Positions 1 to 64,000 of a DNA stretch of 64,000 nucleotides are shown piece by piece. The stretch lies in assembly GCF_038237375.1 (NCBI RefSeq), contig NZ_CP151273.1, forward strand, positions 1,116,001 to 1,180,000, given 5' to 3'. The notes beneath the pieces are model-generated. The model made no database searches and was not told the origin of the DNA. It saw only the letters and a program-made list of their open reading frames with translations. Both the position numbers and the translations under genes were made by a program. Each line of letters starts with the position of its first letter. Position 1 is the stretch's first letter. The stretch comes from Alcaligenes sp. SDU_A2 (GTDB lineage: Bacteria > Pseudomonadota > Gammaproteobacteria > Burkholderiales > Burkholderiaceae_B).

Positions 1-2
1 CC

Positions 3-1628
3 TGGGTAGAAGCACAGGGCAAGAAAATGGCTCCTCAGCAGGTGTCGGCCGACATCCTGCGCAAAATGAAGAAAACCGCCGAAGACTATCTGGGCGAAGA
101 AGTCACCGAAGCCGTTATTACGGTGCCGGCTTACTTTAACGACAGCCAGCGCCAAGCCACCAAGGATGCCGGCAAGATCGCTGGTCTGGACGTCAAGCGC
201 ATCATCAACGAGCCAACCGCCGCTGCTTTGGCATTTGGTCTGGACAAGGCTGAAAAGGGCGATCGCAAGATTGCCGTGTACGATTTGGGCGGTGGTACTT
301 TCGACGTATCCATCATCGAAATTGCTGATGTGGACGGCGAAAAACAGTTTGAAGTGCTCTCGACCAACGGCGACACCTTCCTGGGTGGCGAAGACTTCGA
401 CAAGCGCATCATCGACTACATCATTGCCGAGTTCAAGAAAGAAAGCGGCGTGGATCTGTCCAAGGACGTGCTGGCTCTGCAGCGCCTGAAAGAATCGGCC
501 GAGAAAGCCAAGATCGAGCTGTCTTCTACGCAGCAGACCGAAATCAACCTGCCTTACATTACGGCAGATGCATCCGGTCCTAAGCACCTGAACCTGAAGA
601 TTACCCGTTCCAAGCTGGAAGCACTGGTCGAGGACCTGATCGAGCGCACGATCGAGCCTTGCCGCGTGGCCATCAAGGATGCCGGCGTCAAAGTGTCCGA
701 AATCCACGACGTCATTCTGGTCGGCGGCATGACCCGCATGCCCAAGGTCCAGGAGCGCGTGAAGGAATTCTTCGGCCGCGATCCACGCAAGGATATCAAC
801 CCCGACGAGGCCGTGGCCGCCGGTGCCGCCATTCAGGGCTCCGTGCTGTCTGGCGATCGTACCGACGTGTTGCTGCTTGACGTGACTCCTTTGTCCCTGG
901 GTATCGAAACCTTGGGCGGCGTCATGACCAAGATGATCCAGAAGAACACGACGATCCCGACCCGTCATTCGCAGGTGTTTTCCACGGCGGACGATAACCA
1001 GCCTGCCGTCACCATCAAGGTGTTCCAGGGCGAGCGCGAAATCGCCGCCGGCAACAAGGGCCTGGGCGAATTTAATCTGGAAGGCATTCCGCCAGCAGCA
1101 CGCGGTTTGCCGCAGATCGAAGTTACCTTCGACATTGACGCCAATGGTATCTTGCACGTGTCGGCCAAGGACAAGGGCACCGGCAAGGAAAACAAGATCA
1201 CCATCAAGGCAAACTCCGGTTTGTCCGACGAGGAGATCGAACGCATGGTGAAAGACGCCGAGATCAATGCGGCGGAAGATCACCGCATCGCCGAGTTGGC
1301 TCTGGCTCGTAACCAGGCCGAAGCGCTGATCCACTCCACCCGCAAATCGCTGGGCGAGTATGGCGACAAGCTGGACGCCGCCGAGAAAGAAGGCATCGAG
1401 AAAGCCATCACCGAACTGGAGGAAACCCTCAAGGACGGCGACAAGGAAGCCATCGATGCCAAGGTTGAAGCGCTGGGTGTAGCCTCGCAGAAACTGGGTG
1501 AAAAAATGTATGCTGACATGCAGGCCCAGGCCGCTGCACAACAAGGTGCGGAAGGCGCTGCGCAGCAACAGCCAGCCGACGAGAACGTGGTCGATGCCGA
1601 CTTCAAAGAAGTCAAGCGCGATCAATAA
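3..1628 (+). CDS. dnaK: Molecular chaperone DnaK (Hsp70), 5' end outside window
   Basis: ATP-dependent cytosolic Hsp70 that binds exposed hydrophobic segments and works with DnaJ and GrpE. The reading frame is open from base 3, so about the first 100 residues are missing. Visible are the end of the ATPase domain ([60 protein letters not shown]), the linker [19 protein letters not shown], the substrate-binding beta domain and the helical lid. The C-terminus is the usual bacterial Gln/Ala-rich tail ending in [16 protein letters not shown]. dnaJ follows 100 bp downstream in the classic order. No frameshift is seen. Identification is near certain. Confidence 0.98.
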
Positions 1629-1652
1629 TTGCGAGCCTGAATAAGGTCTTCG

Positions 1653-1690
1653 GCCCGATTTCCGGCTGTGCGCTGGAAATCGGGCATTAT
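1653..1690 (+). terminator. Hairpin between dnaK and dnaJ
   Basis: A perfect 11-bp stem (1653-1663 with 1675-1685, GCCCGATTTCC/GGAAATCGGGC) with an 11-nt loop is followed by ATTATTATTTAAT. The T-tract is interrupted, so it is probably a weak terminator or 3'-end stabiliser that lowers dnaJ expression relative to dnaK rather than separating the genes. Confidence 0.55.
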
Positions 1691-1728
1691 TATTTAATCA
1701 GCGGCGTCTTGGGCGTCGTTTATCAAAA

Positions 1729-2859
1729 ATGGCAAAACGCGATTTATACGAAATTCTCGGTGTGGCCAAGAACGCGACGCAGGATGAACTGCGCAAAGCG
1801 TATCGCAAGCTGGCCATGAAGCACCATCCTGACCGCAACCCCGACAACAAGGATGCCGAGGAAAAGTTCAAGGAAGCCAAGGAAGCGTACGAAATCCTGT
1901 CCGACGAACAGAAGCGCGAAGCCTATGACCGTTATGGCCATGCGGGAGTCGATCCCAACGCTGGCATGGGCGGCATGGGCGGCGGCATGGGCGGGGCTGG
2001 GTTTGCGGATGCCTTTGGCGATATTTTCGGCGAAATCTTCGGCGGTGCGCGCCGTGGCGGTGGTGGCCCACAGGTATATCGTGGTGCCGATCTGCGGTAT
2101 TCCCTGGATATCAGTCTGGAACAGGCAGCGTCGGGGTTCGACACCGAAATCCGTGTTCCCAGCTGGGAAAACTGCGATACCTGCTCGGGGACGGGGGCCA
2201 AACCCGGCACTTCGGCGCAGACCTGCCGTACGTGTCATGGCAGCGGTGCCGTGCGCATGCAGCAAGGTATTTTCAGCATGCAGCAGACCTGCCCAACCTG
2301 CCACGGCAGCGGCAAGGAAATCCCTGATCCTTGTGTGGTCTGCCATGGCGAGGGCAAGGTCAAGAAAACCAAGACCTTGCAGGTTAAAATTCCGGCTGGG
2401 ATCGACGACGGCATGCGCATCCGCTCCGGCGGCAATGGCGAACCCGGTGTCAATGGCGGGCCTGCCGGTGATTTGTATGTGGAAATCCGCATCAAGCCGC
2501 ACGGTATTTTCCAGCGCGACGGCGAAGATCTGCATTGTGAACTGACCATTCCGTTCACGACGGCGGCCTTGGGCGGGACGGTGGAGGTTCCCACTCTGAC
2601 CGGCCGTGGCGAGATCACCATCCCCGAAGGCACTCAGGTCGGCAAGACTTTCCGCTTGCGCGGCAAAGGCATTAAGGGCATTCGCTCCAGCTACCCCGGC
2701 GATTTGTACTGCCATATCCAGATTGAGACGCCTGTGCGCCTGAACGAGGAGCAGAAAAAGCTGCTGCGTCAGTTCGAGCAAGCCTTGAGCGATGGCGGTG
2801 TCAAGCACTCGCCCAAGAGCGAATCCTGGACCGATAAGGTCAAAGGCTTTTTCTCTTGA
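1729..2859 (+). CDS. dnaJ: Co-chaperone DnaJ (Hsp40 type I)
   Basis: Stimulates DnaK ATP hydrolysis and delivers substrates. The 376-aa protein has the full type I layout: J domain (residues 1-70) with HPD at 33-35, a Gly/Phe region with GMGG repeats (about 75-115), four zinc-binding CxxCxGxG motifs ([32 protein letters not shown]; about 145-220), and C-terminal beta-sandwich domains. Length matches the family. It follows dnaK and is closed by a strong bidirectional terminator. Confidence 0.98.
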
Positions 2860-2880
2860 TCCTGGTTTGAACTCCAGACC

Positions 2881-2920
2881 AGAAAAACCCCGGCACCATC
2901 ACGGTGCCGGGGTTTTTCTT
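2881..2920. terminator. Bidirectional intrinsic terminator after dnaJ
   Basis: A 10-bp GC stem (CCCCGGCACC 2888-2897 with GGTGCCGGGG 2903-2912) with a 5-nt loop is flanked by A5 and T5, so it works in both directions. It separates dnaJ from the convergent M16 peptidase gene. Confidence 0.92.
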
Positions 2921-2975
2921 TATGGGTTTCGTGCTTGGCACACGGGCGTGTACGGCCTGCGCCTGATCATAGGCT

Positions 2976-5783
2976 TTATTGGGCAGAAGCCGCAGCCTCG
3001 GTCTGGGGTTTTGTTGCGGGCGCGTCCGATTTTTGGCGTTCGTGATCGGCGGCAATGGCCACGACCAGATCCTGCGGTTTCAGGTACTTGCGCAAGGCGG
3101 CATTGACCTGGGCCGCATCCAGCTCTTGCATGGCTTTGTCCATCTGCTCAGACCAGTTGAAGGTTCGGCCCAGATCCAGGTAGTTCAGCCATGCGCTGCT
3201 CAGAACACTGTCTTTGCTGCGCGATAAGCGGCGGTAGTTCAATAAGGCGTGGACGCCTTCTTTCACTTCCTGCTCGGTGAAGCCGTCCTTGAGAGTTTGT
3301 TCTAGCACTTCTTTGACGGTACTGCTGATCCGGGCGCTGTTGTTGGGGGCGTGGATGGCGTAGACAGTCCAGGAGCCATTGGGCTCGTAGCTGGAGGCAT
3401 CGACCTGGCTGCGTACATTGTAAGAAAGACCGTCCTGTACACGGATACGGTTCCACAGACGGGACGTTTCAGACAGACCCAGCAGATAGTTGGCCACGTA
3501 CACAGCAGGGAAGTCGGCGTCACTGTCTTGCAGTTTCAAATTCAGATTGGCCAGATAAAACGCATTGGCCTTATCGGGCGTGTTGATGTCGAACTGTTTG
3601 GGCGCGACGGCATGGAATGGGTCGTCGGGGCGTTGATAGGTCGGGGCTTTGCGCCAGCCTTTCAGTCCTTCGGACAAGGCTTGGCGAACCTGCTCTTTAT
3701 CGAAATCGCCTACGGCACTGAAGGCAAGGTCGCCGGCCCCGTAGAATTTCTGATGAAAGTCGCGCAATTGCTTGATGTTCAGGCCTTGCACTTGTTCGAT
3801 GGCTTCCTCGAAGCTGGGGGTATAACGGATATCGCCCTTGGGCCAGGGGTTGCTGTAGCGTTCGATCGCCAATTGCGCCAGGGCCGTTGGATCGGTGCTG
3901 GATGATTTCAGATCCGTAACCATGTACTCCTGGTATTTCTGCAGTTCGGCTTCGGGTAACGTGGCATTGCGCAGAATATCCAGCCCAAGGGAGATGGCTT
4001 TAGGCAGGTTCTCGCGTGTGGATGACAGACTAAGCTGCAGGCGACCATTGGAACCATCGAAGCTGAATTGGGTTTGCAGGGCAGTGAACCGATCGGCGAT
4101 CTGTTCGCGGTCCAGTTTGTTTGTACCCGTCGCCAGCAGACTGGCAACGGCCGCCGCCACGGCGCTTTGGTCCTTTAGTTGGTCGGCCGTGCCGAACTTC
4201 AAGGACAGGCGTGCTTCTACACGTTCGGCGCGAGTTGCTTTGGGCAGCAGCGCCATCTTGACCTCGCCCAGATGTTCGCCCAGAGACAAGGGCTGTCTGT
4301 CGGTGCGCGCGTCTATATTGGCGGGGCTGGGGTCAAAGGCTTCTACCGCCTTGCCGGTGTCCTTGCCTTTGTAGTCAGCCAACAGCTTTTGCACATCGGC
4401 CGGCGCAGCCTCGGGCGCACGCACGGGTTTGTCGGTCGGAATGTATAGGCCATTGGTGCGATTGCTGGCAACCAGCCAGGTTTGCAGGGCCTGTTGCACT
4501 TGATCCAGCTTGCTTGTTTCTACCCGGTCGCGTTGTAGAAAGAACAAGCGCCAGTCGCCGCTGGCGGCCGCTTCGGACAGAGCAGTGGCCAGGCTGGAAG
4601 GGTTGGCGTAGGTGCGGGTCCAGGCTGTCATCCATTGGCTGCGCACGCGTTCCAGATCAGCCGCGGCCAGCGGGGTCTTGGCCAGCCCTTCGAGCGTGTT
4701 GTTCATGGCCTGTAACGCTTTTTGCTGATCCATGCCGGGCTTGAGTTCCGCGCCAAACAGCGCATAGCCGGGATCATGGCTTTCGGAGTCGAAGCTAAAT
4801 ACGCTGGTGGCCAGTTTTTTATTAACCAGATTTTTGTAAAGCTGGCCGCTCGGGGTGTCTCCCAAGGCATTCACACCCAAGCTTAACGGGATATAGTCGG
4901 CGCTGGCGGCGCTGGGCATGTGATAGAGCGACATGATCAGGGGCGTACCGCCCTGGCGGCGCAGCGTTACGCTGCGGGTGCCGTCCTGAACAGGCTCTAC
5001 CGTGTATTCAGGGCGTAGCGTGCGACTGGGCTTGGGGATGCTGCCAAAGGATTTGGCGATGATCTCCAGCGTTGCCTCGGTGTCGAACTGGCCGGTCACG
5101 AACAAGACCGCATTATCAGGCTGGTAGTAGTCGTGATAGAACTTGCGCAACTGTGCGATATCGACGTTTTCTACGTCCGAGCGTGCGCCTATGGTGCTTT
5201 TTCCGTAGCTGTGCCACTGAAAAGCGGCGGCTGTCACTTTCTGCATCAGGACACGGAACGGGTTGTTTTCGCCGTTCTCCATCTCGTTGCGCACGACGGG
5301 CATTTCGGCCTCCAGATCCTGCTTGTCGATCAACGCATTCACCATGACATCGGCCTGCCAGTTCAGATACCACTCCAGGGTTTCGGGTTGAGCCGCGAAA
5401 CTGGCAAAGTAATTAGTGCGATCGGTGGAGGTCGTGCCGTTGGCTTCCAGGCCGCGCTTGGAAAATTCGCCCAATGCATTGCGCAGGGTTGGCGTACCCC
5501 GAAAGAGCATGTGTTCCAGCAGGTGAGCCATGCCGGTCTGGCCGTAGTTTTCGTGGCGTGAGCCGACCAGGTAGGTCATGTTGACAGTGGTGGTCGGCTT
5601 GGAGTCGTCGGGGGCCAGTACGATGCGTAGCCCATTGTCCAGGGTATATTGCGTTACGCCTTCGACCGCAGGGCCTTGAGCCAGGCCAGCGGGCAGGGCA
5701 TAGGCTGCCAACGAGCAGGACAACAGGGCGGCACCGGTCAGGTGACGCAGGCGCAGAGCAACGGTCAGTACCGAGAGTTTCAT
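2976..5783 (-). CDS. Periplasmic M16 (insulinase/pitrilysin family) zinc metallopeptidase
   Basis: Predicted exported protease of 935 aa made of two tandem M16 modules. The N-terminal module carries the inverted zinc motif HLLEH (His87, Glu90, His91) and a likely third ligand Glu167 in the RNEMENGENN stretch. The second half keeps the fold but shows no HxxEH, as is usual for the inactive partner module. I start at 5783 because an AAGGA site lies 7 nt upstream and the protein then begins with a clear signal peptide (residues 1-35, MKLSVLTVALRLRHLTG to ALPAGLAQ). An open frame extends to 5918 but would bury the signal sequence. Single-gene unit; substrate unknown. Confidence 0.88.
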   Translation of the reverse strand: MKLSVLTVALRLRHLTGAALLSCSLAAYALPAGLAQGPAVEGVTQYTLDNGLRIVLAPDDSKPTTTVNMTYLVGSRHENYGQTGMAHLLEHMLFRGTPTLRNALGEFSKRGLEANGTTSTDRTNYFASFAAQPETLEWYLNWQADVMVNALIDKQDLEAEMPVVRNEMENGENNPFRVLMQKVTAAAFQWHSYGKSTIGARSDVENVDIAQLRKFYHDYYQPDNAVLFVTGQFDTEATLEIIAKSFGSIPKPSRTLRPEYTVEPVQDGTRSVTLRRQGGTPLIMSLYHMPSAASADYIPLSLGVNALGDTPSGQLYKNLVNKKLATSVFSFDSESHDPGYALFGAELKPGMDQQKALQAMNNTLEGLAKTPLAAADLERVRSQWMTAWTRTYANPSSLATALSEAAASGDWRLFFLQRDRVETSKLDQVQQALQTWLVASNRTNGLYIPTDKPVRAPEAAPADVQKLLADYKGKDTGKAVEAFDPSPANIDARTDRQPLSLGEHLGEVKMALLPKATRAERVEARLSLKFGTADQLKDQSAVAAAVASLLATGTNKLDREQIADRFTALQTQFSFDGSNGRLQLSLSSTRENLPKAISLGLDILRNATLPEAELQKYQEYMVTDLKSSSTDPTALAQLAIERYSNPWPKGDIRYTPSFEEAIEQVQGLNIKQLRDFHQKFYGAGDLAFSAVGDFDKEQVRQALSEGLKGWRKAPTYQRPDDPFHAVAPKQFDINTPDKANAFYLANLNLKLQDSDADFPAVYVANYLLGLSETSRLWNRIRVQDGLSYNVRSQVDASSYEPNGSWTVYAIHAPNNSARISSTVKEVLEQTLKDGFTEQEVKEGVHALLNYRRLSRSKDSVLSSAWLNYLDLGRTFNWSEQMDKAMQELDAAQVNAALRKYLKPQDLVVAIAADHERQKSDAPATKPQTEAAASAQ

Positions 5784-5984
5784 GGACAGTTCCTTACTGG
5801 ATTGTGCGACAAAGCAGCCGGCGATTGCGGCCAGTGTCTTTTGTAGCATGGGAGGGTTTGGCTGGGTAGGCGGTCTGGGTTGCTGATGGCAACCCTGTTG
5901 AACGGTAAAAAAGAGCACGGCTTTGGTTTGTTGTAGATCCTGATAACGTATGGTTCGTTCGCCATGCTTTGAGCATCGATAAAG

Positions 5985-6017
5985 AAAAAAAAAAGCCCGC
6001 CAGGGACGCTGGCGGGC
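5985..6017 (-). terminator. Intrinsic terminator of the first lipoprotein-MarR operon
   Basis: On the minus strand GCCCGCCAG pairs with CTGGCGGGC (5995-6003 with 6009-6017) and is followed by ten T residues interrupted only once. It closes the transcript running from the 8.2-kb sigma-54 promoter through the lipoprotein and MarR genes. Confidence 0.9.
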
Positions 6018-6042
6018 AAAACAGCAAGAAAGTGCTGCGGCG

Positions 6043-6567
6043 TTATGGTGTTTTTTGTTTTAACCGTTGTAGTGCGCAGGCTCGCAAACCAATAATGCTG
6101 TTAAAGAGAAAGTCGTAGACAGCAATCAGTCGGGCTGGGTTGTGGCCAGCTGTGCTCAAGATAGTGTGGCTGCTCGGTTCAGCGATGCTGGCAAGAACAA
6201 TGCCGCAGCGTTCCGGCTGAGCGGATAGCGCCACCATACGTTTGTCCAGCGGGTGGCGACTGCGTTGCACATAGCCCGCCCGTACCAGTCGGCTGATCAG
6301 GGCGCTGGTTCCGCTGGCACTCAAATCGAGCAATTGCGCCAGTTGTCCAGAAGATAGACGGTCAAACTCCAGAATAAACTCCAGCGCTTTGTACTCATTC
6401 AGGGACAATCCAACCCGCTCGGCTAAACTGTGTTTGCCTGCTTCGGCATAGATATCCAATTGACGTCCCATCATGCGGGCCAGATCCGTGCGCATGGATT
6501 CTGAAAGGACATCGTCCCCTGTGCGCAGGCCGGACAAAACAGGCGGGTCGGGACGTTTATCCGGCAT
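6043..6567 (-). CDS. MarR-family transcriptional regulator (copy 1)
   Basis: A 174-aa winged-helix regulator. The MarR core spans about residues 50-130: helix-turn-helix SSGQLAQLLDLSASGTSALI and the wing RAGYVQRSRHPLDKRMVAL. It starts 16 bp after the lipoprotein stop with GGGA upstream, so the two genes are probably co-transcribed. It is clearly paralogous to the MarR gene at 8403-8990 (shared YDFL, PLDKR and NPAQ/RLIA motifs), and each copy lies directly behind a repeat lipoprotein. A local feedback role is inferred; ligand and operator are unknown. Confidence 0.85.
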   Translation of the reverse strand: MPDKRPDPPVLSGLRTGDDVLSESMRTDLARMMGRQLDIYAEAGKHSLAERVGLSLNEYKALEFILEFDRLSSGQLAQLLDLSASGTSALISRLVRAGYVQRSRHPLDKRMVALSAQPERCGIVLASIAEPSSHTILSTAGHNPARLIAVYDFLFNSIIGLRACALQRLKQKTP

Positions 6568-6583
6568 GCGCAGTTTCCCTGTT

Positions 6584-8170
6584 TTAACGTGGTGCCCCGC
6601 CTAGTAAGCCACCGAGCAGCCCTGTTACGGGAGCCAGCAAACCCTCTGTGTTCGTCGATGGCGTGCCAGATGCTTGGGGCGACGAGCCGGTCAATCCGCC
6701 GACCAGATTGGTGACGGGAGCGAGCAATCCGCCGTTGGCATCGCCACCACCTAGCCCTGCGGTCAGCGATGCTACTGCGCCGGTGGCGTGGTTAAGTGTT
6801 GTGCCTAAAGGGTTGGGGTTGTCTTGTGTTGCGTGCAGTAGCCCTCCAGCGCTGGCGACGGTGTCGCCCAGCCCACTTAACAGCCCGCCCAGACCCAGTC
6901 CGGCGGTACTGTCTAGTGCCGTGCCGGTTTGGTTCAAGACCGAACCGACGCCGCCGAGCAACGCGTCGATGGGCTGGCCTACCCCCAGGCCGTCGCCTAC
7001 CTGTTGAGTCACTTGGCTGACCGTGGCACCCAGGGGGGCAACAACGACATCCAAGCTTTCGCCGGTCTTACCAAGAATCGGGCTTAGTCCCAGGGGTATC
7101 AGATTGTCGACGGCCAAGCCTGCGTTGGCCAGGGCAGGTTCCAGAATGGGAGCAGCTTCGCCGCTGTTCAGCAGACCGCCTAGGCCTAGTGGTCCTGTTA
7201 GTGGATACAGTAGGCTACCTTTACCAAGTAGGGAGTCCGTTAGGGCGACGACCCCGCCACTGGCATTGCCCAGTACAGCGGTCAAGGGGGCTGGGTTGTT
7301 GGAATGGGCATGCAGCAAACCGCCGGCACTGCCGACGGCATTACCCAGGCCTGTCAACAGGCCGCCCACGCCTTGTCCTAGGTTTAGCGGAAGATTGGAT
7401 TTGCCAAGCTGCTCGCCCAGGTTGGCGACAACGCCGCCGGTCTGGTTAAGCAAGCCATTGATGGGTTCGCCTAAACCGGTAGTGTTGCCAAGCTGTTGTG
7501 TTAATCCGGTGGCCGTATCGACGACGGGCTCCACCACTGTGTCCAGAGCTTGCCCCAGTTTTCCACCTGTTTCTTGCAAATCTAGTGGCAAGACATTATC
7601 GACGGCGTTACCAACATTCCCCAAGGTGGTTTTTAGAGGGCCGGACGTAGAAATGGGCGGCTGGCCGCCGCCATTATCGCCGCCGCCGTTATCCCCACCG
7701 CCATTATCGCCGCCGCCGTTGTCGCCGCCACCGTTATCCCCACCGCCATTATCGCCGCCGCCGTTGTCGCCGCCACCGTTATCCCCACCGCCATTATCGC
7801 CGCCGCCGTTGTCGCCGCCACCGTTATCCCCACCGCCATTATCGCCGCCGCCGTTGTCGCCGCCACCGTTATCCCCACCGCCGTTATCACCGCCTCCGTT
7901 GTCGCCGCCGCCGTTATCCCCACCGCCGTTATCACCGCCTCCGTTGTCGCCGCCGCCGTTATCCCCACCACCGTTGTCACCGCCACTGCTGCCGCCAGTG
8001 CCGTTGGTGTCGTTCGGGTCAGGCTGAGTAGGTACGGTGTCACCTGCGGTAAGTGCGTTTTCTCCACCGCCACGCAGACTGCCACAAGCGCTCAAGGTCA
8101 AGGAGCTGGCGATCAGCGCTGCTAGAAGAGTCAGGCGAAAAATAGATGTTCTGCTGTCTGTGTTGTTCAT
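6584..8170 (-). CDS. Gly-rich repeat lipoprotein, collagen-like (copy 1)
   Basis: A 528-aa putative surface lipoprotein. The signal peptide ends in a lipobox (LTLSAC, Cys29). Residues about 60-165 are a low-complexity spacer of roughly 21 tandem GGGDN pentapeptides. The rest consists of imperfect repeats rich in Gly, Leu and Val (GLLAPVTNLVGGL, VDNLIPLGLSPILGKTG, LHATQDNPNPLG). Bacterial proteins of this look are often annotated as collagen-like triple-helix repeat proteins, although true Gly-X-Y periodicity is not evident. The C-terminal domain is homologous to the 8987-10657 product. Anchoring in the outer membrane with the Gly tract as a stalk is inferred. Transcription is very likely from the sigma-54 promoter at 8217-8231. 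Confidence 0.8.
   Translation of the reverse strand: MNNTDSRTSIFRLTLLAALIASSLTLSACGSLRGGGENALTAGDTVPTQPDPNDTNGTGGSSGGDNGGGDNGGGDNGGGDNGGGDNGGGDNGGGDNGGGDNGGGDNGGGDNGGGDNGGGDNGGGDNGGGDNGGGDNGGGDNGGGDNGGGDNGGGDNGGGDNGGGDNGGGQPPISTSGPLKTTLGNVGNAVDNVLPLDLQETGGKLGQALDTVVEPVVDTATGLTQQLGNTTGLGEPINGLLNQTGGVVANLGEQLGKSNLPLNLGQGVGGLLTGLGNAVGSAGGLLHAHSNNPAPLTAVLGNASGGVVALTDSLLGKGSLLYPLTGPLGLGGLLNSGEAAPILEPALANAGLAVDNLIPLGLSPILGKTGESLDVVVAPLGATVSQVTQQVGDGLGVGQPIDALLGGVGSVLNQTGTALDSTAGLGLGGLLSGLGDTVASAGGLLHATQDNPNPLGTTLNHATGAVASLTAGLGGGDANGGLLAPVTNLVGGLTGSSPQASGTPSTNTEGLLAPVTGLLGGLLGGAPR
7665..7995. repeat. In-frame 15/45-bp tandem repeat tract inside lipoprotein gene
   Basis: Tandem 15-bp units (CCGCCGTTATCGCCG and variants) encode GGGDN on the minus strand and are organised into a higher-order 45-bp period visible at about 7711, 7756, 7801 and 7846. 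All units are multiples of three, so copy-number change would alter stalk length without a frameshift. Confidence 0.9.
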
Positions 8171-8216
8171 TACTTACTCCAATCCATGATCTGGGTATTC
8201 GGTTGGTTTTGAATAA

Positions 8217-8231
8217 GCAATTACCGTGCCA
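8217..8231 (-). promoter_or_regulatory. Sigma-54 (-24/-12) promoter of lipoprotein copy 1
   Basis: The minus strand reads TTGGCACGGTAATTGCTT, a full match to the sigma-54 consensus TGGCACG-N4-TTGCW with correct GG-to-GC spacing. It lies about 47 bp upstream of the ATG at 8170. An equally perfect site precedes the paralogue at 10657. Confidence 0.88.
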
Positions 8232-8332
8232 ATGTTTTTCAGGCATAAGATCAGCAGAATCAAGGTGTTAGGGAGTGGTGCTTATTCAGAACGCAGCGCG
8301 TGTTACGGCTTGTGCCCATTTTTGGATTGCAG

Positions 8333-8344
8333 TGTTACGTAACA
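8333..8344. promoter_or_regulatory. Palindrome TGTTACGTAACA, candidate enhancer-binding site
   Basis: A perfect 12-bp palindrome centred about 110 bp upstream of the -24 element at 8226-8231. A half site TGTTACG lies at 8301-8307. The same GTTACGTAAC core occurs upstream of the second sigma-54 promoter (10876-10887). Position and symmetry fit an upstream activating sequence for an enhancer-binding protein. Confidence 0.65.
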
Positions 8345-8376
8345 AAAAAGGACCGCTGTTGGAGGTAGCGGTCCTT
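8344..8376 (-). terminator. Intrinsic terminator of the second lipoprotein-MarR operon
   Basis: Minus strand: AAGGACCGCT pairs with AGCGGTCCTT (8348-8357 with 8367-8376) around a 9-nt loop, followed by a T6 run. It abuts the palindrome at 8333-8344, so the end of one operon touches the control region of the next. Confidence 0.9.
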
Positions 8377-8402
8377 GAGAGAGTGTCTAGTGATGACGTT
8401 CT

Positions 8403-8990
8403 TTAGTTTGTGCGTGGAACAAGTGCTTTGGCATCGAGCCATGCACGTGTGTTTTGGCGAAATGTACTCATGCTGTCGACCAGAAAGTCGTACATGGCAA
8501 TCAGTTGAGCCGGGTTTTGATTCGCGGCTGTATTGATGGCCTGGTTGATGGCACGCTCTTTGATCGCCAGTACATCACGGCAGCGTTCTATAACCGGATG
8601 CAAAGCAATGATGCGTTTGTCTAAGGGATGGCGGCCGCGCGTGATGTACCCCTTCTTCTCCAGCCTGCCGATCAGCGCACTAATGCCGCTGGCGCTCAGG
8701 TCCATCAGTTGAGCCAACTGTCCGGTGGGCAAAGCGTCGAACTCCATGATGTATTCCAACGCTTTGAAATCGTTCAACGGCATGCCGGCTTCTTCAGCCA
8801 AGCTGGCTTTCAGGGCTTCGGCGTAGACGGTGAACTGGCGTCCAAGCATTTTGCTCAGGTCCAATAACATTTTTTCTGACAGCATGGCGCGATCTTCCGG
8901 GCCGGTCGTCCAGTTGCTTCGGGCCGCTGGACCTGCGTTGGTTTGGTAGCTGACAGGCCGGGAAACGGGATTCATGATCTTGTTCATCAT
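8403..8990 (-). CDS. MarR-family transcriptional regulator (copy 2)
   Basis: A 195-aa MarR-type winged-helix protein. The recognition region is PTGQLAQLMDLSASGISALI and the wing is KKGYITRGRHPLDKRIIALHP. Its start overlaps the TGA of the upstream lipoprotein gene (ATGATGA at 8985-8990), so the two are translationally coupled; the second Met at 8987 is an alternative start. It is a paralogue of the 6043-6567 gene with an N-terminal extension of about 25 residues. The pairing of a lipoprotein and a MarR protein in both copies suggests a duplicated regulatory module. Confidence 0.87.
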   Translation of the reverse strand: MMNKIMNPVSRPVSYQTNAGPAARSNWTTGPEDRAMLSEKMLLDLSKMLGRQFTVYAEALKASLAEEAGMPLNDFKALEYIMEFDALPTGQLAQLMDLSASGISALIGRLEKKGYITRGRHPLDKRIIALHPVIERCRDVLAIKERAINQAINTAANQNPAQLIAMYDFLVDSMSTFRQNTRAWLDAKALVPRTN

Positions 8991-10657
8991 TTCAAACCAC
9001 CTCCGAGCAAGCCGCCCAGCAGGCCGCTGACCGGAGCAAGCAGACCGCCGCTGGCCGCAGTGGATTGGCCGTCACTTGTAGCCGCGTTCGCATTGACCGA
9101 TGCTTGTACATTGACTCCGCCAATCAGGCCGCCCACCAGACCAGTTACAGGAGCCAGTAAACCGCCGTTTCCTGGTGCGCCTGCCTGCGTATTTCCTCCC
9201 AAAGCCAGCCCACCGGTCAGTCCACCGACCAGATTGGTGACGGGAGCGAGCAGTCCGCCGTTGGCATCGCCGCCCGCCAGCCCACCGGTCAGTCCACCGA
9301 CCAGATTGGTGACGGGAGAGAGCAGCCCGCCGTTGGCATCGCCGCCCGCCAGCCCACCGGTCAGTCCACCGACCAGATTGGTGACGGGAGCGAGCAGTCC
9401 GCCGTTGGCATCGCCGCCCGCCAGCCCGCCGGTCAATCCGCCGACCAGACCGGTGGCCGGTGCCAATAAACCGCCTTCAGCGCCGCCTAGCCCGCCGGTA
9501 AGGGATGCGACGGCCTGCGTTGTACTGTTCAAGACATTGCCCAGTGGATTGCTGTTTTCCGGAGTAGCGTGTAGCAGGCCTCCGATGGATGCGACGGCGT
9601 CGCCCAGGTGGCCGACCGTACCTCCCAACCCTAGCGGCGCGGCCGAGTCCAGGGAGCCTCCTGCCTGATTGAGTACACTGCCGACCCCGCCCAGCAAGGC
9701 ATGTATGGGTTGGCCGACTCCCAGGCCGTCGCCCACTTGCTGAGTGATTTGGGTGACCGTGGCCGCGACAGGCGCGACAGTATTATCCAAGGCAGCGCCT
9801 ACATCGCCCAGAACGGGGTTCAAACCCAGAGGAATCAGGTTGTCGACGGCCTGGCCGGTGTTGCCCAACGCGGGTTGCAGTATGGGCGTGCCGGAGTCGG
9901 CCAGCAAGATGCCGCCCAGACCAAGCTGCGAGGTCAACGGGTGCAACAGGCTGCCTTCGCCCAGCAGGGCACCGGTCAGCACTTCGACGCCTTTAGTTGC
10001 GTGGGTCAGTGTATTGCCCAGTGGATTGGCATTGTTAGGGTCGTTCACCAGCAGTCCGCCAGCCGATCCGACCGCTTGGCCTAGATGGCTGAGCAGCCCG
10101 CCTGCGCCTACGCCCAGATTCAGGGGTAGGCCGCTTTGGCTCAGTTCGCCACCCAGACCCGTTACCACGCCACCGAGCTGTTGGGTCACGCTGTTGACGG
10201 GCGTGCCCAGTCCGGTAATGGTACCGACAGTGCGGGTCGTATCGGTCACGATGCCGGTGACGGGAGCCAGTGCATTATCCAGGGTCTGGCCTAGTTGAGA
10301 GCCGGTTTTTTCCAGATTCAGGGGGATGACATTGTCCACTGCCTGCCCCAGATTCCCTAGGGCATTCTGTGTCAGCGAATGGTTGCCACCTGTATCGCCG
10401 CCGCCGTTGTCGCCGCCGCCATTATCGTTCCCGCCGCCGCCATTGTTTCCACCACCGTTGCCGCCCCCGTTACCTGGGGTCAGGGGTAAGCTGGGGTCTG
10501 TAGCGGGTGTATTTGTTGCCATGTCAGTATTGCCGCGTACATCCCCGCGCGAGGAGCAACCAGCCAGAGCGGCGGCGCTGATGAGTAGCGTTGTGATCAG
10601 GGTGCGTTGAAAAGCGCGCTGGATGATAACTGTTCTTGCTGGATTCATTGCTTTCAT
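8987..10657 (-). CDS. Gly-rich repeat lipoprotein, collagen-like (copy 2)
   Basis: A 556-aa lipoprotein starting at 10657 (GGAG upstream); the open frame to 10729 would destroy the signal peptide. The lipobox is LAGC (Cys34). A short GGGNGGG/GGGDN stalk (about residues 65-95) is followed by a long repeat domain matching copy 1 (NVIPLNLEKTGSQLGQ, DPNNANPLGNTLTHATKG). Four 24-aa repeats of the type GGLAGGDANGGLLAPVTNLV lie near the C-terminus. Compared with copy 1 the stalk is short and the C-terminal repeat expanded. It probably acts in the outer membrane or at the surface; partners are unknown. Confidence 0.8.
   Translation of the reverse strand: MKAMNPARTVIIQRAFQRTLITTLLISAAALAGCSSRGDVRGNTDMATNTPATDPSLPLTPGNGGGNGGGNNGGGGNDNGGGDNGGGDTGGNHSLTQNALGNLGQAVDNVIPLNLEKTGSQLGQTLDNALAPVTGIVTDTTRTVGTITGLGTPVNSVTQQLGGVVTGLGGELSQSGLPLNLGVGAGGLLSHLGQAVGSAGGLLVNDPNNANPLGNTLTHATKGVEVLTGALLGEGSLLHPLTSQLGLGGILLADSGTPILQPALGNTGQAVDNLIPLGLNPVLGDVGAALDNTVAPVAATVTQITQQVGDGLGVGQPIHALLGGVGSVLNQAGGSLDSAAPLGLGGTVGHLGDAVASIGGLLHATPENSNPLGNVLNSTTQAVASLTGGLGGAEGGLLAPATGLVGGLTGGLAGGDANGGLLAPVTNLVGGLTGGLAGGDANGGLLSPVTNLVGGLTGGLAGGDANGGLLAPVTNLVGGLTGGLALGGNTQAGAPGNGGLLAPVTGLVGGLIGGVNVQASVNANAATSDGQSTAASGGLLAPVSGLLGGLLGGGLK
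9209..9440. repeat. 72-bp tandem repeats in lipoprotein copy 2
   Basis: Three nearly identical 72-bp units plus a partial fourth (starting about 9209, 9281, 9353, 9425) encode the 24-aa repeat with GGDANGGLLAPVTNLVGGLT. One unit differs by a single base (GAGAGAG for GAGCGAG), changing Ala to Ser. A single related unit occurs in copy 1 at about 6697-6747. Confidence 0.9.
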
Positions 10658-10713
10658 GTCCGACTCCGTTTCGACGTGATAGGTGGCCTGTAGGGGCTCT
10701 TCCTTTCTATGAA

Positions 10714-10728
10714 GCAATAGTCGTGCCA
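10714..10728 (-). promoter_or_regulatory. Sigma-54 (-24/-12) promoter of lipoprotein copy 2
   Basis: The minus strand reads TTGGCACGACTATTGCTT, again a perfect TGGCACG-N4-TTGCW. It is about 57 bp upstream of the start at 10657. Confidence 0.88.
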
Positions 10729-10875
10729 ACTAGATTTTGTTAGCCAATTGTTTTATTTTTCCTTGTGATATCAGTGAATTAATGAGTTTTGTTAGGCTCT
10801 CGAGTTGTACTCACAGGCATTGGCAAGCTGGTTTTTGTGTCTGAAAAGGCCTTATGCGGCCATGTGTTCCCTTGC

Positions 10876-10887
10876 CGTTACGTAACG
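10876..10887. promoter_or_regulatory. Palindrome CGTTACGTAACG, candidate enhancer-binding site
   Basis: A 12-bp perfect palindrome about 155 bp upstream of the -24 element at 10723-10728, with a further half site CGTAACA at 10893-10899. It shares the 10-bp core GTTACGTAAC with 8333-8344 and no other perfect copy was noticed in the window. Confidence 0.65.
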
Positions 10888-10930
10888 TTTCTCGTAACAG
10901 CTTGGCAAAAAGTTGTGGGTGATGGGACGT

Positions 10931-10954
10931 AAAAAAGGCCATCTTGCGATGGCC
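10931..10954 (-). terminator. Intrinsic terminator after the two-partner-secretion transporter
   Basis: Minus strand GGCCATC-GCAA-GATGGCC (10937-10943 with 10948-10954) is followed by TTTTTT. It closes the 10976-12808 gene. Confidence 0.9.
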
Positions 10955-10975
10955 GGTGAAAACCGCTGGCTGCGT

Positions 10976-12808
10976 TCAGAAGCCGTCGTAGAACAACAGG
11001 AAATTGGTATTGACACGCACTTTGCGCTTATCCGAATTGACGGGTAGATCCCCCAGGGGCCGGGCGACATTGATATCGAACAGATAGTGCTTGTTATTGG
11101 ACAGCCGCACGCCCAAGGCAGCCGAACGTAGTTGACGGTTGTTGTAACTGTTGAGTCTGTCCAGGTTGTACCAGGCACGTGCCCAGTCGTAAGCAATATA
11201 GGGCTGGATGCTGTTGAGCCAGGTAGACGAATTGGTGAAGCGGCGATTCAGTTCCAGTGTCGCACCTAGGCCTTTATCGCCGGCCAGTTCGCCCTGGGGG
11301 TAGCCGTAGCCGTGACGCCAGGCACCAAATGAAATCTGCTCGGAATTGGGCAGTACATTGTTGCTGTACTGGCCGCTGGCCGACAGGCTCAGGCCGAATT
11401 TCCCTGGCAGGACGATGTTCTGCTTGAGCGAAGCGGTCCAGCGCGTAAAGTCCAGATCCAGATCGGACTGCAGGTCGCGCTGTAAATACGTGTTTAGTGT
11501 CTTTCGGGCACCCATGGCGTCCAGGCCTTTGTAGACGCCCAGATTTACTTCGCGCGATTGCCGTGCCGATGCATCCGTGTAGCGCAGCTCGGCTTTAAGC
11601 GCACGTACATCCGTGGTGTTCTCTATCCAGACCTGGTCCAGTTTTTCGTGGGTGTAGTCGTCCAACGAGCGGCTGGCGTAAAAGCCGACATTACCTTTCA
11701 GGCTACGCTGGTTGTTCAAGATAAAGGGGTAACTTAAGGCGGCTCCGATGCGCTCGTTGATGACTTTGCGTCGCCAACCCTGGCTCTCCAGCACTTCATC
11801 GCGTGGCTGGGAGCGATAGTGGTAGCCGTCGATATCCAGCGACAGCCCGTTGCCGCTCAGGGGAATGGACAGCGTACCGCTGATGTATTTGACATCCTCG
11901 GACGAGGTCGGGATGGCGGCGGTCAGTTTCAGCTCTTCGCCCAGAGGCGTCAGGCTGTTGGCGCTTAGCTGAACAATGCCTTGTTTGCTCGAGCCCATCT
12001 CGGCCACGCTGGCATTGACCGCAATGCTGTTGTGCGTGGCGGCAATCACCAGTTCCGAAGCGCCGTCGGTGCGCGAGGGCATATCCAGTTTGGGATCTAT
12101 TTTCAGGCCAGGGATTGTGCGCAACAGATTCATGGTGCGCTCCAGCGTGCGTTGGGTTAACGGCTTTTCGTCCAGCATGGCCTGCGCCACACGGCGTATC
12201 CGCGCTTCGCTGCGCCCCGGGTCGCCGTCAATCCGTAGCCCTGCAACATGGCCTTCCACGACGGTTACTTTTACGTGGCCGTCGGTAAAGCTTTGTTCTT
12301 GCAGAATCGCGAAGGACAAGGGGTAGCCTTGTTCCTGGTATAGCGTCGTGATGCGATTGACTTGCTTGATCAGTTCCGCAATGGTGAGCCGTTTGCCTGC
12401 CAGCGGCTCCAGAATGGCGGTGATCTGTTCAAAGGGAATGCTGCGGCTGCCGCTGACATCAAAGCTGCGCACCAGCAAGGATTGTTGCAGGCGAGCCTGC
12501 AAGGCGGCGCTTTGTCTGGAGTTGGCAGGGATGGCCAGCGGCGCTGTTGGTGTCTGTGGTGCCGGCGCAGAAATGGGAGGCAGGGAGTCCACCGGATTGC
12601 CTCGCAACGGGGCATCCGCATGGCTGTCTGATGGCAGCGTGCCGGCAGTCAGTCCTGCCAACAAGGCCAAGCTCAGAGTGTGCTTATGGGGAAAGGAAAA
12701 GACTCCGGATGCCGGGGCCGGTCGTTGTGGGTTCATGATTGTTACTGAGTTTTTTTGCATGAGAACGTCGCGTGTCTTTACTCTGCCGCAGATCGTTGCG
12801 GTTGTCAT
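10976..12808 (-). CDS. Two-partner secretion outer-membrane transporter (FhaC/ShlB/HecB type, TpsB)
   Basis: A 610-aa Omp85-superfamily transporter that normally exports a large beta-helical TpsA protein. After the signal region (hydrophobic LSLALLAGLTAGTLPSDSHA) come a POTRA domain (about residues 110-185, VRSFDVSGSRSIPFEQI to VTVVEGHVAGLRIDG) and a 16-strand-type barrel ending in a terminal Phe (FLLFYDGF). The start at 12808 has AAGGA 5 nt upstream and gives a long n-region; 12760 and 12736 are alternatives without a visible ribosome site. No TpsA-like giant gene lies in the window, so it is an orphan here. Confidence 0.87.
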   Translation of the reverse strand: MTTATICGRVKTRDVLMQKNSVTIMNPQRPAPASGVFSFPHKHTLSLALLAGLTAGTLPSDSHADAPLRGNPVDSLPPISAPAPQTPTAPLAIPANSRQSAALQARLQQSLLVRSFDVSGSRSIPFEQITAILEPLAGKRLTIAELIKQVNRITTLYQEQGYPLSFAILQEQSFTDGHVKVTVVEGHVAGLRIDGDPGRSEARIRRVAQAMLDEKPLTQRTLERTMNLLRTIPGLKIDPKLDMPSRTDGASELVIAATHNSIAVNASVAEMGSSKQGIVQLSANSLTPLGEELKLTAAIPTSSEDVKYISGTLSIPLSGNGLSLDIDGYHYRSQPRDEVLESQGWRRKVINERIGAALSYPFILNNQRSLKGNVGFYASRSLDDYTHEKLDQVWIENTTDVRALKAELRYTDASARQSREVNLGVYKGLDAMGARKTLNTYLQRDLQSDLDLDFTRWTASLKQNIVLPGKFGLSLSASGQYSNNVLPNSEQISFGAWRHGYGYPQGELAGDKGLGATLELNRRFTNSSTWLNSIQPYIAYDWARAWYNLDRLNSYNNRQLRSAALGVRLSNNKHYLFDINVARPLGDLPVNSDKRKVRVNTNFLLFYDGF

Positions 12809-13414
12809 TTTTCCTTGCGAAGCAGTAACTGATCACGTTATGCCGGAGTTTTATGCTGCAACTATTACATGTTGAAACATTAGAGTGAAAATGGAATTTC
12901 TTTCTTGGTGTTTGGTGGATTTTATGAAAAATTATTTTCGTTTTTATCCTCTTAAAAATACCTGTTTCTTTGTTTTTTCTGTTCAAAAAAAGAGTCTTGA
13001 TTCAAGGAATTAAAAGATCCATTTGTAGTCGATCGTTGATAGAAACAAAGGTCCTATTTTCAGGATGTGAATATGATAAAAATAGTAACAGCGCCATTTT
13101 TTGTCATAAATATTGTAAGAATATAATTCAAAAGCTAGCATTTTTGCTGTTTTTTTACGCAAAAAACGATGCTTTGAAACCACAGATATGCATTTTTTGT
13201 ATCTTTGAACTAGAATTTCACGATCAATATAACTGTTGTTACACGTAAACCCTAATAAAAACAATGCTGTCTATCGCTTTAATATGTGTATCAACTCTAA
13301 TTGAAAAAAATGATAGTTTTGTGTCGCATCCGTGACAGATTTGTGCGGCGCTGAAGTGCCCAAAAGGGCGTCCTGCCACCGGTCTCGGGGCAATTTTTGT
13401 TCAAAGGGGAAGTC
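12809..13414. other. AT-rich intergenic region upstream of the Flp pilin
   Basis: About 600 bp with no convincing gene, markedly AT-rich from about 12880 to 13330 (poly-A/T tracts, many TTTTT runs). Short open frames at 12970-13248 (plus) and 13010-13264 (minus) have no ribosome sites and are Phe/Lys/Cys-rich, as expected from random AT-rich DNA. The pilin promoter must lie here, but neither a clean sigma-70 nor a sigma-54 element could be fixed. Such DNA is a typical target for H-NS-like silencers (inference). Confidence 0.6.
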
Positions 13415-13612
13415 ATGAAGGCTCAACTTCAACAATTCTGGAATGACGAAGATGGCGCGACAGCCATCGAGTACGGCTTGATTGCGGGTTTGATCGCAGT
13501 AGCGATTATTGGTGTGTTGGGAACTTTGTCGGGCAAGCTGGAGGCAATGTTCAAATTTATCGGGGACAACATGCCAACAGCGGCTAATCAAAGTGGCAGT
13601 GACCAGCCGTAA
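13415..13612 (+). CDS. flp: Flp-family type IVb pilin
   Basis: A 65-aa major pilin of the Tad pilus. A short charged leader (MKAQLQQFWNDEDG) precedes the prepilin cleavage site and the Flp signature GATAIEYGLIAGLIAVAII, with the Glu-Tyr pair typical of Flp. The start is chosen at 13415 because GGGGA lies 6 nt upstream; the in-frame start at 13397 lacks one. It is the first gene of the cluster and is separated from the peptidase by a stable hairpin. Confidence 0.95.
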   Translation: MKAQLQQFWNDEDGATAIEYGLIAGLIAVAIIGVLGTLSGKLEAMFKFIGDNMPTAANQSGSDQP

Positions 13613-13633
13613 TTAGTGCTGCTGCTTAGCGTT

Positions 13634-13652
13634 GGCCAGTCCCAGACTGGCC
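13634..13652 (+). terminator. Hairpin after the pilin gene
   Basis: GGCCAGTC-CCA-GACTGGCC forms a perfect 8-bp stem with a 3-nt loop. There is no T-run, so it is more likely a mRNA-stabilising or attenuating hairpin that keeps pilin mRNA abundant over the downstream assembly genes. Confidence 0.6.
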
Positions 13653-13682
13653 ATCCTTGCCGTCTTGAATAGGCTGATGCAG

Positions 13683-14183
13683 ATGTGGGTCTGGCTACAA
13701 GGCATATTCGCTTTTGTACTGGTGTTTTTTTCCATCCAGATTGCATATCGGGACCTGCGCTTGCGCACGATACCTAATTCGATTTTGGTTCTGTATTTTT
13801 TGTCGGTGTTGGTGCTCAAGGTCTGTGCGTCTTGGCTGGTCTCTGCGCCTGCCCAGATGGGAGCTGGCTGGACGGATGCCCTGATCGGTTTTGTTGGCGC
13901 ACTGGCGCTTTTTTTTCCGGTCTGGCAATGGCGTTACATGGGGGCTGCCGATGTCAAGTTGATCGCGGTGCTGGGTTTTGCACTGGGTTGGCATGGCGGC
14001 GGCGAAGTGGTGCTGATGGGGACGGTGCTGGCTGGCGCGCATGCGCTGTTTTTGGTGATGGTGCCGTCTCTGGAACAGAAGTATGGGTTTTCCCTGCCGG
14101 GGGTCCGGGTCAAGGCGCGCAGTGTTCCTTTGGGAGCCTGGCTGTCTGTTGCAACAGTGGGGTGGTTATGGATGCAGCGCTGA
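13683..14183 (+). CDS. tadV: Prepilin peptidase, TadV/CpaA type (A24 aspartic protease)
   Basis: Inner-membrane aspartic peptidase of about 166 aa that trims Flp and TadE leaders. The two catalytic Asp motifs are visible: RDLRLRTIPN near the N-terminus and GAADVKLIAVLG in the middle. At least four hydrophobic membrane segments are present and the methyltransferase domain of PilD is absent, as expected for TadV. The start at 13683 has AGG 9 nt upstream; 13677 and a TTG at 13632 are alternatives. The end overlaps the next gene by 16 bp. Confidence 0.88.
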   Translation: MWVWLQGIFAFVLVFFSIQIAYRDLRLRTIPNSILVLYFLSVLVLKVCASWLVSAPAQMGAGWTDALIGFVGALALFFPVWQWRYMGAADVKLIAVLGFALGWHGGGEVVLMGTVLAGAHALFLVMVPSLEQKYGFSLPGVRVKARSVPLGAWLSVATVGWLWMQR

Positions 14184-14722
14184 CCGAACGAGCGCAAGGC
14201 TTGCCCAAAGGGCAGCGTTGCAATGGACGTAGTTGGTCTCAGCGCGGCGCGTATGCGCTTGAGTTTGCCTTGGTCTTTCCGCTTCTGTTCATTTTGATTT
14301 ACGCCTTGTTGACCTTCGGCTTGATCATGACCGCGCAGCAATCACTGAATTTTGCCGCCGAATCCGGCGTGCGCGCCGCGCTGGTGGCTCCCGGCCCCGA
14401 TCTGGATTTGCGGGATTTATCACCCGCCGGTCGCGAACAGGCTTTGCGCGCACGGCTGGACAGCCGGGTTGCGCAGGCGCGCAGCGAAGCCAGCGCTCAG
14501 GTGCGGTGGTTAAGCGATTGGGTCGGTAGTGAGCATGTGCGGGTATCGGCTGCCTCGATCCGAAACGAGGTGCGCATCGATATTGTGTACGACTATGGAC
14601 ACGCCCCTTTGGTGCCTATGCTCGGCCCTAAGGGCTTGTTTGCTCTGGTGGTGCCGGCCAGGCTGCAAGGCCAGGCGCAGGCGAACTTGCAGGCGGCAGG
14701 CGAACTGGGGGCTTTGTTATGA
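14168..14722 (+). CDS. tadE: TadE-like pseudopilin
   Basis: 184 aa. The N-terminus has the TadE pattern: a short basic leader, then QRGAYALEFALVFPLLFILIY with the conserved Glu after the presumed cleavage site, and a single hydrophobic helix. The remainder is a periplasmic domain. It starts inside the end of tadV and is followed by an ATGA overlap, so it is translationally coupled on both sides. Minor pilin role in Tad assembly. Confidence 0.85.
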   Translation: MDAALTERAQGLPKGQRCNGRSWSQRGAYALEFALVFPLLFILIYALLTFGLIMTAQQSLNFAAESGVRAALVAPGPDLDLRDLSPAGREQALRARLDSRVAQARSEASAQVRWLSDWVGSEHVRVSAASIRNEVRIDIVYDYGHAPLVPMLGPKGLFALVVPARLQGQAQANLQAAGELGALL

Positions 14723-15204
14723 AACGAGCGGCCTCCTTATCTACCTTGTCTGTGCAGCGCCAGCGCGGTGTGGCCGCCATAGAGTTCGCGTTGGTGCTTA
14801 GCCTGATGCTGCTGGTATTGGGTGCTGTCATCAGCTTCAGTTCCCTGTTTTTGGCTCAGCAGAAAATCACTCATCTGGTCGGGGATGCTGCGCGCCAGAG
14901 TGCCACCCGCGCTTTGGATGCCGAGCAGACAGCGGCATTTTTTCAGGATTATGTGGCGGCCCGGGCGGCTGACGATGCCTTGTTGGCGTGGCTGGGAGGC
15001 TTGACACCTGGTTTCGCCCAGGCGGCCTGCGCTCTGGAGCCGACCCGTCAATGTGGTCGCTTTTCATTGGAGCTGAATGTGCAGCCCTGGCTTTTGGCTA
15101 ATTTGCTCGATCTATTGTCGCCTGTACTGCATGAGCCGCAGGAGCGTGTTGCGCCTGCTAGCTTGCATGCAGCGGCTTTGGTTGTTCTAGGGAGAGGAAA
15201 TTAA
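14719..15204 (+). CDS. Second TadE-like pseudopilin
   Basis: 161 aa with the same architecture as its neighbour: RGVAAIEFALVLSLMLLVLG (cleavage-type site, conserved Glu, one transmembrane helix) and a short exported domain. Tad clusters often carry TadE and TadF pseudopilins, and this is the likely TadF equivalent. ATGA overlap upstream and TAATG overlap downstream. Confidence 0.82.
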   Translation: MKRAASLSTLSVQRQRGVAAIEFALVLSLMLLVLGAVISFSSLFLAQQKITHLVGDAARQSATRALDAEQTAAFFQDYVAARAADDALLAWLGGLTPGFAQAACALEPTRQCGRFSLELNVQPWLLANLLDLLSPVLHEPQERVAPASLHAAALVVLGRGN

Positions 15205-16157
15205 TGAACGGCATCATGAAGGGGGCGGCAGTCATTTTGTTGCTGGTCGCGGCAGTCCTGGCGGGTTTGGCGGTGTATCTGGGAACGCGGCCTAAACCGA
15301 CCACAGCGGTACCGGCTGTGGCGGCTGTGGAGCACAGTCGCGCTCAACAGCCCCTGCAGCCGGTGGTACTGCTCAAACGCAGCCTGAAGGCCGGTGAAGT
15401 GCTGTCGGCGGATGCTTTGCAGGTTGAGCAGTGGCCGCTTGCCCCTAGTCAGTCCTTTCAGTCGCTGGAGCCTGTGCTGGGCAAGACCGTGCGCTTTGAT
15501 CTGGACGCCGGCCAGCCCCTGTTAGGCAGTTTCATTGCCAAGAGTCTGTCCAGCTATCTGGAAGCGGGCGAACGTGCCGTGACGATCCCCGTGGACGCCA
15601 TCTCCGGCGCAGACAACCGGATCGAGCCGGGCGATCTGGTGGATGTGTTCTTTACGTTTGGCAGCGGCACCGAGATATCTGACACCCAGGCCCGTCTCTT
15701 GATGCCTCGTACGCGTGTGCTTGCCTATGGCAAGGATTCGCTGGCCGGACCGCAGGCGGCGGATGCTGCGTCGGGGCGTCAGGATGCGCAGGCGCGCCAG
15801 GCCATGCTGGCGGTGCCCTTGGAGTCGGTCAATGAATTGCTTCTTGCCAGCCGCAGCGGCAGCTTGCAGTTGGTCTTGCGAGCACCGTCGGATGCAGGCA
15901 TGCCCGATACCGATTTGTTTCCCGAGTTTGCTGCTTTGTTGCCGGCGCGGGCCAGTCTGGCTCCGGAGCAGAGAGCGGCGTTGAGCCTGCCGGATAACCG
16001 GGCGATGGCGGGTTTGGGGTTGCGGGAGTTTTCGGCTAGCAAGCAGGAGCTGGGTCAGGAGCGGACACCGGAGCCGGAGCCGCGGCCCGTCGCCGCTGCC
16101 TCGCAGCGCCGGACCGAAGTCATACGCGGTGGGCGGCTGGAAGTGGTTCAGCATTAA
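15204..16157 (+). CDS. cpaB: Flp pilus assembly protein CpaB/RcpC
   Basis: 317 aa with an N-terminal membrane anchor (VILLLVAAVLAGLAVYLGTR) followed by a SAF-like domain (VVLLKRSLKAGEVLSADALQVEQWP) and the RcpC region (AVTIPVDAISGADNRIEPGDLVDVFFT). CpaB is thought to sit in the periplasm and associate with the secretin. The Pro/Arg-rich C-terminal tail has no predicted domain. It overlaps the preceding stop by one base. Confidence 0.9.
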   Translation: MNGIMKGAAVILLLVAAVLAGLAVYLGTRPKPTTAVPAVAAVEHSRAQQPLQPVVLLKRSLKAGEVLSADALQVEQWPLAPSQSFQSLEPVLGKTVRFDLDAGQPLLGSFIAKSLSSYLEAGERAVTIPVDAISGADNRIEPGDLVDVFFTFGSGTEISDTQARLLMPRTRVLAYGKDSLAGPQAADAASGRQDAQARQAMLAVPLESVNELLLASRSGSLQLVLRAPSDAGMPDTDLFPEFAALLPARASLAPEQRAALSLPDNRAMAGLGLREFSASKQELGQERTPEPEPRPVAAASQRRTEVIRGGRLEVVQH

Positions 16158-16238
16158 GCAGCAAACGCGGGTGTGCATCTGTGTCTTGCCCCGATCTTGG
16201 ATGGGGTAGGGCGACGCTAGGCAGCATGGGTTGAAAAC

Positions 16239-17570
16239 ATGAAAAAAGCAATCAAAGCAGCAGGTTTGGGGTGGGTGTGGGCAGCAGTGGCTATCGTGGG
16301 AGTAGTGCCGGTAACGGCGGCGCTGGCCCAGACTACCCAGGTAGCCGCAGGTCAGAAGGTGTTGCAGCTGGTCGCTCATGACCAAGATATCCTGCGCTTG
16401 CCGCAGATGCCGCAACGCTTGGCCATCAGCGATGAGACCGTCGCCGATGTGCAGATCTTGTCCCCTGTCGCAGGTGGGCGTGGTGAGGTCTTGCTGGTGG
16501 GTAAACGTCCCGGTACGGCGGACCTGCGGATCTGGATGCCGGGTCGTCATACCCCAGAGCGTTGGACGATTCAGGTGCGTAGTCAGGTACAGCAGCAATT
16601 GGAACAGGCCGGGCACACTCTGTCGGCGCAAGTGGCCACGGCCGGCTCGCAAGGCTTGTTGACGGGAAGCAGCCCTTCTTTGCTGGAGCATCAGCAGGCT
16701 CTGGCGGCAGCGCGATCCGGCAACCCAGATGGGCAGGTACTGGATCTGTCCGACGTGACTACATCCGGCATGGTCCAGGTGGAAGTGAAAGTCGTGGAGG
16801 TGTCGCGCGAAGTCATGAAAGACATAGGGCTAAGCGCTGATGTCATCGGCGGCAAGCCGTGGTCGGGCGGTGTCAATCTTTTGCCACAGGCTTTCAGCGG
16901 TGGTTTGCGCCTGGCGTACAAATCCACCAATTTTCAGGCGGCCTTGAATTTGCTCGAACAAAATGGCCTGGCCCGCGTGCTGGCCGAACCGACGCTGGTG
17001 GCCATGTCAGGTCATAGCGCCAGTTTCTTGTCCGGCGGGGAGATTCCCATTCCCTCTTCGGCCGGCCTGGGCAGCACGACGGTGGAGTACAAGCCTTTTG
17101 GCATTGGCCTGACGGTGACGCCGACCGTGCTCTCGCGCGAACGCATCGCCTTGAAGGTGGCTCCCGAAGCCAGCGACCTGGACTACTCCCGAGTGGTGGA
17201 AATGCCGGGTGGCGGCATCATGCCGTCGCTGCGCACGCGCCGGGCCGATACCACGATCGAGCTGGGTGATGGCGAAAGCTACATCATCAGTGGGCTGGTG
17301 TCGCGCCAGACTGCCGCTGCCGTCAAGAAGATTCCTTTCCTGGGCGACTTGCCCATTCTTGGCAGTTTTTTCCGCAATGTGCAGTACAGCCAGAAAGAGC
17401 TGGAGCTGGTGATTGTGGTCACTCCGCGCCTGGTCAAACCTATTCAGAAAGGGGCCACGATTGCGCTGCCTGGCGGCCGTCAGGAAAAAGTGGACGATGC
17501 GCCCAATGCCTGGGGCTATTTCTTGCTGGGCCGCCATGGCTACGAGCAGATGCCGGGGTTCTCGCGTTAA
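16239..17570 (+). CDS. cpaC: Flp/Tad pilus secretin CpaC/RcpA
   Basis: 443-aa outer-membrane secretin with signal peptide (ends ALAQ), an N-terminal pilus-secretin domain (VLQLVAHDQDILRLPQMPQRLAIS), a BON-like segment, and the secretin domain with VEVKVVEVSREVMKDIG, LSGGEIPIPSS and the C-terminal hallmark VKKIPFLGDLPILGSFF. It forms the pore for the Flp fibre. The 80-bp gap before it is one of the few in the cluster. Confidence 0.93.
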   Translation: MKKAIKAAGLGWVWAAVAIVGVVPVTAALAQTTQVAAGQKVLQLVAHDQDILRLPQMPQRLAISDETVADVQILSPVAGGRGEVLLVGKRPGTADLRIWMPGRHTPERWTIQVRSQVQQQLEQAGHTLSAQVATAGSQGLLTGSSPSLLEHQQALAAARSGNPDGQVLDLSDVTTSGMVQVEVKVVEVSREVMKDIGLSADVIGGKPWSGGVNLLPQAFSGGLRLAYKSTNFQAALNLLEQNGLARVLAEPTLVAMSGHSASFLSGGEIPIPSSAGLGSTTVEYKPFGIGLTVTPTVLSRERIALKVAPEASDLDYSRVVEMPGGGIMPSLRTRRADTTIELGDGESYIISGLVSRQTAAAVKKIPFLGDLPILGSFFRNVQYSQKELELVIVVTPRLVKPIQKGATIALPGGRQEKVDDAPNAWGYFLLGRHGYEQMPGFSR

Positions 17571-17588
17571 GCGGCAGGAGTGGCGAAC

Positions 17589-18866
17589 GTGCAGAGATAC
17601 AGGCAATACCTGCTGTGTACTGACAGGCCGGGATTGGCCGAGGCGGTCAATGCCGCCGCAGCCGGCTTGCTCAAGGTGCGCGCCATCGTTCCCAAGCAGG
17701 AGGACTTGCGCCGGGAGCTGGCGTCCCAGGCTGAGCCTATGGTGTTTTTTGACTTTGCTCATGTACAGGCCGATGGCAGCCAGTCCGGCATGGCCGCCCT
17801 GGTTCGCAGTCTGGCCCGCCTGGATGCCAGTGTGCAACGGGTCGCGGTGGGGCGCGTGTCCTACCCCCAGGGGGCGGTCCAGGCCTTGCGTGCCGGTGCC
17901 AATGAGTTTTTGAACCTGGATGGCGGCGAAGACGTGCGCGAACAGTTGCAGCGCATCATCGAGCAAAGTGGTCAGAGCCCGTCCAGCATACCGGTCAAGA
18001 AAATATTTGGATCTGTTTTGCTGTTGAGCGCACGAACGGGAGTAGGGTGCAGCACCTTGGCGGCCAGTCTGGCTTGGAGTGTTCAACAGTCGATGAATCG
18101 CCAAGGCAAGCAATCCCGTGGCTTGCCTGCGAACAAACCTTTGCCGACGGAGCTGGTGCCATTGGGCGAACGGGTCGGTTTGCTGGACCTAGGCTGGCCG
18201 GCGGGGGACTGTGCTTTATATACAGACACGGGCTCCGAGTTTGACTTTATTCAGGCCGCCTCCCAGCGCCATAGGCTGGATGACACCATGTTGCATTCGG
18301 CGCTGGCCCAGCATAACAGCGGCCTGAATGTGCTGGCCTTGCCTACCGATGTGAACAGTCTGAATCAAATCAGTCTGGAGGACTCGCTGGCGTTATGCAG
18401 CTATTTGCGCGAACGCATGGGTTGTTTAGTGATCGATGGCGGCGGTTTTCCCAATCCGCGTTTTTTGGTGGAGCTGGAATCGCAGGTTGATCAGGTGCTG
18501 ATCGTGACCGATCAAAGCATGGGGGCGCTGGTCTCGCTGGCCGAAACGCTGGCGATCCGCTCCGGTCTGGATGGTCTGGCCACTGTGCGGCTGATCGTGA
18601 ATCAGTTCGATGAACGCTATGGATTGTCGGCGCAGGCTATTGCCGAGCGTTTTGGGCTGGAGTTGGCCGCCGTGCTGCCCGACCGCCGGCTGGGACACAT
18701 GCGCAGCGCCAGCCTGGGCAAATTGCTGGTGCAGATGGACGAAAAAGATGCTTATGCGCGTGCCGTCCGGGAATTGGCCACCGGTATGGCAGAGCGCAAA
18801 GAAACGGGATTCGCGGCTGAATCGGTATCGGTCTGGAATCGCTTGAAATCCAGGTTAGCGGGCTGA
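17589..18866 (+). CDS. cpaE: Pilus localisation ATPase-like protein CpaE/TadZ
   Basis: 425-aa MinD/ParA-superfamily protein with an N-terminal receiver-like region (about 1-130). It places the Tad machine at the pole in other species. I choose GTG 17589: AGGAG (17576-17580) is then 8 nt away, whereas GTG 17580 overlaps it. The deviant Walker A (residues 148-156, ARTGVGCST) has Cys154 where the catalytic Lys is expected; TadZ proteins are often atypical ATPases. The later segment CLVIDGGGFPNPRF is a Walker B-like strand. Confidence 0.87.
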   Translation: MQRYRQYLLCTDRPGLAEAVNAAAAGLLKVRAIVPKQEDLRRELASQAEPMVFFDFAHVQADGSQSGMAALVRSLARLDASVQRVAVGRVSYPQGAVQALRAGANEFLNLDGGEDVREQLQRIIEQSGQSPSSIPVKKIFGSVLLLSARTGVGCSTLAASLAWSVQQSMNRQGKQSRGLPANKPLPTELVPLGERVGLLDLGWPAGDCALYTDTGSEFDFIQAASQRHRLDDTMLHSALAQHNSGLNVLALPTDVNSLNQISLEDSLALCSYLRERMGCLVIDGGGFPNPRFLVELESQVDQVLIVTDQSMGALVSLAETLAIRSGLDGLATVRLIVNQFDERYGLSAQAIAERFGLELAAVLPDRRLGHMRSASLGKLLVQMDEKDAYARAVRELATGMAERKETGFAAESVSVWNRLKSRLAG

Positions 18867-18893
18867 GCAGGCCCATGCATGGAAGATTAACGC

Positions 18894-20228
18894 ATGAATA
18901 GTATGTCTTTGCTCGGAGGGCGGCCGGATCTGATTCAGGTCAAAGAGCAGGCCCATGAACATCTGCTGGCTCGCATCGAAGAGCTGGGAGCGGAGTTTGG
19001 CCGCTGGACGCGTCAGGCTATACAGGATTTTGTCGGCATCGAGGTGGCCGGGTTTGTGCGTCTAAAGCGTATTCCGGTCAACGAGGCCGAGATCCGCGAT
19101 GTGGTGCAGGCGCTGACCAAGGAACTGGCCGGCCTGGGCCCCTTAGAGGATTTGCTGGAAGATCCGGCGGTCGAGGATATTTTGATCAATGGCTACGACA
19201 AGGTCTTTGTGTCGCGCAGCGGGGTGCTGGGCAGGGAGACGACCCGCTTTACCGACAATCAGCATGTCTTGCGCATTGTGCGCCGCATTCTGGCTCCTTT
19301 AGGCCGACGCCTGGACGAGTCTGTGCCTATGGTGGATGCGCGCTTGCCCGATGGGGGCCGTTTGAATGTTGTTATTCATCCCTTGGCGGTCGACGGCCCT
19401 ATGGTGTCCATCCGCAAATTCCGTAAAGATCCGCTCCGGCCCGACGATTTGATGGCCTTGGGGGCGTTTGATGAATCCATTAATCGCCTGTTGCAGGCTG
19501 CTGTCGGCTCGCGCTGCAATATTCTGATTTCGGGCGGCACCAGTTCGGGCAAGACCTCTTTGCTCAATGCTCTGGCTTTTTACATTCCCAAGACCGAGCG
19601 TGTCGTCACGGTGGAAGATACCGCCGAACTGGCCTTGAATCACCCGCACGTGGTGCGGCTGGAGGCGCGACAGGCCGGGTATGACGGCAGCGGCGAAATC
19701 ACGATCCGCGACCTGATCCGCAACAGTCTGCGGATGCGGCCGGATCGTGTCGTCGTTGGCGAGGTGCGCGGTGCCGAAGTGATCGATATGTTGCAGGCCA
19801 TGAACACGGGACACGAAGGGTCCATGGCGACCATTCATGCCAATTCGCCACGCGAGTGCCTGTACCGTATCGAGATGCTGGCCGGCTTTGCCGGTTTTCA
19901 AGGCAGCGAGGACAGTCTGCGGCGGCAAATCGCCAGCGCGCTGGATTTTGTCATTCAGATAGGCCGCCTGCCCAACGGTAAACGGCGCATTCTGTCCATT
20001 ACCGAAGTCACAGGCATGGGAGATGGCGTCATCGCCATGCAGGAGCTGTACCGCCACGAATCCTATATTGCCGCTGACGATACCGAGCAGGACCGTTGGG
20101 TCAGCCTGGGGATTCATCCGCATACCCGCAAGTTGAATCAATATCGCGACCAGATGGCCAATGAACACGCTCAGGCCAGCGAACCGGCCCCCAAAGAAGG
20201 CGGCGGCTTTTGGGACTGGAGACGGTAA
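18894..20228 (+). CDS. tadA: Tad secretion ATPase TadA/CpaF
   Basis: 444-aa type II/IV secretion ATPase that powers Flp extension (and probably retraction). Walker A is [14 protein letters not shown], the Asp box is VEDTAELAL and Walker B is [12 protein letters not shown], followed by the His box [15 protein letters not shown]. The N-terminal all-alpha/CpaF domain includes [17 protein letters not shown]. It is followed directly by tadB (TAA-ATG). Confidence 0.95.
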
Positions 20229-21152
20229 ATGATGGCTGTGCTGATCGCCCTGACGGCGGTGCTGCTGATCCTGGCCGCCTTACTGCTCTGGTCGCAGGCC
20301 GGCCGACGCCAACAAAGGCAGCGTACGACCCGTGTGCTGGAGCAGCAGTTGGCGTTGCGCCCCGGCTTGGCGGTGGCTGCGCAGGATGTGCGTCCGGGCA
20401 TGGATGCCTGGCAAGGAGCCCCCAGAGGGTGGCGCGAATTTATGTTGCGCACGGGAATACAAGCTTCCCGGCGTTTTTATCTGATGTTGCTGGTCTGGGT
20501 GGTGGGGCCCGTTGTGTTGGCGCTGCTGCTGGCAGGACCTGTGGCCGCCGCGTGCATCTTGCCGCTTAGCGTTGCGCTGGCCTACGCGTTTCTGTGGTTC
20601 AAGGCTGATCGCCGTCATCGCAAGGTCGTCGCGCAGATCCCGGATTTCCTGGACTTGATGGTGCGCCTGATCACGATAGGCAATAGCATGGGGGCGGCCT
20701 TTTTGAATGCCGCTGACAGTTCCCCCATGCCTTTGGGACAAGTGCTGCTGGAGGTTAAGGCTTTGCACCGCTCGGGGCAGGAGCTGGATGCAGCCTTGCG
20801 GGTCGTGTCGCGTCAGTATGGTCTGCATGAGCTGTATCTGGTGGCGGCGGTGATCGGTGTGGCTCTGCGGTTCGGCGGCCGCAGTGATCAGACGATGGAG
20901 CGTATGGCAGGCTTTATGCGTGACCGGGAAAATGCCCGCAATGAACTGGTGGCCCTGTCGGCCGAGGTACGTCTATCGGCCTGGATTCTGGCTTTGTTGC
21001 CGGCCTTGATCGCCGTCTACATCTTGTTGTTTAACAATGCGCTATTCATGACGATGTGGCAGGACCCCACAGGGTTTCGCATGCTGGTTTTTGCCGCAGT
21101 TCTGCAAGTGGCAGGCTGCTATTGGCTTTACCGCCTGGCGCGCAATGTCTAG
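20229..21152 (+). CDS. tadB: Inner-membrane platform protein TadB
   Basis: 307 aa with an N-terminal membrane helix, a pair of central helices, a T2SF cytoplasmic domain (DFLDLMVRLITIGNSMGAAF through LYLVAAVIGVALRFGGRSDQT) and a C-terminal hydrophobic pair. It forms the platform with TadC. A 12-bp gap separates it from tadC. Confidence 0.9.
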   Translation: MMAVLIALTAVLLILAALLLWSQAGRRQQRQRTTRVLEQQLALRPGLAVAAQDVRPGMDAWQGAPRGWREFMLRTGIQASRRFYLMLLVWVVGPVVLALLLAGPVAAACILPLSVALAYAFLWFKADRRHRKVVAQIPDFLDLMVRLITIGNSMGAAFLNAADSSPMPLGQVLLEVKALHRSGQELDAALRVVSRQYGLHELYLVAAVIGVALRFGGRSDQTMERMAGFMRDRENARNELVALSAEVRLSAWILALLPALIAVYILLFNNALFMTMWQDPTGFRMLVFAAVLQVAGCYWLYRLARNV

Positions 21153-21164
21153 GAGCAAACACAG

Positions 21165-22157
21165 ATGACGGGTCAGGTGTGGACATTATGGGCGGGTGCG
21201 GCGGCAGCATGTGGTTTAGCCGCGCTGACGCTGTTGGCTCTTTGGCTGATGGGGGGCTGGAGACGCAGACAGCAGCAGCAGCGATTGGCGCAGGCAGTCC
21301 AAACGCGTTTGCACAGCGTGCCGGCTACCGGTCCTTTGGCGGAAAACGCCATGCCCAGCCCACCGCGACAGGCTGTCGAGGAACTAAAAAATCGTGCGGG
21401 TCTGATGGGCGCGCGCTGGCTGCAGGGCCGGTTCGGCAACAGCTTGCTGGGTGAGCAAGATCGGCAATTGATCAACAGTGCCGGATTCGAAAACGCTGAA
21501 TCTGCCCGGCAGTATTTCGCATTGTGCCGGGTCGGTCTGAGTGTGGCCTTGATCCTGATATTCAGTTTCTTGCCCTTGACTCGCAGCCTGAACACACTGG
21601 TTCCTTTTTTGACGGTGTTTCTGGGCTTTGCTCTGGGCTGGATGTTGCCTAAATGGGTGCTGTTGCGCCGGGCTGCCCGGCGTCGTGCGCAGATGGCCGC
21701 AGAGCTGCCTTTGTTTGTGGATTTATTGCGTCTGCTGCAAGGGGTGGGACTGTCTATGGATCAGACGCTCTACACCATCGAGCGCGATTTCAAGGATGCA
21801 TTGCCCGTCATGAGTTCGGAGCTATCCGTGGCTATCGAGCAGCATGCTCGCGGGCGTACGCGTGAACAATCACTGGAACGCATTGCCACGGGTTTCGACA
21901 ACGAGGACCTGGCGGTAATTTGCCGACTGATCGTACAGGTGGATCAGCATGGCGGGGCGATGCAGGAGCCCTTGCAGCGCTTTGGCACGCGATTGCGCGA
22001 TCAACGTCGCCTGGAAATGAAGGAAACCGTGGGCAAGCTGACCGTAAAGATGACGGGCGTGATGGTGCTGACTTTGCTGCCCGCCTTGTTGATTGTTACC
22101 GCAGGGTCCGGTTTTCTGGCCCTGTTTCGAGGTTTGAGCCGGGTGGCCGGAGGATGA
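21165..22157 (+). CDS. tadC: Inner-membrane platform protein TadC
   Basis: 330 aa with T2SF domain (AELPLFVDLLRLLQGVGLSMDQTL, FDNEDLAVICRLIVQVDQHG) and hydrophobic segments at the N-terminus, middle and C-terminus (VMVLTLLPALLIVTAGSGFL). It partners TadB. Its TGA overlaps an upstream ATG of the next frame, but the lipoprotein start just downstream is preferred. Confidence 0.9.
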   Translation: MTGQVWTLWAGAAAACGLAALTLLALWLMGGWRRRQQQQRLAQAVQTRLHSVPATGPLAENAMPSPPRQAVEELKNRAGLMGARWLQGRFGNSLLGEQDRQLINSAGFENAESARQYFALCRVGLSVALILIFSFLPLTRSLNTLVPFLTVFLGFALGWMLPKWVLLRRAARRRAQMAAELPLFVDLLRLLQGVGLSMDQTLYTIERDFKDALPVMSSELSVAIEQHARGRTREQSLERIATGFDNEDLAVICRLIVQVDQHGGAMQEPLQRFGTRLRDQRRLEMKETVGKLTVKMTGVMVLTLLPALLIVTAGSGFLALFRGLSRVAGG

Positions 22158-22162
22158 CAAAC

Positions 22163-23128
22163 ATGAAATTCCATGCATGCATGCGCAGGATGGCTGCTTT
22201 GACGTTCGTCGTTGGCGGCAGCCTTTTGTTATCAGCTTGTTCTAGCACCGACTCGGCCTACGAGCTGATGCGCCAACAGCAGGAGCAGGAGGCCTTTTTG
22301 CAAAGCAAGGAAATAGAACATTGGGAAAAGCGCAAACCCGACGATAAGGCCATGGCTGTCCAGATGTTGCAGGAAACCCAGAAGCAGGGTCGCTATTTTG
22401 CCTCGCTGGCGTATGCCGATGCCATGCATAAAGAGTATGGCAGCGATCCGGAAATGCGCGTCTTGCGGGCGGAAGCCCTGCGTCAGACCGGGCAACTGGA
22501 ACAGGCTGCCGCTGCGTTCCAATCCTTGCTGGATACTTCTGTCAGCGCGCGTGCCTATCAGGGATTAGGGCTGATTGCTGGTTCACAGCAACGCTTCGAG
22601 GCGGCGGCCCATTATCTGTCCAAAGCGGCGGCTCAAGATCCCACGCAAGCCATGTTGCAAAGCGACCTGGGCTATGCGTATCTGCGTGCCGGACAGCCAG
22701 AACAGGCGCGGCTGGCCTTGGGCAAGGCTGCCGAACTGGAGCCGGAGAACGGAAAAATACTAAGCAATATGGCCCTGTACTTGTTGGTCAGCGGTGCAAC
22801 GCAGCGTGCCCAGTTCGTCATGCACCAAGCCGGCATGGATCAGCAGACACAGCAGGCCGTCGCTCAGATGGCCATGCAGATCGGACAGGAATTGGAGCAG
22901 ATGCATGCCGTTCGTCAGCGCGAACAATTGTTGGCGCAGGCGCGCCGCTCCCAAGCAGGGACGGCGGTAGTGGGAGATTCGGATCAGGCTCAGCCAACGG
23001 GCGCAGTGGTCAGCCGTGACGGACAAGCAGTGGGGGCGCAATCTGCCGCCGCTTCGAGCACATTGCTGGTGAATGCGGGCTTGAACCAGCCTTTGCTGGA
23101 AAGATTGGCACCGGTGTCGGCGCATTGA
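22163..23128 (+). CDS. tadD: TPR lipoprotein TadD
   Basis: 321 aa. The start at 22163 is chosen because GGAGG (22149-22153) is 9 nt upstream and the protein then has a clean lipoprotein signal (lipobox LSAC). Tetratricopeptide repeats occupy roughly residues 80-235 (LRAEALRQTGQLEQAAAAFQ, YLRAGQPEQARLALGKAAEL), followed by a Gln-rich tail. TadD proteins are outer-membrane pilotins or assembly factors for the secretin. Confidence 0.85.
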   Translation: MKFHACMRRMAALTFVVGGSLLLSACSSTDSAYELMRQQQEQEAFLQSKEIEHWEKRKPDDKAMAVQMLQETQKQGRYFASLAYADAMHKEYGSDPEMRVLRAEALRQTGQLEQAAAAFQSLLDTSVSARAYQGLGLIAGSQQRFEAAAHYLSKAAAQDPTQAMLQSDLGYAYLRAGQPEQARLALGKAAELEPENGKILSNMALYLLVSGATQRAQFVMHQAGMDQQTQQAVAQMAMQIGQELEQMHAVRQREQLLAQARRSQAGTAVVGDSDQAQPTGAVVSRDGQAVGAQSAAASSTLLVNAGLNQPLLERLAPVSAH

Positions 23129-23156
23129 TCCAGGACAGCTTATTAAAGGATATGAC

Positions 23157-23627
23157 ATGAAGCATTACGCACTATCGGCAGTTTGCACTCTGTTTTTGGC
23201 GGGTACCGCGCAGGCTCAAATCCAGTCCCCTCTGACGAGCGATGTCACGCTCGGACCGGTTTCCTATCCCGTGTCCTCTGAACCTGCCAAGAGCGCGTCG
23301 GGCACGACTTCTGCGGCACCATCTGTAGCCGCCAAAAAGCCCTACGAAACCTACCACCTGACCACGCAAGAAGTGCATCCCTGGCCGCAGGCCGAGGGTT
23401 TGTCTGTGCAGGTACAGACAGATCGTCGTCATATTCCCCCTGTTCTGGAGGTGGGTCTCGGTACTCGCAGTCTGCTCAACATGCAGGCCGACCCACAGCG
23501 CGACGGCCAGGCGCTTCCGGTTGCCGGGGCAGCGGCCGCGCTGGCTTGGGAGCGCTACCTGAACAGTTTTAAACATCCGATTCCTGAATATATGCAGGAA
23601 CGGGTCAAGTCCGGCAGCGATAAGTAA
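23157..23627 (+). CDS. Exported DUF3613-like protein of the Tad cluster
   Basis: 156 aa with signal peptide (cleavage after AQA, residue about 20). The C-terminal block GTRSLLNMQADPQRDGQALP and ALAWERYLNSFKHPIPEYMQ resembles the small DUF3613 family that recurs beside tadD/tadG in Burkholderiales; this is recalled, not searched. Function unknown. It lies between the TPR lipoprotein and TadG with 20-30 bp gaps, so it is part of the operon. Confidence 0.65.
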   Translation: MKHYALSAVCTLFLAGTAQAQIQSPLTSDVTLGPVSYPVSSEPAKSASGTTSAAPSVAAKKPYETYHLTTQEVHPWPQAEGLSVQVQTDRRHIPPVLEVGLGTRSLLNMQADPQRDGQALPVAGAAAALAWERYLNSFKHPIPEYMQERVKSGSDK

Positions 23628-23650
23628 ATACGGATGGCAAAGGAGAGGGC

Positions 23651-25750
23651 ATGACGTGGTTCGGGCGTAGGCAACGGGCACAGCGAGTCGACAGGCAGGC
23701 CGGATCGGTGATCGTGCCTGCCGCCGCTGCCCTTTTGGTCGGGCTGGTCCTGCTGGGAGCGGCGCAACTGGGCCAGAACTTTTACATTAAGCGCGAACTG
23801 CAAAATGCCGCTGATCTGGCTGCACTGGCGGGGGCCCAATCCTTAGGGGCGGGCGATACGCTCGGGTGCCAGCAGGCACAGCGCATGGCCGACATCAGTC
23901 TGCGTAGCCAGGAAGGCTCTGCGGCCGCGGAACTGGGCGGCGCGGGCGTTCAAGTGCAATGCGGTCGTTGGGAGGGAGGGGCGCACGATCCGGCGCAGCG
24001 CTTTACAGAAGGGCTGCCGGCGCATTCCGTGCAGGTTCGCTTGCGCCATCAGGCCCCATCATTGTTTCCTTTTCTGTCGCCCGCTTCCATTGATGCATTG
24101 GCCGTGGCCAATACCAGCGAACCCGTAGCCACGTTTTCAGTAGGCAGCCGCTTGTTGGCGCTAAAGAAAAACGGTCTGGTCTATCAGTTACTGCGCGGCG
24201 TGGGCTTGAGCGCCAATGATTTAAGAGTGCTCGATTCCGCAGGTCTGGTCAATGCCTCGATCACGCCTTCTGGTTTGCTCAAGGCTTTGGGCTTGCCGGC
24301 GACGGTCATTGCCGGTGTAGGCACGCCGGATGAGCTGGCGCGACTGGAACAGTTGACCTTGGCCGACTTGCTCGATGCCAGTCTGGAACTTGTGGATCAG
24401 CAAAAGACCTTGGGTCTGGACGTGGGAGCGTTACAGGAGTTCATACGTTTGCTGCTGGGCGTGGGGGCGTTGGACGTGCCTATCAAGCTGTTGGGTGAAG
24501 GCGGTGTATTGGCGGTGGTTGATGGGGTTGACCCCTTGTCGGCCTTGAACGTCAAGCTGGATGTACTGCAACTGGTAAGTACTGGCTTGGTCGTGGCCAA
24601 CGGCGCAAACCTGATTGATTTGAACCTGTCTGGCCTGCCGATATCGCCGTTTAATAAAACCGTGGATCTGCGGGTCCGCATTGTGGAGCCACCCAGTATT
24701 GCCGTGGGCGGAGTCGGTACCACAGCCAATTCCGCAGGCGTGCGAGTGTATTTAAAGTTGGATACATCCAATATCCCAGCTGTTGGTCCCATCTTGAAAG
24801 TATTGGGTACACAAGTCAGCTTACCTTTGATCATCGAGTTATCGCAGGCACGCGGTAAGTTGGTCAATGTATGTCGGGCTCCTATTGAGCGAGATCAGGC
24901 CACTGTTGCCGTTACATCGTCCTTGGTCAATGTGTGCCTGGGGCAGTTCCCGCATAACGATTTTTTTTCCGCATCTAATAGCTGCAAGGACACAGAGTTC
25001 GGCACGATCGAACGACATGAAATTATTAATGTGTTGGGGATTTTGCCCTTGACCGCAAAGGTCGCCTTGCCGTTGATTAGCTCTAAAAGCCCTAGAGAGG
25101 TTACGTTAACAGCCCCCCCGGGAAGCCCTTCAGAGGATACCGTCAAAGCGCTGGATATCAATCTGGGAGACAGCGTGCGGTTATTGTCTGATGCGATATT
25201 TGACGGTTTGCTGGGTGATATTTTGAATGCTGTTCCTGCCGTCAGATTGAGTGCCGAAGAAAAGAAAAAAATGGCAAGCAGTTTGGTGGGCGATGGAGAA
25301 GGACGCTCGATCTCCGCAGTCGCCGCGGAAATGAATTGGTCCAAAGAAAGAATGAATCAGATTGCGAAATCAATGGGGGCTAATGGACTGACAGGTGTAT
25401 TGGGGGGGACATTGAGCCTGGTCGATAATCTGTTGGTGACCATACTGGCTGCTCCTTTGGGGGATTTCCTGTGTTTGCTGGGGGGGATTGGCGGTGAAAA
25501 GGCCATGAATGACTGCAGGGTTGGGGCAGTCGAGACATTGGTCTTGAAGGGGAATGGAGTATTAAGTGATCAAGGCAGCTCTGGCTTGCTTGGAGCCGTT
25601 CTGAATATGGTTGTTGCACTACTGGACCCGGTGCTGCATGCATTGAGTGCCTTGCTCGAAGGCTTGTTGCAGTTGCTTGGACTGAGTTTGGTCGAGGCTG
25701 ATGTCAAGCTGCACGATGTTCAGTGCGGCACGGCGTACCTGGTGCAGTAG
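23651..25750 (+). CDS. tadG: TadG-like pilus assembly protein
   Basis: 699 aa. The N-terminus is typical TadG: a basic leader, then AGSVIVPAAAALLVGLVLLG (membrane helix) and a QNAADLAALAGAQ segment shared by TadG/DUF2134 proteins. The long exported part is rich in Leu/Val/Gly with repeating LLGVGALDVPIKLLGEGG-type segments and several Cys. No von Willebrand A motif was recognised. Codon use becomes more AT-rich around 24.85-25.55 kb. Envelope role in pilus assembly is inferred from position. Confidence 0.78.
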   Translation: MTWFGRRQRAQRVDRQAGSVIVPAAAALLVGLVLLGAAQLGQNFYIKRELQNAADLAALAGAQSLGAGDTLGCQQAQRMADISLRSQEGSAAAELGGAGVQVQCGRWEGGAHDPAQRFTEGLPAHSVQVRLRHQAPSLFPFLSPASIDALAVANTSEPVATFSVGSRLLALKKNGLVYQLLRGVGLSANDLRVLDSAGLVNASITPSGLLKALGLPATVIAGVGTPDELARLEQLTLADLLDASLELVDQQKTLGLDVGALQEFIRLLLGVGALDVPIKLLGEGGVLAVVDGVDPLSALNVKLDVLQLVSTGLVVANGANLIDLNLSGLPISPFNKTVDLRVRIVEPPSIAVGGVGTTANSAGVRVYLKLDTSNIPAVGPILKVLGTQVSLPLIIELSQARGKLVNVCRAPIERDQATVAVTSSLVNVCLGQFPHNDFFSASNSCKDTEFGTIERHEIINVLGILPLTAKVALPLISSKSPREVTLTAPPGSPSEDTVKALDINLGDSVRLLSDAIFDGLLGDILNAVPAVRLSAEEKKKMASSLVGDGEGRSISAVAAEMNWSKERMNQIAKSMGANGLTGVLGGTLSLVDNLLVTILAAPLGDFLCLLGGIGGEKAMNDCRVGAVETLVLKGNGVLSDQGSSGLLGAVLNMVVALLDPVLHALSALLEGLLQLLGLSLVEADVKLHDVQCGTAYLVQ

Positions 25751-25769
25751 ATAAAGGGCGGACAAGACG

Positions 25770-27173
25770 ATGAGCAGCGGTTTCCTGGGTAATGAACCAA
25801 TTGTGTATGTTTGGGAGGGGGCGTCCGATCTGGCGGCGCGTGCCGAGCGTGCCCTGGACAGTTCCTCGGTGGCTGTACTGCGTGTGGACCCGTCGCTGCA
25901 ATTGGACACCCAGACCTATCCTACCCAGCAGGCGGTGGCACTGGTGTCGGTCAGCGTCATGGCGCAAGGCCGGTTCGAGCAGCACGATTGGCTGGTCAGG
26001 CATGCCATACCGGTCATCTGGGTGGCCTCACAAGAACGCAGCTACGATCCACGCTTTTATCCGTCCGCTTATTCGTATACCTTGCCGCTGACATTTAGCG
26101 GGGCGCAGTTACGTGCTTTAGTGGCCAAGCTGGCCGGTCTGGCGGCTCAGGCCGAGCGCTCCGAGCAAGTAGGGGCACATCCGCTGGTGGCCGTATCGCC
26201 GCCGATGCGGGCCTTGCTGGCCGAGGCGGATATGTACGCCGACAGTGGGGCCAGCGTATTGATTCACGGTGAAACCGGCGTGGGCAAGGAGCGTATCGCC
26301 CGCTTGTTGCATGAACGCTCCAGGCGGTCCCAAGGGCCTTTTGTGCCTGTCAATTGCGGCGCTGTCCCCGAGGGGCTGTTTGAAGCTCACTTTTTTGGTC
26401 ATGCCAAAGGAGCGTTCACGGGAGCCATCGGCGCGCATAAAGGGTATTTCGAGCAGGCCGACCAAGGCACCTTGTTTTTGGATGAAATCGGCGATCTTCC
26501 TTTGCATCAGCAGGTCAAGTTGCTGCGTGTGCTGGAGCAGCGCACGGTTACCCGGCTGGGGGCCACACAAGATATTTCCGTGGACTTTCGCATGGTGGCG
26601 GCGACCAACAAAAATTTGTTGGACTTGGTGCGTACCGGGCAGTTTCGCGCCGATCTGTACTACCGGTTGGCCGTGGTCGAATTAGTCATACCGAATCTGG
26701 AGCAGCGTGGGCCGCAGGAAAAAATTGCTATTTTTTGCGCCTTGCTCGAACAGGAACTGCAGTGCGACATCGAGGACATACCGCAGTGGGTACTCGATAC
26801 GGTCGGCAGCATGCGCTTTAATGGCAATGTGCGCGAACTGGCCAATCTGGTCGAGCGTGTCGCCGTCATGAGCAAGCAGTTCGGGGCATGGGAATCAGTA
26901 CACCTGCGTCAGGTGCTCGAGCGTTTCAATGCTCCGCTAGAGTCGCAGGCTATGCCGGGAGGCGATGTCGCGCCGCTGCGCCAGTACCAGGTACCGATAC
27001 CGGCTTTGAGCGAAGCTGAGCAGCACGAACGGGATCGTATCGTGGCGGCCTTGGATTCGCAGAGCTGGCGTCGGCAGGACACCGCGGCTGTTTTGGGAAT
27101 ATCTCGTAAGGTTTTGTGGGAAAAAATGCGTAAATTCAACATAAAGGCACAAGATGCCACAAGTGACGTTTAG
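25770..27173 (+). CDS. Sigma-54 enhancer-binding transcriptional activator
   Basis: 467-aa NtrC-class regulator. The N-terminal 140 residues are receiver-sized but lack obvious phospho-acceptor motifs. The AAA+ domain follows, with Walker A GETGVGKE (167-174), the sigma-54-contact loop GAFTGA (214-219) and Walker B LFLDE (235-239). The C-terminus is a Fis-type helix-turn-helix ([20 protein letters not shown]). It is the last gene of the Tad cluster. The only perfect sigma-54 promoters seen in the window drive the two repeat lipoproteins, which makes them candidate targets; no such promoter was found before flp. A phosphorylation-independent or degenerate-receiver control is possible. Confidence 0.93.
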
Positions 27174-27232
27174 AATACGCACTGCTCTCTAGATCAAGCG
27201 AATCACAATAAATGGACTTACAAGGGAAGGGT

Positions 27233-27949
27233 ATGGTGATCCTTAGTCGCAAGACAGGCGTGGCTCTGTCGTTGGGTGCGCTGTTTGCGCTGTCGGCATG
27301 TAGTTCCGTGTCCTTGAAGCAGGAGCCGCAGCGGCCCGTGGTGGCGCAGACTCAGAATGAGGCCGTTCAGGAGGTAGAGCCGGTCGCTCCTGCCGCCGCG
27401 CCTGCGGCACCGGCCAGCCGGCCAGCCGCCACGTTAAATACCACGGTTTCCGAACTGCAGCAGCTTATCCAGGCGCGTGGCGTGCAGGAACTGCGTACCG
27501 CCTATAACGGTCGTTACGGTGCCAGCCTGCTGTTTGCATCCGAGAACCTGACGTATTACGTGGCCCTGTTTCAGCAACGCGAGTTCTGGCGGGTGTTCAA
27601 GACCAGCGATGCGGACCTGGCCGAGCGTATGTATACTCAGTACCGCCAGGATACGGTGGACTATGCCGCTTCGGATCTGGAACGGATCAAGCTGCAGGCC
27701 GAAGTAGCCCGTACCGAAAAAGAATTGACCGAGAGCGCCGATCAATTGACCGTGTTGCAGAACGATCTGGTCATGCAGCGTCAGCAGGAAGCCTTGGCCA
27801 TTGCCCAGCGTGAAGAGGCCCGCCGCCAAGCACAGGCTCTGGCCGAACAGGAACGCGACGCACGCGACCAACTGCGCGAATTACAGCGTCAGATCAAAGA
27901 GCTGGAGCAACAGCGCGCCGGCATGCTGGAGCGCCAGAAACGGCGCTGA
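27233..27949 (+). CDS. DUF2968 coiled-coil lipoprotein
   Basis: 238 aa. The start at 27233 is favoured (AGGGAAGGG directly upstream) over 27212, which has none. Lipobox LSAC, Ala/Pro-rich linker, then TVSELQQLIQARGVQELRTA and GASLLFASENLTYYVALFQQ, which fit the DUF2968 family of betaproteobacteria. The C-terminal 90 residues are a Glu/Gln/Arg-rich coiled coil. Function unknown; periplasmic, lipid-anchored. Confidence 0.8.
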   Translation: MVILSRKTGVALSLGALFALSACSSVSLKQEPQRPVVAQTQNEAVQEVEPVAPAAAPAAPASRPAATLNTTVSELQQLIQARGVQELRTAYNGRYGASLLFASENLTYYVALFQQREFWRVFKTSDADLAERMYTQYRQDTVDYAASDLERIKLQAEVARTEKELTESADQLTVLQNDLVMQRQQEALAIAQREEARRQAQALAEQERDARDQLRELQRQIKELEQQRAGMLERQKRR

Positions 27950-27962
27950 CCGTCGCACCCCA

Positions 27963-28004
27963 AGCAAAAAAGCCGCAGCGGTGCCAGCCCTGCGGTTTTT
28001 TTGC
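27963..28004. terminator. Bidirectional terminator between DUF2968 and VWA genes
   Basis: AGCAAAAAAGCCGCAG pairs with CTGCGGTTTTTTTGCT around an 11-nt loop, giving A- and T-runs on both sides. It serves both convergent genes. Confidence 0.9.
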
Positions 28005-28006
28005 TT

Positions 28007-29179
28007 TTATCGGGACAGGTGTCGCATGGCCTCTTCCAGACCTGCCGTGGTGACCGGGTACATATGGCCGGACATCAGGTTTTCGATGATGGCGATGGAT
28101 TGGCGGTAGGGCCAGTAGGCGCGCGGTTCGGGGTTCAGCCAGACGGCACGCGGCCAGTGCTCTTGCAGGCGTTGCAGCCAGGCCGCACCGGTTTCCGGGT
28201 TGTAATGTTCGACCGAACCGCCGGGGGCCATGATTTCGTACGGACTCATGGTGGCATCGCCCACGATAATGACGCGCCAGTCCTCGTTGTACTTGCGCAG
28301 CAGATCCCAGGTATCCAGACGTTCGTCGTGACGGCGCGAATTGTGTCGCCAAAGTGTCTCGTACACGCAATTGTGGAAGTAGTAGGCTTCCAGATGCTTG
28401 AATTCGGAGCGCGCCGCCGAGAACAGGGCTTCAACCTGGGCGATATGGTCGTCCATGCTGCCGCCCACATCCAGCAGTATCAACACGTTGACGCGGTTCT
28501 GCCGTTCCGCGCGCATCTGCAGATCCAACAAACCGGCATTGCGCGCCGTCTCGCGTATGGTGCTGTCCAGATCCAGTTCGTTGGGTGCGCCTTCGCGGGC
28601 AAAGCGCCGCAGTCGGCGCAACGCCATCTTGAAATTGCGCGTGCCTAATTCCTGGCTGTCGTCGTAGTCCTGAAATTCGCGTTTTTCCCAGACTTTGATG
28701 GCCGTGCGGTTTCCTGCCGATGGCCCGCCCAGGCGTATGCCTTCGGGGTGGTAGCCGCCGTGGCCAAAAGGGGATGAGCCGCCGGTGCCGATCCACTTGC
28801 TGCCGCCTGCGTGGCGCTCTTTCTGTTCGTTCAAGCGCTCTTTGAACATCTCCAGCAATCGGTCCAGGCCGTGTTTTTCCAGGGCGGCTTTTTCTTCCGG
28901 ACTCAGGTGCTTGGTCAGTGTCTGGCGCAACCAGTCCTCGGGCAGCACTTTGCCTTCTTCCAGGGCTTGCAGTTGCGGGGCGTAGAACTCGCCGAAGGCT
29001 TGGTCAAAACGGTCGTAGAGTGTCTCGTCCTTGATCAAGACCAGTCTGGACAAGGTGTAGAACTCGTCCAGGCTGGGCGGCATGATGCCTTGGCGCAAGG
29101 CGTCCAGCAGCGTCAGATGCTCCTGGATGGAAACGGGCAGGCCGCGGGTGCGCAGGTGGTAGAAGAACTCAAGCAGCAT
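28007..29179 (-). CDS. VWA domain-containing protein, CoxE-like
   Basis: 390 aa. The N-terminus (FFYHLRTRGLPVSIQEHLTL) is the conserved start of CoxE-like proteins that act with MoxR AAA+ ATPases. The von Willebrand A domain begins near residue 225 with LILLDVGGSMDD, a MIDAS-like DxGGS. The set MoxR/GNAT/VWA is transcribed together, and this gene overlaps the GNAT gene by 11 bp. MoxR-VWA pairs typically remodel or insert cofactors in a partner complex; the client is unknown. Confidence 0.87.
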   Translation of the reverse strand: MLLEFFYHLRTRGLPVSIQEHLTLLDALRQGIMPPSLDEFYTLSRLVLIKDETLYDRFDQAFGEFYAPQLQALEEGKVLPEDWLRQTLTKHLSPEEKAALEKHGLDRLLEMFKERLNEQKERHAGGSKWIGTGGSSPFGHGGYHPEGIRLGGPSAGNRTAIKVWEKREFQDYDDSQELGTRNFKMALRRLRRFAREGAPNELDLDSTIRETARNAGLLDLQMRAERQNRVNVLILLDVGGSMDDHIAQVEALFSAARSEFKHLEAYYFHNCVYETLWRHNSRRHDERLDTWDLLRKYNEDWRVIIVGDATMSPYEIMAPGGSVEHYNPETGAAWLQRLQEHWPRAVWLNPEPRAYWPYRQSIAIIENLMSGHMYPVTTAGLEEAMRHLSR

Positions 29180-29789
29180 GGCCGTACTGCGCTAAGCGTT
29201 CGAGTAGGCGCGCGCGCGACGACGGCCATTCCTGGGCAAGCAGACTGTAGAGCATGGTGTCGCGAACCGTGCCGTCGCGCCGCAGAATATGGTGGCGCAT
29301 ACGGCCTTCAAACTGTGCGCCCAGGCGTGCGATGGCCTGCTGAGAGGCCACATTCAGATTGTCCGTGCGCCAGCCTACAGCGGCGGCACCCAAGGTATTG
29401 AAGGCGTGATCCAGCAAGAGCAGTTTGCAGGCCGTGTTGACGTGGCTGCGCTGCATGCGCTTGGCATACCAGGTATAGCCGATGTCCAGCCGCGCCACGC
29501 TGGGGTCTATATGGTAGTAGCGTGTCGTGCCCACGGCCTGTCCGCTGGTCAGGTCACGCACCAGAAAGGGCAGCATATGACCTTGCTGCAACCCGTCCAG
29601 CGCGACGCGCACGTATTGCTCGGCCTGACCGGGGCCGGGGACGCCGGCAAAACGCAAGGTCCATAGTTCGCCGTCGGCAGCGGCTTGCTCCAGCAGGGGC
29701 GTGTGTTCGGCTTGCAAAGGGTCCAGGCGCACCCCCCAGCCTTGCAGCGTCGTCGGGGCAATGGGGGTCGAAAAGGCGTGGTGCGTCAT
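29169..29789 (-). CDS. GNAT-family N-acetyltransferase (RimJ/RimL-like)
   Basis: 206 aa. The acetyltransferase fold shows VRLDPLQAEHTPLLEQAAAD, YYHIDPSVARLDIGYTWYA, and the acetyl-CoA region with LLLDHAFNTLGAAAVGWRTD, NVASQQAIARLGAQFEGRMR. GAGG precedes the ATG. It sits one base after the MoxR stop and overlaps the VWA gene, so it is locked into that operon. Substrate unknown. Confidence 0.85.
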   Translation of the reverse strand: MTHHAFSTPIAPTTLQGWGVRLDPLQAEHTPLLEQAAADGELWTLRFAGVPGPGQAEQYVRVALDGLQQGHMLPFLVRDLTSGQAVGTTRYYHIDPSVARLDIGYTWYAKRMQRSHVNTACKLLLLDHAFNTLGAAAVGWRTDNLNVASQQAIARLGAQFEGRMRHHILRRDGTVRDTMLYSLLAQEWPSSRARLLERLAQYGHAA

Positions 29790-29790
29790 G

Positions 29791-30666
29791 TCAGCCTCGA
29801 CGTTGGGTTCTTTGGCTCATCGCGGCCAGGCGCTGCATCAGGGAAAGATCTTGTTCGTTCTTGAGCAGCGCCCCTGCCATCGGTGGCAGTCCGTGGTCCA
29901 GCTCCTGCAGGGCACTGGCCGGGACATCGTGGGCCAGAAGCAGATGCAGCCAATCCAGAAACTCCGAGGTGGATGGCTTTTTCTTCAAGCCGGGGACGTC
30001 GCGCAAGGCAAAGAAGGTGTCCAGCGCACTACCCAGAATGTCGCTGCGCAGGTTCGGGTAATGCACCGCCACGATCTGTTCCATGGTGGCCCGCTCCGGG
30101 AAACGGATGTAGTGAAAAAAGCAACGGCGCAAAAAAGCGTCCGGCAAGTCTTTCTCGTTGTTCGAGGTAATGATGATCAGCGGCCGGTGTATGGCTTTGA
30201 CGGTCTGGCGTGTCTCGTACACATGAAACTCCATGCGATCGAGCTCTTGCAGCAAATCGTTGGGAAACTCGATATCGGCCTTGTCGATTTCGTCGATCAG
30301 CACCACGCTGGGCTGCTCGGATTCGAATGCTTGCCAGAGCACGCCTTGCACGATGTAGTTGCCGATGTCGCGTACTTTTTCCTCGCCCAGCTGCGAGTCG
30401 CGCAGACGCGAGACGGCGTCATACTCGTACAGCCCCTGGTGTGCCTTGGTGGTGGATTTGATGTGCCATTGCAGCAGAGGGCGCTCCAGGGCGCGCGCCA
30501 CTTCCAGGGCCAGCAGTGTCTTGCCCGTGCCGGGCTCGCCCTTGATCAGTAGCGGACGTTGCAGTGCCAAAGCGGCATTGACCGCCAGTTTCAGGTCATC
30601 GGTGGCAACGTACTGGTCGGTCCCTTCAAAAGAGGCGGGTGCGTCGGAACGGTAAGCGGTGGTCAT
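29791..30666 (-). CDS. MoxR-family AAA+ ATPase
   Basis: 291 aa. Walker A is GEPGTGKTLLALEVA, Walker B is VVLIDEIDKAD, sensor 1 is LIIITSNNEKDL and the arginine-finger region is RRCFFHYIRFP. These features and the DLKLAVNAALAL start place it in MoxR. It is first gene of the MoxR-GNAT-VWA operon and is divergent from the cytochrome c genes. Confidence 0.93.
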   Translation of the reverse strand: MTTAYRSDAPASFEGTDQYVATDDLKLAVNAALALQRPLLIKGEPGTGKTLLALEVARALERPLLQWHIKSTTKAHQGLYEYDAVSRLRDSQLGEEKVRDIGNYIVQGVLWQAFESEQPSVVLIDEIDKADIEFPNDLLQELDRMEFHVYETRQTVKAIHRPLIIITSNNEKDLPDAFLRRCFFHYIRFPERATMEQIVAVHYPNLRSDILGSALDTFFALRDVPGLKKKPSTSEFLDWLHLLLAHDVPASALQELDHGLPPMAGALLKNEQDLSLMQRLAAMSQRTQRRG

Positions 30667-30741
30667 GTTGCGTATCCTGTTGCTGACGTCAAATATTGAT
30701 CTGTCAAGAATGGGTTTTCAGGGATAAACACTATATCAATC

Positions 30742-30756
30742 ATACTTGGCAAGTAT
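30742..30756. promoter_or_regulatory. Palindrome ATACTT-GGC-AAGTAT in divergent intergenic region
   Basis: A 6+6 bp perfect inverted repeat between the MoxR start (30666) and the cytochrome c start (30926). It resembles an operator for a dimeric regulator. Which of the two transcripts it controls cannot be seen. Confidence 0.4.
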
Positions 30757-30925
30757 CATACAATCGACGCAGGGCAAAGGGTTCTCCTGCGCCCTGGTAC
30801 TCGTCGGTCAGCATCACAGAGCCAGGTGTCGCGTTGTCCCACCCCGTGCTGTATTTGACGCAGAGAACCTGACCCGGACCGTTTTCAACTCCACGACAAA
30901 GCGAATAGCGATGAGGAAGTTGCAA

Positions 30926-31267
30926 ATGAAGCGGTATGTCTCTTTTATTTTTCTGGCCGCATCGTTCTGTACCGGCCTTCCGGCCCTGGCGCAGAATGCT
31001 CCGGCTGTTCAGGCCAATCCCCAGGCCGCGCACGACAAAATTTCCATGTGCATAGGCTGTCACGGCCTGCCCGGCTACAAGGCCAGCTTCCCCGAGGTAT
31101 ATCACGTGCCCAAGATCGCAGGGCAGGGCGCGGCCTATATCCAGGCGGCGCTGAAGGAATACGCCAGCGGTGCCCGTAGCTTTCCGACGATGCAGGCCAT
31201 CGCGCAAAGCCTGTCCGAACAGGACATGGCCGATATAGCCGCGTATTACGCCGGCATCAAACCATAA
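30926..31267 (+). CDS. Exported monohaem cytochrome c
   Basis: 113 aa. The start at 30926 follows GAGGAAG (spacing about 8) and gives a normal signal peptide (FIFLAASFCTGLPALAQ). The haem site is CIGCH; the probable axial Met lies in the PTMQAIAQSL segment. Class I, c553/c4-like small cytochrome. It is paired with a second cytochrome 14 bp downstream, suggesting a two-protein electron-transfer step in the periplasm. Confidence 0.88.
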   Translation: MKRYVSFIFLAASFCTGLPALAQNAPAVQANPQAAHDKISMCIGCHGLPGYKASFPEVYHVPKIAGQGAAYIQAALKEYASGARSFPTMQAIAQSLSEQDMADIAAYYAGIKP

Positions 31268-31281
31268 GAAAGGGGGCGAGC

Positions 31282-31644
31282 ATGCAAAAAACAGTACTGC
31301 TGGCAGCGACACTGCTGGCCTGGACGGGCACGGCTTGGGCGGCCGATGATGTCAAGGTCGTGGGCGAGGCCGCCTGGAAGAAATTCAACTGTGCATCCTG
31401 TCATGGCGCGGATGCCAAGACGCCGTTAAATCCCGACTACCCGATACTGGCCGGGCAGCATGCGGATTATCTGCGCCAGTCCCTGATGGCTTACCAGCGT
31501 GGCCAGGCCGGCGCGCCCGCCACGGCGAATATTCGCAAGAATGCCGTCATGGGGGCGATGGCGGCAAGCCTGGGGCAGGCGGACATCGATAGCATTTCGG
31601 TTTGGCTGGCCAGCCTTCCCGGCCCCTTGTCAACGCATAAATAA
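31282..31644 (+). CDS. Exported monohaem cytochrome c (second)
   Basis: 120 aa with signal peptide ending AWA, haem site CASCHG, and Met-containing segment NAVMGAMAASL. It is similar in size and layout to the preceding cytochrome and likely co-transcribed. It ends 3 bp before the convergent DUF1841 stop with no terminator between them. Confidence 0.88.
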   Translation: MQKTVLLAATLLAWTGTAWAADDVKVVGEAAWKKFNCASCHGADAKTPLNPDYPILAGQHADYLRQSLMAYQRGQAGAPATANIRKNAVMGAMAASLGQADIDSISVWLASLPGPLSTHK

Positions 31645-31647
31645 ATT

Positions 31648-32076
31648 TTAATTACGGGTGGCCCGGCGCAGGATCAGTTCGATATAGCGTTCGTTGTTCA
31701 GTGGCGTGCCCAGGCGCTGGGCTTCCCAGATGACTTCACCCAAGGCGTCCATGATGATGTGGGCGGCTTCGTGGCGATCGTGCGTAGTCAACAGTTTTTG
31801 GTACGCGGCTTTGATGCCTGGCGGCTGGTCGATGGAGAGCTGCTCGTCGATGGCCAGGTGCATGGACAGGTGCAAAAAGGGATTGGTGCGTCCTTGCTCG
31901 ACCGAATAGTTCTGCTCGACAGCATCTGGGTTGCTCAGATCATCGTGGTATTCGGGGTGCTGTCGCATCAGGTCCACAGCCATGGTTTCCAGGGCGGTCA
32001 GCAGGTGGCCGCCCTGGTGCTTTTGCCAGGCTTCGATGAAGAATTGGCGGACCTGTTCGCGGGAAGGATTGAACAT
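31648..32076 (-). CDS. DUF1841 family protein
   Basis: 142 aa starting MFNPSREQVRQFFIEAWQKH, the family signature; later NPFLHLSMHLAIDEQLSIDQ and HDRHEAAHIIMDALGEVIWE. Cytosolic protein of unknown function common in beta- and gammaproteobacteria. The conserved His/Glu pairs could bind metal, which is only inference. Confidence 0.85.
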   Translation of the reverse strand: MFNPSREQVRQFFIEAWQKHQGGHLLTALETMAVDLMRQHPEYHDDLSNPDAVEQNYSVEQGRTNPFLHLSMHLAIDEQLSIDQPPGIKAAYQKLLTTHDRHEAAHIIMDALGEVIWEAQRLGTPLNNERYIELILRRATRN

Positions 32077-32336
32077 GGTTTAGTCTTGAAATAAAAAAAT
32101 CCGTAACCGGGCATGCGCACGTCGGTATTGGATGAGTGTACGCGCCTTGTGCACGCCTATGTGCGGTACGTGTAGAATCAATAGCCGGCACAGAATGGAG
32201 ACATTCTTGGCAAACATTGAGTCTGCAGGCGCATGATTGCGCAGGAATTAAGTTAAACTCTTATATAAGACTCCGGAAACGCCGACGCGTTCCGTGTTTA
32301 GCCATTTTCTATTATTGGAGCACAACTGGAGCATCC

Positions 32337-33593
32337 ATGTCTTATCAGCACATCAAGATCCCCGCGTCGGGGCAGAAAATCACGGTCAACGCGGACTTTT
32401 CCCTGAACGTCCCCGATCAACCCATCGTTCCTTACATCGAGGGCGATGGCACGGGCGTGGACATCTCGCCTGTCATGATCAAGGTGGTTGACGCTGCCGT
32501 GGCCAAGGCCTACGGCGGCAAGCGCCAGATCCATTGGATGGAAGTCTACGCCGGCGAAAAATCCACCCAGGTCTACGGTTCGGACGTCTGGCTGCCCGAA
32601 GAAACGCTGGACGCCGTCAAGGATTACGTCGTTTCCATCAAAGGCCCCCTGACCACGCCCGTAGGCGGCGGCATCCGTTCCCTGAACGTGGCCCTGCGTC
32701 AGCAACTGGACCTGTACGTCTGCCTGCGCCCTGTGCGTTACTTCACCGGCGTTCCTTCGCCTGTGCGTGAACCCCAGAAGACCAATATGGTCATCTTCCG
32801 CGAGAACTCGGAAGACATCTACGCCGGTATCGAATTCGAAGCCGAATCCGAAAACGCCAAGAAACTGATCGACTTCCTGCAGAACTCGCTGGGCGTCAAC
32901 AAGATCCGCTTCCCAGGCACCTCGGGCATCGGCGTCAAGCCCGTGTCGCGCGAAGGTACCGAGCGCCTGGTGCGCAAGGCCATCCAGTACGCCATCGACA
33001 ACGATCGCTCCTCTGTGACTATCGTTCACAAAGGCAACATCATGAAGTTCACCGAAGGCGGCTTCCGTGACTGGGCTTACGCTCTGGCCCAGAAGGAATT
33101 CGGTGCCGAACTGATCGACGGCGGCCCATGGTGCAAGTTCAAGAATCCCAAGACCGGTCGCGAGATCACGGTCAAGGATTCGATTGCCGACGCCTTCCTG
33201 CAGCAGATCCTGCTGCGTCCTGCCGAATACGATGTCATCGCCACACTGAACCTGAACGGCGACTACATCTCCGACGCTCTGGCTGCCCAGGTTGGCGGTA
33301 TCGGCATTGCTCCCGGCGCGAACCTGTCCGATTCCGTGGCCATGTTCGAAGCCACGCACGGCACGGCTCCCAAGTACGCCGGCAAGGACTACGTGAACCC
33401 AGGTTCGCTGATCCTGTCCGCCGAAATGATGCTGCGTCACATGGGCTGGACCGAAGCGGCCGACCTGATCATTGCCAGCATGGAAAAATCCATCACGTCC
33501 CGCAAGGTCACTTATGACTTTGCTCGCTTGATGGAAGGCGCCACTCAGGTGTCGTGCTCCGGTTTCGGCGAAGTCATGATCGAAAACATGTAA
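32337..33593 (+). CDS. icd: NADP-dependent isocitrate dehydrogenase
   Basis: TCA-cycle enzyme converting isocitrate to 2-oxoglutarate. The 418-aa protein starts at 32337 (GGAG 5 nt upstream). Motifs include the phosphorylatable Ser region [35 protein letters not shown], the metal-binding Asp region [17 protein letters not shown] and the NADP motif [15 protein letters not shown]. Length and sequence match the E. coli-type homodimeric enzyme. Confidence 0.97.
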
Positions 33594-33626
33594 TCGTTGC
33601 GGGCCATTGTGCCTGCTCGATACAGA

Positions 33627-33662
33627 AAAAGCCGTCGGCCTTGCAGGTCGGCGGCTTTTTTA
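33627..33662 (+). terminator. Intrinsic terminator after icd
   Basis: GCCGTCGGCC pairs with GGTCGGCGGC (33631-33640 with 33646-33655, two G-T wobbles) around TTGCA, followed by T6. Confidence 0.88.
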
Positions 33663-33735
33663 CTGTTCTGTCCGTTCCGGTGCCGGGTGTCATGTTTGCC
33701 TGGGCCAGGGCATCACATCAGAAAGGGGTAAGCGC

Positions 33736-34059
33736 ATGCGTGAAGGATTGGAAAAACTGCTGGCGGCGGGCAAGGATAGCGCCTTGTTGCGTCTGGGTCT
33801 GGGCAATGCCTGTCTTGCCGATGGCGACTTGGCGATGGCCGAGGAGCACCTGCGCCGTGCCGTTTGCATGGACGCGAACTATACGGCAGCCTGGAAACAG
33901 TTGGGACGGGTCTTATTGGACAGTGCCCAGCCGACACAGGCACAACATGCGCTGGAGCAAGGGCTGGAGGTGGCGCGCCGTCACGGTGACAAGCAGGCGG
34001 AAAAAGAAATGCAGGTTTTTTTGAAGCGTGCTTTGAAGGCGCAGTCAGCAGGAAAATAA
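33736..34059 (+). CDS. Small tetratricopeptide-repeat protein
   Basis: 107 aa. The start at 33736 follows AAAGGGG; the longer frame from 33607 begins in the icd terminator. Three TPR-like helices are visible: LRLGLGNACLADGDLAMAEE, NYTAAWKQLGRVLLDSAQPT and AQHALEQGLEVARRHGD. Cytosolic, no signal. Probably an adaptor; partner unknown. Confidence 0.75.
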   Translation: MREGLEKLLAAGKDSALLRLGLGNACLADGDLAMAEEHLRRAVCMDANYTAAWKQLGRVLLDSAQPTQAQHALEQGLEVARRHGDKQAEKEMQVFLKRALKAQSAGK

Positions 34060-34128
34060 TAATTTAAGCTTAAAAAGAAAGGTGCCTTCTTAGTTCTGTT
34101 TGAGGCGGTATCAGTGCATTCCCTAAGT

Positions 34129-34157
34129 GTGACATTGTCATAATTGGGGCACAATAC
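34129..34157 (+). promoter_or_regulatory. Candidate sigma-70 promoter
   Basis: GTGACA (34129-34134), 17-bp spacer, CAATAC (34152-34157). It lies upstream of a short terminated stretch without a gene. Confidence 0.35.
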
Positions 34158-34163
34158 GTTTCA

Positions 34164-34292
34164 TGCAGGTGAGGAGACAAAGCCCGCTTAAGCAGGCAAC
34201 AAGACCGACACTGATTGGTCGCCATTATAAAAGCAATAGGCAGTACAACATAACAACAACAAGAAGAAGCCACCCGTAAGGGTGGCTTTTTT
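34164..34292 (+). ncRNA. Candidate small RNA, about 130 nt
   Basis: Between the TPR gene and the convergent Smr gene a promoter-like element is followed after about 130 bp by a strong terminator, with an unstructured CAACAACAAGAAGAAG-type linker and a short internal stem (GCCCGCTTAAGCAGGC region). A 38-codon open frame from 34163 is basic and not convincing. The stretch could instead be the 3' UTR of the TPR gene. Confidence 0.35.
34269..34292 (+). terminator. Intrinsic terminator
   Basis: GCCACCC-GTAA-GGGTGGC (34269-34275 with 34280-34286) followed by T6. It terminates rightward transcription; read from the other strand the T-tract is poor (CTTCTTCTTG), so it serves the Smr gene less well. 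Confidence 0.92.
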
Positions 34293-34323
34293 GATGTCTG
34301 GTCCAGATGTGGACGATAAACGG

Positions 34324-36070
<1,747 letters not shown>

Positions 36071-36083
36071 TTATAATGAGTCC

Positions 36084-38459
36084 ATGGCAAGAATACCCGC
36101 AACATCCCCTCGTCCCTCCCGGTCATCGAAAAACGTGCGTAACGGGCCTTCGGCGCTACAAGTACGTTTGACGGGTCTACTGCGTGAAGCGCGGTGGATC
36201 ATCTTCGCCGCCCTGGCAGCCTGGCTGGGACTGGTGCTGGCCACCTGGGACCCGGGCGATCCGGGTTGGTCGCACTCGGTGCATGCCGGTGCCACGCAAA
36301 ATGGTGGCGGTATTTTCGGTGCCCATATTGCTGATTTTTTACTGTTCCTGTTCGGGCTGTCGGCCTGGTTGTGGGTGGTGCTGCTGGTGCAGCGCGTCGG
36401 CGTAGGTTTTTATCGCCTGACGGCGCTGCTTTTGCCCAATAGTAAAGGTGCCGATGTCCTGCCCCGCGTGCGTTGGGAAACAGGTATTGGTTTTTTCTTG
36501 CTGTTTCTGGGTTCGATGGGGTGCGAAGCGCTGTTCTTCAAGGAGTTTGGCACTCGTCTGGGCTTGCCGGCCGGAGCAGGCGGGCAGTTGGGGCAGCTGT
36601 TTGGGCAATTGCTGGCGACCGCCATTGGTGCCGGAGGCGCAACCCTGGTGCTGCTGGCCCTGGTAGCCGTCGGTTCCAGCTTGTTCTTTGGTTTCTCCTG
36701 GCTGGTGTTGGCCGAGCGTCTGGGTGCCGTCATTGAAAACAGCATACGTCGTGTACTGGCCTTGCGTGCCGCCCGTCAGGATAGACGGGTGGGCGAAGTC
36801 AAGCGTGCCGAGCGCACCGAAAGCGTAGTGGCCAAGCAAGAACAATTGGTGCATGAACAGCCGGTGCGCATAGAACCGGCATTTGTGGCCGTGCCCAAGT
36901 CCGAACGGGTCGAAAAAGAAAAGCAGCAGACCTTGTTCAAAGCGCCGCGCCAAGCGGGCGAGTCCGGCGATCTGCCACCTTTGTCTCTGCTGGATGCGGC
37001 GACCCAAAATATTGAAACCGTTTCCCCGGAAACCATCGAATTCACATCCCGCCTGATCGAAAAGAAACTGTCCGATTTCGGCGTGGCGGTCACTGTCGTG
37101 GCGGCACAGGCCGGCCCTGTCATTACCCGTTACGAAATCGAGCCGGCCACCGGCGTCAAGGGCAGCCAGATCGTCAATCTGGCGAAAGACCTGGCGCGGG
37201 CGCTCAGCCTGGTCAGCATCCGTGTGGTCGAAACCATCCCCGGCAAAAACCTGATGGGGCTGGAGCTGCCCAATCCGCGCCGCCAGATGGTGCGCCTGGA
37301 AGAAATCGTCGGTTCGCAAACCTACCATGCCAGCGCGTCGTTGCTGACGATGGCCCTGGGCAAAGATATTGCCGGCAAGCCGGTGGTGGCCGACCTGGCC
37401 AAAATGCCGCATTTGTTGGTGGCGGGTACAACGGGTTCGGGTAAGTCGGTCGGGATCAATGCCATGATCCTGTCCTTGCTGTATAAAGCCGATCCGGCCG
37501 ATGTGCGGCTGATCCTGATCGATCCAAAAATGCTCGAAATGAGCGTCTACGAAGGGATTCCCCATCTGTTGGCCCCGGTGGTCACCGATATGCGTCTGGC
37601 CTCTAATGCGCTGAACTGGTGCGTGGCCGAAATGGAGAAACGCTATCGCCTGATGAGCAAGATGGGAGTGCGTAACCTGGCCGGTTTCAACGCCAAGATC
37701 CGCGACGCGCAAAAGCGCGACGAAGTCATTCCCAATCCCTTTTCGCTCACGCCCGATGCGCCCGAGCCCTTGTCTGTCATGCCTATGATCGTTGTCATCA
37801 TCGATGAGCTGGCCGATCTGATGATGGTGCAGGGCAAGAAAATCGAAGAGCTTATCGCCCGTCTGGCACAAAAAGCGCGGGCGGCCGGCATACACCTGAT
37901 TCTGGCCACGCAACGGCCTAGCGTGGATGTCATTACTGGCTTGATCAAGGCCAATATCCCGACCCGTATCGCGTTTCAGGTGTCCTCCAAGATCGACTCG
38001 CGCACCATTCTGGACCAGATGGGGGCCGAAACCTTGCTGGGCCAGGGCGATATGCTGTATCTACCGCCCGGTACTGGGCTGCCTAATCGTGTTCACGGTG
38101 CGTTTGTCAGCGACGACGAAGTCCACCGCGTGGTGGAACACCTGAAGGAGCATGGCGAACCCGACTATGTCGAAGGTTTGCTTGAAGGTGCCTTGGAAGG
38201 TGAAACGGGCGACGGTGTGAATCCGGTCACCGGCATGGCCGATGCCGAGTCCGATCCTTTATACGATCAGGCAGTGCAGGTCATTATCAAAAATCGGCGC
38301 GCGTCCATTTCTTCGGTGCAGCGTCATCTGCGCATCGGATACAACCGGGCGGCGCGTTTGTTGGAACAAATGGAGCAGGCCGGCCTGGTGTCCGCCATGC
38401 AGCCTAACGGCAATCGGGAAATTCTTGTTCCCGCAGGAGGTGCCAGCGATGAAAATTAA
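36084..38459 (+). CDS. ftsK: DNA translocase FtsK
   Basis: 791 aa. N-terminal membrane part with about four hydrophobic helices (residues 30-220), a short linker, and the RecA-like motor with Walker [15 protein letters not shown] and Walker [16 protein letters not shown]. The C-terminal gamma winged helix ([20 protein letters not shown]) reads KOPS sequences. It couples septation to dimer resolution and segregation. lolA begins inside its 3' end (11-bp overlap). Confidence 0.96.
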
Positions 38460-39075
38460 GATGTTGATGGCCGGCCTGGTCATGGCCGCGACCCCTATCC
38501 TTACGCTGGCCGCCTCGGCCAGCGAACAACTACGCGCTTTTGTGCAGAATGTGCAGACAGCCCAGGGGCAGTTTTCCCAGCGCACGCTCGATGCCCAAGG
38601 GCAAGCCAAAGGCGCGCCGCAGTCGGGCGACTTTGCCTTTCAGCGTCCCGGCCAGTTCAAATGGCAGGTGCAGCGTCCGTACGAACAACTGATTATCTCG
38701 GATGGTAAAAAGCTGTATCAGTACGATCCCGATCTGGCTCAGGTCACGCAGCGCGGGGTGGATCAGTCCATCGGTGCGTCCCCGGCAGCCATACTGTTTG
38801 GCACGGGAAACCTGGAACAGTCTTTCGAGCTTAAAGACCAGGGGGCCCGCGACGGGTTGGATTGGCTGCGCGCCACGCCGCGCCAGAGCGATGCCGGCTT
38901 TGCCTATGTGGATATTGGCTTTAAGGGGCGTGAACCGCGCCGGCTGGAGCTGAAAGACTCTTTTGGTCAGACTACATACATTGATTTCACCGGTTTGCAA
39001 TCTAACCCACGCTTTGCCGCCGGTACGTTCGACTTCAAGGCCCCTGCCGGCGTTGATGTCGTCTCCATGCCCTGA
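38449..39075 (+). CDS. lolA: Outer-membrane lipoprotein carrier protein LolA
   Basis: 208 aa with signal peptide (cleavage after LAASA) and the LolA fold: [63 protein letters not shown] lies 8 nt before ATG 38449. It chaperones lipoproteins across the periplasm, relevant to the several lipoproteins in this window. The ftsK-lolA-rarA-serS order is common in proteobacteria. Confidence 0.94.
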
Positions 39076-40379
39076 TGCAAGATCTGTTCAAAGTCGAGCC
39101 GGCTGCGCCTCTGGCCGAAGCCTTACGTCCACAGACGCTGGACGAGGTCATTGGTCAGTCTCATTTATTGGGACCGGGCAGGCCGTTGCGCTTGGCGTTT
39201 CAGTCCGGCAAACCGCACTCCATGATCTTCTGGGGGCCGCCCGGCGTGGGCAAGACTACGCTGGCGCGCCTGACCGCCCACTCCTTCGATTGTGAATTTA
39301 TCGCGCTATCGGCGGTGTTCTCGGGGGTCAAGGATATACGCGCCGCCATGGAGCAGGCCGAGCGCAATCTTAGCCTGGGCAAGCGCACTATCTTGTTTGT
39401 GGACGAAATCCATCGCTTCAACAAGAGCCAGCAGGACGCTTTGCTGCCCTACGCCGAAAGCGGGCTGGTCACGTTCATTGGCGCGACCACGGAGAACCCC
39501 TCCTTCGAGGTCAATTCGGCCCTGCTGTCGCGGGCCCAGGTCTATGTGCTCAAATCCCTGACGGACGAGGAACTGCGCCAGCTTCTAAGGCGCGCGCAGG
39601 ATAAGGCGCTGTCGCATTTGCAATTCGATGAGCTGGCCATCGACACCCTGATCGGCTATGCCGACGGCGATGCACGCCGTTTTCTGAACTTGCTGGAGCA
39701 ATGCAGCACGGCTGCCGGAGCCGCCGGCGTGGCCCAGATCGATGCCGCCTTTATCGAGCAGGCCCTGACCTTGAACGCCCGCCGCTTTGACAAGGGCGGA
39801 GATAATTTCTACGACCAGATTTCGGCTTTGCACAAATCGGTGCGCGGCTCCAGCCCGGACGGCGCGCTGTACTGGTTGACGCGCATGTTGGACGGCGGTG
39901 CCGATCCGCGTTATCTGGCGCGGCGTATCGTGCGCATGGCCTGGGAAGACATTGGCTTGGCCGATCCCCGCGCTTTGCAGATCGCGAACGACGCGGCCAA
40001 TACCTACGAGCGCCTGGGCAGCCCGGAAGGCGAACTGGCTTTGGGGCAGGCCGTCATTTATCTGGCCGTGGCAGCCAAAAGCAACGCAGGCTACATGGCC
40101 TACAATCAGGCGCGCGCCTTCGTCAAACAGGACAAGAGCCGTGAAGTGCCGGTCCATTTGCGCAATGCTCCCACCAAACTGATGAAAGAACTCGGTCATG
40201 GACATGCATATCGCTATGCTCACGACGAACCCAACGCCTATGCCGCCGGCGAAACGTATCTGCCCGATGGTATGCCCGAACCAGGTTGGTACAGACCTGT
40301 GCCCAGAGGTCTGGAAATCAAGATAGGCGATAAATTGAACCTGCTGAAAAAGTGGGATCAAGAAGCGGGCAAAAAATAA
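39075..40379 (+). CDS. rarA: Replication-associated recombination protein RarA (MgsA)
   Basis: 434-aa clamp-loader-like AAA+ ATPase acting at stalled forks. Walker A GPPGVGKTTLARL, Walker B LFVDEIHRFNKSQQDALLP, sensor GATTENPSFEVNSALLSRA, and the C-terminal MgsA tetramerisation region (LPDGMPEPGWYRPVPRGLEI). The TGATG junction couples it to lolA. Confidence 0.95.
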   Translation: MQDLFKVEPAAPLAEALRPQTLDEVIGQSHLLGPGRPLRLAFQSGKPHSMIFWGPPGVGKTTLARLTAHSFDCEFIALSAVFSGVKDIRAAMEQAERNLSLGKRTILFVDEIHRFNKSQQDALLPYAESGLVTFIGATTENPSFEVNSALLSRAQVYVLKSLTDEELRQLLRRAQDKALSHLQFDELAIDTLIGYADGDARRFLNLLEQCSTAAGAAGVAQIDAAFIEQALTLNARRFDKGGDNFYDQISALHKSVRGSSPDGALYWLTRMLDGGADPRYLARRIVRMAWEDIGLADPRALQIANDAANTYERLGSPEGELALGQAVIYLAVAAKSNAGYMAYNQARAFVKQDKSREVPVHLRNAPTKLMKELGHGHAYRYAHDEPNAYAAGETYLPDGMPEPGWYRPVPRGLEIKIGDKLNLLKKWDQEAGKK

Positions 40380-40740
40380 GGTTCTCCGCGGAACACCGAG
40401 AGCCAATGTATCAAACCGCCGCCGAATAGAACGGTGTTTGCACCTCGTTTCCACGTGCCGCCTGCGGCAAGCCATTTGACTCGCTCCCGCCGGGCTTGCT
40501 GCGCTTTGAGCGGTTCAAGACATCGATGACATAGCCTCGGCTATGCGCATCCATGCCAAATAGAACATTTAGCGGGTAGCTGATACCTGTAGGGCGCGCG
40601 CGGACGGCCCGCCCAATGCGAAGACGTCGCCGAAATCTCTCGAAGAACCACAATAAGCCATTCAGGCCAGAAAAACGGCACTTACGCCATACATAGATAA
40701 AGCGTTTGCTTGGATCATTCCCTGAGGTCCAGAGGGATGG
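40380..40740. other. Intergenic stretch after rarA
   Basis: No convincing gene. A minus-strand frame (40411-40653, TTG start) contains the phrase SKRSKPGGSESNGLPQAARG, which looks like the low-quality small ORFs that accompany dispersed intergenic repeats in related genomes; this is an impression only. GC content falls sharply at about 40740. Confidence 0.35.
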
Positions 40741-41019
40741 TTGCGTACTGTCTGGAAAGCAGTGGTTCTTTCATTTATTACCCTTGCTTTGTTCATTTTT
40801 TTTGTAATGGGGACTCTTGCTCAAGGATTTTCTGGTGTTTGTCGTCTCACTCTTTTGGGTGCATGGCGAAAATTTTTTTCTTTAAGAGGTGGCTTATTTT
40901 TTAAATTTAAAACTGTTTTCGTTAATTTTTTATATCCTGAAGCATCGTGTTTGATGCAAACTATGCTTTTGCTTCTATCGTGCCTGTGGATATTGGTCGG
41001 TTGTTTTTTGGGGTTTTAG
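40741..41019 (+). CDS. Possible small membrane protein
   Basis: 92 aa from TTG 40741 (GAGGG 4 nt upstream). Two hydrophobic segments flank a basic loop: AVVLSFITLALFIFFVMGTL and QTMLLLLSCLWILVGCFLGF. AT-rich, unlike the flanking core genes and like the first half of the next gene, so it may have arrived with it. The start codon is uncertain and it could be spurious. Confidence 0.35.
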   Translation: MRTVWKAVVLSFITLALFIFFVMGTLAQGFSGVCRLTLLGAWRKFFSLRGGLFFKFKTVFVNFLYPEASCLMQTMLLLLSCLWILVGCFLGF

Positions 41020-41132
41020 AGAAATTTTTTTTTAGTCTTTCTTTGATAATTTAAATGGAGGGCAGTCCGAGCAGTAAATTAAGATCAAAAATGATTTTGT
41101 TTATCTTGCAATATTAAACTCGTAGAGGAAAT

Positions 41133-43409
41133 ATGGACTACTCTTGCTATCTGAAAATAACTAACAATCTGACTCAATCCCTGACCTTGGTGGATAAAAG
41201 TGCGCAGGAAGGCAGCTGGAGTAAAGAGCCGCCGCGCACTGTTTCAGGAAACTCGACCTCAATCCAGTTTCAGCTTAAAGATAGTTTTGGGTTTTATGGT
41301 TCAAGGGGGAGTTTTTCTTATGAATCGGATTTTTTTTCTCTGGCGAAATTACGATTCTCGGCTTCGTTTGGTTGCCCTGCCAGCGATGATAATTATGTCA
41401 ATGTATCAGTAGTACCAAATACATTCTGCACGGTCTCGTATCGCGCCAAATCTTCGGATGGGTCCTGGCAAACCAATTCTGTGCCTAAGCGTGGGCATCC
41501 TTTGTATGTAGAATTTACCTTGATGTATAAGGAAGTAAAAACATCACCTTCTATTTCTGCTGTTTATGCAAAAGGAAGTTACGGCATTCAGAATGATTAC
41601 GGAAGCCTTGTTGATTATAAAAAACCTATTTGGTCTAGTTCGGGTGTGTTTACCGATGGCATATTTTCTAAATGCCCCGCGCTTTTTCAGTCTGGTAAAA
41701 AAAATATCTTGACGGTTGATCTGTATTTTGATGATGCTATGTATAGCGTTCCTTTTCGACTGGAAGGATACTTAAATTCAGAACTGATTTTTAGATCGGC
41801 CAGTATGCTAGGGGCGCGGGGGAGTAATTCGGTTGCAGTGGATTTTTTACCTGATACCCAAGGTGCTGTTCAGAAGTACGGGGATGTTAGCTGGGTCTTG
41901 GTCGTGTTAACCAATGATCAAAAAATTAAAGTACCAGGTGCTACTCGCTTGGAGCTGTACTGGATACAGTCTGCGCCAGGGCCAATGTTCACCAAAGGTG
42001 TCTGGGTAAAGTTGTACAGAAGTCTATTTGTCGCTCTTGTGCAAAATTCCAACACGGAAAATCTAGTGCGGCAACTTGTGAATTACTGCTTTAGCCCGAC
42101 ACAAGAGGGGTTTCGTAAACTCTATGATAGCAGGCGGGGTGCTGCCCATTATGGGCCAAGGAATTGGGGTGGTTTTTTTGATATAAATAAATATTTCGGG
42201 GGGTCGACAGACTGGGCTAATTGCTATGATCAAGCAGGGGTGTTGCAGACTGCATTAGGGGCATTTGGTATTTATAATACATGGGCTTTTCAAAATCCTT
42301 TTGGGTTTATTAATAAAACAGACCTGTTAGGAAGGGGTTTGTGTAATAATCCATTTTATTTAATTAATAATAGCGATAAGCTTATTGGTATCAACGATCC
42401 CAAGCGCACATTATTCGGTAATCACGTCTATTTAGTCATTCGCGGCAACGTACTGGATGCGTGCCAGGGACCGTATAGGGGCGATGACAGCATTCAGTCC
42501 TATATTTCGCAATCGATCGATACCGTCACCACGCTCTACGCCAATCAGAATCCACCCAGCAACTTTCCCGGAACTGCCAATGATGTTTTTTCGGCTCAGG
42601 GGATTACCAGTGTGGAGAGTGCTGCTATGTCTGACACCCGTCCGACCTCTATCCATAGCGCAGCATTGAAACAAGTGCTGGGCACTTTGGATACAAGCAC
42701 GGCCCAGGCCGATGCCTTGTGTTTCTCGGCACCGAAAGAAGGTTTGTTCCTTACAGCATTTGCGCAGTCCGGTTATCAACTTAGCTATCGCCGAATTGTC
42801 ATTGGTCGTGATGGTGTGCTGGTGCTCGATTCCTTGTTGCATGCCGCGTCAGGCCTTTCGGTCAGTGGCAAGGTCTGGATATCCAGTCGGGGAGACACGG
42901 ATGCCAGAGAACAGTTACTGCATGAAGTCGACTCTGTTCAATGGCCATTGACCGCCACAGACATGCATCCTGTGGCGCAATTGGGCGACTATGCCATTGC
43001 GCTGGGTGCCGATATGGAACATGTGCTTTGGGCGCAGCATAATGTTTTTGTATCGTTGGTTGCGATGGGGAAAAACAATGTATTGCCTCTTGCTCAGGCT
43101 ATCCATGCCAATATCGAAGGGGCACTGCTGACACCTTCCCAGCTCAAGCGTTTGGCCGTATCTATCCTGGAACCGGCTGGGCAGAGCGTTGCCGTCGGCC
43201 AGAGCATGACGATCAAATTCAAGCAGGCGCTGCCGTGGTTCGAGTTCGACTACAGCGGTAACGGGCGCCTGGAGGCATTAAGCGTGACCCCGGAATCCGT
43301 GGAATTTAAGGGGATTGAAGCCGGCAGCGTCGAGGTCACGTTCATGGTGGGTCACCCCGATTCTCTGACTGTCACGCGCAGCTCGGTGCATATTGTGGTA
43401 ACACCCTGA
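41133..43409 (+). CDS. Large protein with beta-sandwich, transglutaminase-like and Ig-like regions; unknown function
   Basis: 758 aa, no signal peptide. Three regions are inferred. Residues 1-135 (YLKITNNLTQSLTLV, W-PP and GSRGSFSYES patterns) recall aegerolysin/ET79-like beta-sandwich toxins. Residues about 290-470 contain a Cys-His-Asp arrangement of transglutaminase-like cysteine proteases: Cys364 in STDWANCYDQAGVL, His431 in FGNHVYLVI, Asp442 in NVLDACQGPY. Residues about 680-758 look like a bacterial Ig-like domain (ILEPAGQSVAVGQSM, GIEAGSVEVTFMVGH). Bases up to about 42420 are AT-rich and the rest host-like, suggesting a mosaic gene. An effector, toxin or surface hydrolase is possible; no partner gene is adjacent. 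Confidence 0.75.
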   Translation: MDYSCYLKITNNLTQSLTLVDKSAQEGSWSKEPPRTVSGNSTSIQFQLKDSFGFYGSRGSFSYESDFFSLAKLRFSASFGCPASDDNYVNVSVVPNTFCTVSYRAKSSDGSWQTNSVPKRGHPLYVEFTLMYKEVKTSPSISAVYAKGSYGIQNDYGSLVDYKKPIWSSSGVFTDGIFSKCPALFQSGKKNILTVDLYFDDAMYSVPFRLEGYLNSELIFRSASMLGARGSNSVAVDFLPDTQGAVQKYGDVSWVLVVLTNDQKIKVPGATRLELYWIQSAPGPMFTKGVWVKLYRSLFVALVQNSNTENLVRQLVNYCFSPTQEGFRKLYDSRRGAAHYGPRNWGGFFDINKYFGGSTDWANCYDQAGVLQTALGAFGIYNTWAFQNPFGFINKTDLLGRGLCNNPFYLINNSDKLIGINDPKRTLFGNHVYLVIRGNVLDACQGPYRGDDSIQSYISQSIDTVTTLYANQNPPSNFPGTANDVFSAQGITSVESAAMSDTRPTSIHSAALKQVLGTLDTSTAQADALCFSAPKEGLFLTAFAQSGYQLSYRRIVIGRDGVLVLDSLLHAASGLSVSGKVWISSRGDTDAREQLLHEVDSVQWPLTATDMHPVAQLGDYAIALGADMEHVLWAQHNVFVSLVAMGKNNVLPLAQAIHANIEGALLTPSQLKRLAVSILEPAGQSVAVGQSMTIKFKQALPWFEFDYSGNGRLEALSVTPESVEFKGIEAGSVEVTFMVGHPDSLTVTRSSVHIVVTP

Positions 43410-43524
43410 CCAAGCGTGGATGTGCGCAGGGCTGCTTGTGGGACCGGCCAATGCACGATAAGGCTGGCCTGGTCCTGCGCATTACTCTGCTTGAGGGTAA
43501 AATCCAGAGTTCAATCTGGATTGA

Positions 43525-44886
<1,362 letters not shown>

Positions 44887-44930
44887 CGGCGCATCTGTTG
44901 TTGCAGGCAGTGGGCTGGCTGCAACAAGAA

Positions 44931-44966
44931 GGGCTGATGACTATAAAAGTCATCAGCCCTTTTTTG
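44931..44966. terminator. Intrinsic terminator after serS
   Basis: An 11-bp perfect stem (GGGCTGATGAC with GTCATCAGCCC, 44931-44941 and 44949-44959), 7-nt loop, then T6. It is preceded by another stem TTGTTGCAG/CTGCAACAA. It also separates the convergent small gene at 45007. Confidence 0.93.
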
Positions 44967-45006
44967 TTGTTTGGTCGGGTAGGTGCCCGGTGATGATTAA
45001 AGGCCT

Positions 45007-45321
45007 TCAATCGTCCCAGTCGTCTTCTTGGGCCTTGCGCCAGCGTTTGTAAGCGCGTTTTTGCTCTTTGCGCCAGTGCTTGTGGTGTCTGTCATATTCC
45101 ACGTAACCCGGGCGATAGACATAGCGGGGAGGGTGGTAGACCACAGGAGGAGGGGCGACGTAGACAGGGCGCTCCTCGACATAAATGGGTGGGCGATACA
45201 CAGGTCCGAAACCGAAGCCAGGAATGCCCACATTGATATCGACATCGACGCCGCCGGCAAACGAGGGGCTTGCGCCCAGCGCTGCCAGCGAAGCCAGGCC
45301 GATCAACAGGAGTTTCTTCAT
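45007..45321 (-). CDS. Small exported Pro/Tyr-rich protein
   Basis: 104 aa starting at 45321 (AGG 7 nt upstream; a GTG at 45330 is an alternative). Signal peptide ends SFA. The mature part is rich in Val, Tyr and Pro (PVYRPPIYVEERPVYVAPPP) and ends in a basic/acidic segment (HHKHWRKEQKRAYKRWRK then EDDWDD). Resembles small periplasmic proteins of unknown function in Burkholderiales. Confidence 0.75.
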   Translation of the reverse strand: MKKLLLIGLASLAALGASPSFAGGVDVDINVGIPGFGFGPVYRPPIYVEERPVYVAPPPVVYHPPRYVYRPGYVEYDRHHKHWRKEQKRAYKRWRKAQEDDWDD

Positions 45322-45493
45322 GTGCTGCACCTATAGTTGGTCAAGGTGCAGGTATTGTTGCCGGGAAAGCAGTCCGCAAACGTTAGGTAATCCTGGCAAA
45401 GCACTTCTAAACGCTACAGGAACAAGACTGCAAAGGCATCTGTTTACGCTTCTTAACACATATTGGCTCTTGTTCTTATGGGCACAGATGTGC

Positions 45494-45910
45494 CTAGGAA
45501 GAATGGCGGTGGATTTGTTGCTGGCGTGGGTGATGCCGATCGTGGTTGGCATGCAATTGCAGGCCGTGGCCGGTGTGGGCGGGCATGCGCAAACGCGGCA
45601 TGCGCCGTGGCGAGTCGCTTTCGGGTTCGGCTTTGGGCGTGGAGCTGGAGTACAGCACCCAAAGAATCAGCATGGCCCAGAACATCAGGGACAGGATATT
45701 GACCAGCCCGCCTTGCAAGGAGGCATAGCCGCGTGCCGCCGAAGCCTGAATGCCCAGCATGTCCGACAGCACAGGCGCATTGCCCATCGCTTCGACCAGC
45801 AGGCTGCCCGGAATACGGTAGAGCCAGCGCAGGGTATCGATAAGTTCAATCAGGCTGTAGGAGCCGTTGCCATTGGCGTCGATGACCCATTGAAAGGTTT
45901 GGATTTGCAT
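45494..45910 (-). CDS. Small membrane protein with EF-hand-like loop
   Basis: 138 aa from 45910 (AGGAG 5 nt upstream). An N-terminal segment DANGNGSYSLIE matches the 12-residue EF-hand loop at positions 1, 3, 5, 6, 9 and 12. A hydrophobic stretch GLVNILSLMFWAMLILWVLY is a transmembrane helix. The C-terminal His/Arg-rich tail looks less natural and may reflect a frameshift or variable end. Calcium binding is inferred only. Confidence 0.65.
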   Translation of the reverse strand: MQIQTFQWVIDANGNGSYSLIELIDTLRWLYRIPGSLLVEAMGNAPVLSDMLGIQASAARGYASLQGGLVNILSLMFWAMLILWVLYSSSTPKAEPESDSPRRMPRLRMPAHTGHGLQLHANHDRHHPRQQQIHRHSS

Positions 45911-46057
45911 GACGACTCCTTTGGGAAAAACCGGCGGATTCACCGGAATTACAAGGGCTGCCGTTCAGCGGCAGGGCTGCAGTGCAGGTTCATGCGGTAA
46001 ATTCACTATAGGCCTGCCGGCATCGGCGGACAAGCAAAACACCCCTGAATCCAGGGT

Positions 46058-46087
46058 AAACCCTTGACTGGGAAGGGTTTTGTTTTT
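46058..46087 (+). terminator. Terminator-like hairpin upstream of tRNA-Ser
   Basis: AAACCCTT pairs with AAGGGTTT (46058-46065 with 46073-46080), followed by TGTTTTTG. It could end rightward read-through before the tRNA gene. Confidence 0.5.
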
Positions 46088-46148
46088 GTGTGCGGCCATG
46101 CGGGTGCTGCACGTTGTCAGCCGTACCCGGGGGAAGGTCATTTAATGC

Positions 46149-46212
46149 TTGCCAGAAAGCGGATACTGCCTGTATATTTATGGGCTAGCTTGTAGTAATA
46201 CAAACAAGCTAG
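46149..46212 (+). promoter_or_regulatory. Probable tRNA-Ser promoter and leader inverted repeat
   Basis: TTGCCA and TATATT with an 18-bp spacer precede the tRNA. Between them and the tRNA, CTAGCTTGT (46185-46193) and ACAAGCTAG (46204-46212) form a 9-bp inverted repeat. Confidence 0.4.
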
Positions 46213-46216
46213 TCGC

Positions 46217-46306
46217 GGACAGGTGGCAGAGTGGTCGAATGTACCTGACTCGAAATCAGGCGTACGTGCAAGCGTACCGTGGGTTCGAATCCCACCCTGT
46301 CCGCCA
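46217..46306 (+). tRNA. tRNA-Ser (anticodon CGA)
   Basis: 90 nt including encoded CCA. Acceptor GGACAGG/CCTGTCC, anticodon stem CCTGA/TCAGG with loop CTCGAAA giving anticodon CGA (reads UCG), long class II variable arm (GTACGTGCAAGCGTAC), T-arm GTGGGTTCGAATCCCAC. The prophage integrase lies 16 bp beyond its 3' end, so the tRNA is the likely attachment site. Confidence 0.96.
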
Positions 46307-46321
46307 CTTCTTCATTGAAGA

Positions 46322-47392
46322 TCAATAGTTTACGGCAACTAGGGCGCAATCCTTGTTGCCGTTTTCTTTTTCCTCTTCCTGTTCTTGTGACCAAAACGTG
46401 ACCGTGTTCGCGTGGGTTGCCAAGTGACTTGGGGCTAGGTGTGCATACTTCTGCACCATCTCAATGGTCTCCCATCCTCCCAATTCTTTCAGCACCATAA
46501 GCGGCGTTCCGCCCTGGACGTGCCAACTGGCCCAGGTATGTCGAATGTCGTGGAAGCGGAAGTCTTCAATCCCAGCATCAGCGCATGCCCTGATAAACAT
46601 TCGGTCATCCCCGCCACGGATTTGTTTGTCGTTGCGTGACAGCACATAGCGCGGATGGCTGCCTTTCCGGCGACGGATCACTGCCAGCGCATCATCGTTA
46701 AGCGGGATGCTGCGGGCTCGGCCAGATTTGGTTTGATCGTTGCCGACCCAGGCTGTATGTGCCCGCTCGTTTACCTGAGTCCATTCCATCCCATATAACT
46801 CAGCTTCACGCATGCCAGTCGCAAAGCCAAGAATGCAGGCATCTTGCAGCCACGGTTGAGGTATGCGGCTAATCAGCACCATGGCTTCTGCGCGTGTAAT
46901 CCATCGAATTCGCTTCTTCGGCTCCGCATAGTTCGGGAGTTTCGGTGCGTGATGGATCCAGCCCCAGGTTACGCACATGTTGAGCAGGCTACGGATTGTG
47001 GCCAGGTAACGGTTCTTGGTGGCAGGCGAAAGAGGCTGCGCTCCTTGATGCTTGTAGGTCTTGTGTGTAGGCAGTCCGTCAAATATGACGTCAGCAGTGA
47101 TCTCACTAACCGTCAAATGCCCCAAGTACTGACGCCAATAGGCTATGTATCGGACTTTCGAGTCATAGTCAGACTGGTCCTCATGGGCTGCCAGGAAGCG
47201 CAATGCTGCTTCGCTGTATGAGCGAGGCTTTTGTTCGCCGAGTTTATGTTGTCGCCAGAGCTGAGCTTTCAGGCGGTCGTGGTATTCCTGCGCGGCCTTT
47301 TTGTCCGCTGTGCCAGTAGAGTGTCTAATTCTCTCTCCGCTTGGCGCATAGAAATCGACGTGCCAGATACCTTGACGTTGTCGGATTGACAT
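46322..47392 (-). CDS. int: Phage tyrosine integrase
   Basis: 356-aa site-specific recombinase. Catalytic residues: Arg195 (GMREAEL), His281 and Arg284 (HDIRHTWAS), Trp307 in place of the second His (LGGWETI) and Tyr316 (QKYAHL). N-terminal arm-binding and core-binding domains precede (PRSYSEAALRFLAAHE). Its 3' end faces the tRNA, the usual arrangement for tRNA-targeting phages. The upstream gene overlaps it by 124 bp. Confidence 0.95.
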   Translation of the reverse strand: MSIRQRQGIWHVDFYAPSGERIRHSTGTADKKAAQEYHDRLKAQLWRQHKLGEQKPRSYSEAALRFLAAHEDQSDYDSKVRYIAYWRQYLGHLTVSEITADVIFDGLPTHKTYKHQGAQPLSPATKNRYLATIRSLLNMCVTWGWIHHAPKLPNYAEPKKRIRWITRAEAMVLISRIPQPWLQDACILGFATGMREAELYGMEWTQVNERAHTAWVGNDQTKSGRARSIPLNDDALAVIRRRKGSHPRYVLSRNDKQIRGGDDRMFIRACADAGIEDFRFHDIRHTWASWHVQGGTPLMVLKELGGWETIEMVQKYAHLAPSHLATHANTVTFWSQEQEEEKENGNKDCALVAVNY

Positions 47393-47595
47393 TGTGTTCT
47401 CCTGTCACCGACCGACGCTATCCGAGTGACGTTGTAATTCGGTTGAGTGATCTTTGCAAGTTGAGATGGCCAGACCCGCCAGATCCGGCTATCAGGTAGC
47501 CGGAAAGCGATTTTGTGGCGGCGCTGCCAGACTGTTTGATACGAGACACCCAGGCGCTCGGCAGCTTCTTTTAGGCTGATAGCGGTCTCATTCAT
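47269..47595 (-). CDS. Small HTH protein, possible excisionase
   Basis: 108 aa from 47595 (GAGGT 8 nt upstream). The N-terminus is a MerR/AlpA-like winged helix: ISLKEAAERLGVSYQTVWQR and FRLPDSRIWRVWPSQLAKI. Its last 40 codons overlap int in another frame. Size, fold and position suggest recombination directionality factor; this is inference. Confidence 0.65.
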   Translation of the reverse strand: MNETAISLKEAAERLGVSYQTVWQRRHKIAFRLPDSRIWRVWPSQLAKITQPNYNVTRIASVGDRRTQCQSDNVKVSGTSISMRQAERELDTLLAQRTKRPRRNTTTA

Positions 47596-48046
47596 TCGCT
47601 TTGACCTCTTTAAGTAACCTGAGTAATGCAGAGCGGTATTGGCCCAAGCTCTGGTAGGTGATAGCGGACGCATCGCAGGCGACGAAGCCCTTGATATTCG
47701 CCAGGGTTCTTTGTTGCTGGTGGACCTGGGCGCTTTCTTGTGTGTTCGGCACCGCGCTCACCGGGGCGGCTCCGTATCTCCTCACAGCCTTGCGCCAAGA
47801 TTCCAAAGTGCGCTCATCGGCATAGGAAAGCACTTCATTCCAGTCATCATCGGTCCAGGTTGTAATGACATCCAGCTTTGCCTGTTCCCTTGAGTCGGTG
47901 CATTCGTCGCTTGGCTCTGCGCTCACAGAGGCAGAGAACAGTGCTTTCTTGAGCAGATCGGCAGAGTGGTATTGGCCAGACAAGCGGAGATCATTCATTG
48001 CCAAAACCAGATCGGCTTTTGGGACTGAGATATGGTGGTTGGTCAT
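47588..48046 (-). CDS. Prophage protein of unknown function
   Basis: 152 aa, soluble, beginning MTNHHISVPKADLVLAMNDL. Contains TTWTDDDWNEVLSYADERTL and a basic C-terminal helix. Overlaps both neighbours (8 bp and 4 bp), so it is a coupled member of the leftward early operon. No family recognised. Confidence 0.65.
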   Translation of the reverse strand: MTNHHISVPKADLVLAMNDLRLSGQYHSADLLKKALFSASVSAEPSDECTDSREQAKLDVITTWTDDDWNEVLSYADERTLESWRKAVRRYGAAPVSAVPNTQESAQVHQQQRTLANIKGFVACDASAITYQSLGQYRSALLRLLKEVKANE

Positions 48047-48228
48047 TGGGTTTTCCCTCCGCGCTGTGCGTTGATGATGTTGAAAACTGTTGTCCTTGAA
48101 ACGCCGACTTCCACGGCAATCTGGTTCAAGCTCAACCCTGCCTTGGATAACTGCAGAACTTGCGTGTCGCGGTCTGGCTTGTTTTGTAAGTGAGTCAATT
48201 GGAGGACCATGTGTTGTAGGGCAGTCAT
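48043..48228 (-). CDS. Small helix-turn-helix protein
   Basis: 61 aa. The C-terminal half is a clear HTH of the resolvase/homeodomain type: LSKAGLSLNQIAVEVGVSRT, TVFNIINAQRGG. ATGA overlaps on both sides. Likely DNA-binding accessory to the ParB-like protein or an early regulator. Confidence 0.7.
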   Translation of the reverse strand: MTALQHMVLQLTHLQNKPDRDTQVLQLSKAGLSLNQIAVEVGVSRTTVFNIINAQRGGKTQ

Positions 48229-49982
48229 GCGCCTTTCTCCTTACTGGCTGCGTCGATGACGGCGGTGCTTGGGTGCGGGTCCTCGTATTCCGGATTTAAG
48301 AATTCGTCGCGTGATTGGCCAGATGCTTCAGCACTCACTATCCATTGCGGCGGTTTGCCTCGGCCGCTCCAGCATGAGTCTGTAACCGGGTCTAGGTACT
48401 TGACCTTGGATATGTTCTTGAGCGGCATCTTCTTGACTGGTGCCGTGCTGTGTTGACGCTTAATAGCTTCAGCATCTACGCCATAACGCTCACAAGCGGT
48501 GAGTAGATCAGCAGGCGGGCTGCAGTCCTCGATGCACCAGTGACTGACGTATGTTTGTGGTGCCAAGGCGCAAGACAGCATTAACAGCGCCAGCTCACCT
48601 GGTTCCATTTTGGAAATATCCTCGGTTGCAGCAGCGAATTCGTTTTTTGGCCAATTCCAGAAGGCGGTGACAGCAGGTCGATTGTCGTGGCCCAGATTAC
48701 GAAACATCTTCTGCGCAATCAGACGCATCTCGCTGAGCGACAGAACACCTCCATTTCCCAGGTGGTCCCGTACTCTCTCCAGAGTCTCAGTCAGCAACTG
48801 ACGACGATACTCGCGCTCAACTTTCGCCTTCTTCATTTTTTCCCGCTCAGACGCTGAGGATTCTGATCCGCCACGGCTTACCGTGATCCCATTTTTTTTG
48901 AGTGCTGCCCTTACAGCATCCTCAGGGACAATTTCAATGAGATCTCCTTTATGGGGACACTCCAGCAGCACTGTCTCGGGCATATCTTTCCCAAGCGTCT
49001 TCTTGATGCTTTTGTCCCCCTCCATCCACCAGGGCGAGTCTTCGGGCTTTAAGTAGCCATTCAAGTCTCCGTACTGATGGGGCCGGATCTTCTTTGCTTC
49101 CTTCCCTGTTACCACTTTTTTGCCCGACTCTATCGCCGCGTGTCGGATCCGTTCTCGGTGCAGAATAACTTTCTGGCCGTAGCAACTGGGGTCTGTGCAG
49201 ACGTCTGCACGTCCTACATCGCTGAATAGATCAGGATTCGCGCCAGTGCGTTTGGGGCATGCCGTACATGCGCCAGCAGCCGTATATAAGGAAGCGTCAG
49301 ACGGCTTGAACGGCGCCTGATCAAGCCGTGTCATGTACGAGGTTTGAATGTGACGAGCTGCGTCACGGTAAGACATTGGGCCATGGCCCCATTGCCCCTC
49401 GGTGACTTCTTTAAGCGCCTGTTCCTGCAGGTCAGCGACTGGGATCCGTGCCAATAGCAGGGCGACGGATGGGCTAATCTTGCCTTCATAGAAGGCGGTT
49501 CGCGCAGCGGGTTGCAGAGCGCACAGCTTGAGGCGAGCGTAGATATACGCACGGCTTTTCCCCAGCTTTGCTGCGACCTGATCCACTGAATAGTTCGGGT
49601 CGTCTTTGTGCTGGGCTAACAGGGCCTCGTAGCTTTCTGCTTCTTCCAAGGGGTGGAGATCTTCGCGTTGCAGATTTTCGATGATCTGCATTTCAAACAT
49701 TTCCAGATCATCAACCACTACCGTTCGGGCGGGGATTTCTGTCAGACCTGCACCCACACTGGCGCGGTAGCGGCGCTCACCGGCAATGATTTCATACCAA
49801 GCGTCGTTTTCATCTCCATCCAGCAGCGGCAACTTGCGCAGCAGAATGGGCTGCAGCACGCCATGCTTGGTGATACTTTCTTGCAGCTCCAGCAGACCTG
49901 ACTCTTTGAATGTTTTGCGCGGATTTGTGCGTGATGGCTGGATCCGAGCGAGCGGAATCATTGGGTAGGTTGTCGAATTCAT
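48225..49982 (-). CDS. ParB/RepB/Spo0J-domain protein
   Basis: 585 aa. N-terminal ParB nuclease-like domain: PLARIQPSRTNPRKTFKESG, GVLQPILLRK, IIAGERRYRASVGAGL, ENLQREDLHPLEEAESYEAL, followed by the HTH NYSVDQVAAKLGKSRAYIYA. A middle region has CTACPKRTGANPDLF and CTDPSCYGQK Cys pairs that may bind zinc. No ParA is nearby, so a regulatory or recombination role is as likely as partition. Coupled by ATGA to its neighbours. Confidence 0.87.
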   Translation of the reverse strand: MNSTTYPMIPLARIQPSRTNPRKTFKESGLLELQESITKHGVLQPILLRKLPLLDGDENDAWYEIIAGERRYRASVGAGLTEIPARTVVVDDLEMFEMQIIENLQREDLHPLEEAESYEALLAQHKDDPNYSVDQVAAKLGKSRAYIYARLKLCALQPAARTAFYEGKISPSVALLLARIPVADLQEQALKEVTEGQWGHGPMSYRDAARHIQTSYMTRLDQAPFKPSDASLYTAAGACTACPKRTGANPDLFSDVGRADVCTDPSCYGQKVILHRERIRHAAIESGKKVVTGKEAKKIRPHQYGDLNGYLKPEDSPWWMEGDKSIKKTLGKDMPETVLLECPHKGDLIEIVPEDAVRAALKKNGITVSRGGSESSASEREKMKKAKVEREYRRQLLTETLERVRDHLGNGGVLSLSEMRLIAQKMFRNLGHDNRPAVTAFWNWPKNEFAAATEDISKMEPGELALLMLSCALAPQTYVSHWCIEDCSPPADLLTACERYGVDAEAIKRQHSTAPVKKMPLKNISKVKYLDPVTDSCWSGRGKPPQWIVSAEASGQSRDEFLNPEYEDPHPSTAVIDAASKEKGA

Positions 49983-50188
49983 GGCCTGTCTCTTTGAAGC
50001 GATGCATATGCGTGGAAGTCGAATGTCGGTGCCGCACTCAATGCTTTGATAGACCGTCCTTCATAGAAGGCGGCGGCTCGGTCTTGATTGATCTGCTCCT
50101 GCGTCAGATCCTGTGATGGCGCTCGTTCCCACGGGCCTGGGTAATCGCGTCCGGGCTTCTGCCGGCGCTCTTTGCTGTGTTTACACAT
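49979..50188 (-). CDS. Small prophage protein, unknown
   Basis: 69 aa, charged (HSKERRQKPGRDYPGPWERA). It overlaps the ParB-like start by 4 bp. Function unknown. Confidence 0.55.
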   Translation of the reverse strand: MCKHSKERRQKPGRDYPGPWERAPSQDLTQEQINQDRAAAFYEGRSIKALSAAPTFDFHAYASLQRDRP

Positions 50189-50202
50189 GAGTCATGCTCC
50201 AG

Positions 50203-50400
50203 TCAGTCGTTGTCGCCAGCGGCTAGACGTTTTACGTCGGGTCTCGGCGGCTTTAAGTAGCGTTTTTTGTTGGATAGCGCGGTATTGCGCAGGGCCAGGG
50301 CCAATGCACGTGACTGCAATGCGGTTTGCAGCGACATGCCTGTGATGCCGGCGTCTTTCATTGCATTGAGCAGATCCTGCTCGGTCACGTCGGGATCCAT
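50203..50400 (-). CDS. Small prophage protein, unknown
   Basis: 65 aa from ATG 50400 (or GTG 50403). Helical, with basic tail (NKKRYLKPPRPDVKRLAAGD). Its start overlaps the upstream stop. Function unknown. Confidence 0.55.
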   Translation of the reverse strand: MDPDVTEQDLLNAMKDAGITGMSLQTALQSRALALALRNTALSNKKRYLKPPRPDVKRLAAGDND

Positions 50401-50630
50401 CACTGAATGCCTAATGCGCGAACCGTGGCGGGTAGCAGCACAAAGAGGGTGAAGACGAAGAGGCTGGCGACGATCCAGGCGCAGGCCGGAATGCGTTCAT
50501 CAGTACGCACCGTGCGCCAGCCGTAACGACGGGACAGCCTTGGCCGCAGGTGTGTCAGCCAGAGATGATCAAGAACACTTGCTGCAGCGAACAAGCTGAC
50601 CAGCAGGGCTAGTTGTGTTTGAGCGGTCAT
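50400..50630 (-). CDS. Small membrane protein of the early operon
   Basis: 76 aa from 50630 (GAGGTGG 6 nt upstream). Two hydrophobic segments: LALLVSLFAAASVLDHLWL and CAWIVASLFVFTLFVLLPA. First gene of the leftward operon, 30 bp downstream of the early promoter. Possibly a superinfection-exclusion or host-interaction protein (inference). Confidence 0.6.
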   Translation of the reverse strand: MTAQTQLALLVSLFAAASVLDHLWLTHLRPRLSRRYGWRTVRTDERIPACAWIVASLFVFTLFVLLPATVRALGIQ

Positions 50631-50659
50631 AATCCACCTCACAATGTATGCGTGAATGG

Positions 50660-50688
50660 ATTATGCATATTTACATGTATTTGGTCAA
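50660..50688 (-). promoter_or_regulatory. Leftward early promoter
   Basis: Minus strand TTGACC (50683-50688), 17-bp spacer, CATAAT (50660-50665). It shares GCATTGAC and the CATAAT box with the rightward promoter at 51490-51517 and is surrounded by ATGC/GCAT-rich inverted motifs (ATGCATATT, CATGTA, ATGCATTAGCGCAT), suggesting common repressor control. Confidence 0.65.
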
Positions 50689-50740
50689 TGCATTAGCGCA
50701 TAGATAAATGCGTATTTGCTTTTTTATTCGGTAGGGCGAG

Positions 50741-50764
50741 AAAAAACCCGCTCAAGGCGGGTTC
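50741..50764 (-). terminator. Terminator of the repressor gene
   Basis: Minus strand AACCCGC-CTTGA-GCGGGTT followed by a T-run (complement of A6 at 50741-50746). It isolates the repressor gene from the leftward operon promoter. Confidence 0.88.
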
Positions 50765-50788
50765 ATAAGGTGGGGCGAAAGGGCGAGC

Positions 50789-51451
50789 TTAAGGCAGTAG
50801 CTTGTGCTTACGTGGGGAAACGACAGCAGTAACAGGGTGCATGCTGATGATGTCCGTCGCTTGCAATGTCAGGCGCTCCTGGCCGTTGATGGATTGCAAA
50901 TGGATCTCGGCGGGGGTCTTGAACAAAAACTCTTTGACCATTTTTTTATCGTTCTTTAGGTGAACGGCGACGTACTCACCGCCCATCGGAACGTGATTGG
51001 GTTCCACGATTACATACCAACCGCTACGAATTGCCGGGAACATGCTGTCACCCTTGACCAGCAATGCGTAAGCGTCCGGATCGTCGGAAAAGTGAGCAAC
51101 ATAGCCATCCGAGCCAGCTTCTGCATCGTTATACCAGCCGTTATCTCCCAGTTTAGCGGTGCTGACAACAGGGACAAGAGAAGACGGAGGAGCGTGTCCG
51201 ATTTCCTGTAGATCGCTGCCTTCGTCATTACGAAACAAGTATGCCCTTCGTGCTTGGTCGTTCAGGAAGGCCTCTACGGGGACACCGTAGACGCGGGCAA
51301 TCTTTTCCAGCGTGCTCAGCCTAGGCTCTTTTGATGTGCCGGTGACAAAACGGAAAATCGTCGACTGCGGCACATTGGATTTTCTGGCCAGTGAGTTTGG
51401 GTTGTCCTTGGCCTTGTCCATGAGGTGTTGGAGAAATTCAGAAGATTTCAT
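50789..51451 (-). CDS. CI-like phage repressor with S24 peptidase domain
   Basis: 220 aa. N-terminal HTH (SLARKSNVPQSTIFRFVTGT), C-terminal LexA/CI-type domain with Ser136 in VKGDSMFPAIRSGWYVIVEP and Lys173 in KKMVKEFLF forming the catalytic pair. An Ala-Gly at 112-113 is a possible self-cleavage site, though close to Ser136. It maintains lysogeny and is likely RecA-inducible or antirepressor-sensitive. Divergent from the Cro-like gene across 72 bp. Confidence 0.9.
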   Translation of the reverse strand: MKSSEFLQHLMDKAKDNPNSLARKSNVPQSTIFRFVTGTSKEPRLSTLEKIARVYGVPVEAFLNDQARRAYLFRNDEGSDLQEIGHAPPSSLVPVVSTAKLGDNGWYNDAEAGSDGYVAHFSDDPDAYALLVKGDSMFPAIRSGWYVIVEPNHVPMGGEYVAVHLKNDKKMVKEFLFKTPAEIHLQSINGQERLTLQATDIISMHPVTAVVSPRKHKLLP

Positions 51452-51489
51452 ATGGGTAACTATGCATCAATGAATAAAGCGTTTGGGCA

Positions 51490-51517
51490 TTGACATTTAT
51501 ATGCAATCGCGCATAAT
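51490..51517 (+). promoter_or_regulatory. Rightward early promoter
   Basis: TTGACA (51490-51495), 16-bp spacer, CATAAT (51512-51517), 7 bp before the Cro-like ATG. ATGCAAT-CGC-GCATAAT motifs overlap it and probably form operator half sites. Confidence 0.7.
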
Positions 51518-51523
51518 TGCAGC

Positions 51524-51784
51524 ATGAGAACTACACACGACATTTTGAAAGAGCTGCGGGCTGCTGGTTGGAGCCAGTCTGCCATCGCGCGCAAAACAGG
51601 GATCCCGCAGCCGCGTCTGTCGCGCTGGCAGTCCGGTCAGGTGCCGGATGGAGCCGATGACGCGCTACGGCTCGCCGCCTTGCTGGATGAGGTCTCACAA
51701 CCGGCTCAATGCGATGTGGTTGAGCCGAGTGGCATGGTGTTACCCGTTTCGGAGTCCTCCCAGGCTTCCATGCTCAGGGAGTGA
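51524..51784 (+). CDS. Cro-like HTH regulator
   Basis: 86 aa with a compact HTH: GWSQSAIARKTGIPQPRLSR followed by WQSGQVPDGADDALRLAALL. First gene of the rightward operon, opposite the CI-like gene. The start is close to the -10 box, so the message may be nearly leaderless. Confidence 0.75.
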   Translation: MRTTHDILKELRAAGWSQSAIARKTGIPQPRLSRWQSGQVPDGADDALRLAALLDEVSQPAQCDVVEPSGMVLPVSESSQASMLRE

Positions 51785-51891
51785 AACACCGCACAAATCA
51801 GGTCGTCCGATGGGTTTGGCCGGCCTGTGATCTTTTTGCAGATCTCTAGCGCGGTAACGAGTTGGGATTCTGTTCTGGTTGGGGGCTGCAT
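51706..51891 (-). CDS. Possible small antisense-strand protein
   Basis: 61 aa starting at 51891 with a strong AGGAG 6 nt upstream. Composition is protein-like (ESQLVTALEICKKITGRPNP, DDLICAVFHSLSMEAWEDSE). Its end overlaps the 3' end of the Cro-like gene on the other strand by 79 bp. It could dampen rightward transcription or be a small regulator; moderate confidence only. Confidence 0.4.
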   Translation of the reverse strand: MQPPTRTESQLVTALEICKKITGRPNPSDDLICAVFHSLSMEAWEDSETGNTMPLGSTTSH

Positions 51892-51994
51892 GCTGGCTCC
51901 TGTTTGTAATTTGCGCGGCTGGGGAGTCGCGCTTTTAACCAGTATTGCGTAGGTCATACGCAATCACACGCAGAACATTTTGCGGAGGCGTGCA

Positions 51995-52297
51995 ATGGGA
52001 ACAACGGCAACACAAATACTTGCTCGTCCAAAAATTGGCGTTGAAAAGGTCTTGCGCGATGCGTTGACAGACCCTCGTCGGCGCGAGTTGGTATGTCAGG
52101 CGGCGGGCTGGAAAGACTCGTCCAGCGCGACTAGCCGGGTACTTTCCGGTCAGCAAGGAATTCCCCTGGAGCGATTGGATAGTGTTCTACGGGCGACTGG
52201 CTTGACGGTGGTCACACCAGGATATCTGGATTGGCTGTCTGCGGGGCTAGTGATGTGGGTGCAGCACAGCTGTGAGCTGAGCAACCTGGAGGGATAG
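51995..52297 (+). CDS. CII-like phage regulator
   Basis: 100 aa from 51995 (GGAGG 6 nt upstream). The pattern LRDALTDPRRRELVCQAAGW, ATSRVLSGQQGIPLERLDSV resembles lambda CII-type HTH activators. Position after cro supports it. Confidence 0.6.
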   Translation: MGTTATQILARPKIGVEKVLRDALTDPRRRELVCQAAGWKDSSSATSRVLSGQQGIPLERLDSVLRATGLTVVTPGYLDWLSAGLVMWVQHSCELSNLEG

Positions 52298-52299
52298 GA

Positions 52300-52572
52300 A
52301 TGTTTAGTCTGGGAGCGGCTGAGCGTAAGCAGGGTAGGCCTTTAGGTGAGGTTGCCGAGTCAGTGTTGACTGCAACAACCAACAATCCGCGCACAGCACG
52401 CCAGTTGGCGGCCCAGTTGCGGTGTGCAATTCCAGTTATGGAGAAAACCTGCCATCGGCTGCGTGTGGCTGGCCGTTTGCGGGTGGCGGGCTATATCAAA
52501 GCGCCTGGTGCAAATCGACCCAGTGCGCTGTATGAAACCGTCATAGAGAAGGTTGGCGATGACGCAAAATAG
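52300..52572 (+). CDS. Small winged-helix phage protein
   Basis: 90 aa. NNPRTARQLAAQLRCAIPVM and KTCHRLRVAGRLRVAGYI form a winged-HTH-like unit. It lies between the CII-like gene and the primase, overlapping the latter by 14 bp. Possibly a replication-initiation or DNA-binding accessory. Confidence 0.6.
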   Translation: MFSLGAAERKQGRPLGEVAESVLTATTNNPRTARQLAAQLRCAIPVMEKTCHRLRVAGRLRVAGYIKAPGANRPSALYETVIEKVGDDAK

Positions 52573-54886
52573 TATTGATTTTCATCAGATTGCCGAAGCT
52601 GCACTGAATGGGGCAGACACGCTTGTTCCCGCCTGGCTACCACAAGGGAAACGCTCTGGACATGAGTGGCAGTGTGGAAGCCTTCGCGGTGAGCCCGGAA
52701 ACTCGCTATCAGTCAATCTGAATACAGGGGTCTGGTGCGACTTTGCTACGGGCGAAAAGGGCGCGGACCTGATTTCACTGTATGCGGCAATTTATACAAA
52801 CGACGAGCAGGGCAAGGCGGCCAAAGAATTAGCTGAGAAATTGTCCATTACTGTCGGGCAGCCTACACAAGCGCCACGTAAGAAACGTGTTGTGTCGGCA
52901 TGGCAGCCGATACAGCCAGTCCCAGTCAGTGCCAAGCCTGCTCCAGTTGCCCATCCAGTACGTGGTAGGCCCACTCATACCTGGGACTATCTTGGAAGCG
53001 AGGGAGAGTTATTGGGCAGGATCTACCGATTTACTACCTCAGATGGTGGTAAAGAGGTGCTGCCGTGTGTCTGGGCAAAGAATGCCGATACCGGCCAGGA
53101 GGATTGGCGCTGGCTTCAGTTTTCGGTGCCGCGCCCTTTATATGGGCTTCATGAACTCAAAGGCCAATGCCGGTACGTGCTGGTCGTTGAAGGTGAAAAG
53201 TGCCGTGATGCGGCAGCTCAAGCTTTTGAAGGCAGTTTCGAGGTTGTGTCCTGGCCAGGTGGTGGCAAAGCCGTCAGTAAAGCGTATTGGGAGGTATTGA
53301 GGGGACGCAAGGTCATAATTTGGCCAGACTGCGACGCTAAGAAAAAGAAAGATAGCGACGAGCTCTTGCCTGAAATGCCAATCAAAGGTCAGGCCAGTCA
53401 GCCAGGTATCAAAGCGGCGGAGGATATTGCCGAGATCCTGATCGGCTTGGATTGTGAGGTGCGCATTGTAAGTCTGCCTGCACCTGGTGCCGTTGTTGAT
53501 GGCTGGGATGTGGTAGACGCGCTAGAAGAAGGAACGTCTCCAGCCGACTTGCGTGCGTGGATTTACGAGAATCTGCGTCAGCCGGCATCAGTGGTGCAGG
53601 CTAAAGAGCAAGGTTCGACTAAACAGGAGGCTTCTGCCCCCTCGCAAGCTGGCGCGGCCCGTGGCGGATGGCGAAATCATTTGATTCAGGGGGCCCGAGG
53701 CGGCTTCATGGATTGTAAAGAAAACGTCGCACTGGCCTTGTCACATTGCTCCGAGCTCAAGGGCTTGGTGGGATTCAATGAATTCTCCGGCCGCATCGAG
53801 CGATTGAAAGCCGCCCCATGGTCAGAGCGATTAGGAGAGTGGACAACCGTGGATGACCTAGAGCTATCCATGTTCCTGGCGACGGAAGTAAATCTGCTGT
53901 TCAAAAGTACCGGCACGATCAGCGAGGGTGTTCATTTGGCTGCTCATCGCAATCCTATCCATCCTGTGCGGGAGTATCTGACAGGCCTGGATTGGGATGG
54001 CACAGACCGTGCAGCGACCTGGTTGCATACCTATCTGGGTACTCAAGACGGGGATTATGAGTCGCTGGTCGGGCAACTGTGGCTACGGCAGGCTGTAAGA
54101 CGTATTTTGGAGCCCGGCTGCAAGGCTGATTACACCTTGATTCTGGAGGGTGGCCAGGGAGCCGCCAAATCAACATCGTTGCGTGTGCTCGGTGGCGAGT
54201 GGTTCTCTGATGCGGCTCTAGATTTGAACAGTAAAGAGGCGTGCCAGCAGATTTTCGGCACGTGGATTTACGAGATTGCCGAGCTGGACGCCTTCAACCG
54301 GGCAGAGTCGACGCGAATCAAGGCGTTTCTTACACAAAACTTTGACCGGTACCGGCCACCGTACGAGCGCAGACAAATTGTTCAGCTTCGCCAGACGGTG
54401 TTCGCGGCGACAACGAACTTCTCTGAGTACCACAAGGATCCAACAGGCAATCGCCGGTTCTGGTCCGTTCGCTGTGGAAACATCAACTTGGAGGCGCTGC
54501 GTAATGACAGGGACCAGATTCTGGCCCAAGCAGTATGGGAAGTGCAGAACGGCTATAGATCATGGCCAACACGGGACGAAGAGCGCGACTTGATCGTGCC
54601 TGAACAGCAGATGCGGGAGATTGTGGATCCGTGGGCTGAGGCCATTGCTGAGTGGGTTGATGAAGGCATCCAGTTCACAAAAGATCAATTTACATCTGCA
54701 CAGCTTTTAGAAGGCGCGATCGGTATGGAACTGTCGCGTATAGACGGCCAGCGATCAGCCACTACTCGCATCGGCACCATCATGATGCGCATGGGCTGGA
54801 AGAAGATTAGGGCCAGTACGGGGCCGAGACAATATTTTTATTGCAGGCCCGAGAGATCACAAGGGGGGAATCATGCCAAGAATTAA
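52559..54886 (+). CDS. Phage primase-helicase (toprim + VirE/DUF-type ATPase)
   Basis: 775 aa from 52559. N-terminal primase-like part (HEWQCGSLRGEPGNSLSVNL, CDFATGEKGADLISLYAAIY), a toprim-like segment (YVLVVEGEKCRDAAAQAFEG, KVIIWPDCDAK), and a C-terminal virulence-associated-E type helicase: LEGGQGAAKSTSLRVLGGEW (Walker A), YEIAELDAFNRAESTRIKAF (Walker B), QTVFAATTNFSEYHKDPTGN, RRFWSV. It is the replication protein of the phage. The iteron-like repeats at 57.8-58.1 kb could be its origin (inference). Confidence 0.87.
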   Translation: MTQNSIDFHQIAEAALNGADTLVPAWLPQGKRSGHEWQCGSLRGEPGNSLSVNLNTGVWCDFATGEKGADLISLYAAIYTNDEQGKAAKELAEKLSITVGQPTQAPRKKRVVSAWQPIQPVPVSAKPAPVAHPVRGRPTHTWDYLGSEGELLGRIYRFTTSDGGKEVLPCVWAKNADTGQEDWRWLQFSVPRPLYGLHELKGQCRYVLVVEGEKCRDAAAQAFEGSFEVVSWPGGGKAVSKAYWEVLRGRKVIIWPDCDAKKKKDSDELLPEMPIKGQASQPGIKAAEDIAEILIGLDCEVRIVSLPAPGAVVDGWDVVDALEEGTSPADLRAWIYENLRQPASVVQAKEQGSTKQEASAPSQAGAARGGWRNHLIQGARGGFMDCKENVALALSHCSELKGLVGFNEFSGRIERLKAAPWSERLGEWTTVDDLELSMFLATEVNLLFKSTGTISEGVHLAAHRNPIHPVREYLTGLDWDGTDRAATWLHTYLGTQDGDYESLVGQLWLRQAVRRILEPGCKADYTLILEGGQGAAKSTSLRVLGGEWFSDAALDLNSKEACQQIFGTWIYEIAELDAFNRAESTRIKAFLTQNFDRYRPPYERRQIVQLRQTVFAATTNFSEYHKDPTGNRRFWSVRCGNINLEALRNDRDQILAQAVWEVQNGYRSWPTRDEERDLIVPEQQMREIVDPWAEAIAEWVDEGIQFTKDQFTSAQLLEGAIGMELSRIDGQRSATTRIGTIMMRMGWKKIRASTGPRQYFYCRPERSQGGNHAKN

Positions 54887-55238
54887 GTGGGTGGATGATC
54901 GTCTGGAAGAATGGGCGATGTGGCGCGAGGGCGCGGGTCTCTACCGTTCTATTTCATATGACAGGGAAGTGTCCGGTGACGCTGTTGGGCTGGTGGAGTT
55001 AAGCGCAGAGCAAGAGGCAGGCTGTGTTGAGATCGATATGGCAGTTGCAAAGCTACCCGCTGAACTTAAGCAGGCAGTGTTCGCGTTCTACACCTGGCAG
55101 GGTGGCATGGGAGTGATCACGGAAAAGCTGCGTGTTACACGGGCGACGATACATCGACGCCTGTGCCACGCAGATCTGCGCATTGTGGGATGGTTTGATG
55201 CGCGGTCACAGGTTATTGCAAAAGGAGAAAGGAAATGA
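54873..55238 (+). CDS. Q-like antitermination / sigma-region-4-like protein
   Basis: 121 aa with ribosome site GGGGGGA. The C-terminal half is a region-4-like HTH: LPAELKQAVFAFYTWQGGMG, VITEKLRVTRATIHRRLCHA. Its place before the late region fits a Q-type antiterminator. Last clearly rightward gene before an opposite-strand gene. Confidence 0.65.
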   Translation: MPRIKWVDDRLEEWAMWREGAGLYRSISYDREVSGDAVGLVELSAEQEAGCVEIDMAVAKLPAELKQAVFAFYTWQGGMGVITEKLRVTRATIHRRLCHADLRIVGWFDARSQVIAKGERK

Positions 55239-55264
55239 GTCAGGAAAAGAGCCCCGATACAAAT

Positions 55265-55708
55265 CTACTGCGTATCCTGTTTCGCGGAATGGTAATCGAT
55301 GCCCAAGCCGACGGCTGCGGCATCATAAATCTTACTGTCCGCACACACAAACAGCACAGCAGCGCCGGGAGGCGCTTGCTTCAATACATGGCGAACGCGG
55401 TCTACCGCTTTGGTGATCTGCTGAACCCCAGCGACTATAACGGGTTGCCCAGGGTAGTTGAGCGCGTGGTGGTCCGCCAGGCAGGCAATCACAGCCATAC
55501 CAACGTGGCTGACTTTTACGTCGTCAACCGTTTGCCCGTTTACCTGGCCAACGGTGATGCCAGTTACGAGACTTTTTTCTTTTACGAGGGTATCGAAAAC
55601 AAAGAGCTGGGCCTTTTGGGCAGTGAAAGCGCCGGCTTCAGCCATGATCTGTCCGATTCGTTCCTCGGTGGCAGGCACAGGCTGAACGAATGTGCTGATA
55701 ACGTTCAT
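55265..55708 (-). CDS. Opposite-strand prophage gene, unknown function
   Basis: 147 aa from ATG 55708 (GGA 8 nt upstream; TTG 55723 alternative). Composition is convincingly protein-like: QPVPATEERIGQIMAEAGAF, VGQVNGQTVDDVKVSHVGMA, CLADHHALNYPGQPVIVAGV, VLKQAPPGAAVLFVCADSKI. An opposing open frame (55235-55726, plus) has a good ribosome site and an ATGA overlap with the Q-like gene, but its translation is N/H/S/F-rich like an antisense shadow. I prefer the minus gene, a moron-like insertion in the late control region. Confidence 0.55.
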   Translation of the reverse strand: MNVISTFVQPVPATEERIGQIMAEAGAFTAQKAQLFVFDTLVKEKSLVTGITVGQVNGQTVDDVKVSHVGMAVIACLADHHALNYPGQPVIVAGVQQITKAVDRVRHVLKQAPPGAAVLFVCADSKIYDAAAVGLGIDYHSAKQDTQ

Positions 55709-55812
55709 GAGTTTTCCAAGCAATGAAGTGGCACCCTGGCCACGGAATTAGTTGTCAGCAAGCATAGGCACTGGGAAAGACTATGGCAACTGCTTGTGGT
55801 GCTTGGTTGATC

Positions 55813-55841
55813 TTGTTTTCATGGTTGCCTGGTTCTATACT
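55813..55841 (+). promoter_or_regulatory. Promoter of antirepressor module 1
   Basis: TTGTTT (55813-55818), 17-bp spacer, TATACT (55836-55841). The same boxes and spacing recur 784 bp downstream at 56597-56625. Confidence 0.7.
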
Positions 55842-55899
55842 GCGCCTAATGCCGACACATCGGCAGGCAGGTTTGACAGCCTGGAACGTAACGGCGTGC

Positions 55900-55930
55900 A
55901 GCCGTCTGATAACCGTTATCGCGGCTTTTT
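55900..55930 (+). terminator. Leader terminator-like hairpin of module 1
   Basis: AGCCG (55900-55904) pairs with CGGCT (55922-55926) and is followed by a T-run. It lies between the promoter and the C4-like RNA; its counterpart in module 2 is stronger. Confidence 0.5.
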
Positions 55931-55960
55931 CTTCGTCTGTACGCATCGTGGCATCTCCTA

Positions 55961-56040
55961 TGGGCGGGGCCATGTGGGAGACCTTCGGGTCTGCCGGTTT
56001 CGTTACGCCGGTCTGTCAACCTGCATGTGTCCCGTCCACC
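55961..56040 (+). ncRNA. C4-type antisense RNA, copy 1
   Basis: Structured element resembling the C4 antisense RNA of phages P1/P7/P4. Closing stem TGGGCGGG/CCCGTCCA (55961-55968, 56031-56038), inner CATG/CATG, a hairpin AGACC-TTCG-GGTCT (55979-55992), and a hairpin CCGG-loop-CCGG (55994-56011). The 10-nt loop TTTCGTTACG (55998-56007) pairs fully (8 Watson-Crick, 2 G-U) with CGTAACGGAG (56071-56080), which contains the ribosome site of the next gene. TCTGTCAA (56012-56019) is also complementary to TTGACAGA (56044-56051). It should repress the antirepressor in the lysogen. Confidence 0.78.
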
Positions 56041-56086
56041 CTATTGACAGAGGGTGGCGGCAATCAAGCACGTAACGGAGTTAGCC

Positions 56087-56863
56087 ATGTCTGAAATTCA
56101 AAGTGTTCCCGCGACCGTCGATTTCCACGGTAATCCCCTCACTGTTGTTACAGCCGCTGATGGTCAGCGGCTTGTTGCTATGCGTCCCATTTGTGAAGCG
56201 ATCGGCGTGCAATGGGAAGCACAGCTTAAACGCATAAAGCGCGATCCTGTCTTATCTGAAGCCATGTCCATAATGGACATACCTTCTTTGGGTGGAGAGC
56301 AGTCCACGGTATGTCTCCCCTTGGAGTATCTGAACGGCTGGCTCTTCGGCATCAGTACCAGCCGCGTCAAGCCGGAGATTCGCCAGCGCCTGGAGGATTA
56401 CCAGCGTGAGTGTTATCAGGTACTCAACGCATATTGGAGCGGTGAACAGGACAGCAACCCCCGCGTACCGCAACAGTCAGAGATCCTTGTGGCGCAAGCC
56501 TATGCTCGCGCGGCCGAGGCAGCGGATATCGTATCCCGGCATGTGTTCCAGGCTGTGCTGAATGGTCAGGTTACTTCTAGTAAAACCAAAGTGCCCTTGT
56601 TTTCATGGTTATGCGGTTTTATACTGCGCTTAATGGGTTTGGCGACCCTGAATGAAAAGGCGCACGTACATAGCCGCGCCAATATTGGTTTGCGGCTTTT
56701 TTGTCGTGCATGGCAACGTCTTCCATGGGCGGGGCCGTGTGGGAGACCTTCGGGTCTGCCGGGTTCCTTTTCTCCGGTTCGCCAACCCGCACGTGTCCTG
56801 CCCACCTCATTTGGCGATGTAGTGGCAGGCTTACTCGGAAGAAAAGGAGCTAGCCATGTCTAA
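56087..56863 (+). CDS. Phage antirepressor, P22_AR_N type, with C-terminus replaced
   Basis: 258 aa from 56087 (CGGAG 6 nt upstream). Residues 1-120 are a P22-antirepressor N-terminal-like domain: VDFHGNPLTVVTAADGQRLV, AMRPICEAIGVQWEAQLKRI, LEYLNGWLFGISTSRVKPEI. Then follows the linker NPRVPQQSEILVAQAYARAA, nearly identical to the next antirepressor. From about residue 163 the frame simply reads through the second C4 module (VPLFSWLCGFILRL onward), so the normal C-terminal domain is missing. It overlaps the next gene by 8 bp. Probably a truncated but possibly active DNA- or repressor-binding fragment. Confidence 0.8.
   Translation: MSEIQSVPATVDFHGNPLTVVTAADGQRLVAMRPICEAIGVQWEAQLKRIKRDPVLSEAMSIMDIPSLGGEQSTVCLPLEYLNGWLFGISTSRVKPEIRQRLEDYQRECYQVLNAYWSGEQDSNPRVPQQSEILVAQAYARAAEAADIVSRHVFQAVLNGQVTSSKTKVPLFSWLCGFILRLMGLATLNEKAHVHSRANIGLRLFCRAWQRLPWAGPCGRPSGLPGSFSPVRQPARVLPTSFGDVVAGLLGRKGASHV
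56453..56571 (+). repeat. Duplicated antirepressor linker, copy A
   Basis: 119 bp closely matching 57231-57349; only about eight differences, mostly synonymous. Together with the duplicated C4 modules it marks the ends of a recombination unit of about 780 bp. Confidence 0.9.
56597..56625 (+). promoter_or_regulatory. Promoter of antirepressor module 2
   Basis: TTGTTT (56597-56602), 17-bp spacer, TATACT (56620-56625), identical boxes to module 1. It lies inside the open frame of the first antirepressor. Confidence 0.7.
56672..56702 (+). terminator. Leader terminator of module 2
   Basis: AGCCGC (56672-56677) pairs with GCGGCT (56692-56697) around a CCAATATTGG inner palindrome, followed by T6. 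It lies about 40 nt after the expected transcription start and before the C4-like RNA. Confidence 0.7.
56726..56806 (+). ncRNA. C4-type antisense RNA, copy 2
   Basis: Same fold as copy 1: TGGGCGGG/CCTGCCCA (56726-56733, 56797-56804), inner CGTG/CACG (compensating for CATG/CATG), AGACC-TTCG-GGTCT (56744-56757), CCGG-loop-CCGG (56759-56777). The 11-nt loop GTTCCTTTTCT (56763-56773) pairs along its full length (10 Watson-Crick, 1 G-U) with AGAAAAGGAGC (56840-56850), the ribosome site of the second antirepressor. TCGCCAA (56779-56785) is complementary to TTGGCGA (56811-56817). Loop and target both differ from copy 1 yet remain matched. Confidence 0.8.
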
Positions 56864-57662
56864 ATCTACTCAAGGCGCACTCGCGCCAACCGCAACGTCC
56901 CCTTCTGTTTTTAATTTTGGTGCTCATTCGGTACGCATTGTTATGCGCGATGGCGAGCCTTGGTTTGTTGCTGCTGATGTGTGCAAAGCTCTTGCGATTA
57001 GCAATCCAACTATGGCATTGCGTGCTCTGGATGATGACGAACAAGCCCTCAGTTCAATTGAGGGCTTAAGTAGAGGCAGCGATCAAGGCAATATTATCAG
57101 TGAAGCTGGCATGTATACCTTGATGCTGCGTTGTCGTAACGCCGTGAAGCCAGGAAGCGTACCTCATCGCTTCCGTAAGTGGGTAACATCTGAAGTCTTG
57201 CCGAGCATTCGCACAAAGGGCGGATATGTCAGCAATCCTCGTGTACCGCAACAGTCAGAGATCCTTGTGGCGCAAGCCTATGCTCGCGCGGCAGAGGCAG
57301 CGGATATTGTTTCCCGGCATGTGTTTCAGGCAGTGCTGAATGGTCAGGTCGATCCTTACCAGGGCCGCTGGTTGTTGGAGACGCGCTATGCCGGTCCCAA
57401 GCGTGAGCTGGTGCCATCGATGCGCATGGTTGCCGATGATGCCCTGGTGGTCTCTGTTGAAGAGATGATAGACGCGCTAGAGGATGGGCTACTGGCTCAC
57501 TTTGGCATGGCAGACTTGGCCAGGATGAATACCGTTTGCAGCTCGGCGCTGATGAATCGTGTGCAGTCAGGCTTGCGTGCCCAGGAATTGAAGAACAGAA
57601 TGGCGGCTCGTAAAGTGCCAAAGACTGCGCTGGCGACAGCTGACGTGGGGTCTAAGAACTAA
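56856..57662 (+). CDS. Phage antirepressor, BRO-N type
   Basis: 268 aa with AAAGGAG 6 nt upstream. BRO family N-terminal domain: VFNFGAHSVRIVMRDGEPWF, VAADVCKALAISNPTMALRA, ISEAGMYTLMLRCRNAVKPG, RFRKWVTSEVLPSIRTKGGY. Then the linker shared with the first antirepressor and an intact C-terminal domain (GRWLLETRYAGPKRELVPSM, AQELKNRMAARKVPKTALAT). It would inactivate the CI-like repressor on induction; translation is predicted to be blocked by C4 copy 2. Confidence 0.87.
   Translation: MSKSTQGALAPTATSPSVFNFGAHSVRIVMRDGEPWFVAADVCKALAISNPTMALRALDDDEQALSSIEGLSRGSDQGNIISEAGMYTLMLRCRNAVKPGSVPHRFRKWVTSEVLPSIRTKGGYVSNPRVPQQSEILVAQAYARAAEAADIVSRHVFQAVLNGQVDPYQGRWLLETRYAGPKRELVPSMRMVADDALVVSVEEMIDALEDGLLAHFGMADLARMNTVCSSALMNRVQSGLRAQELKNRMAARKVPKTALATADVGSKN
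57231..57349 (+). repeat. Duplicated antirepressor linker, copy B
   Basis: Partner of 56453-56571. Encodes the same SNPRVPQQSEILVAQAYA to FQAVLNGQV stretch; here it continues into an intact C-terminal domain. Confidence 0.9.
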
Positions 57663-57830
57663 CAGCAAGCTGGCCGCGCCAGCTTTTATTGGGGGTGAGC
57701 CCGGATGGGCAAACTGTTTTGTAAATACTTCGGCGTGAAGGCTATGATGTCGCTGCTGGTTCAGAGATGGGGGAGAGTGTTGTCTGCTCGTAACCCGAAA
57801 AGAGCCACTGCGGATTATGGTGTACGCCGC

Positions 57831-58101
57831 CGTCTGACCTATAGGTTAGGTCAGACGCGACAGGTTAGACGGCTGAAAACCGCATGAATACTCAATCCGT
57901 CTAACCTCCTAACCTTTCTCATGCGCCCGCCCGTGGGCGCGTACGCATACGTGCGCGTAGACGTGATGTATTAATTGAAAACCTATTTAAGTTGATTGTT
58001 GGTTAATTAGGTTAGACGGTTAGACGGAGTTAATAAAATCAATAACTTATTTACGTCCAACCTAGTGGCTAACCTATTTATAAAGTTAGACGGTTAGACA
58101 G
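57831..58101. repeat. GGTTAGACGG iteron-like repeats and CGTCTGACCTA inverted repeat
   Basis: CGTCTGACCTA (57831-57841) and TAGGTCAGACG (57847-57857) form a perfect 11-bp inverted repeat. GGTTAGACGG occurs at 57863-57872, 58010-58019, 58018-58027 and, with single changes, at 58084-58093 and 58092-58101; CCGTCTAACC (inverted) lies at 57897-57906. Adjacent DNA is AT-rich. The layout resembles a replication origin or a multi-site operator. Confidence 0.7.
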
Positions 58102-58218
58102 AGTTTTCATTTTTTAAATTATTTTCCTCCAGCACTCAAAAACAATTTCGGGAGTTATACCGAATAGGTTAATATGTGCTAACTTTCAGCAGTTTTGCGA
58201 CTGCACAAATCATCACTG

Positions 58219-58251
58219 AGCCCGGACGCCTTGCGCTTCTGGGCTTTTTTT
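58219..58251 (+). terminator. Intrinsic terminator before the late genes
   Basis: AGCCCGGA pairs with TCTGGGCT (one G-T) around an 11-nt loop, followed by a T-run. It ends upstream rightward transcription and could be the site where the Q-like protein acts (inference). Confidence 0.8.
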
Positions 58252-58309
58252 ATTGTTCCCTTATGTCTCCGTACTCAGTGCGCGATCCCCATCGCGTCTG
58301 GGCTCAGTG

Positions 58310-58720
58310 ATGGTGCGTGAAGAAATGGCCACAGCTGCTCCTAAACCTTGTCGTCGCGCTGGTTGTTCTGCCCTGGTCTATGGCGGCAATGGATATTGCG
58401 ACCGGCACCAGGCAGATGCAGAGCGGGAATGGGTGAAAGCCCCAGAGCACTCAGGTCGTGGTGGTCGGCAATGGCGGCGGTTGCGCCTGCAGGTGTTGGA
58501 GCGTGATGGGTGGCTTTGCCAATGCGACGACTGCGCTACCCGGCCAGTGCCGCTGGTGGCGCATGAGGTGGACCACATCAGCAACGAACGCGATGCGGAT
58601 GGCGCCCTGGATGACTCGCTGGAGAACCTGCGGTCAATGAACCGCGACTGCCATCGGAAAAAAACCCAGCAGGAGGCGGCCCGAGGTCGGCGGCGCCGCT
58701 GGGTGGGTGGGGTGGGGTAA
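58310..58720 (+). CDS. HNH endonuclease
   Basis: 136 aa from ATG 58310 (ATG 58325 alternative; both ribosome sites weak). N-terminal zinc-knuckle-like CRRAGCSALVYGGNGYCDRH, then the HNH core: LVAHEVDHISNERDADGALD, SLENLRSMNRDCHRKKTQQE. Such HNH proteins sit next to HK97-type terminases and are needed for cos cleavage or packaging. Confidence 0.88.
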   Translation: MVREEMATAAPKPCRRAGCSALVYGGNGYCDRHQADAEREWVKAPEHSGRGGRQWRRLRLQVLERDGWLCQCDDCATRPVPLVAHEVDHISNERDADGALDDSLENLRSMNRDCHRKKTQQEAARGRRRRWVGGVG

Positions 58721-58817
58721 AAGTCTGGGCGATTTTGCTGGACACCCGTCGCCCCGCATCACTTTTTGCACGACAGTTTTTTAGATAGGGGGGGGGTTAA
58801 AACACCTTCTCAAATAT

Positions 58818-59330
58818 ATGAACTCACATGTCCGAGTAGTCCCGGAGGTTGATTCCCGGACTGTGGGGGAAGTTGCGCCCTCTCAAAGCGTCACGTCAGA
58901 AATTCCGAGTCTGGTTGCAAAGCTTTCTGCGAAAGAAAAAAAATTATGGGATCACGTTACACAGGCGCTGCATGAATACGGATTGATTCATCGAACGGAT
59001 GCAATGGTGCTGACCGTCATTTGCCGGACCTTTATTCGTTGGGTTGAGGCCGAGGAATTGCTGTCGCGTTTTATGAAAGAGAACGATGGCAGCTATTTTG
59101 CAAAGACACCGAATGGATATGAGCAGCCACATCAAAGTTTTTATGTGGCTCGAAACTTAAAAAAAGAGCTTTTGCAGTGGCTGCCTGAGGCCGCTTTAAC
59201 TATTCCATCTTTTCAAAAAGCGATCAGCACTCAGCCGACTGGTGGGCCCCAGGGGCAACTACCGGGGTTTGAGGATCCGGTGGAGCTGCACCGCAAACGC
59301 AAGGTGGCAGCGGGGATGCGATTGGTATGA
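58818..59330 (+). CDS. Terminase small subunit, P27 family
   Basis: 170 aa. Recognisable P27-like pattern: LSAKEKKLWDHVTQALHEYG, LIHRTDAMVLTVICRTFIRW, SPF-type tail PGFEDPVELHRKRKVAAG. No good ribosome site precedes ATG 58818; the nearest purine run is the G9 tract about 20 nt upstream. ATGA overlap with the large subunit. Confidence 0.83.
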   Translation: MNSHVRVVPEVDSRTVGEVAPSQSVTSEIPSLVAKLSAKEKKLWDHVTQALHEYGLIHRTDAMVLTVICRTFIRWVEAEELLSRFMKENDGSYFAKTPNGYEQPHQSFYVARNLKKELLQWLPEAALTIPSFQKAISTQPTGGPQGQLPGFEDPVELHRKRKVAAGMRLV

Positions 59331-60991
59331 GCACATTCGACTGGGACGCATATGGCCGCCGCGTGATGGCAGGCGATATTGTTGTCTGCAAATGGATCCG
59401 CCTGGCGGTGGAACGGCATTACCGGGACCTGGAGACTTGCCACGCACGCGGGCTGTATTTTAGTGACGAGCTGGCGCAGCATGCCCTGGAGTCTTTCCTG
59501 TTCCTGCGGCACTCCAAAGGCGAGTGGGCGGGCCAGGTCTTCGTGCCTTCTGACTGGCAGCAGTTCTGGATTGCGTTGGCATTTGGGTGGATGCGTGCCG
59601 ACGGCACACGGCGTTTCCGAGAAGTCTGGGAAGAAGTGCCGCGTAAGAATGGTAAGTCCACGAAATTGTCAGGTGTCGGTCTATATCTGATGGTGTTCGA
59701 TGGTGAGGGCGGTGCCGAGGTCTATAGCGCCGCCACCAAAATGGACCAGGCCAAAATTTTGCATGCCGAGGCTGAGCGGATGGTGCTCGCGTCGCCGCAA
59801 CTGCGCCGCGCTGTAGGCGTTCGGCTCAATGAGCTGTACGACATACGGCCAGGCCGGGCAGATAAGTTTGTGCCTCTGGGCCGCGATGCCCGAACAATGG
59901 ACGGGCTGAATCCGCACGCCGGCCTGCTTGACGAGGTCCATGCGCATCCCACTCGGGAGATATACGACGTAATCAAATCGGGGATGGGCGCACGGAAGCA
60001 GCCGATGATCTGGCAGATCACCACGGCTGGGTTTGACCTGTCTTCATTTGGCTATGCCCAGCATGAATATGCTCAGAAAGTGCTGCAGGGTATCTTTCAG
60101 GACGACGAGCTGCTGGTCATTATTTACACGGTGGACGACCCCGAAAAGTGGGATGACCCGGTGGAATGGGCGAAAGCAAATCCGAACCTGGGCGTTTCAG
60201 TCTACGAGCCACAGTTGCGGGCACAGGCGGAGTTGGCAAAACGGAAGCCCAGTGAGCTGCCTGGGTTTTTGACCAAGCGGCTGAATATTTGGCTGCGTGG
60301 CGGTTCGATGTGGCTGGCGGCTGAGGCCTGGGCGGACTGTGGAGACACCGAGGCATCCCTTGACGACTTCAAGGGTGAGTCCTGCTGGATAGGTCTGGAT
60401 CTGGCGGAGAAAAGCGACATTGCCGTTCTGTGTATTGCCTTCAAGCGCGGTGGCGAATACCACTTGTTCTTCAAATGCTATTTGAATGAAGACCAGGCGC
60501 ACGCACCGGAGAACCGACATTTCTATGGTTGGGAGCAGTCAGAACATTTGATTGTGACGCCAGGCAATGCGACCGACTTCGATGCAATACGTGCTGATCT
60601 GAATGATTTGCAAGCCAATCACCAGATTGAAGAAGTGGTGTACGACCCGAAATTCGCAGCTTATTTCGCTACAAAACTGGCTGACGAGGATGGTTTATTG
60701 ATGGTTGAAATGCCTCAAACGTCGGCTCGCTTCACGCTGCCAATTGTGGAAATTGAGAATTTGGTTCTGACTCAAGACCTACATCATGACGCCAATCCGA
60801 TGGTGGCCTGGATGGTGAGCAATGTGGTGATGCGCGAATCGAAGTTTTCTGGGCTACGGCACCCGACCAAGGAAAAACCGGAAAACAAAATTGACGCTCC
60901 GGTCGCAATGATCATGGCAATGTCTCGGGCATTGAATGACGATGGCGACAACGGACTAGGCAGCTACTTTTCTAACGTGGTGACTGGATGA
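59327..60991 (+). CDS. Terminase large subunit
   Basis: 554-aa packaging motor and nuclease (Terminase_1-like). ATPase motifs: EEVPRKNGKSTKLSGVGLYL (Walker A-like), HAGLLDEVHAHP (Walker B), WQITTAGFDLSSFGY (coupling). Nuclease domain with CWIGLDLAEKSDIAVLCIA and VVYDPKFAAYFATKLADEDG. Couples to portal by ATGA. Confidence 0.95.
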   Translation: MSTFDWDAYGRRVMAGDIVVCKWIRLAVERHYRDLETCHARGLYFSDELAQHALESFLFLRHSKGEWAGQVFVPSDWQQFWIALAFGWMRADGTRRFREVWEEVPRKNGKSTKLSGVGLYLMVFDGEGGAEVYSAATKMDQAKILHAEAERMVLASPQLRRAVGVRLNELYDIRPGRADKFVPLGRDARTMDGLNPHAGLLDEVHAHPTREIYDVIKSGMGARKQPMIWQITTAGFDLSSFGYAQHEYAQKVLQGIFQDDELLVIIYTVDDPEKWDDPVEWAKANPNLGVSVYEPQLRAQAELAKRKPSELPGFLTKRLNIWLRGGSMWLAAEAWADCGDTEASLDDFKGESCWIGLDLAEKSDIAVLCIAFKRGGEYHLFFKCYLNEDQAHAPENRHFYGWEQSEHLIVTPGNATDFDAIRADLNDLQANHQIEEVVYDPKFAAYFATKLADEDGLLMVEMPQTSARFTLPIVEIENLVLTQDLHHDANPMVAWMVSNVVMRESKFSGLRHPTKEKPENKIDAPVAMIMAMSRALNDDGDNGLGSYFSNVVTG

Positions 60992-62289
60992 AACAGAAAG
61001 CGCAGAAAGTCGGAAAGATCCGGGCTGCAGTGCTGGGCTGGCTAGGCGCTCCGTTTGGACTGACTAATGTAGACGCCTGGGCGCGACTAGGGGCAGAAGG
61101 TGCAGCTGGCGTTGCTGTAAATGGTCAGAACATCCTGCAGTTGTCGGCTGTCTGGGCATGCGCGCGCTTGATCTCGGAGACGATAGGCACATTGCCATTG
61201 GGAATGCATGAGCGCACGCGCGAAGGAAAGCTCTCGGCGCCGCAACACTCTCTCGATTTTATTCTGGGTGTGCAGCCTAACGCTGACGCTATTTCGTCAG
61301 TTTTTTGGGAGTCTGTTGTTGCCGCCATGCTGCTACGAGGTAATGCTCATTGCGAAAAGTTGATGATCGGCAACCGCCTGGTGGGGCTCAATTTTTTGCA
61401 TCCGGCTCGTCTTTCGGTGACCCGCAAGGGGGGAGGAATTAAGGAGTATCGCTACACGGAGGATGACGGGCGTCAACGCGTTGTCGAGGAATCACGGATC
61501 TGGACAATTCCGGGATGGTCGTTGGACGGAAAGACTGGTGTGTCAGTGATCCAATATGGTGCACGGGTGTTCGGTTCTGCACTGGCCACCGATGAAGCCG
61601 CAGGCGGTACGTTCAAGCGCGGCCTGATGCCCACAGTGTGGTTCAAGTACCCAAAAATTCTTAAGGACAATCAGCGGGAAGAGGCCCGCGAAATGATTGA
61701 GGGTCGATTGTCAGGGGCTGTTAATGCTGGTCGCCCAGCGATTTTGGAGGCCGACATGGAGGTCGGCACCATCGGCATCAACCCGCGCGATGCCCAACTG
61801 TTGGAATCGCGTGCTTGGGGGGTTGAGGAAATATGCCGCTGGTTTCGCGTATGGCCAGGGCTGATAGGCCACGCCTCGAATGGGCAGACCATGTTCGGTA
61901 CCGGTGTTGAGCAGATGATGAACTGGTTTTTGATAGCCACAATTAATCCGTGGTTGCGTCGCATTGAACAGAGCATCATGAAGGATTTGCTGACTCCAGC
62001 CGAACGTCTGCGGTATTACCCCAAGTTTGCTGTAGAAGGTCTGCTGCGTGCCGATAGTGCCGCCCGTGCCGCGTTCTATTCGGTCATGGTCAACAACGGC
62101 ATCTTGACCCGCGACGAGGTGCGAGAGCTTGAGGATCGGCCGCCGATGGGTGGGAACGCGGCAGTGCTGACAGTTCAAACCGCCCTGGCACCGCTGGATA
62201 GCCTGGGTTCCAACACAGCAGACCAGAACGCCCGCAATGCGATGGCCAACTGGCTGAAAGACTTGATGGCCGGCACGGCCGACACCTGA
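60988..62289 (+). CDS. Phage portal protein, HK97 type
   Basis: 433 aa. Portal motifs: NGQNILQLSAVWACARLISE, TIGTLPLGMHERTREG, LRGNAHCEKLMIGNRLVGLN, RVWPGLIGHASNGQTMFGTG. Forms the dodecameric ring at the packaging vertex. Overlaps terminase by 4 bp. Confidence 0.94.
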   Translation: MKQKAQKVGKIRAAVLGWLGAPFGLTNVDAWARLGAEGAAGVAVNGQNILQLSAVWACARLISETIGTLPLGMHERTREGKLSAPQHSLDFILGVQPNADAISSVFWESVVAAMLLRGNAHCEKLMIGNRLVGLNFLHPARLSVTRKGGGIKEYRYTEDDGRQRVVEESRIWTIPGWSLDGKTGVSVIQYGARVFGSALATDEAAGGTFKRGLMPTVWFKYPKILKDNQREEAREMIEGRLSGAVNAGRPAILEADMEVGTIGINPRDAQLLESRAWGVEEICRWFRVWPGLIGHASNGQTMFGTGVEQMMNWFLIATINPWLRRIEQSIMKDLLTPAERLRYYPKFAVEGLLRADSAARAAFYSVMVNNGILTRDEVRELEDRPPMGGNAAVLTVQTALAPLDSLGSNTADQNARNAMANWLKDLMAGTADT

Positions 62290-62299
62290 GGTATCCCCT

Positions 62300-63169
62300 A
62301 TGAGTATTAAGAACCTGCCGGCTGCGCCGGCCGGACGGCCTTCTGCTGCCGTCAATTCCTATCTGTCGCCTCGTGCTCTTGAGCGGTGGGATGCGGGAGT
62401 GCGAGCGACGGCGGACGACCAGGCGGACCGAACCATCAGCATCTATGACGTTATCGGCTATGACTGGTGGACTGGCGAAGGCGTGACGGCCAAGCGTATA
62501 TCAGCGGCTTTGCGGTCCATGGGGGCGGGGCCTGTGACCGTCAATATCAATAGCCCCGGCGGTGACCTGTTTGAGGGATTGGCCATCTATAACGTGCTCC
62601 GTGAACACCAGGGCCATATCACGACCAAGGTGCTGGGACTGGCGGCATCGTCGGCATCGGTCATTGCCATGGCCGGCGACACCACGCAAATTGCTCGCGC
62701 AGGGTTTTTCATGGTCCACAACGGCTGGCTGATCGCTCAGGGCAATCGCCACGACCTGCGTGAGATTGCTGACTGGATGGAGCCGTTTGACGCGGCGATG
62801 GCAGACATTTACGCCACACGTACCGGCCAGGACATCGCTGACGTGCGCCGCCAGATGGATGGCGAAACGTGGTTTGGCGGTACGCAGGCGATTGAGCAGG
62901 GCTATGCCGACGAAATGCTGAACGCGGACCAAGTGGGCAAAGGTGAAGGTGCCGCCCAAGCCAGTGCTGTCCGCCGCATTGAGGCCGCCATGCGTGCGTC
63001 AGGGCTGCCCCGTAGCGAGGCCCAGCGCCTCATCTCTGATTTCAAGTCCAGTCTGAGCGATTCGACTGGCGGCGGTGCGCCTGATGCCACCGGACGCGGC
63101 TTGAGCGATTCAGCCGCCCTCAGCACCACGGCCGCTTTGGCCGCATCTCTAACCAATATTTTGAAATAG
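62300..63169 (+). CDS. ClpP-like prohead (head maturation) protease
   Basis: 289 aa with ribosome site GAGGT. ClpP fold: VTVNINSPGGDLFEGLAIYN (oxyanion region), GLAASSASVIAMAGDTTQIA with the catalytic Ser, FFMVHNGWLIAQGNRHDLRE with the catalytic His. The C-terminal 60 residues are low complexity and may act as internal scaffold. Sits between portal and capsid as expected. Confidence 0.93.
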   Translation: MSIKNLPAAPAGRPSAAVNSYLSPRALERWDAGVRATADDQADRTISIYDVIGYDWWTGEGVTAKRISAALRSMGAGPVTVNINSPGGDLFEGLAIYNVLREHQGHITTKVLGLAASSASVIAMAGDTTQIARAGFFMVHNGWLIAQGNRHDLREIADWMEPFDAAMADIYATRTGQDIADVRRQMDGETWFGGTQAIEQGYADEMLNADQVGKGEGAAQASAVRRIEAAMRASGLPRSEAQRLISDFKSSLSDSTGGGAPDATGRGLSDSAALSTTAALAASLTNILK

Positions 63170-63178
63170 GAGCCAACA

Positions 63179-64000
63179 ATGGCGAACCCCGAACAGCAGA
63201 TCGAACAGATCAACGCCAGCCTGAAAACGGTTGGCGACCAGCTCAAGGCGATGGCCGAGAGAGCCGACGCTGACATGAAGGCGCGCGGTGCGCTCGACCA
63301 GCAATTGCGTGCTGACATCGACAAGACCCTGACGACCCAGGGCGAGCTGCAGGCCCGCTTGGCCACCGCCGAGCAGCTGCTTGCAAAGGTTCAGAACGAT
63401 GGCGGCGTGTCCGCTGGCTCGCAATCCATGGGCGAGCAGATTGCCGCGAGCGAGGATTTCCGGGCATTCGCCGGCAACCCGCGGGGGTCGTTCCGTATGC
63501 CGGTGCAAGCCGCCATCGGCTCGGGCGCTGGTTCGGCGGGCGGCCTCATCGTGCCCGACCGCCAACCCGGTATCCAAGCTCCCGCTCTGCAGCGTTTGGT
63601 CGTGCGCGACCTCATCAACTGGGGGCGGACCGCTTCCAATAGCATCGAAGCTGTGCGCGAACTGGTGTTCACCAACAATGCGGCGCCGGTGGGCGAAAAC
63701 CCGAGCGGTGGCAAGCCCGAATCGAATATCACCTTCGAGCCCTATCAGGCGCCGGTGACGACCATCGCTCACTGGATCCACGCTTCTCGCCAGGTGCTGG
63801 CGGATGCTCCGATGCTGCAATCCTACGTGGACGGACGTCTGCGCTATGGCCTGAAGCTCAAGGAAGAAGGGCAGTTGCTCAAGGGTAGCGGCGTCGGCCT
63901 GAACATCGACGGCATCTACACCCAGGCTTCGAGCTATGCGAATCCTGGCGTTCTGGTGCAGGCAGAGACGCGAATCGACCGTCTGCGCCTCGCGCTTTTG
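63179..64000 (+). CDS. Major capsid protein, HK97 type (3' end outside window)
   Basis: 274 codons visible with no stop, starting ATG 63179 (AGGAG 9 nt upstream). N-terminal coiled-coil delta domain (MANPEQQIEQINASLKTVGD to about residue 75) to be cut by the head protease, then the capsid core: SAGGLIVPDRQPGIQAPALQ, RLVVRDLINWGRTASNSIEA, FEPYQAPVTTIAHWIHASRQ, VLADAPMLQSYVDGRLRYGL. Truncated by the window edge. Confidence 0.95.
   Translation, partial: MANPEQQIEQINASLKTVGDQLKAMAERADADMKARGALDQQLRADIDKTLTTQGELQARLATAEQLLAKVQNDGGVSAGSQSMGEQIAASEDFRAFAGNPRGSFRMPVQAAIGSGAGSAGGLIVPDRQPGIQAPALQRLVVRDLINWGRTASNSIEAVRELVFTNNAAPVGENPSGGKPESNITFEPYQAPVTTIAHWIHASRQVLADAPMLQSYVDGRLRYGLKLKEEGQLLKGSGVGLNIDGIYTQASSYANPGVLVQAETRIDRLRLALL

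What the first reader, a model, noticed from the sequence alone, without database searches (positions are those of the whole stretch)
55813..56863. Two orthogonal C4-type antisense RNAs, each matched to its own antirepressor ribosome site
Seen directly: two copies of promoter + terminator-like hairpin + structured RNA precede two antirepressor genes. Loop 1 (TTTCGTTACG, 55998-56007) pairs over 10 nt with 56071-56080, the Shine-Dalgarno region of gene 1. Loop 2 (GTTCCTTTTCT, 56763-56773) pairs over 11 nt with 56840-56850, the Shine-Dalgarno region of gene 2. A second pair (56012-56019/56044-56051 and 56779-56785/56811-56817) also co-varies, and a stem shows CATG/CATG replaced by CGTG/CACG. Established: C4 RNA of P1/P7/P4 blocks ant expression by antisense pairing. 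Inference: one prophage carries two independent immunity switches with different specificities.
Basis: partly seen in the sequence, partly recalled or inferred. Interest (0 to 1): 0.9.

Follow-up and report, generated by a model that had tools for sequence, protein, structure and literature searches.

The report
Stacked C4 antisense-RNA antirepressor cassettes
A prophage carries two head-to-tail copies of a known kind of small antisense RNA switch, each matched to its own antirepressor gene; related prophages suggest that such switches are swapped and stacked as units, and that a bacterial small RNA of unknown role (sRNA-Xcc1) does the same job.

Summary
Predicted pairing is cognate: a'/a2 is -11.3 and -15.0 kcal/mol within modules, -1.9 and -3.7 across.

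Each module has a second target pair (b1-a1) upstream, followed by a terminator-like hairpin; this layout is known for C4, P4 CI and IsrK. Gene 1 lacks its C-terminal part. Module 2 is a 656-bp block at the N/C-domain junction of one antirepressor; sister prophage L151 has the undivided gene.

So this is a stack of two C4 cassettes, probably not two equal switches. Tandem C4s recur elsewhere, once as four copies.

Most novel: in the sister prophage the C4 slot holds sRNA-Xcc1 (RF02221), for which the passages I saw give only computed targets. sRNA-Xcc1 lies upstream of 93 of 141 evaluable antirepressor matches in viral contigs (C4: 17; neither: 31), and its 3' half fits its own flanks better than others' on average. 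Expression and repression were not tested.

The parts
55813..55841 (+). promoter-like sequence of module 1 (TTGTTT, 17 nt, TATACT)
   Evidence: sequence; 40-nt block 85% identical to module 2; weak -35, not reported by the consensus scan
55873..55879 (+). b1 target of module 1 (TTGACAG)
   Evidence: 7 nt complementary to b'
55887..55894 (+). a1 target of module 1 (CGTAACGG)
   Evidence: 8 nt complementary to the a' loop; sub-threshold c4-a1b1 RF03163 at 55835-55887 (E 2e-5) and isrK RF01394 at 55850-55931 (E 0.004)
55900..55930 (+). terminator-like hairpin and T-run of module 1
   Evidence: hairpin -9.7 kcal/mol ending at TTTTT 55926-55930; not listed by the consensus scan
55956..56043 (+). 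C4 antisense RNA 1 (a' 55998-56007, b' 56012-56019)
   Evidence: Rfam RF01695, 65.3 bits
56044..56051 (+). b2 target of module 1
   Evidence: 8-nt perfect complement of b'
56071..56080 (+). a2 target over the Shine-Dalgarno region of gene 1
   Evidence: 10-nt complement of the a' loop
56087..56863 (+). gene 1: P22_AR_N antirepressor; original C-terminal part lost, frame reads through C4-2
   Evidence: Pfam PF10547 E 8e-35, PHROG anti-repressor; comparison with L151
56452..56571 (+). left copy of a 120-bp repeat flanking module 2
   Evidence: 112/120 identical to 57230-57349
56572..57227 (+). extra block: promoter-like sequence, leader, C4-2 and Bro-N domain
   Evidence: window 56086-56571 and 57228-58500 align to overlapping, collinear parts of one gene region in L151
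56597..56625 (+). promoter-like sequence of module 2
   Evidence: sequence; as for module 1
56639..56645 (+). b1 target of module 2 (TTGGCGA)
   Evidence: 7-nt complement of b'
56654..56660 (+). a1 target of module 2 (GAAAAGG)
   Evidence: 7-nt complement of the a' loop; sub-threshold isrK 56630-56702 (E 0.049)
56672..56702 (+). terminator-like hairpin and T-run of module 2
   Evidence: hairpin -13.6 kcal/mol ending at TTTTTT; not listed by the consensus scan
56721..56809 (+). C4 antisense RNA 2 (a' 56763-56773, b' 56779-56785)
   Evidence: Rfam RF01695, 70.5 bits
56811..56817 (+). b2 target of module 2
   Evidence: 7-nt perfect complement of b'
56840..56850 (+). a2 target over the Shine-Dalgarno region of gene 2
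   Evidence: 11-nt complement of the a' loop
56856..57662 (+). gene 2: Bro-N antirepressor with the old C-terminal part
   Evidence: Pfam PF02498 E 6e-19; PHROG anti-repressor Ant; residues 122-268 85% identical in L085/L151
57230..57349 (+). right copy of the 120-bp repeat
50789..51451 (-). S24/HTH CI-like repressor of the same prophage, presumed target of the antirepressors
   Evidence: Pfam; the target relation is inference

Best explanation
Each module is a self-contained C4-type cassette: promoter-like sequence, leader with targets b1-a1 and a terminator-like hairpin, C4 antisense RNA, targets b2-a2 over the ribosome site, and the N-terminal domain of an antirepressor. C4 cut out of the leader would pair through a' and b' with its own b2-a2 and block translation of its own antirepressor; by pairing with b1-a1 of the nascent leader it would also favour early termination, so the prophage stays silent. 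a' and b' set the specificity, and those of modules 1 and 2 fit each other's sites poorly. The stack arose when module 2, with its Bro-N domain, came to lie between the N- and C-terminal parts of an existing P22_AR_N antirepressor gene. The full-length antirepressor under C4-2 is therefore the likely working switch; module 1 keeps intact RNA parts but a shortened gene, and may serve mainly as an extra trans-acting immunity RNA. Shown here: family membership, pairing, cognate preference, layout, the undivided gene in a sister prophage. Inferred: transcription, RNA processing, repression, termination, direction of the insertion, the role of gene 1.
For: Rfam C4 hits. Loop-only 3x3 duplex matrices for a'/a2, b'/b2, a'/a1 and b'/b1 over modules 1, 2 and the third C4 of the genome: the cognate pair is strongest in every row and column of all four (the target windows were cut by me around sites found with the cognate RNA). 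Family test: 57 distinct loop pairs from 64 parsed C4 loci; cognate a'/downstream -12.4 against -7.5 kcal/mol non-cognate, a'/upstream -11.2 against -7.0, 0 of 2000 permutations as good for any of four comparisons; the own target ranks first for the four sites summed in 43 of 57; spacing of b1, a1, b2, a2 is similar in most loci. A hairpin of -5 kcal/mol or better ending at a T-run lies between a1 and C4 in 49 of 57 loci, against 7 of 57 with one shuffle each. Making a1-b1 unavailable raises computed terminator probability from 0.56 to 0.75 on average, a control segment gives 0.52. L151 has gene 1's N-part and gene 2's C-part in one gene. Antirepressor domains by Pfam and PHROGs. C4 block of ant translation in P1/P7, termination through seqA/seqC in P4, and IsrK/STnc1160/anrP in Gifsy-1 are published (passages seen).
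Against: No RNA or repression data. The attenuation step is weak for single loci: occupancy raised terminator probability by more than 0.2 in 18 of 49 and lowered it in 1 (control raised 4), and in window module 2 the control segment raised it as much as the a1-b1 sites did. Promoters and leader terminators are not listed by the consensus scan. Between M1 and M2 of the window the loop and target sites are not significantly more diverged than the rest of the module (a 21/33, b 12/22, rest 151/207; p 0.30 and 0.08). With wider target regions the cognate margin narrows (summed downstream -19.9/-25.2 against -13.1/-12.6) and b' alone fails to discriminate. In the family test the single b'/downstream comparison ranks the own target first in only 12 of 57. 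No phage with the same loops was found by exact search.
Confidence: 0.8

Rival explanations
1. Two fully independent, functional immunity switches: both antirepressors act on the repressor and each is held by its own C4.
For: All RNA parts of both modules are intact; gene 1 keeps a nearly complete P22_AR_N domain; tandem modules with a separate antirepressor-type gene each exist in G883 (Rha and P22_AR_N) and G398 (Bro-N, and a second one seen in a 53-residue piece just under the Pfam cut-off).
Against: Gene 1's C-terminal part is displaced and its frame runs through C4-2 into gene 2. In L224 the upstream gene is likewise reduced to 121 aa by an extra cassette, and in G912 the frames behind the first two C4s run on into the next module.
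Confidence: 0.25
2. Module 1 is decaying junk left by a recent insertion; only module 2 matters.
For: Gene 1 truncated; module 2 and its gene complete.
Against: C4-1, its four targets and its terminator-like hairpin are all intact. Arrays keeping several C4s with matched targets recur. Recency alone could explain intactness.
Confidence: 0.35
3. The short terminated leader (b1-a1) is itself a trans-acting RNA that titrates C4 or activates antirepressor translation, as reported for IsrK.
For: Sub-threshold isrK matches at both leaders; isrK at gathering score in L157 and in L035, the third C4 of this genome; IsrK activates anrP translation in Gifsy-1.
Against: Window scores (25.8 and 21.6 bits) are far below the gathering score of 50; no expression data.
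Confidence: 0.3
4. Similar RNAs and complementary sites by chance or by shared G+C-rich sequence.
For: a2 sites overlap Shine-Dalgarno sequences, so part of the pairing (CCUU/AAGG) is generic, as between the third C4 and module 2.
Against: Shuffles, permutation tests, covariance-model scores.
Confidence: 0.01

Closest known systems
C4 antisense RNA of phages P1/P7 (Rfam RF01695) with upstream targets c4-a1b1 (RF03163)
   Same: Same covariance model, a'/b' loops, pairing at the ribosome site of an antirepressor, upstream a1-b1; a 4-nt difference in the a' region separates P1 from P7 (PMC5320573 and PMC12197685 passages; a1b1 motif listed in PMC2864571; Rfam description).
   Different: Two (elsewhere up to four) cassettes side by side; genes of different N-domain families; a block at the N/C junction of an antirepressor. 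I saw no separate icd-type gene; a2 lies over the antirepressor's own ribosome site (P1 icd recalled, not read).
P4 CI RNA with seqA and seqC
   Same: Antisense RNA cut from a leader, with complementary targets upstream and downstream of itself; termination as output (PMC4825925 passage).
   Different: P4 controls its own replication genes; here each cassette precedes an antirepressor.
IsrK - STnc1160 - orf45 - anrP of Gifsy-1
   Same: Short terminated RNA, processed RNA downstream of it, antirepressor gene (PMC4825925 passages); isrK model matches the leaders weakly.
   Different: No orf45-like gene identified here; below the Rfam cut-off.
Group 1 C4-like sRNAs of Acinetobacter baumannii AB5075 (PMC5320573, passages and section 16)
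   Same: A 21-member group of C4-like RNAs with differing a' loops in one genome.
   Different: The authors favour bacterial targets; no match of each RNA to an adjoining antirepressor is reported in the text I saw.
sRNA-Xcc1 (Rfam RF02221)
   Same: Occupies the C4 slot before the same antirepressor in sister prophage L151, with complementarity to both flanks.
   Different: Different covariance model, no clan given in the Rfam output while C4 is in CL00128; described as a virulence-linked, vesicle-borne or integron sRNA (passages).

Membership tests
C4 antisense RNA (RF01695) | covariance model above the gathering score | tested here: met
   65.3 and 70.5 bits against 45
C4 antisense RNA (RF01695) | a' and b' complementary to the ribosome region of the downstream gene | tested here: met
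C4 antisense RNA (RF01695) | target gene is an antirepressor | tested here: met
   by sequence only: P22_AR_N and Bro-N; PHROG anti-repressor
C4 antisense RNA (RF01695) | processed small RNA of about 77 nt (RNase P 5' end) | not testable with these tools
   no expression data
c4-a1b1 (RF03163) | covariance model above the gathering score | tested here: not met
   module 1: 30.6 bits against 46.7 (E 2e-5); module 2: no match
c4-a1b1 (RF03163) | upstream sites complementary to b' and a' | tested here: met
   joint shuffle counts 18/3000 (M1) and 0/3000 (M2)
IsrK (RF01394) | covariance model above the gathering score | tested here: not met
   25.8 and 21.6 bits against 50
IsrK (RF01394) | intrinsic terminator after the leader | tested here: inconclusive
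   hairpin and T-run in both modules by folding, not listed by the consensus scan, not assayed
sRNA-Xcc1 (RF02221) for the sister prophage L151 | covariance model above the gathering score | tested here: met
   68.3 bits against 53
sRNA-Xcc1 (RF02221) for the window | present in the window or its genome | tested here: not met
   no hit in the window with my model R2; no match in G000

The most novel reading that the evidence does not exclude
C4 and sRNA-Xcc1 are two backbones of one superfamily of antisense immunity cassettes (promoter, b1-a1 leader with terminator, antisense RNA, b2-a2, antirepressor N-domain). Phages swap these as units at the start codon and stack them at the N/C junction of the antirepressor; upstream cassettes left behind keep making their RNA and act in trans as a memory of earlier immunity types, repelling phages that carry those leaders.
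Probability: 0.25. Interest if true: 0.85.

Novelty: new variant of a known kind. Interest (0 to 1): 0.66.

Why it matters
Heteroimmunity by antisense RNA is described for single C4 RNAs in P1 and P7. Stacked cassettes with matched loops and targets give natural sets of orthogonal RNA switches inside one element and show how a new specificity can be added. The sister prophage gives a testable function to sRNA-Xcc1, which the passages I saw treat as a virulence-associated or vesicle-borne sRNA, or as an unexplained partner of symE in integron cassettes: it looks like an antisense regulator of the gene right behind it, and it is the commonest RNA found before the antirepressor genes I sampled.

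Tried and rejected
Cofolding whole C4 RNAs with whole flanks, and duplexes of loops with their stem flanks, did not separate cognate from non-cognate pairs; I replaced them with loop-only duplexes at the sites and with permutations. The promoter/terminator scan lists neither promoter nor either leader terminator. Exact search for phages with the same loops found none: 0 in viral contigs for M1 and for M2, 0 in genome contigs for M1; M2 was not scanned there. So the 'memory' idea has no partner phage behind it. Divergence of loops and targets above the rest of the module: clear in some pairs (G912 modules 0-1, b sites 8/23 against rest 211/255, p 2e-6; G883 a sites 11/28 against 199/236, p 7e-7), not significant in the window and in several others. 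Orthogonality is not universal: G1017 shares b pairing; L157's second C4 shows no downstream pair of its own and fits the first module's target; over 7 arrays the cognate RNA was at least 3 kcal/mol stronger in 21 of 28 ordered cross pairs; an eighth array, L299, was left out because its second RNA was not parsed. Of seven tandem sRNA-Xcc1 loci, L188 carries two nearly identical RNAs. In one search the pattern parser returned 70 records; 6 false matches were dropped by name and identical loops collapsed, leaving 57. It misses some model hits (L013, L050, L062 and L063 are absent from its list), so 57 is a sample. The start-codon rule picked a wrong 51-aa frame for L151, whose antirepressor starts 5 bases further on, so its frames are only a guide.
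Full report
WHAT IS THERE. Both segments are C4 antisense RNAs by the Rfam model: 55956-56043 (65.3 bits) and 56721-56809 (70.5 bits; gathering score 45). Gene 1 (56087-56863) has a P22_AR_N domain and gene 2 (56856-57662) a Bro-N domain; both match PHROG anti-repressor families. The same prophage has an S24/HTH CI-like repressor at 50789-51451 and a gene with a VapE-like domain.

(1) Each module has a second target pair upstream of its C4: b1 55873-55879 and a1 55887-55894; b1 56639-56645 and a1 56654-56660. A hairpin with a T-run follows each (55900-55930; 56672-56702), though the consensus scan does not list them. Rfam lists such upstream targets as c4-a1b1 (RF03163); module 1 scores below its cut-off (30.6 against 46.7 bits) and module 2 not at all, and both leaders match isrK weakly. 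(2) A third C4 lies 29 kb on, at G000:C1:1201553-1201644, beyond a second integrase-like frame and beside HNH-, terminase-, portal- and capsid-like frames (my reading of translations, not searched), so probably in a neighbouring element. (3) Gene 1 lacks its original C-terminal part.

SPECIFICITY. With loop-only antisense strings against site windows that I cut around the cognate matches, the cognate pair is strongest in every row and column of four 3x3 matrices over M1, M2 and the third C4. For a'/a2: M1-M1 -11.3, M1-M2 -1.9, M2-M2 -15.0, M2-M1 -3.7. For b'/b2: -10.2, -4.5, -10.4, -0.9. The third C4 keeps -10.4 with module 2's a2, because both loops pair with AAAGGAG, so that separation is partial. 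With the whole downstream region a' still discriminates (-11.3/-5.2 and -6.3/-15.0) but b' alone does not (M2 b' on region 1 -8.9 against -8.6 for M1); sums over wider regions stay cognate. Dinucleotide shuffles matched a' and b' jointly 0/3000 downstream for both modules, 0/3000 upstream for M2 and 18/3000 upstream for M1.

FAMILY TEST. From 64 parsed C4 loci with 57 distinct loop pairs, cognate duplexes beat non-cognate ones on average at all four sites (0 of 2000 permutations each; a'/downstream -12.4 against -7.5; b'/downstream -8.8 against -7.2). The own target ranks first in 31, 12, 31 and 28 of 57 for a'/downstream, b'/downstream, a'/upstream and b'/upstream, and in 43 of 57 for the sum. 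Spacing is similar in most loci. Three loci of one genome (L061, L075, L076) show no downstream sites at the usual place. A terminator-like hairpin lies between a1 and C4 in 49 of 57 against 7 of 57 with one shuffle each. Making a1-b1 unavailable raised computed terminator probability by more than 0.2 in 18 of 49 loci and lowered it in 1; a control segment raised it in 4; in window module 2 the control did as much as the real sites. Attenuation is therefore plausible for the family and unproven for this locus.

ORIGIN OF THE STACK. The viral contig IMGVR_UViG_2843646283_000001 (L151 and L085) holds a sister prophage. Window 56086-56571 aligns to L151 4000-4485 (90.5%) and window 57228-58500 to L151 4364-5638 (85.8%). 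There the P22_AR_N part and the C-terminal part form one gene. Module 2 with its Bro-N domain is thus an extra block of about 656 bp at the N/C junction, flanked by a 120-bp repeat (56452-56571 and 57230-57349, 112/120 identical). That it was gained here rather than lost there is inference. The same kind of difference is seen between L212 and L224: L224 carries L212's antirepressor split by a 686-bp block with another antisense cassette and another N-domain, leaving a 121-aa upstream frame.

RECURRENCE OF ARRAYS. Same-strand C4 pairs within 3 kb: in 268 genomes of the family only G000, of 54 with C4; in 399 of the order G000 and G398, of 55; in 369 of the class G000, G912 (four C4s in 1.4 kb), G883 and G1017, of 24. 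Only 10-15 candidates per genome were scored, so these are lower bounds, and the three samples overlap. In G912 three C4s share a', but all four have different b' with matching b1 and b2. G883 pairs a Rha gene and a P22_AR_N gene, each with its own matched C4; G398 has a Bro-N gene and a second one seen in a 53-residue piece just under the Pfam cut-off. Among viral and named-genome loci, L157 (three C4s), L291 and L299 are further cases. L097's second hit is weak (35 bits). Cognate pairing exceeded cross pairing by at least 3 kcal/mol in 21 of 28 ordered pairs of 7 arrays.

sRNA-Xcc1 IN THE C4 SLOT. In L151 the antirepressor, 94% identical to gene 1 over 162 residues, is preceded not by C4 but by sRNA-Xcc1 (RF02221, 68.3 bits, E 2e-12); DNA homology to the window starts one base before the start codon. 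I searched RF02221 in 268 family genomes (4 with a match, one of them the same genus, G004, before a Bro-N gene) and 303 class genomes (20 with a match). Of 41 matches 37 came as loci, 22 of them over the family's cut-off. For 36 distinct RNAs (the 37 and L151, less one with a short flank and one duplicate) the 3' half pairs better with its own flanks than with others': upstream -25.5 against -18.9, downstream -19.2 against -15.3, 0 of 5000 permutations each; the own target ranks first in 17 and 6 of 36. Pfam was run on 11 of the downstream frames (10, L279): Bro-N in L252, L253, L254, L255, L257; SymE in L278, L260, L279; nothing in L251, L262, L276. Many other downstream frames are short and unidentified. 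So antirepressors are one target class among several.

In the other direction, viral-contig loci were chosen only by homology to the window's two antirepressors (66 + 80 loci, 79 or 80 of the second set evaluable as told here). Models R1 (C4) and R2 (sRNA-Xcc1) then found an sRNA-Xcc1 ending between 20 bases inside and 450 bases upstream of the matched stretch in 93 and C4 in 17 of 141 evaluable loci, neither in 31; after removing duplicates 73, 16 and 26 of 115. Five loci with too little upstream sequence were left out, L085 and L151 are one contig, and the 17 include one weak C4 (L109, 27.8 bits). R2 was built from 24 RNAs including L151; Rfam's own model confirmed all 15 R2-positive loci that I gave it. 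In the viral set (99 of the 101 R2 hits, 56 distinct with enough flank) the flank pairing again beat permutations on average (0 of 3000, up and down), with the own target first in 13 of 56 each. In 20 Bro-N loci of named genomes, C4 was upstream in 7, sRNA-Xcc1 in 9, weakly in 2 more, neither in 2; several of these contigs have the lengths of viral ones and are probably the same. Seven viral loci carry two full sRNA-Xcc1 hits (six, L122); L219 has a weak, cut-off second one.

LITERATURE. C4 pairs a' and b' with its target around the ribosome site and is cut from a longer RNA by RNase P; a 4-nt change in the a' region separates P1 from P7; AB5075 has a 21-member C4-like group (PMC5320573, passages and section 16). 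P4 CI pairs with seqA and seqC, and IsrK/anrP works through a terminated leader (PMC4825925, passages). Weinberg 2010 lists c4 and c4-a1b1 (PMC2864571, passages). sRNA-Xcc1: identified in Xanthomonas, with many computed targets (PMC2996969, passages); five in a 1.6-kb stretch in Xylella Temecula1, interpreted as vesicle and virulence sRNAs with computed targets (PMC12189769, passages); upstream of symE in integron cassettes, where the authors suggest a divergent regulatory mechanism (PMC12444791, passages). The 2011 paper on sRNA-Xcc1 (PMC3256417) is not held. In the held open-licence library no paper combined sRNA-Xcc1 with two of antirepressor, prophage and C4 antisense RNA, and a wider search showed only PMC12444791 with sRNA-Xcc1 among the 15 of 406 papers listed. 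In the listings of searches (titles and starts of abstracts) I saw no description of orthogonal tandem C4 modules; subscription papers were not searched.

VERDICT. The kind is known (C4); the stacked arrangement around one antirepressor gene is a variant I did not find described. The sister-prophage result, that sRNA-Xcc1 stands in for C4, is the part most likely to surprise a specialist.

Noticed in passing
L151:3861-3947 (IMGVR_UViG_2843646283_000001): sRNA-Xcc1 (RF02221) stands in the place of C4 in front of the same antirepressor gene; sRNA-Xcc1 is upstream of 93 of 141 evaluable antirepressor matches in viral contigs.
   Followed up: yes
   Followed up: partly
L231:1700-3092 (G912 contig 9): Four C4 modules in 1.4 kb, b' different in each with matching b1 and b2; a DUF927-domain gene follows.
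   Followed up: partly
L212 and L224: Two viral contigs carry the same two sRNA-Xcc1 cassettes in opposite order; in L224 one splits the antirepressor of the other.
   Followed up: partly
G000:C1:1201553-1201644 (L001, L035): Third C4 of the genome, probably in an adjoining element; the 86-aa protein behind it has no Pfam or PHROG match; an isrK match lies just upstream of it.
   Followed up: partly
window 57860-58120: Several copies of a GGTTAGACGG-like repeat and its complement downstream of gene 2, also present in L151.
   Followed up: no
window 55235-55726: Long open frames on both strands over the same stretch just upstream of module 1 (163 aa +, 152 aa -), neither with a Pfam match.
   Followed up: no
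L061, L075, L076 (G515): C4 RNAs with upstream targets but no downstream target pair at the usual place; possible free-standing trans-acting C4s.
   Followed up: no
Xylella fastidiosa Temecula1 1313466-1315082 (literature only): Five sRNA-Xcc1 copies in a row, read by the authors as vesicle sRNAs; the spacing resembles a stacked cassette array (PMC12189769 passage).
   Followed up: no
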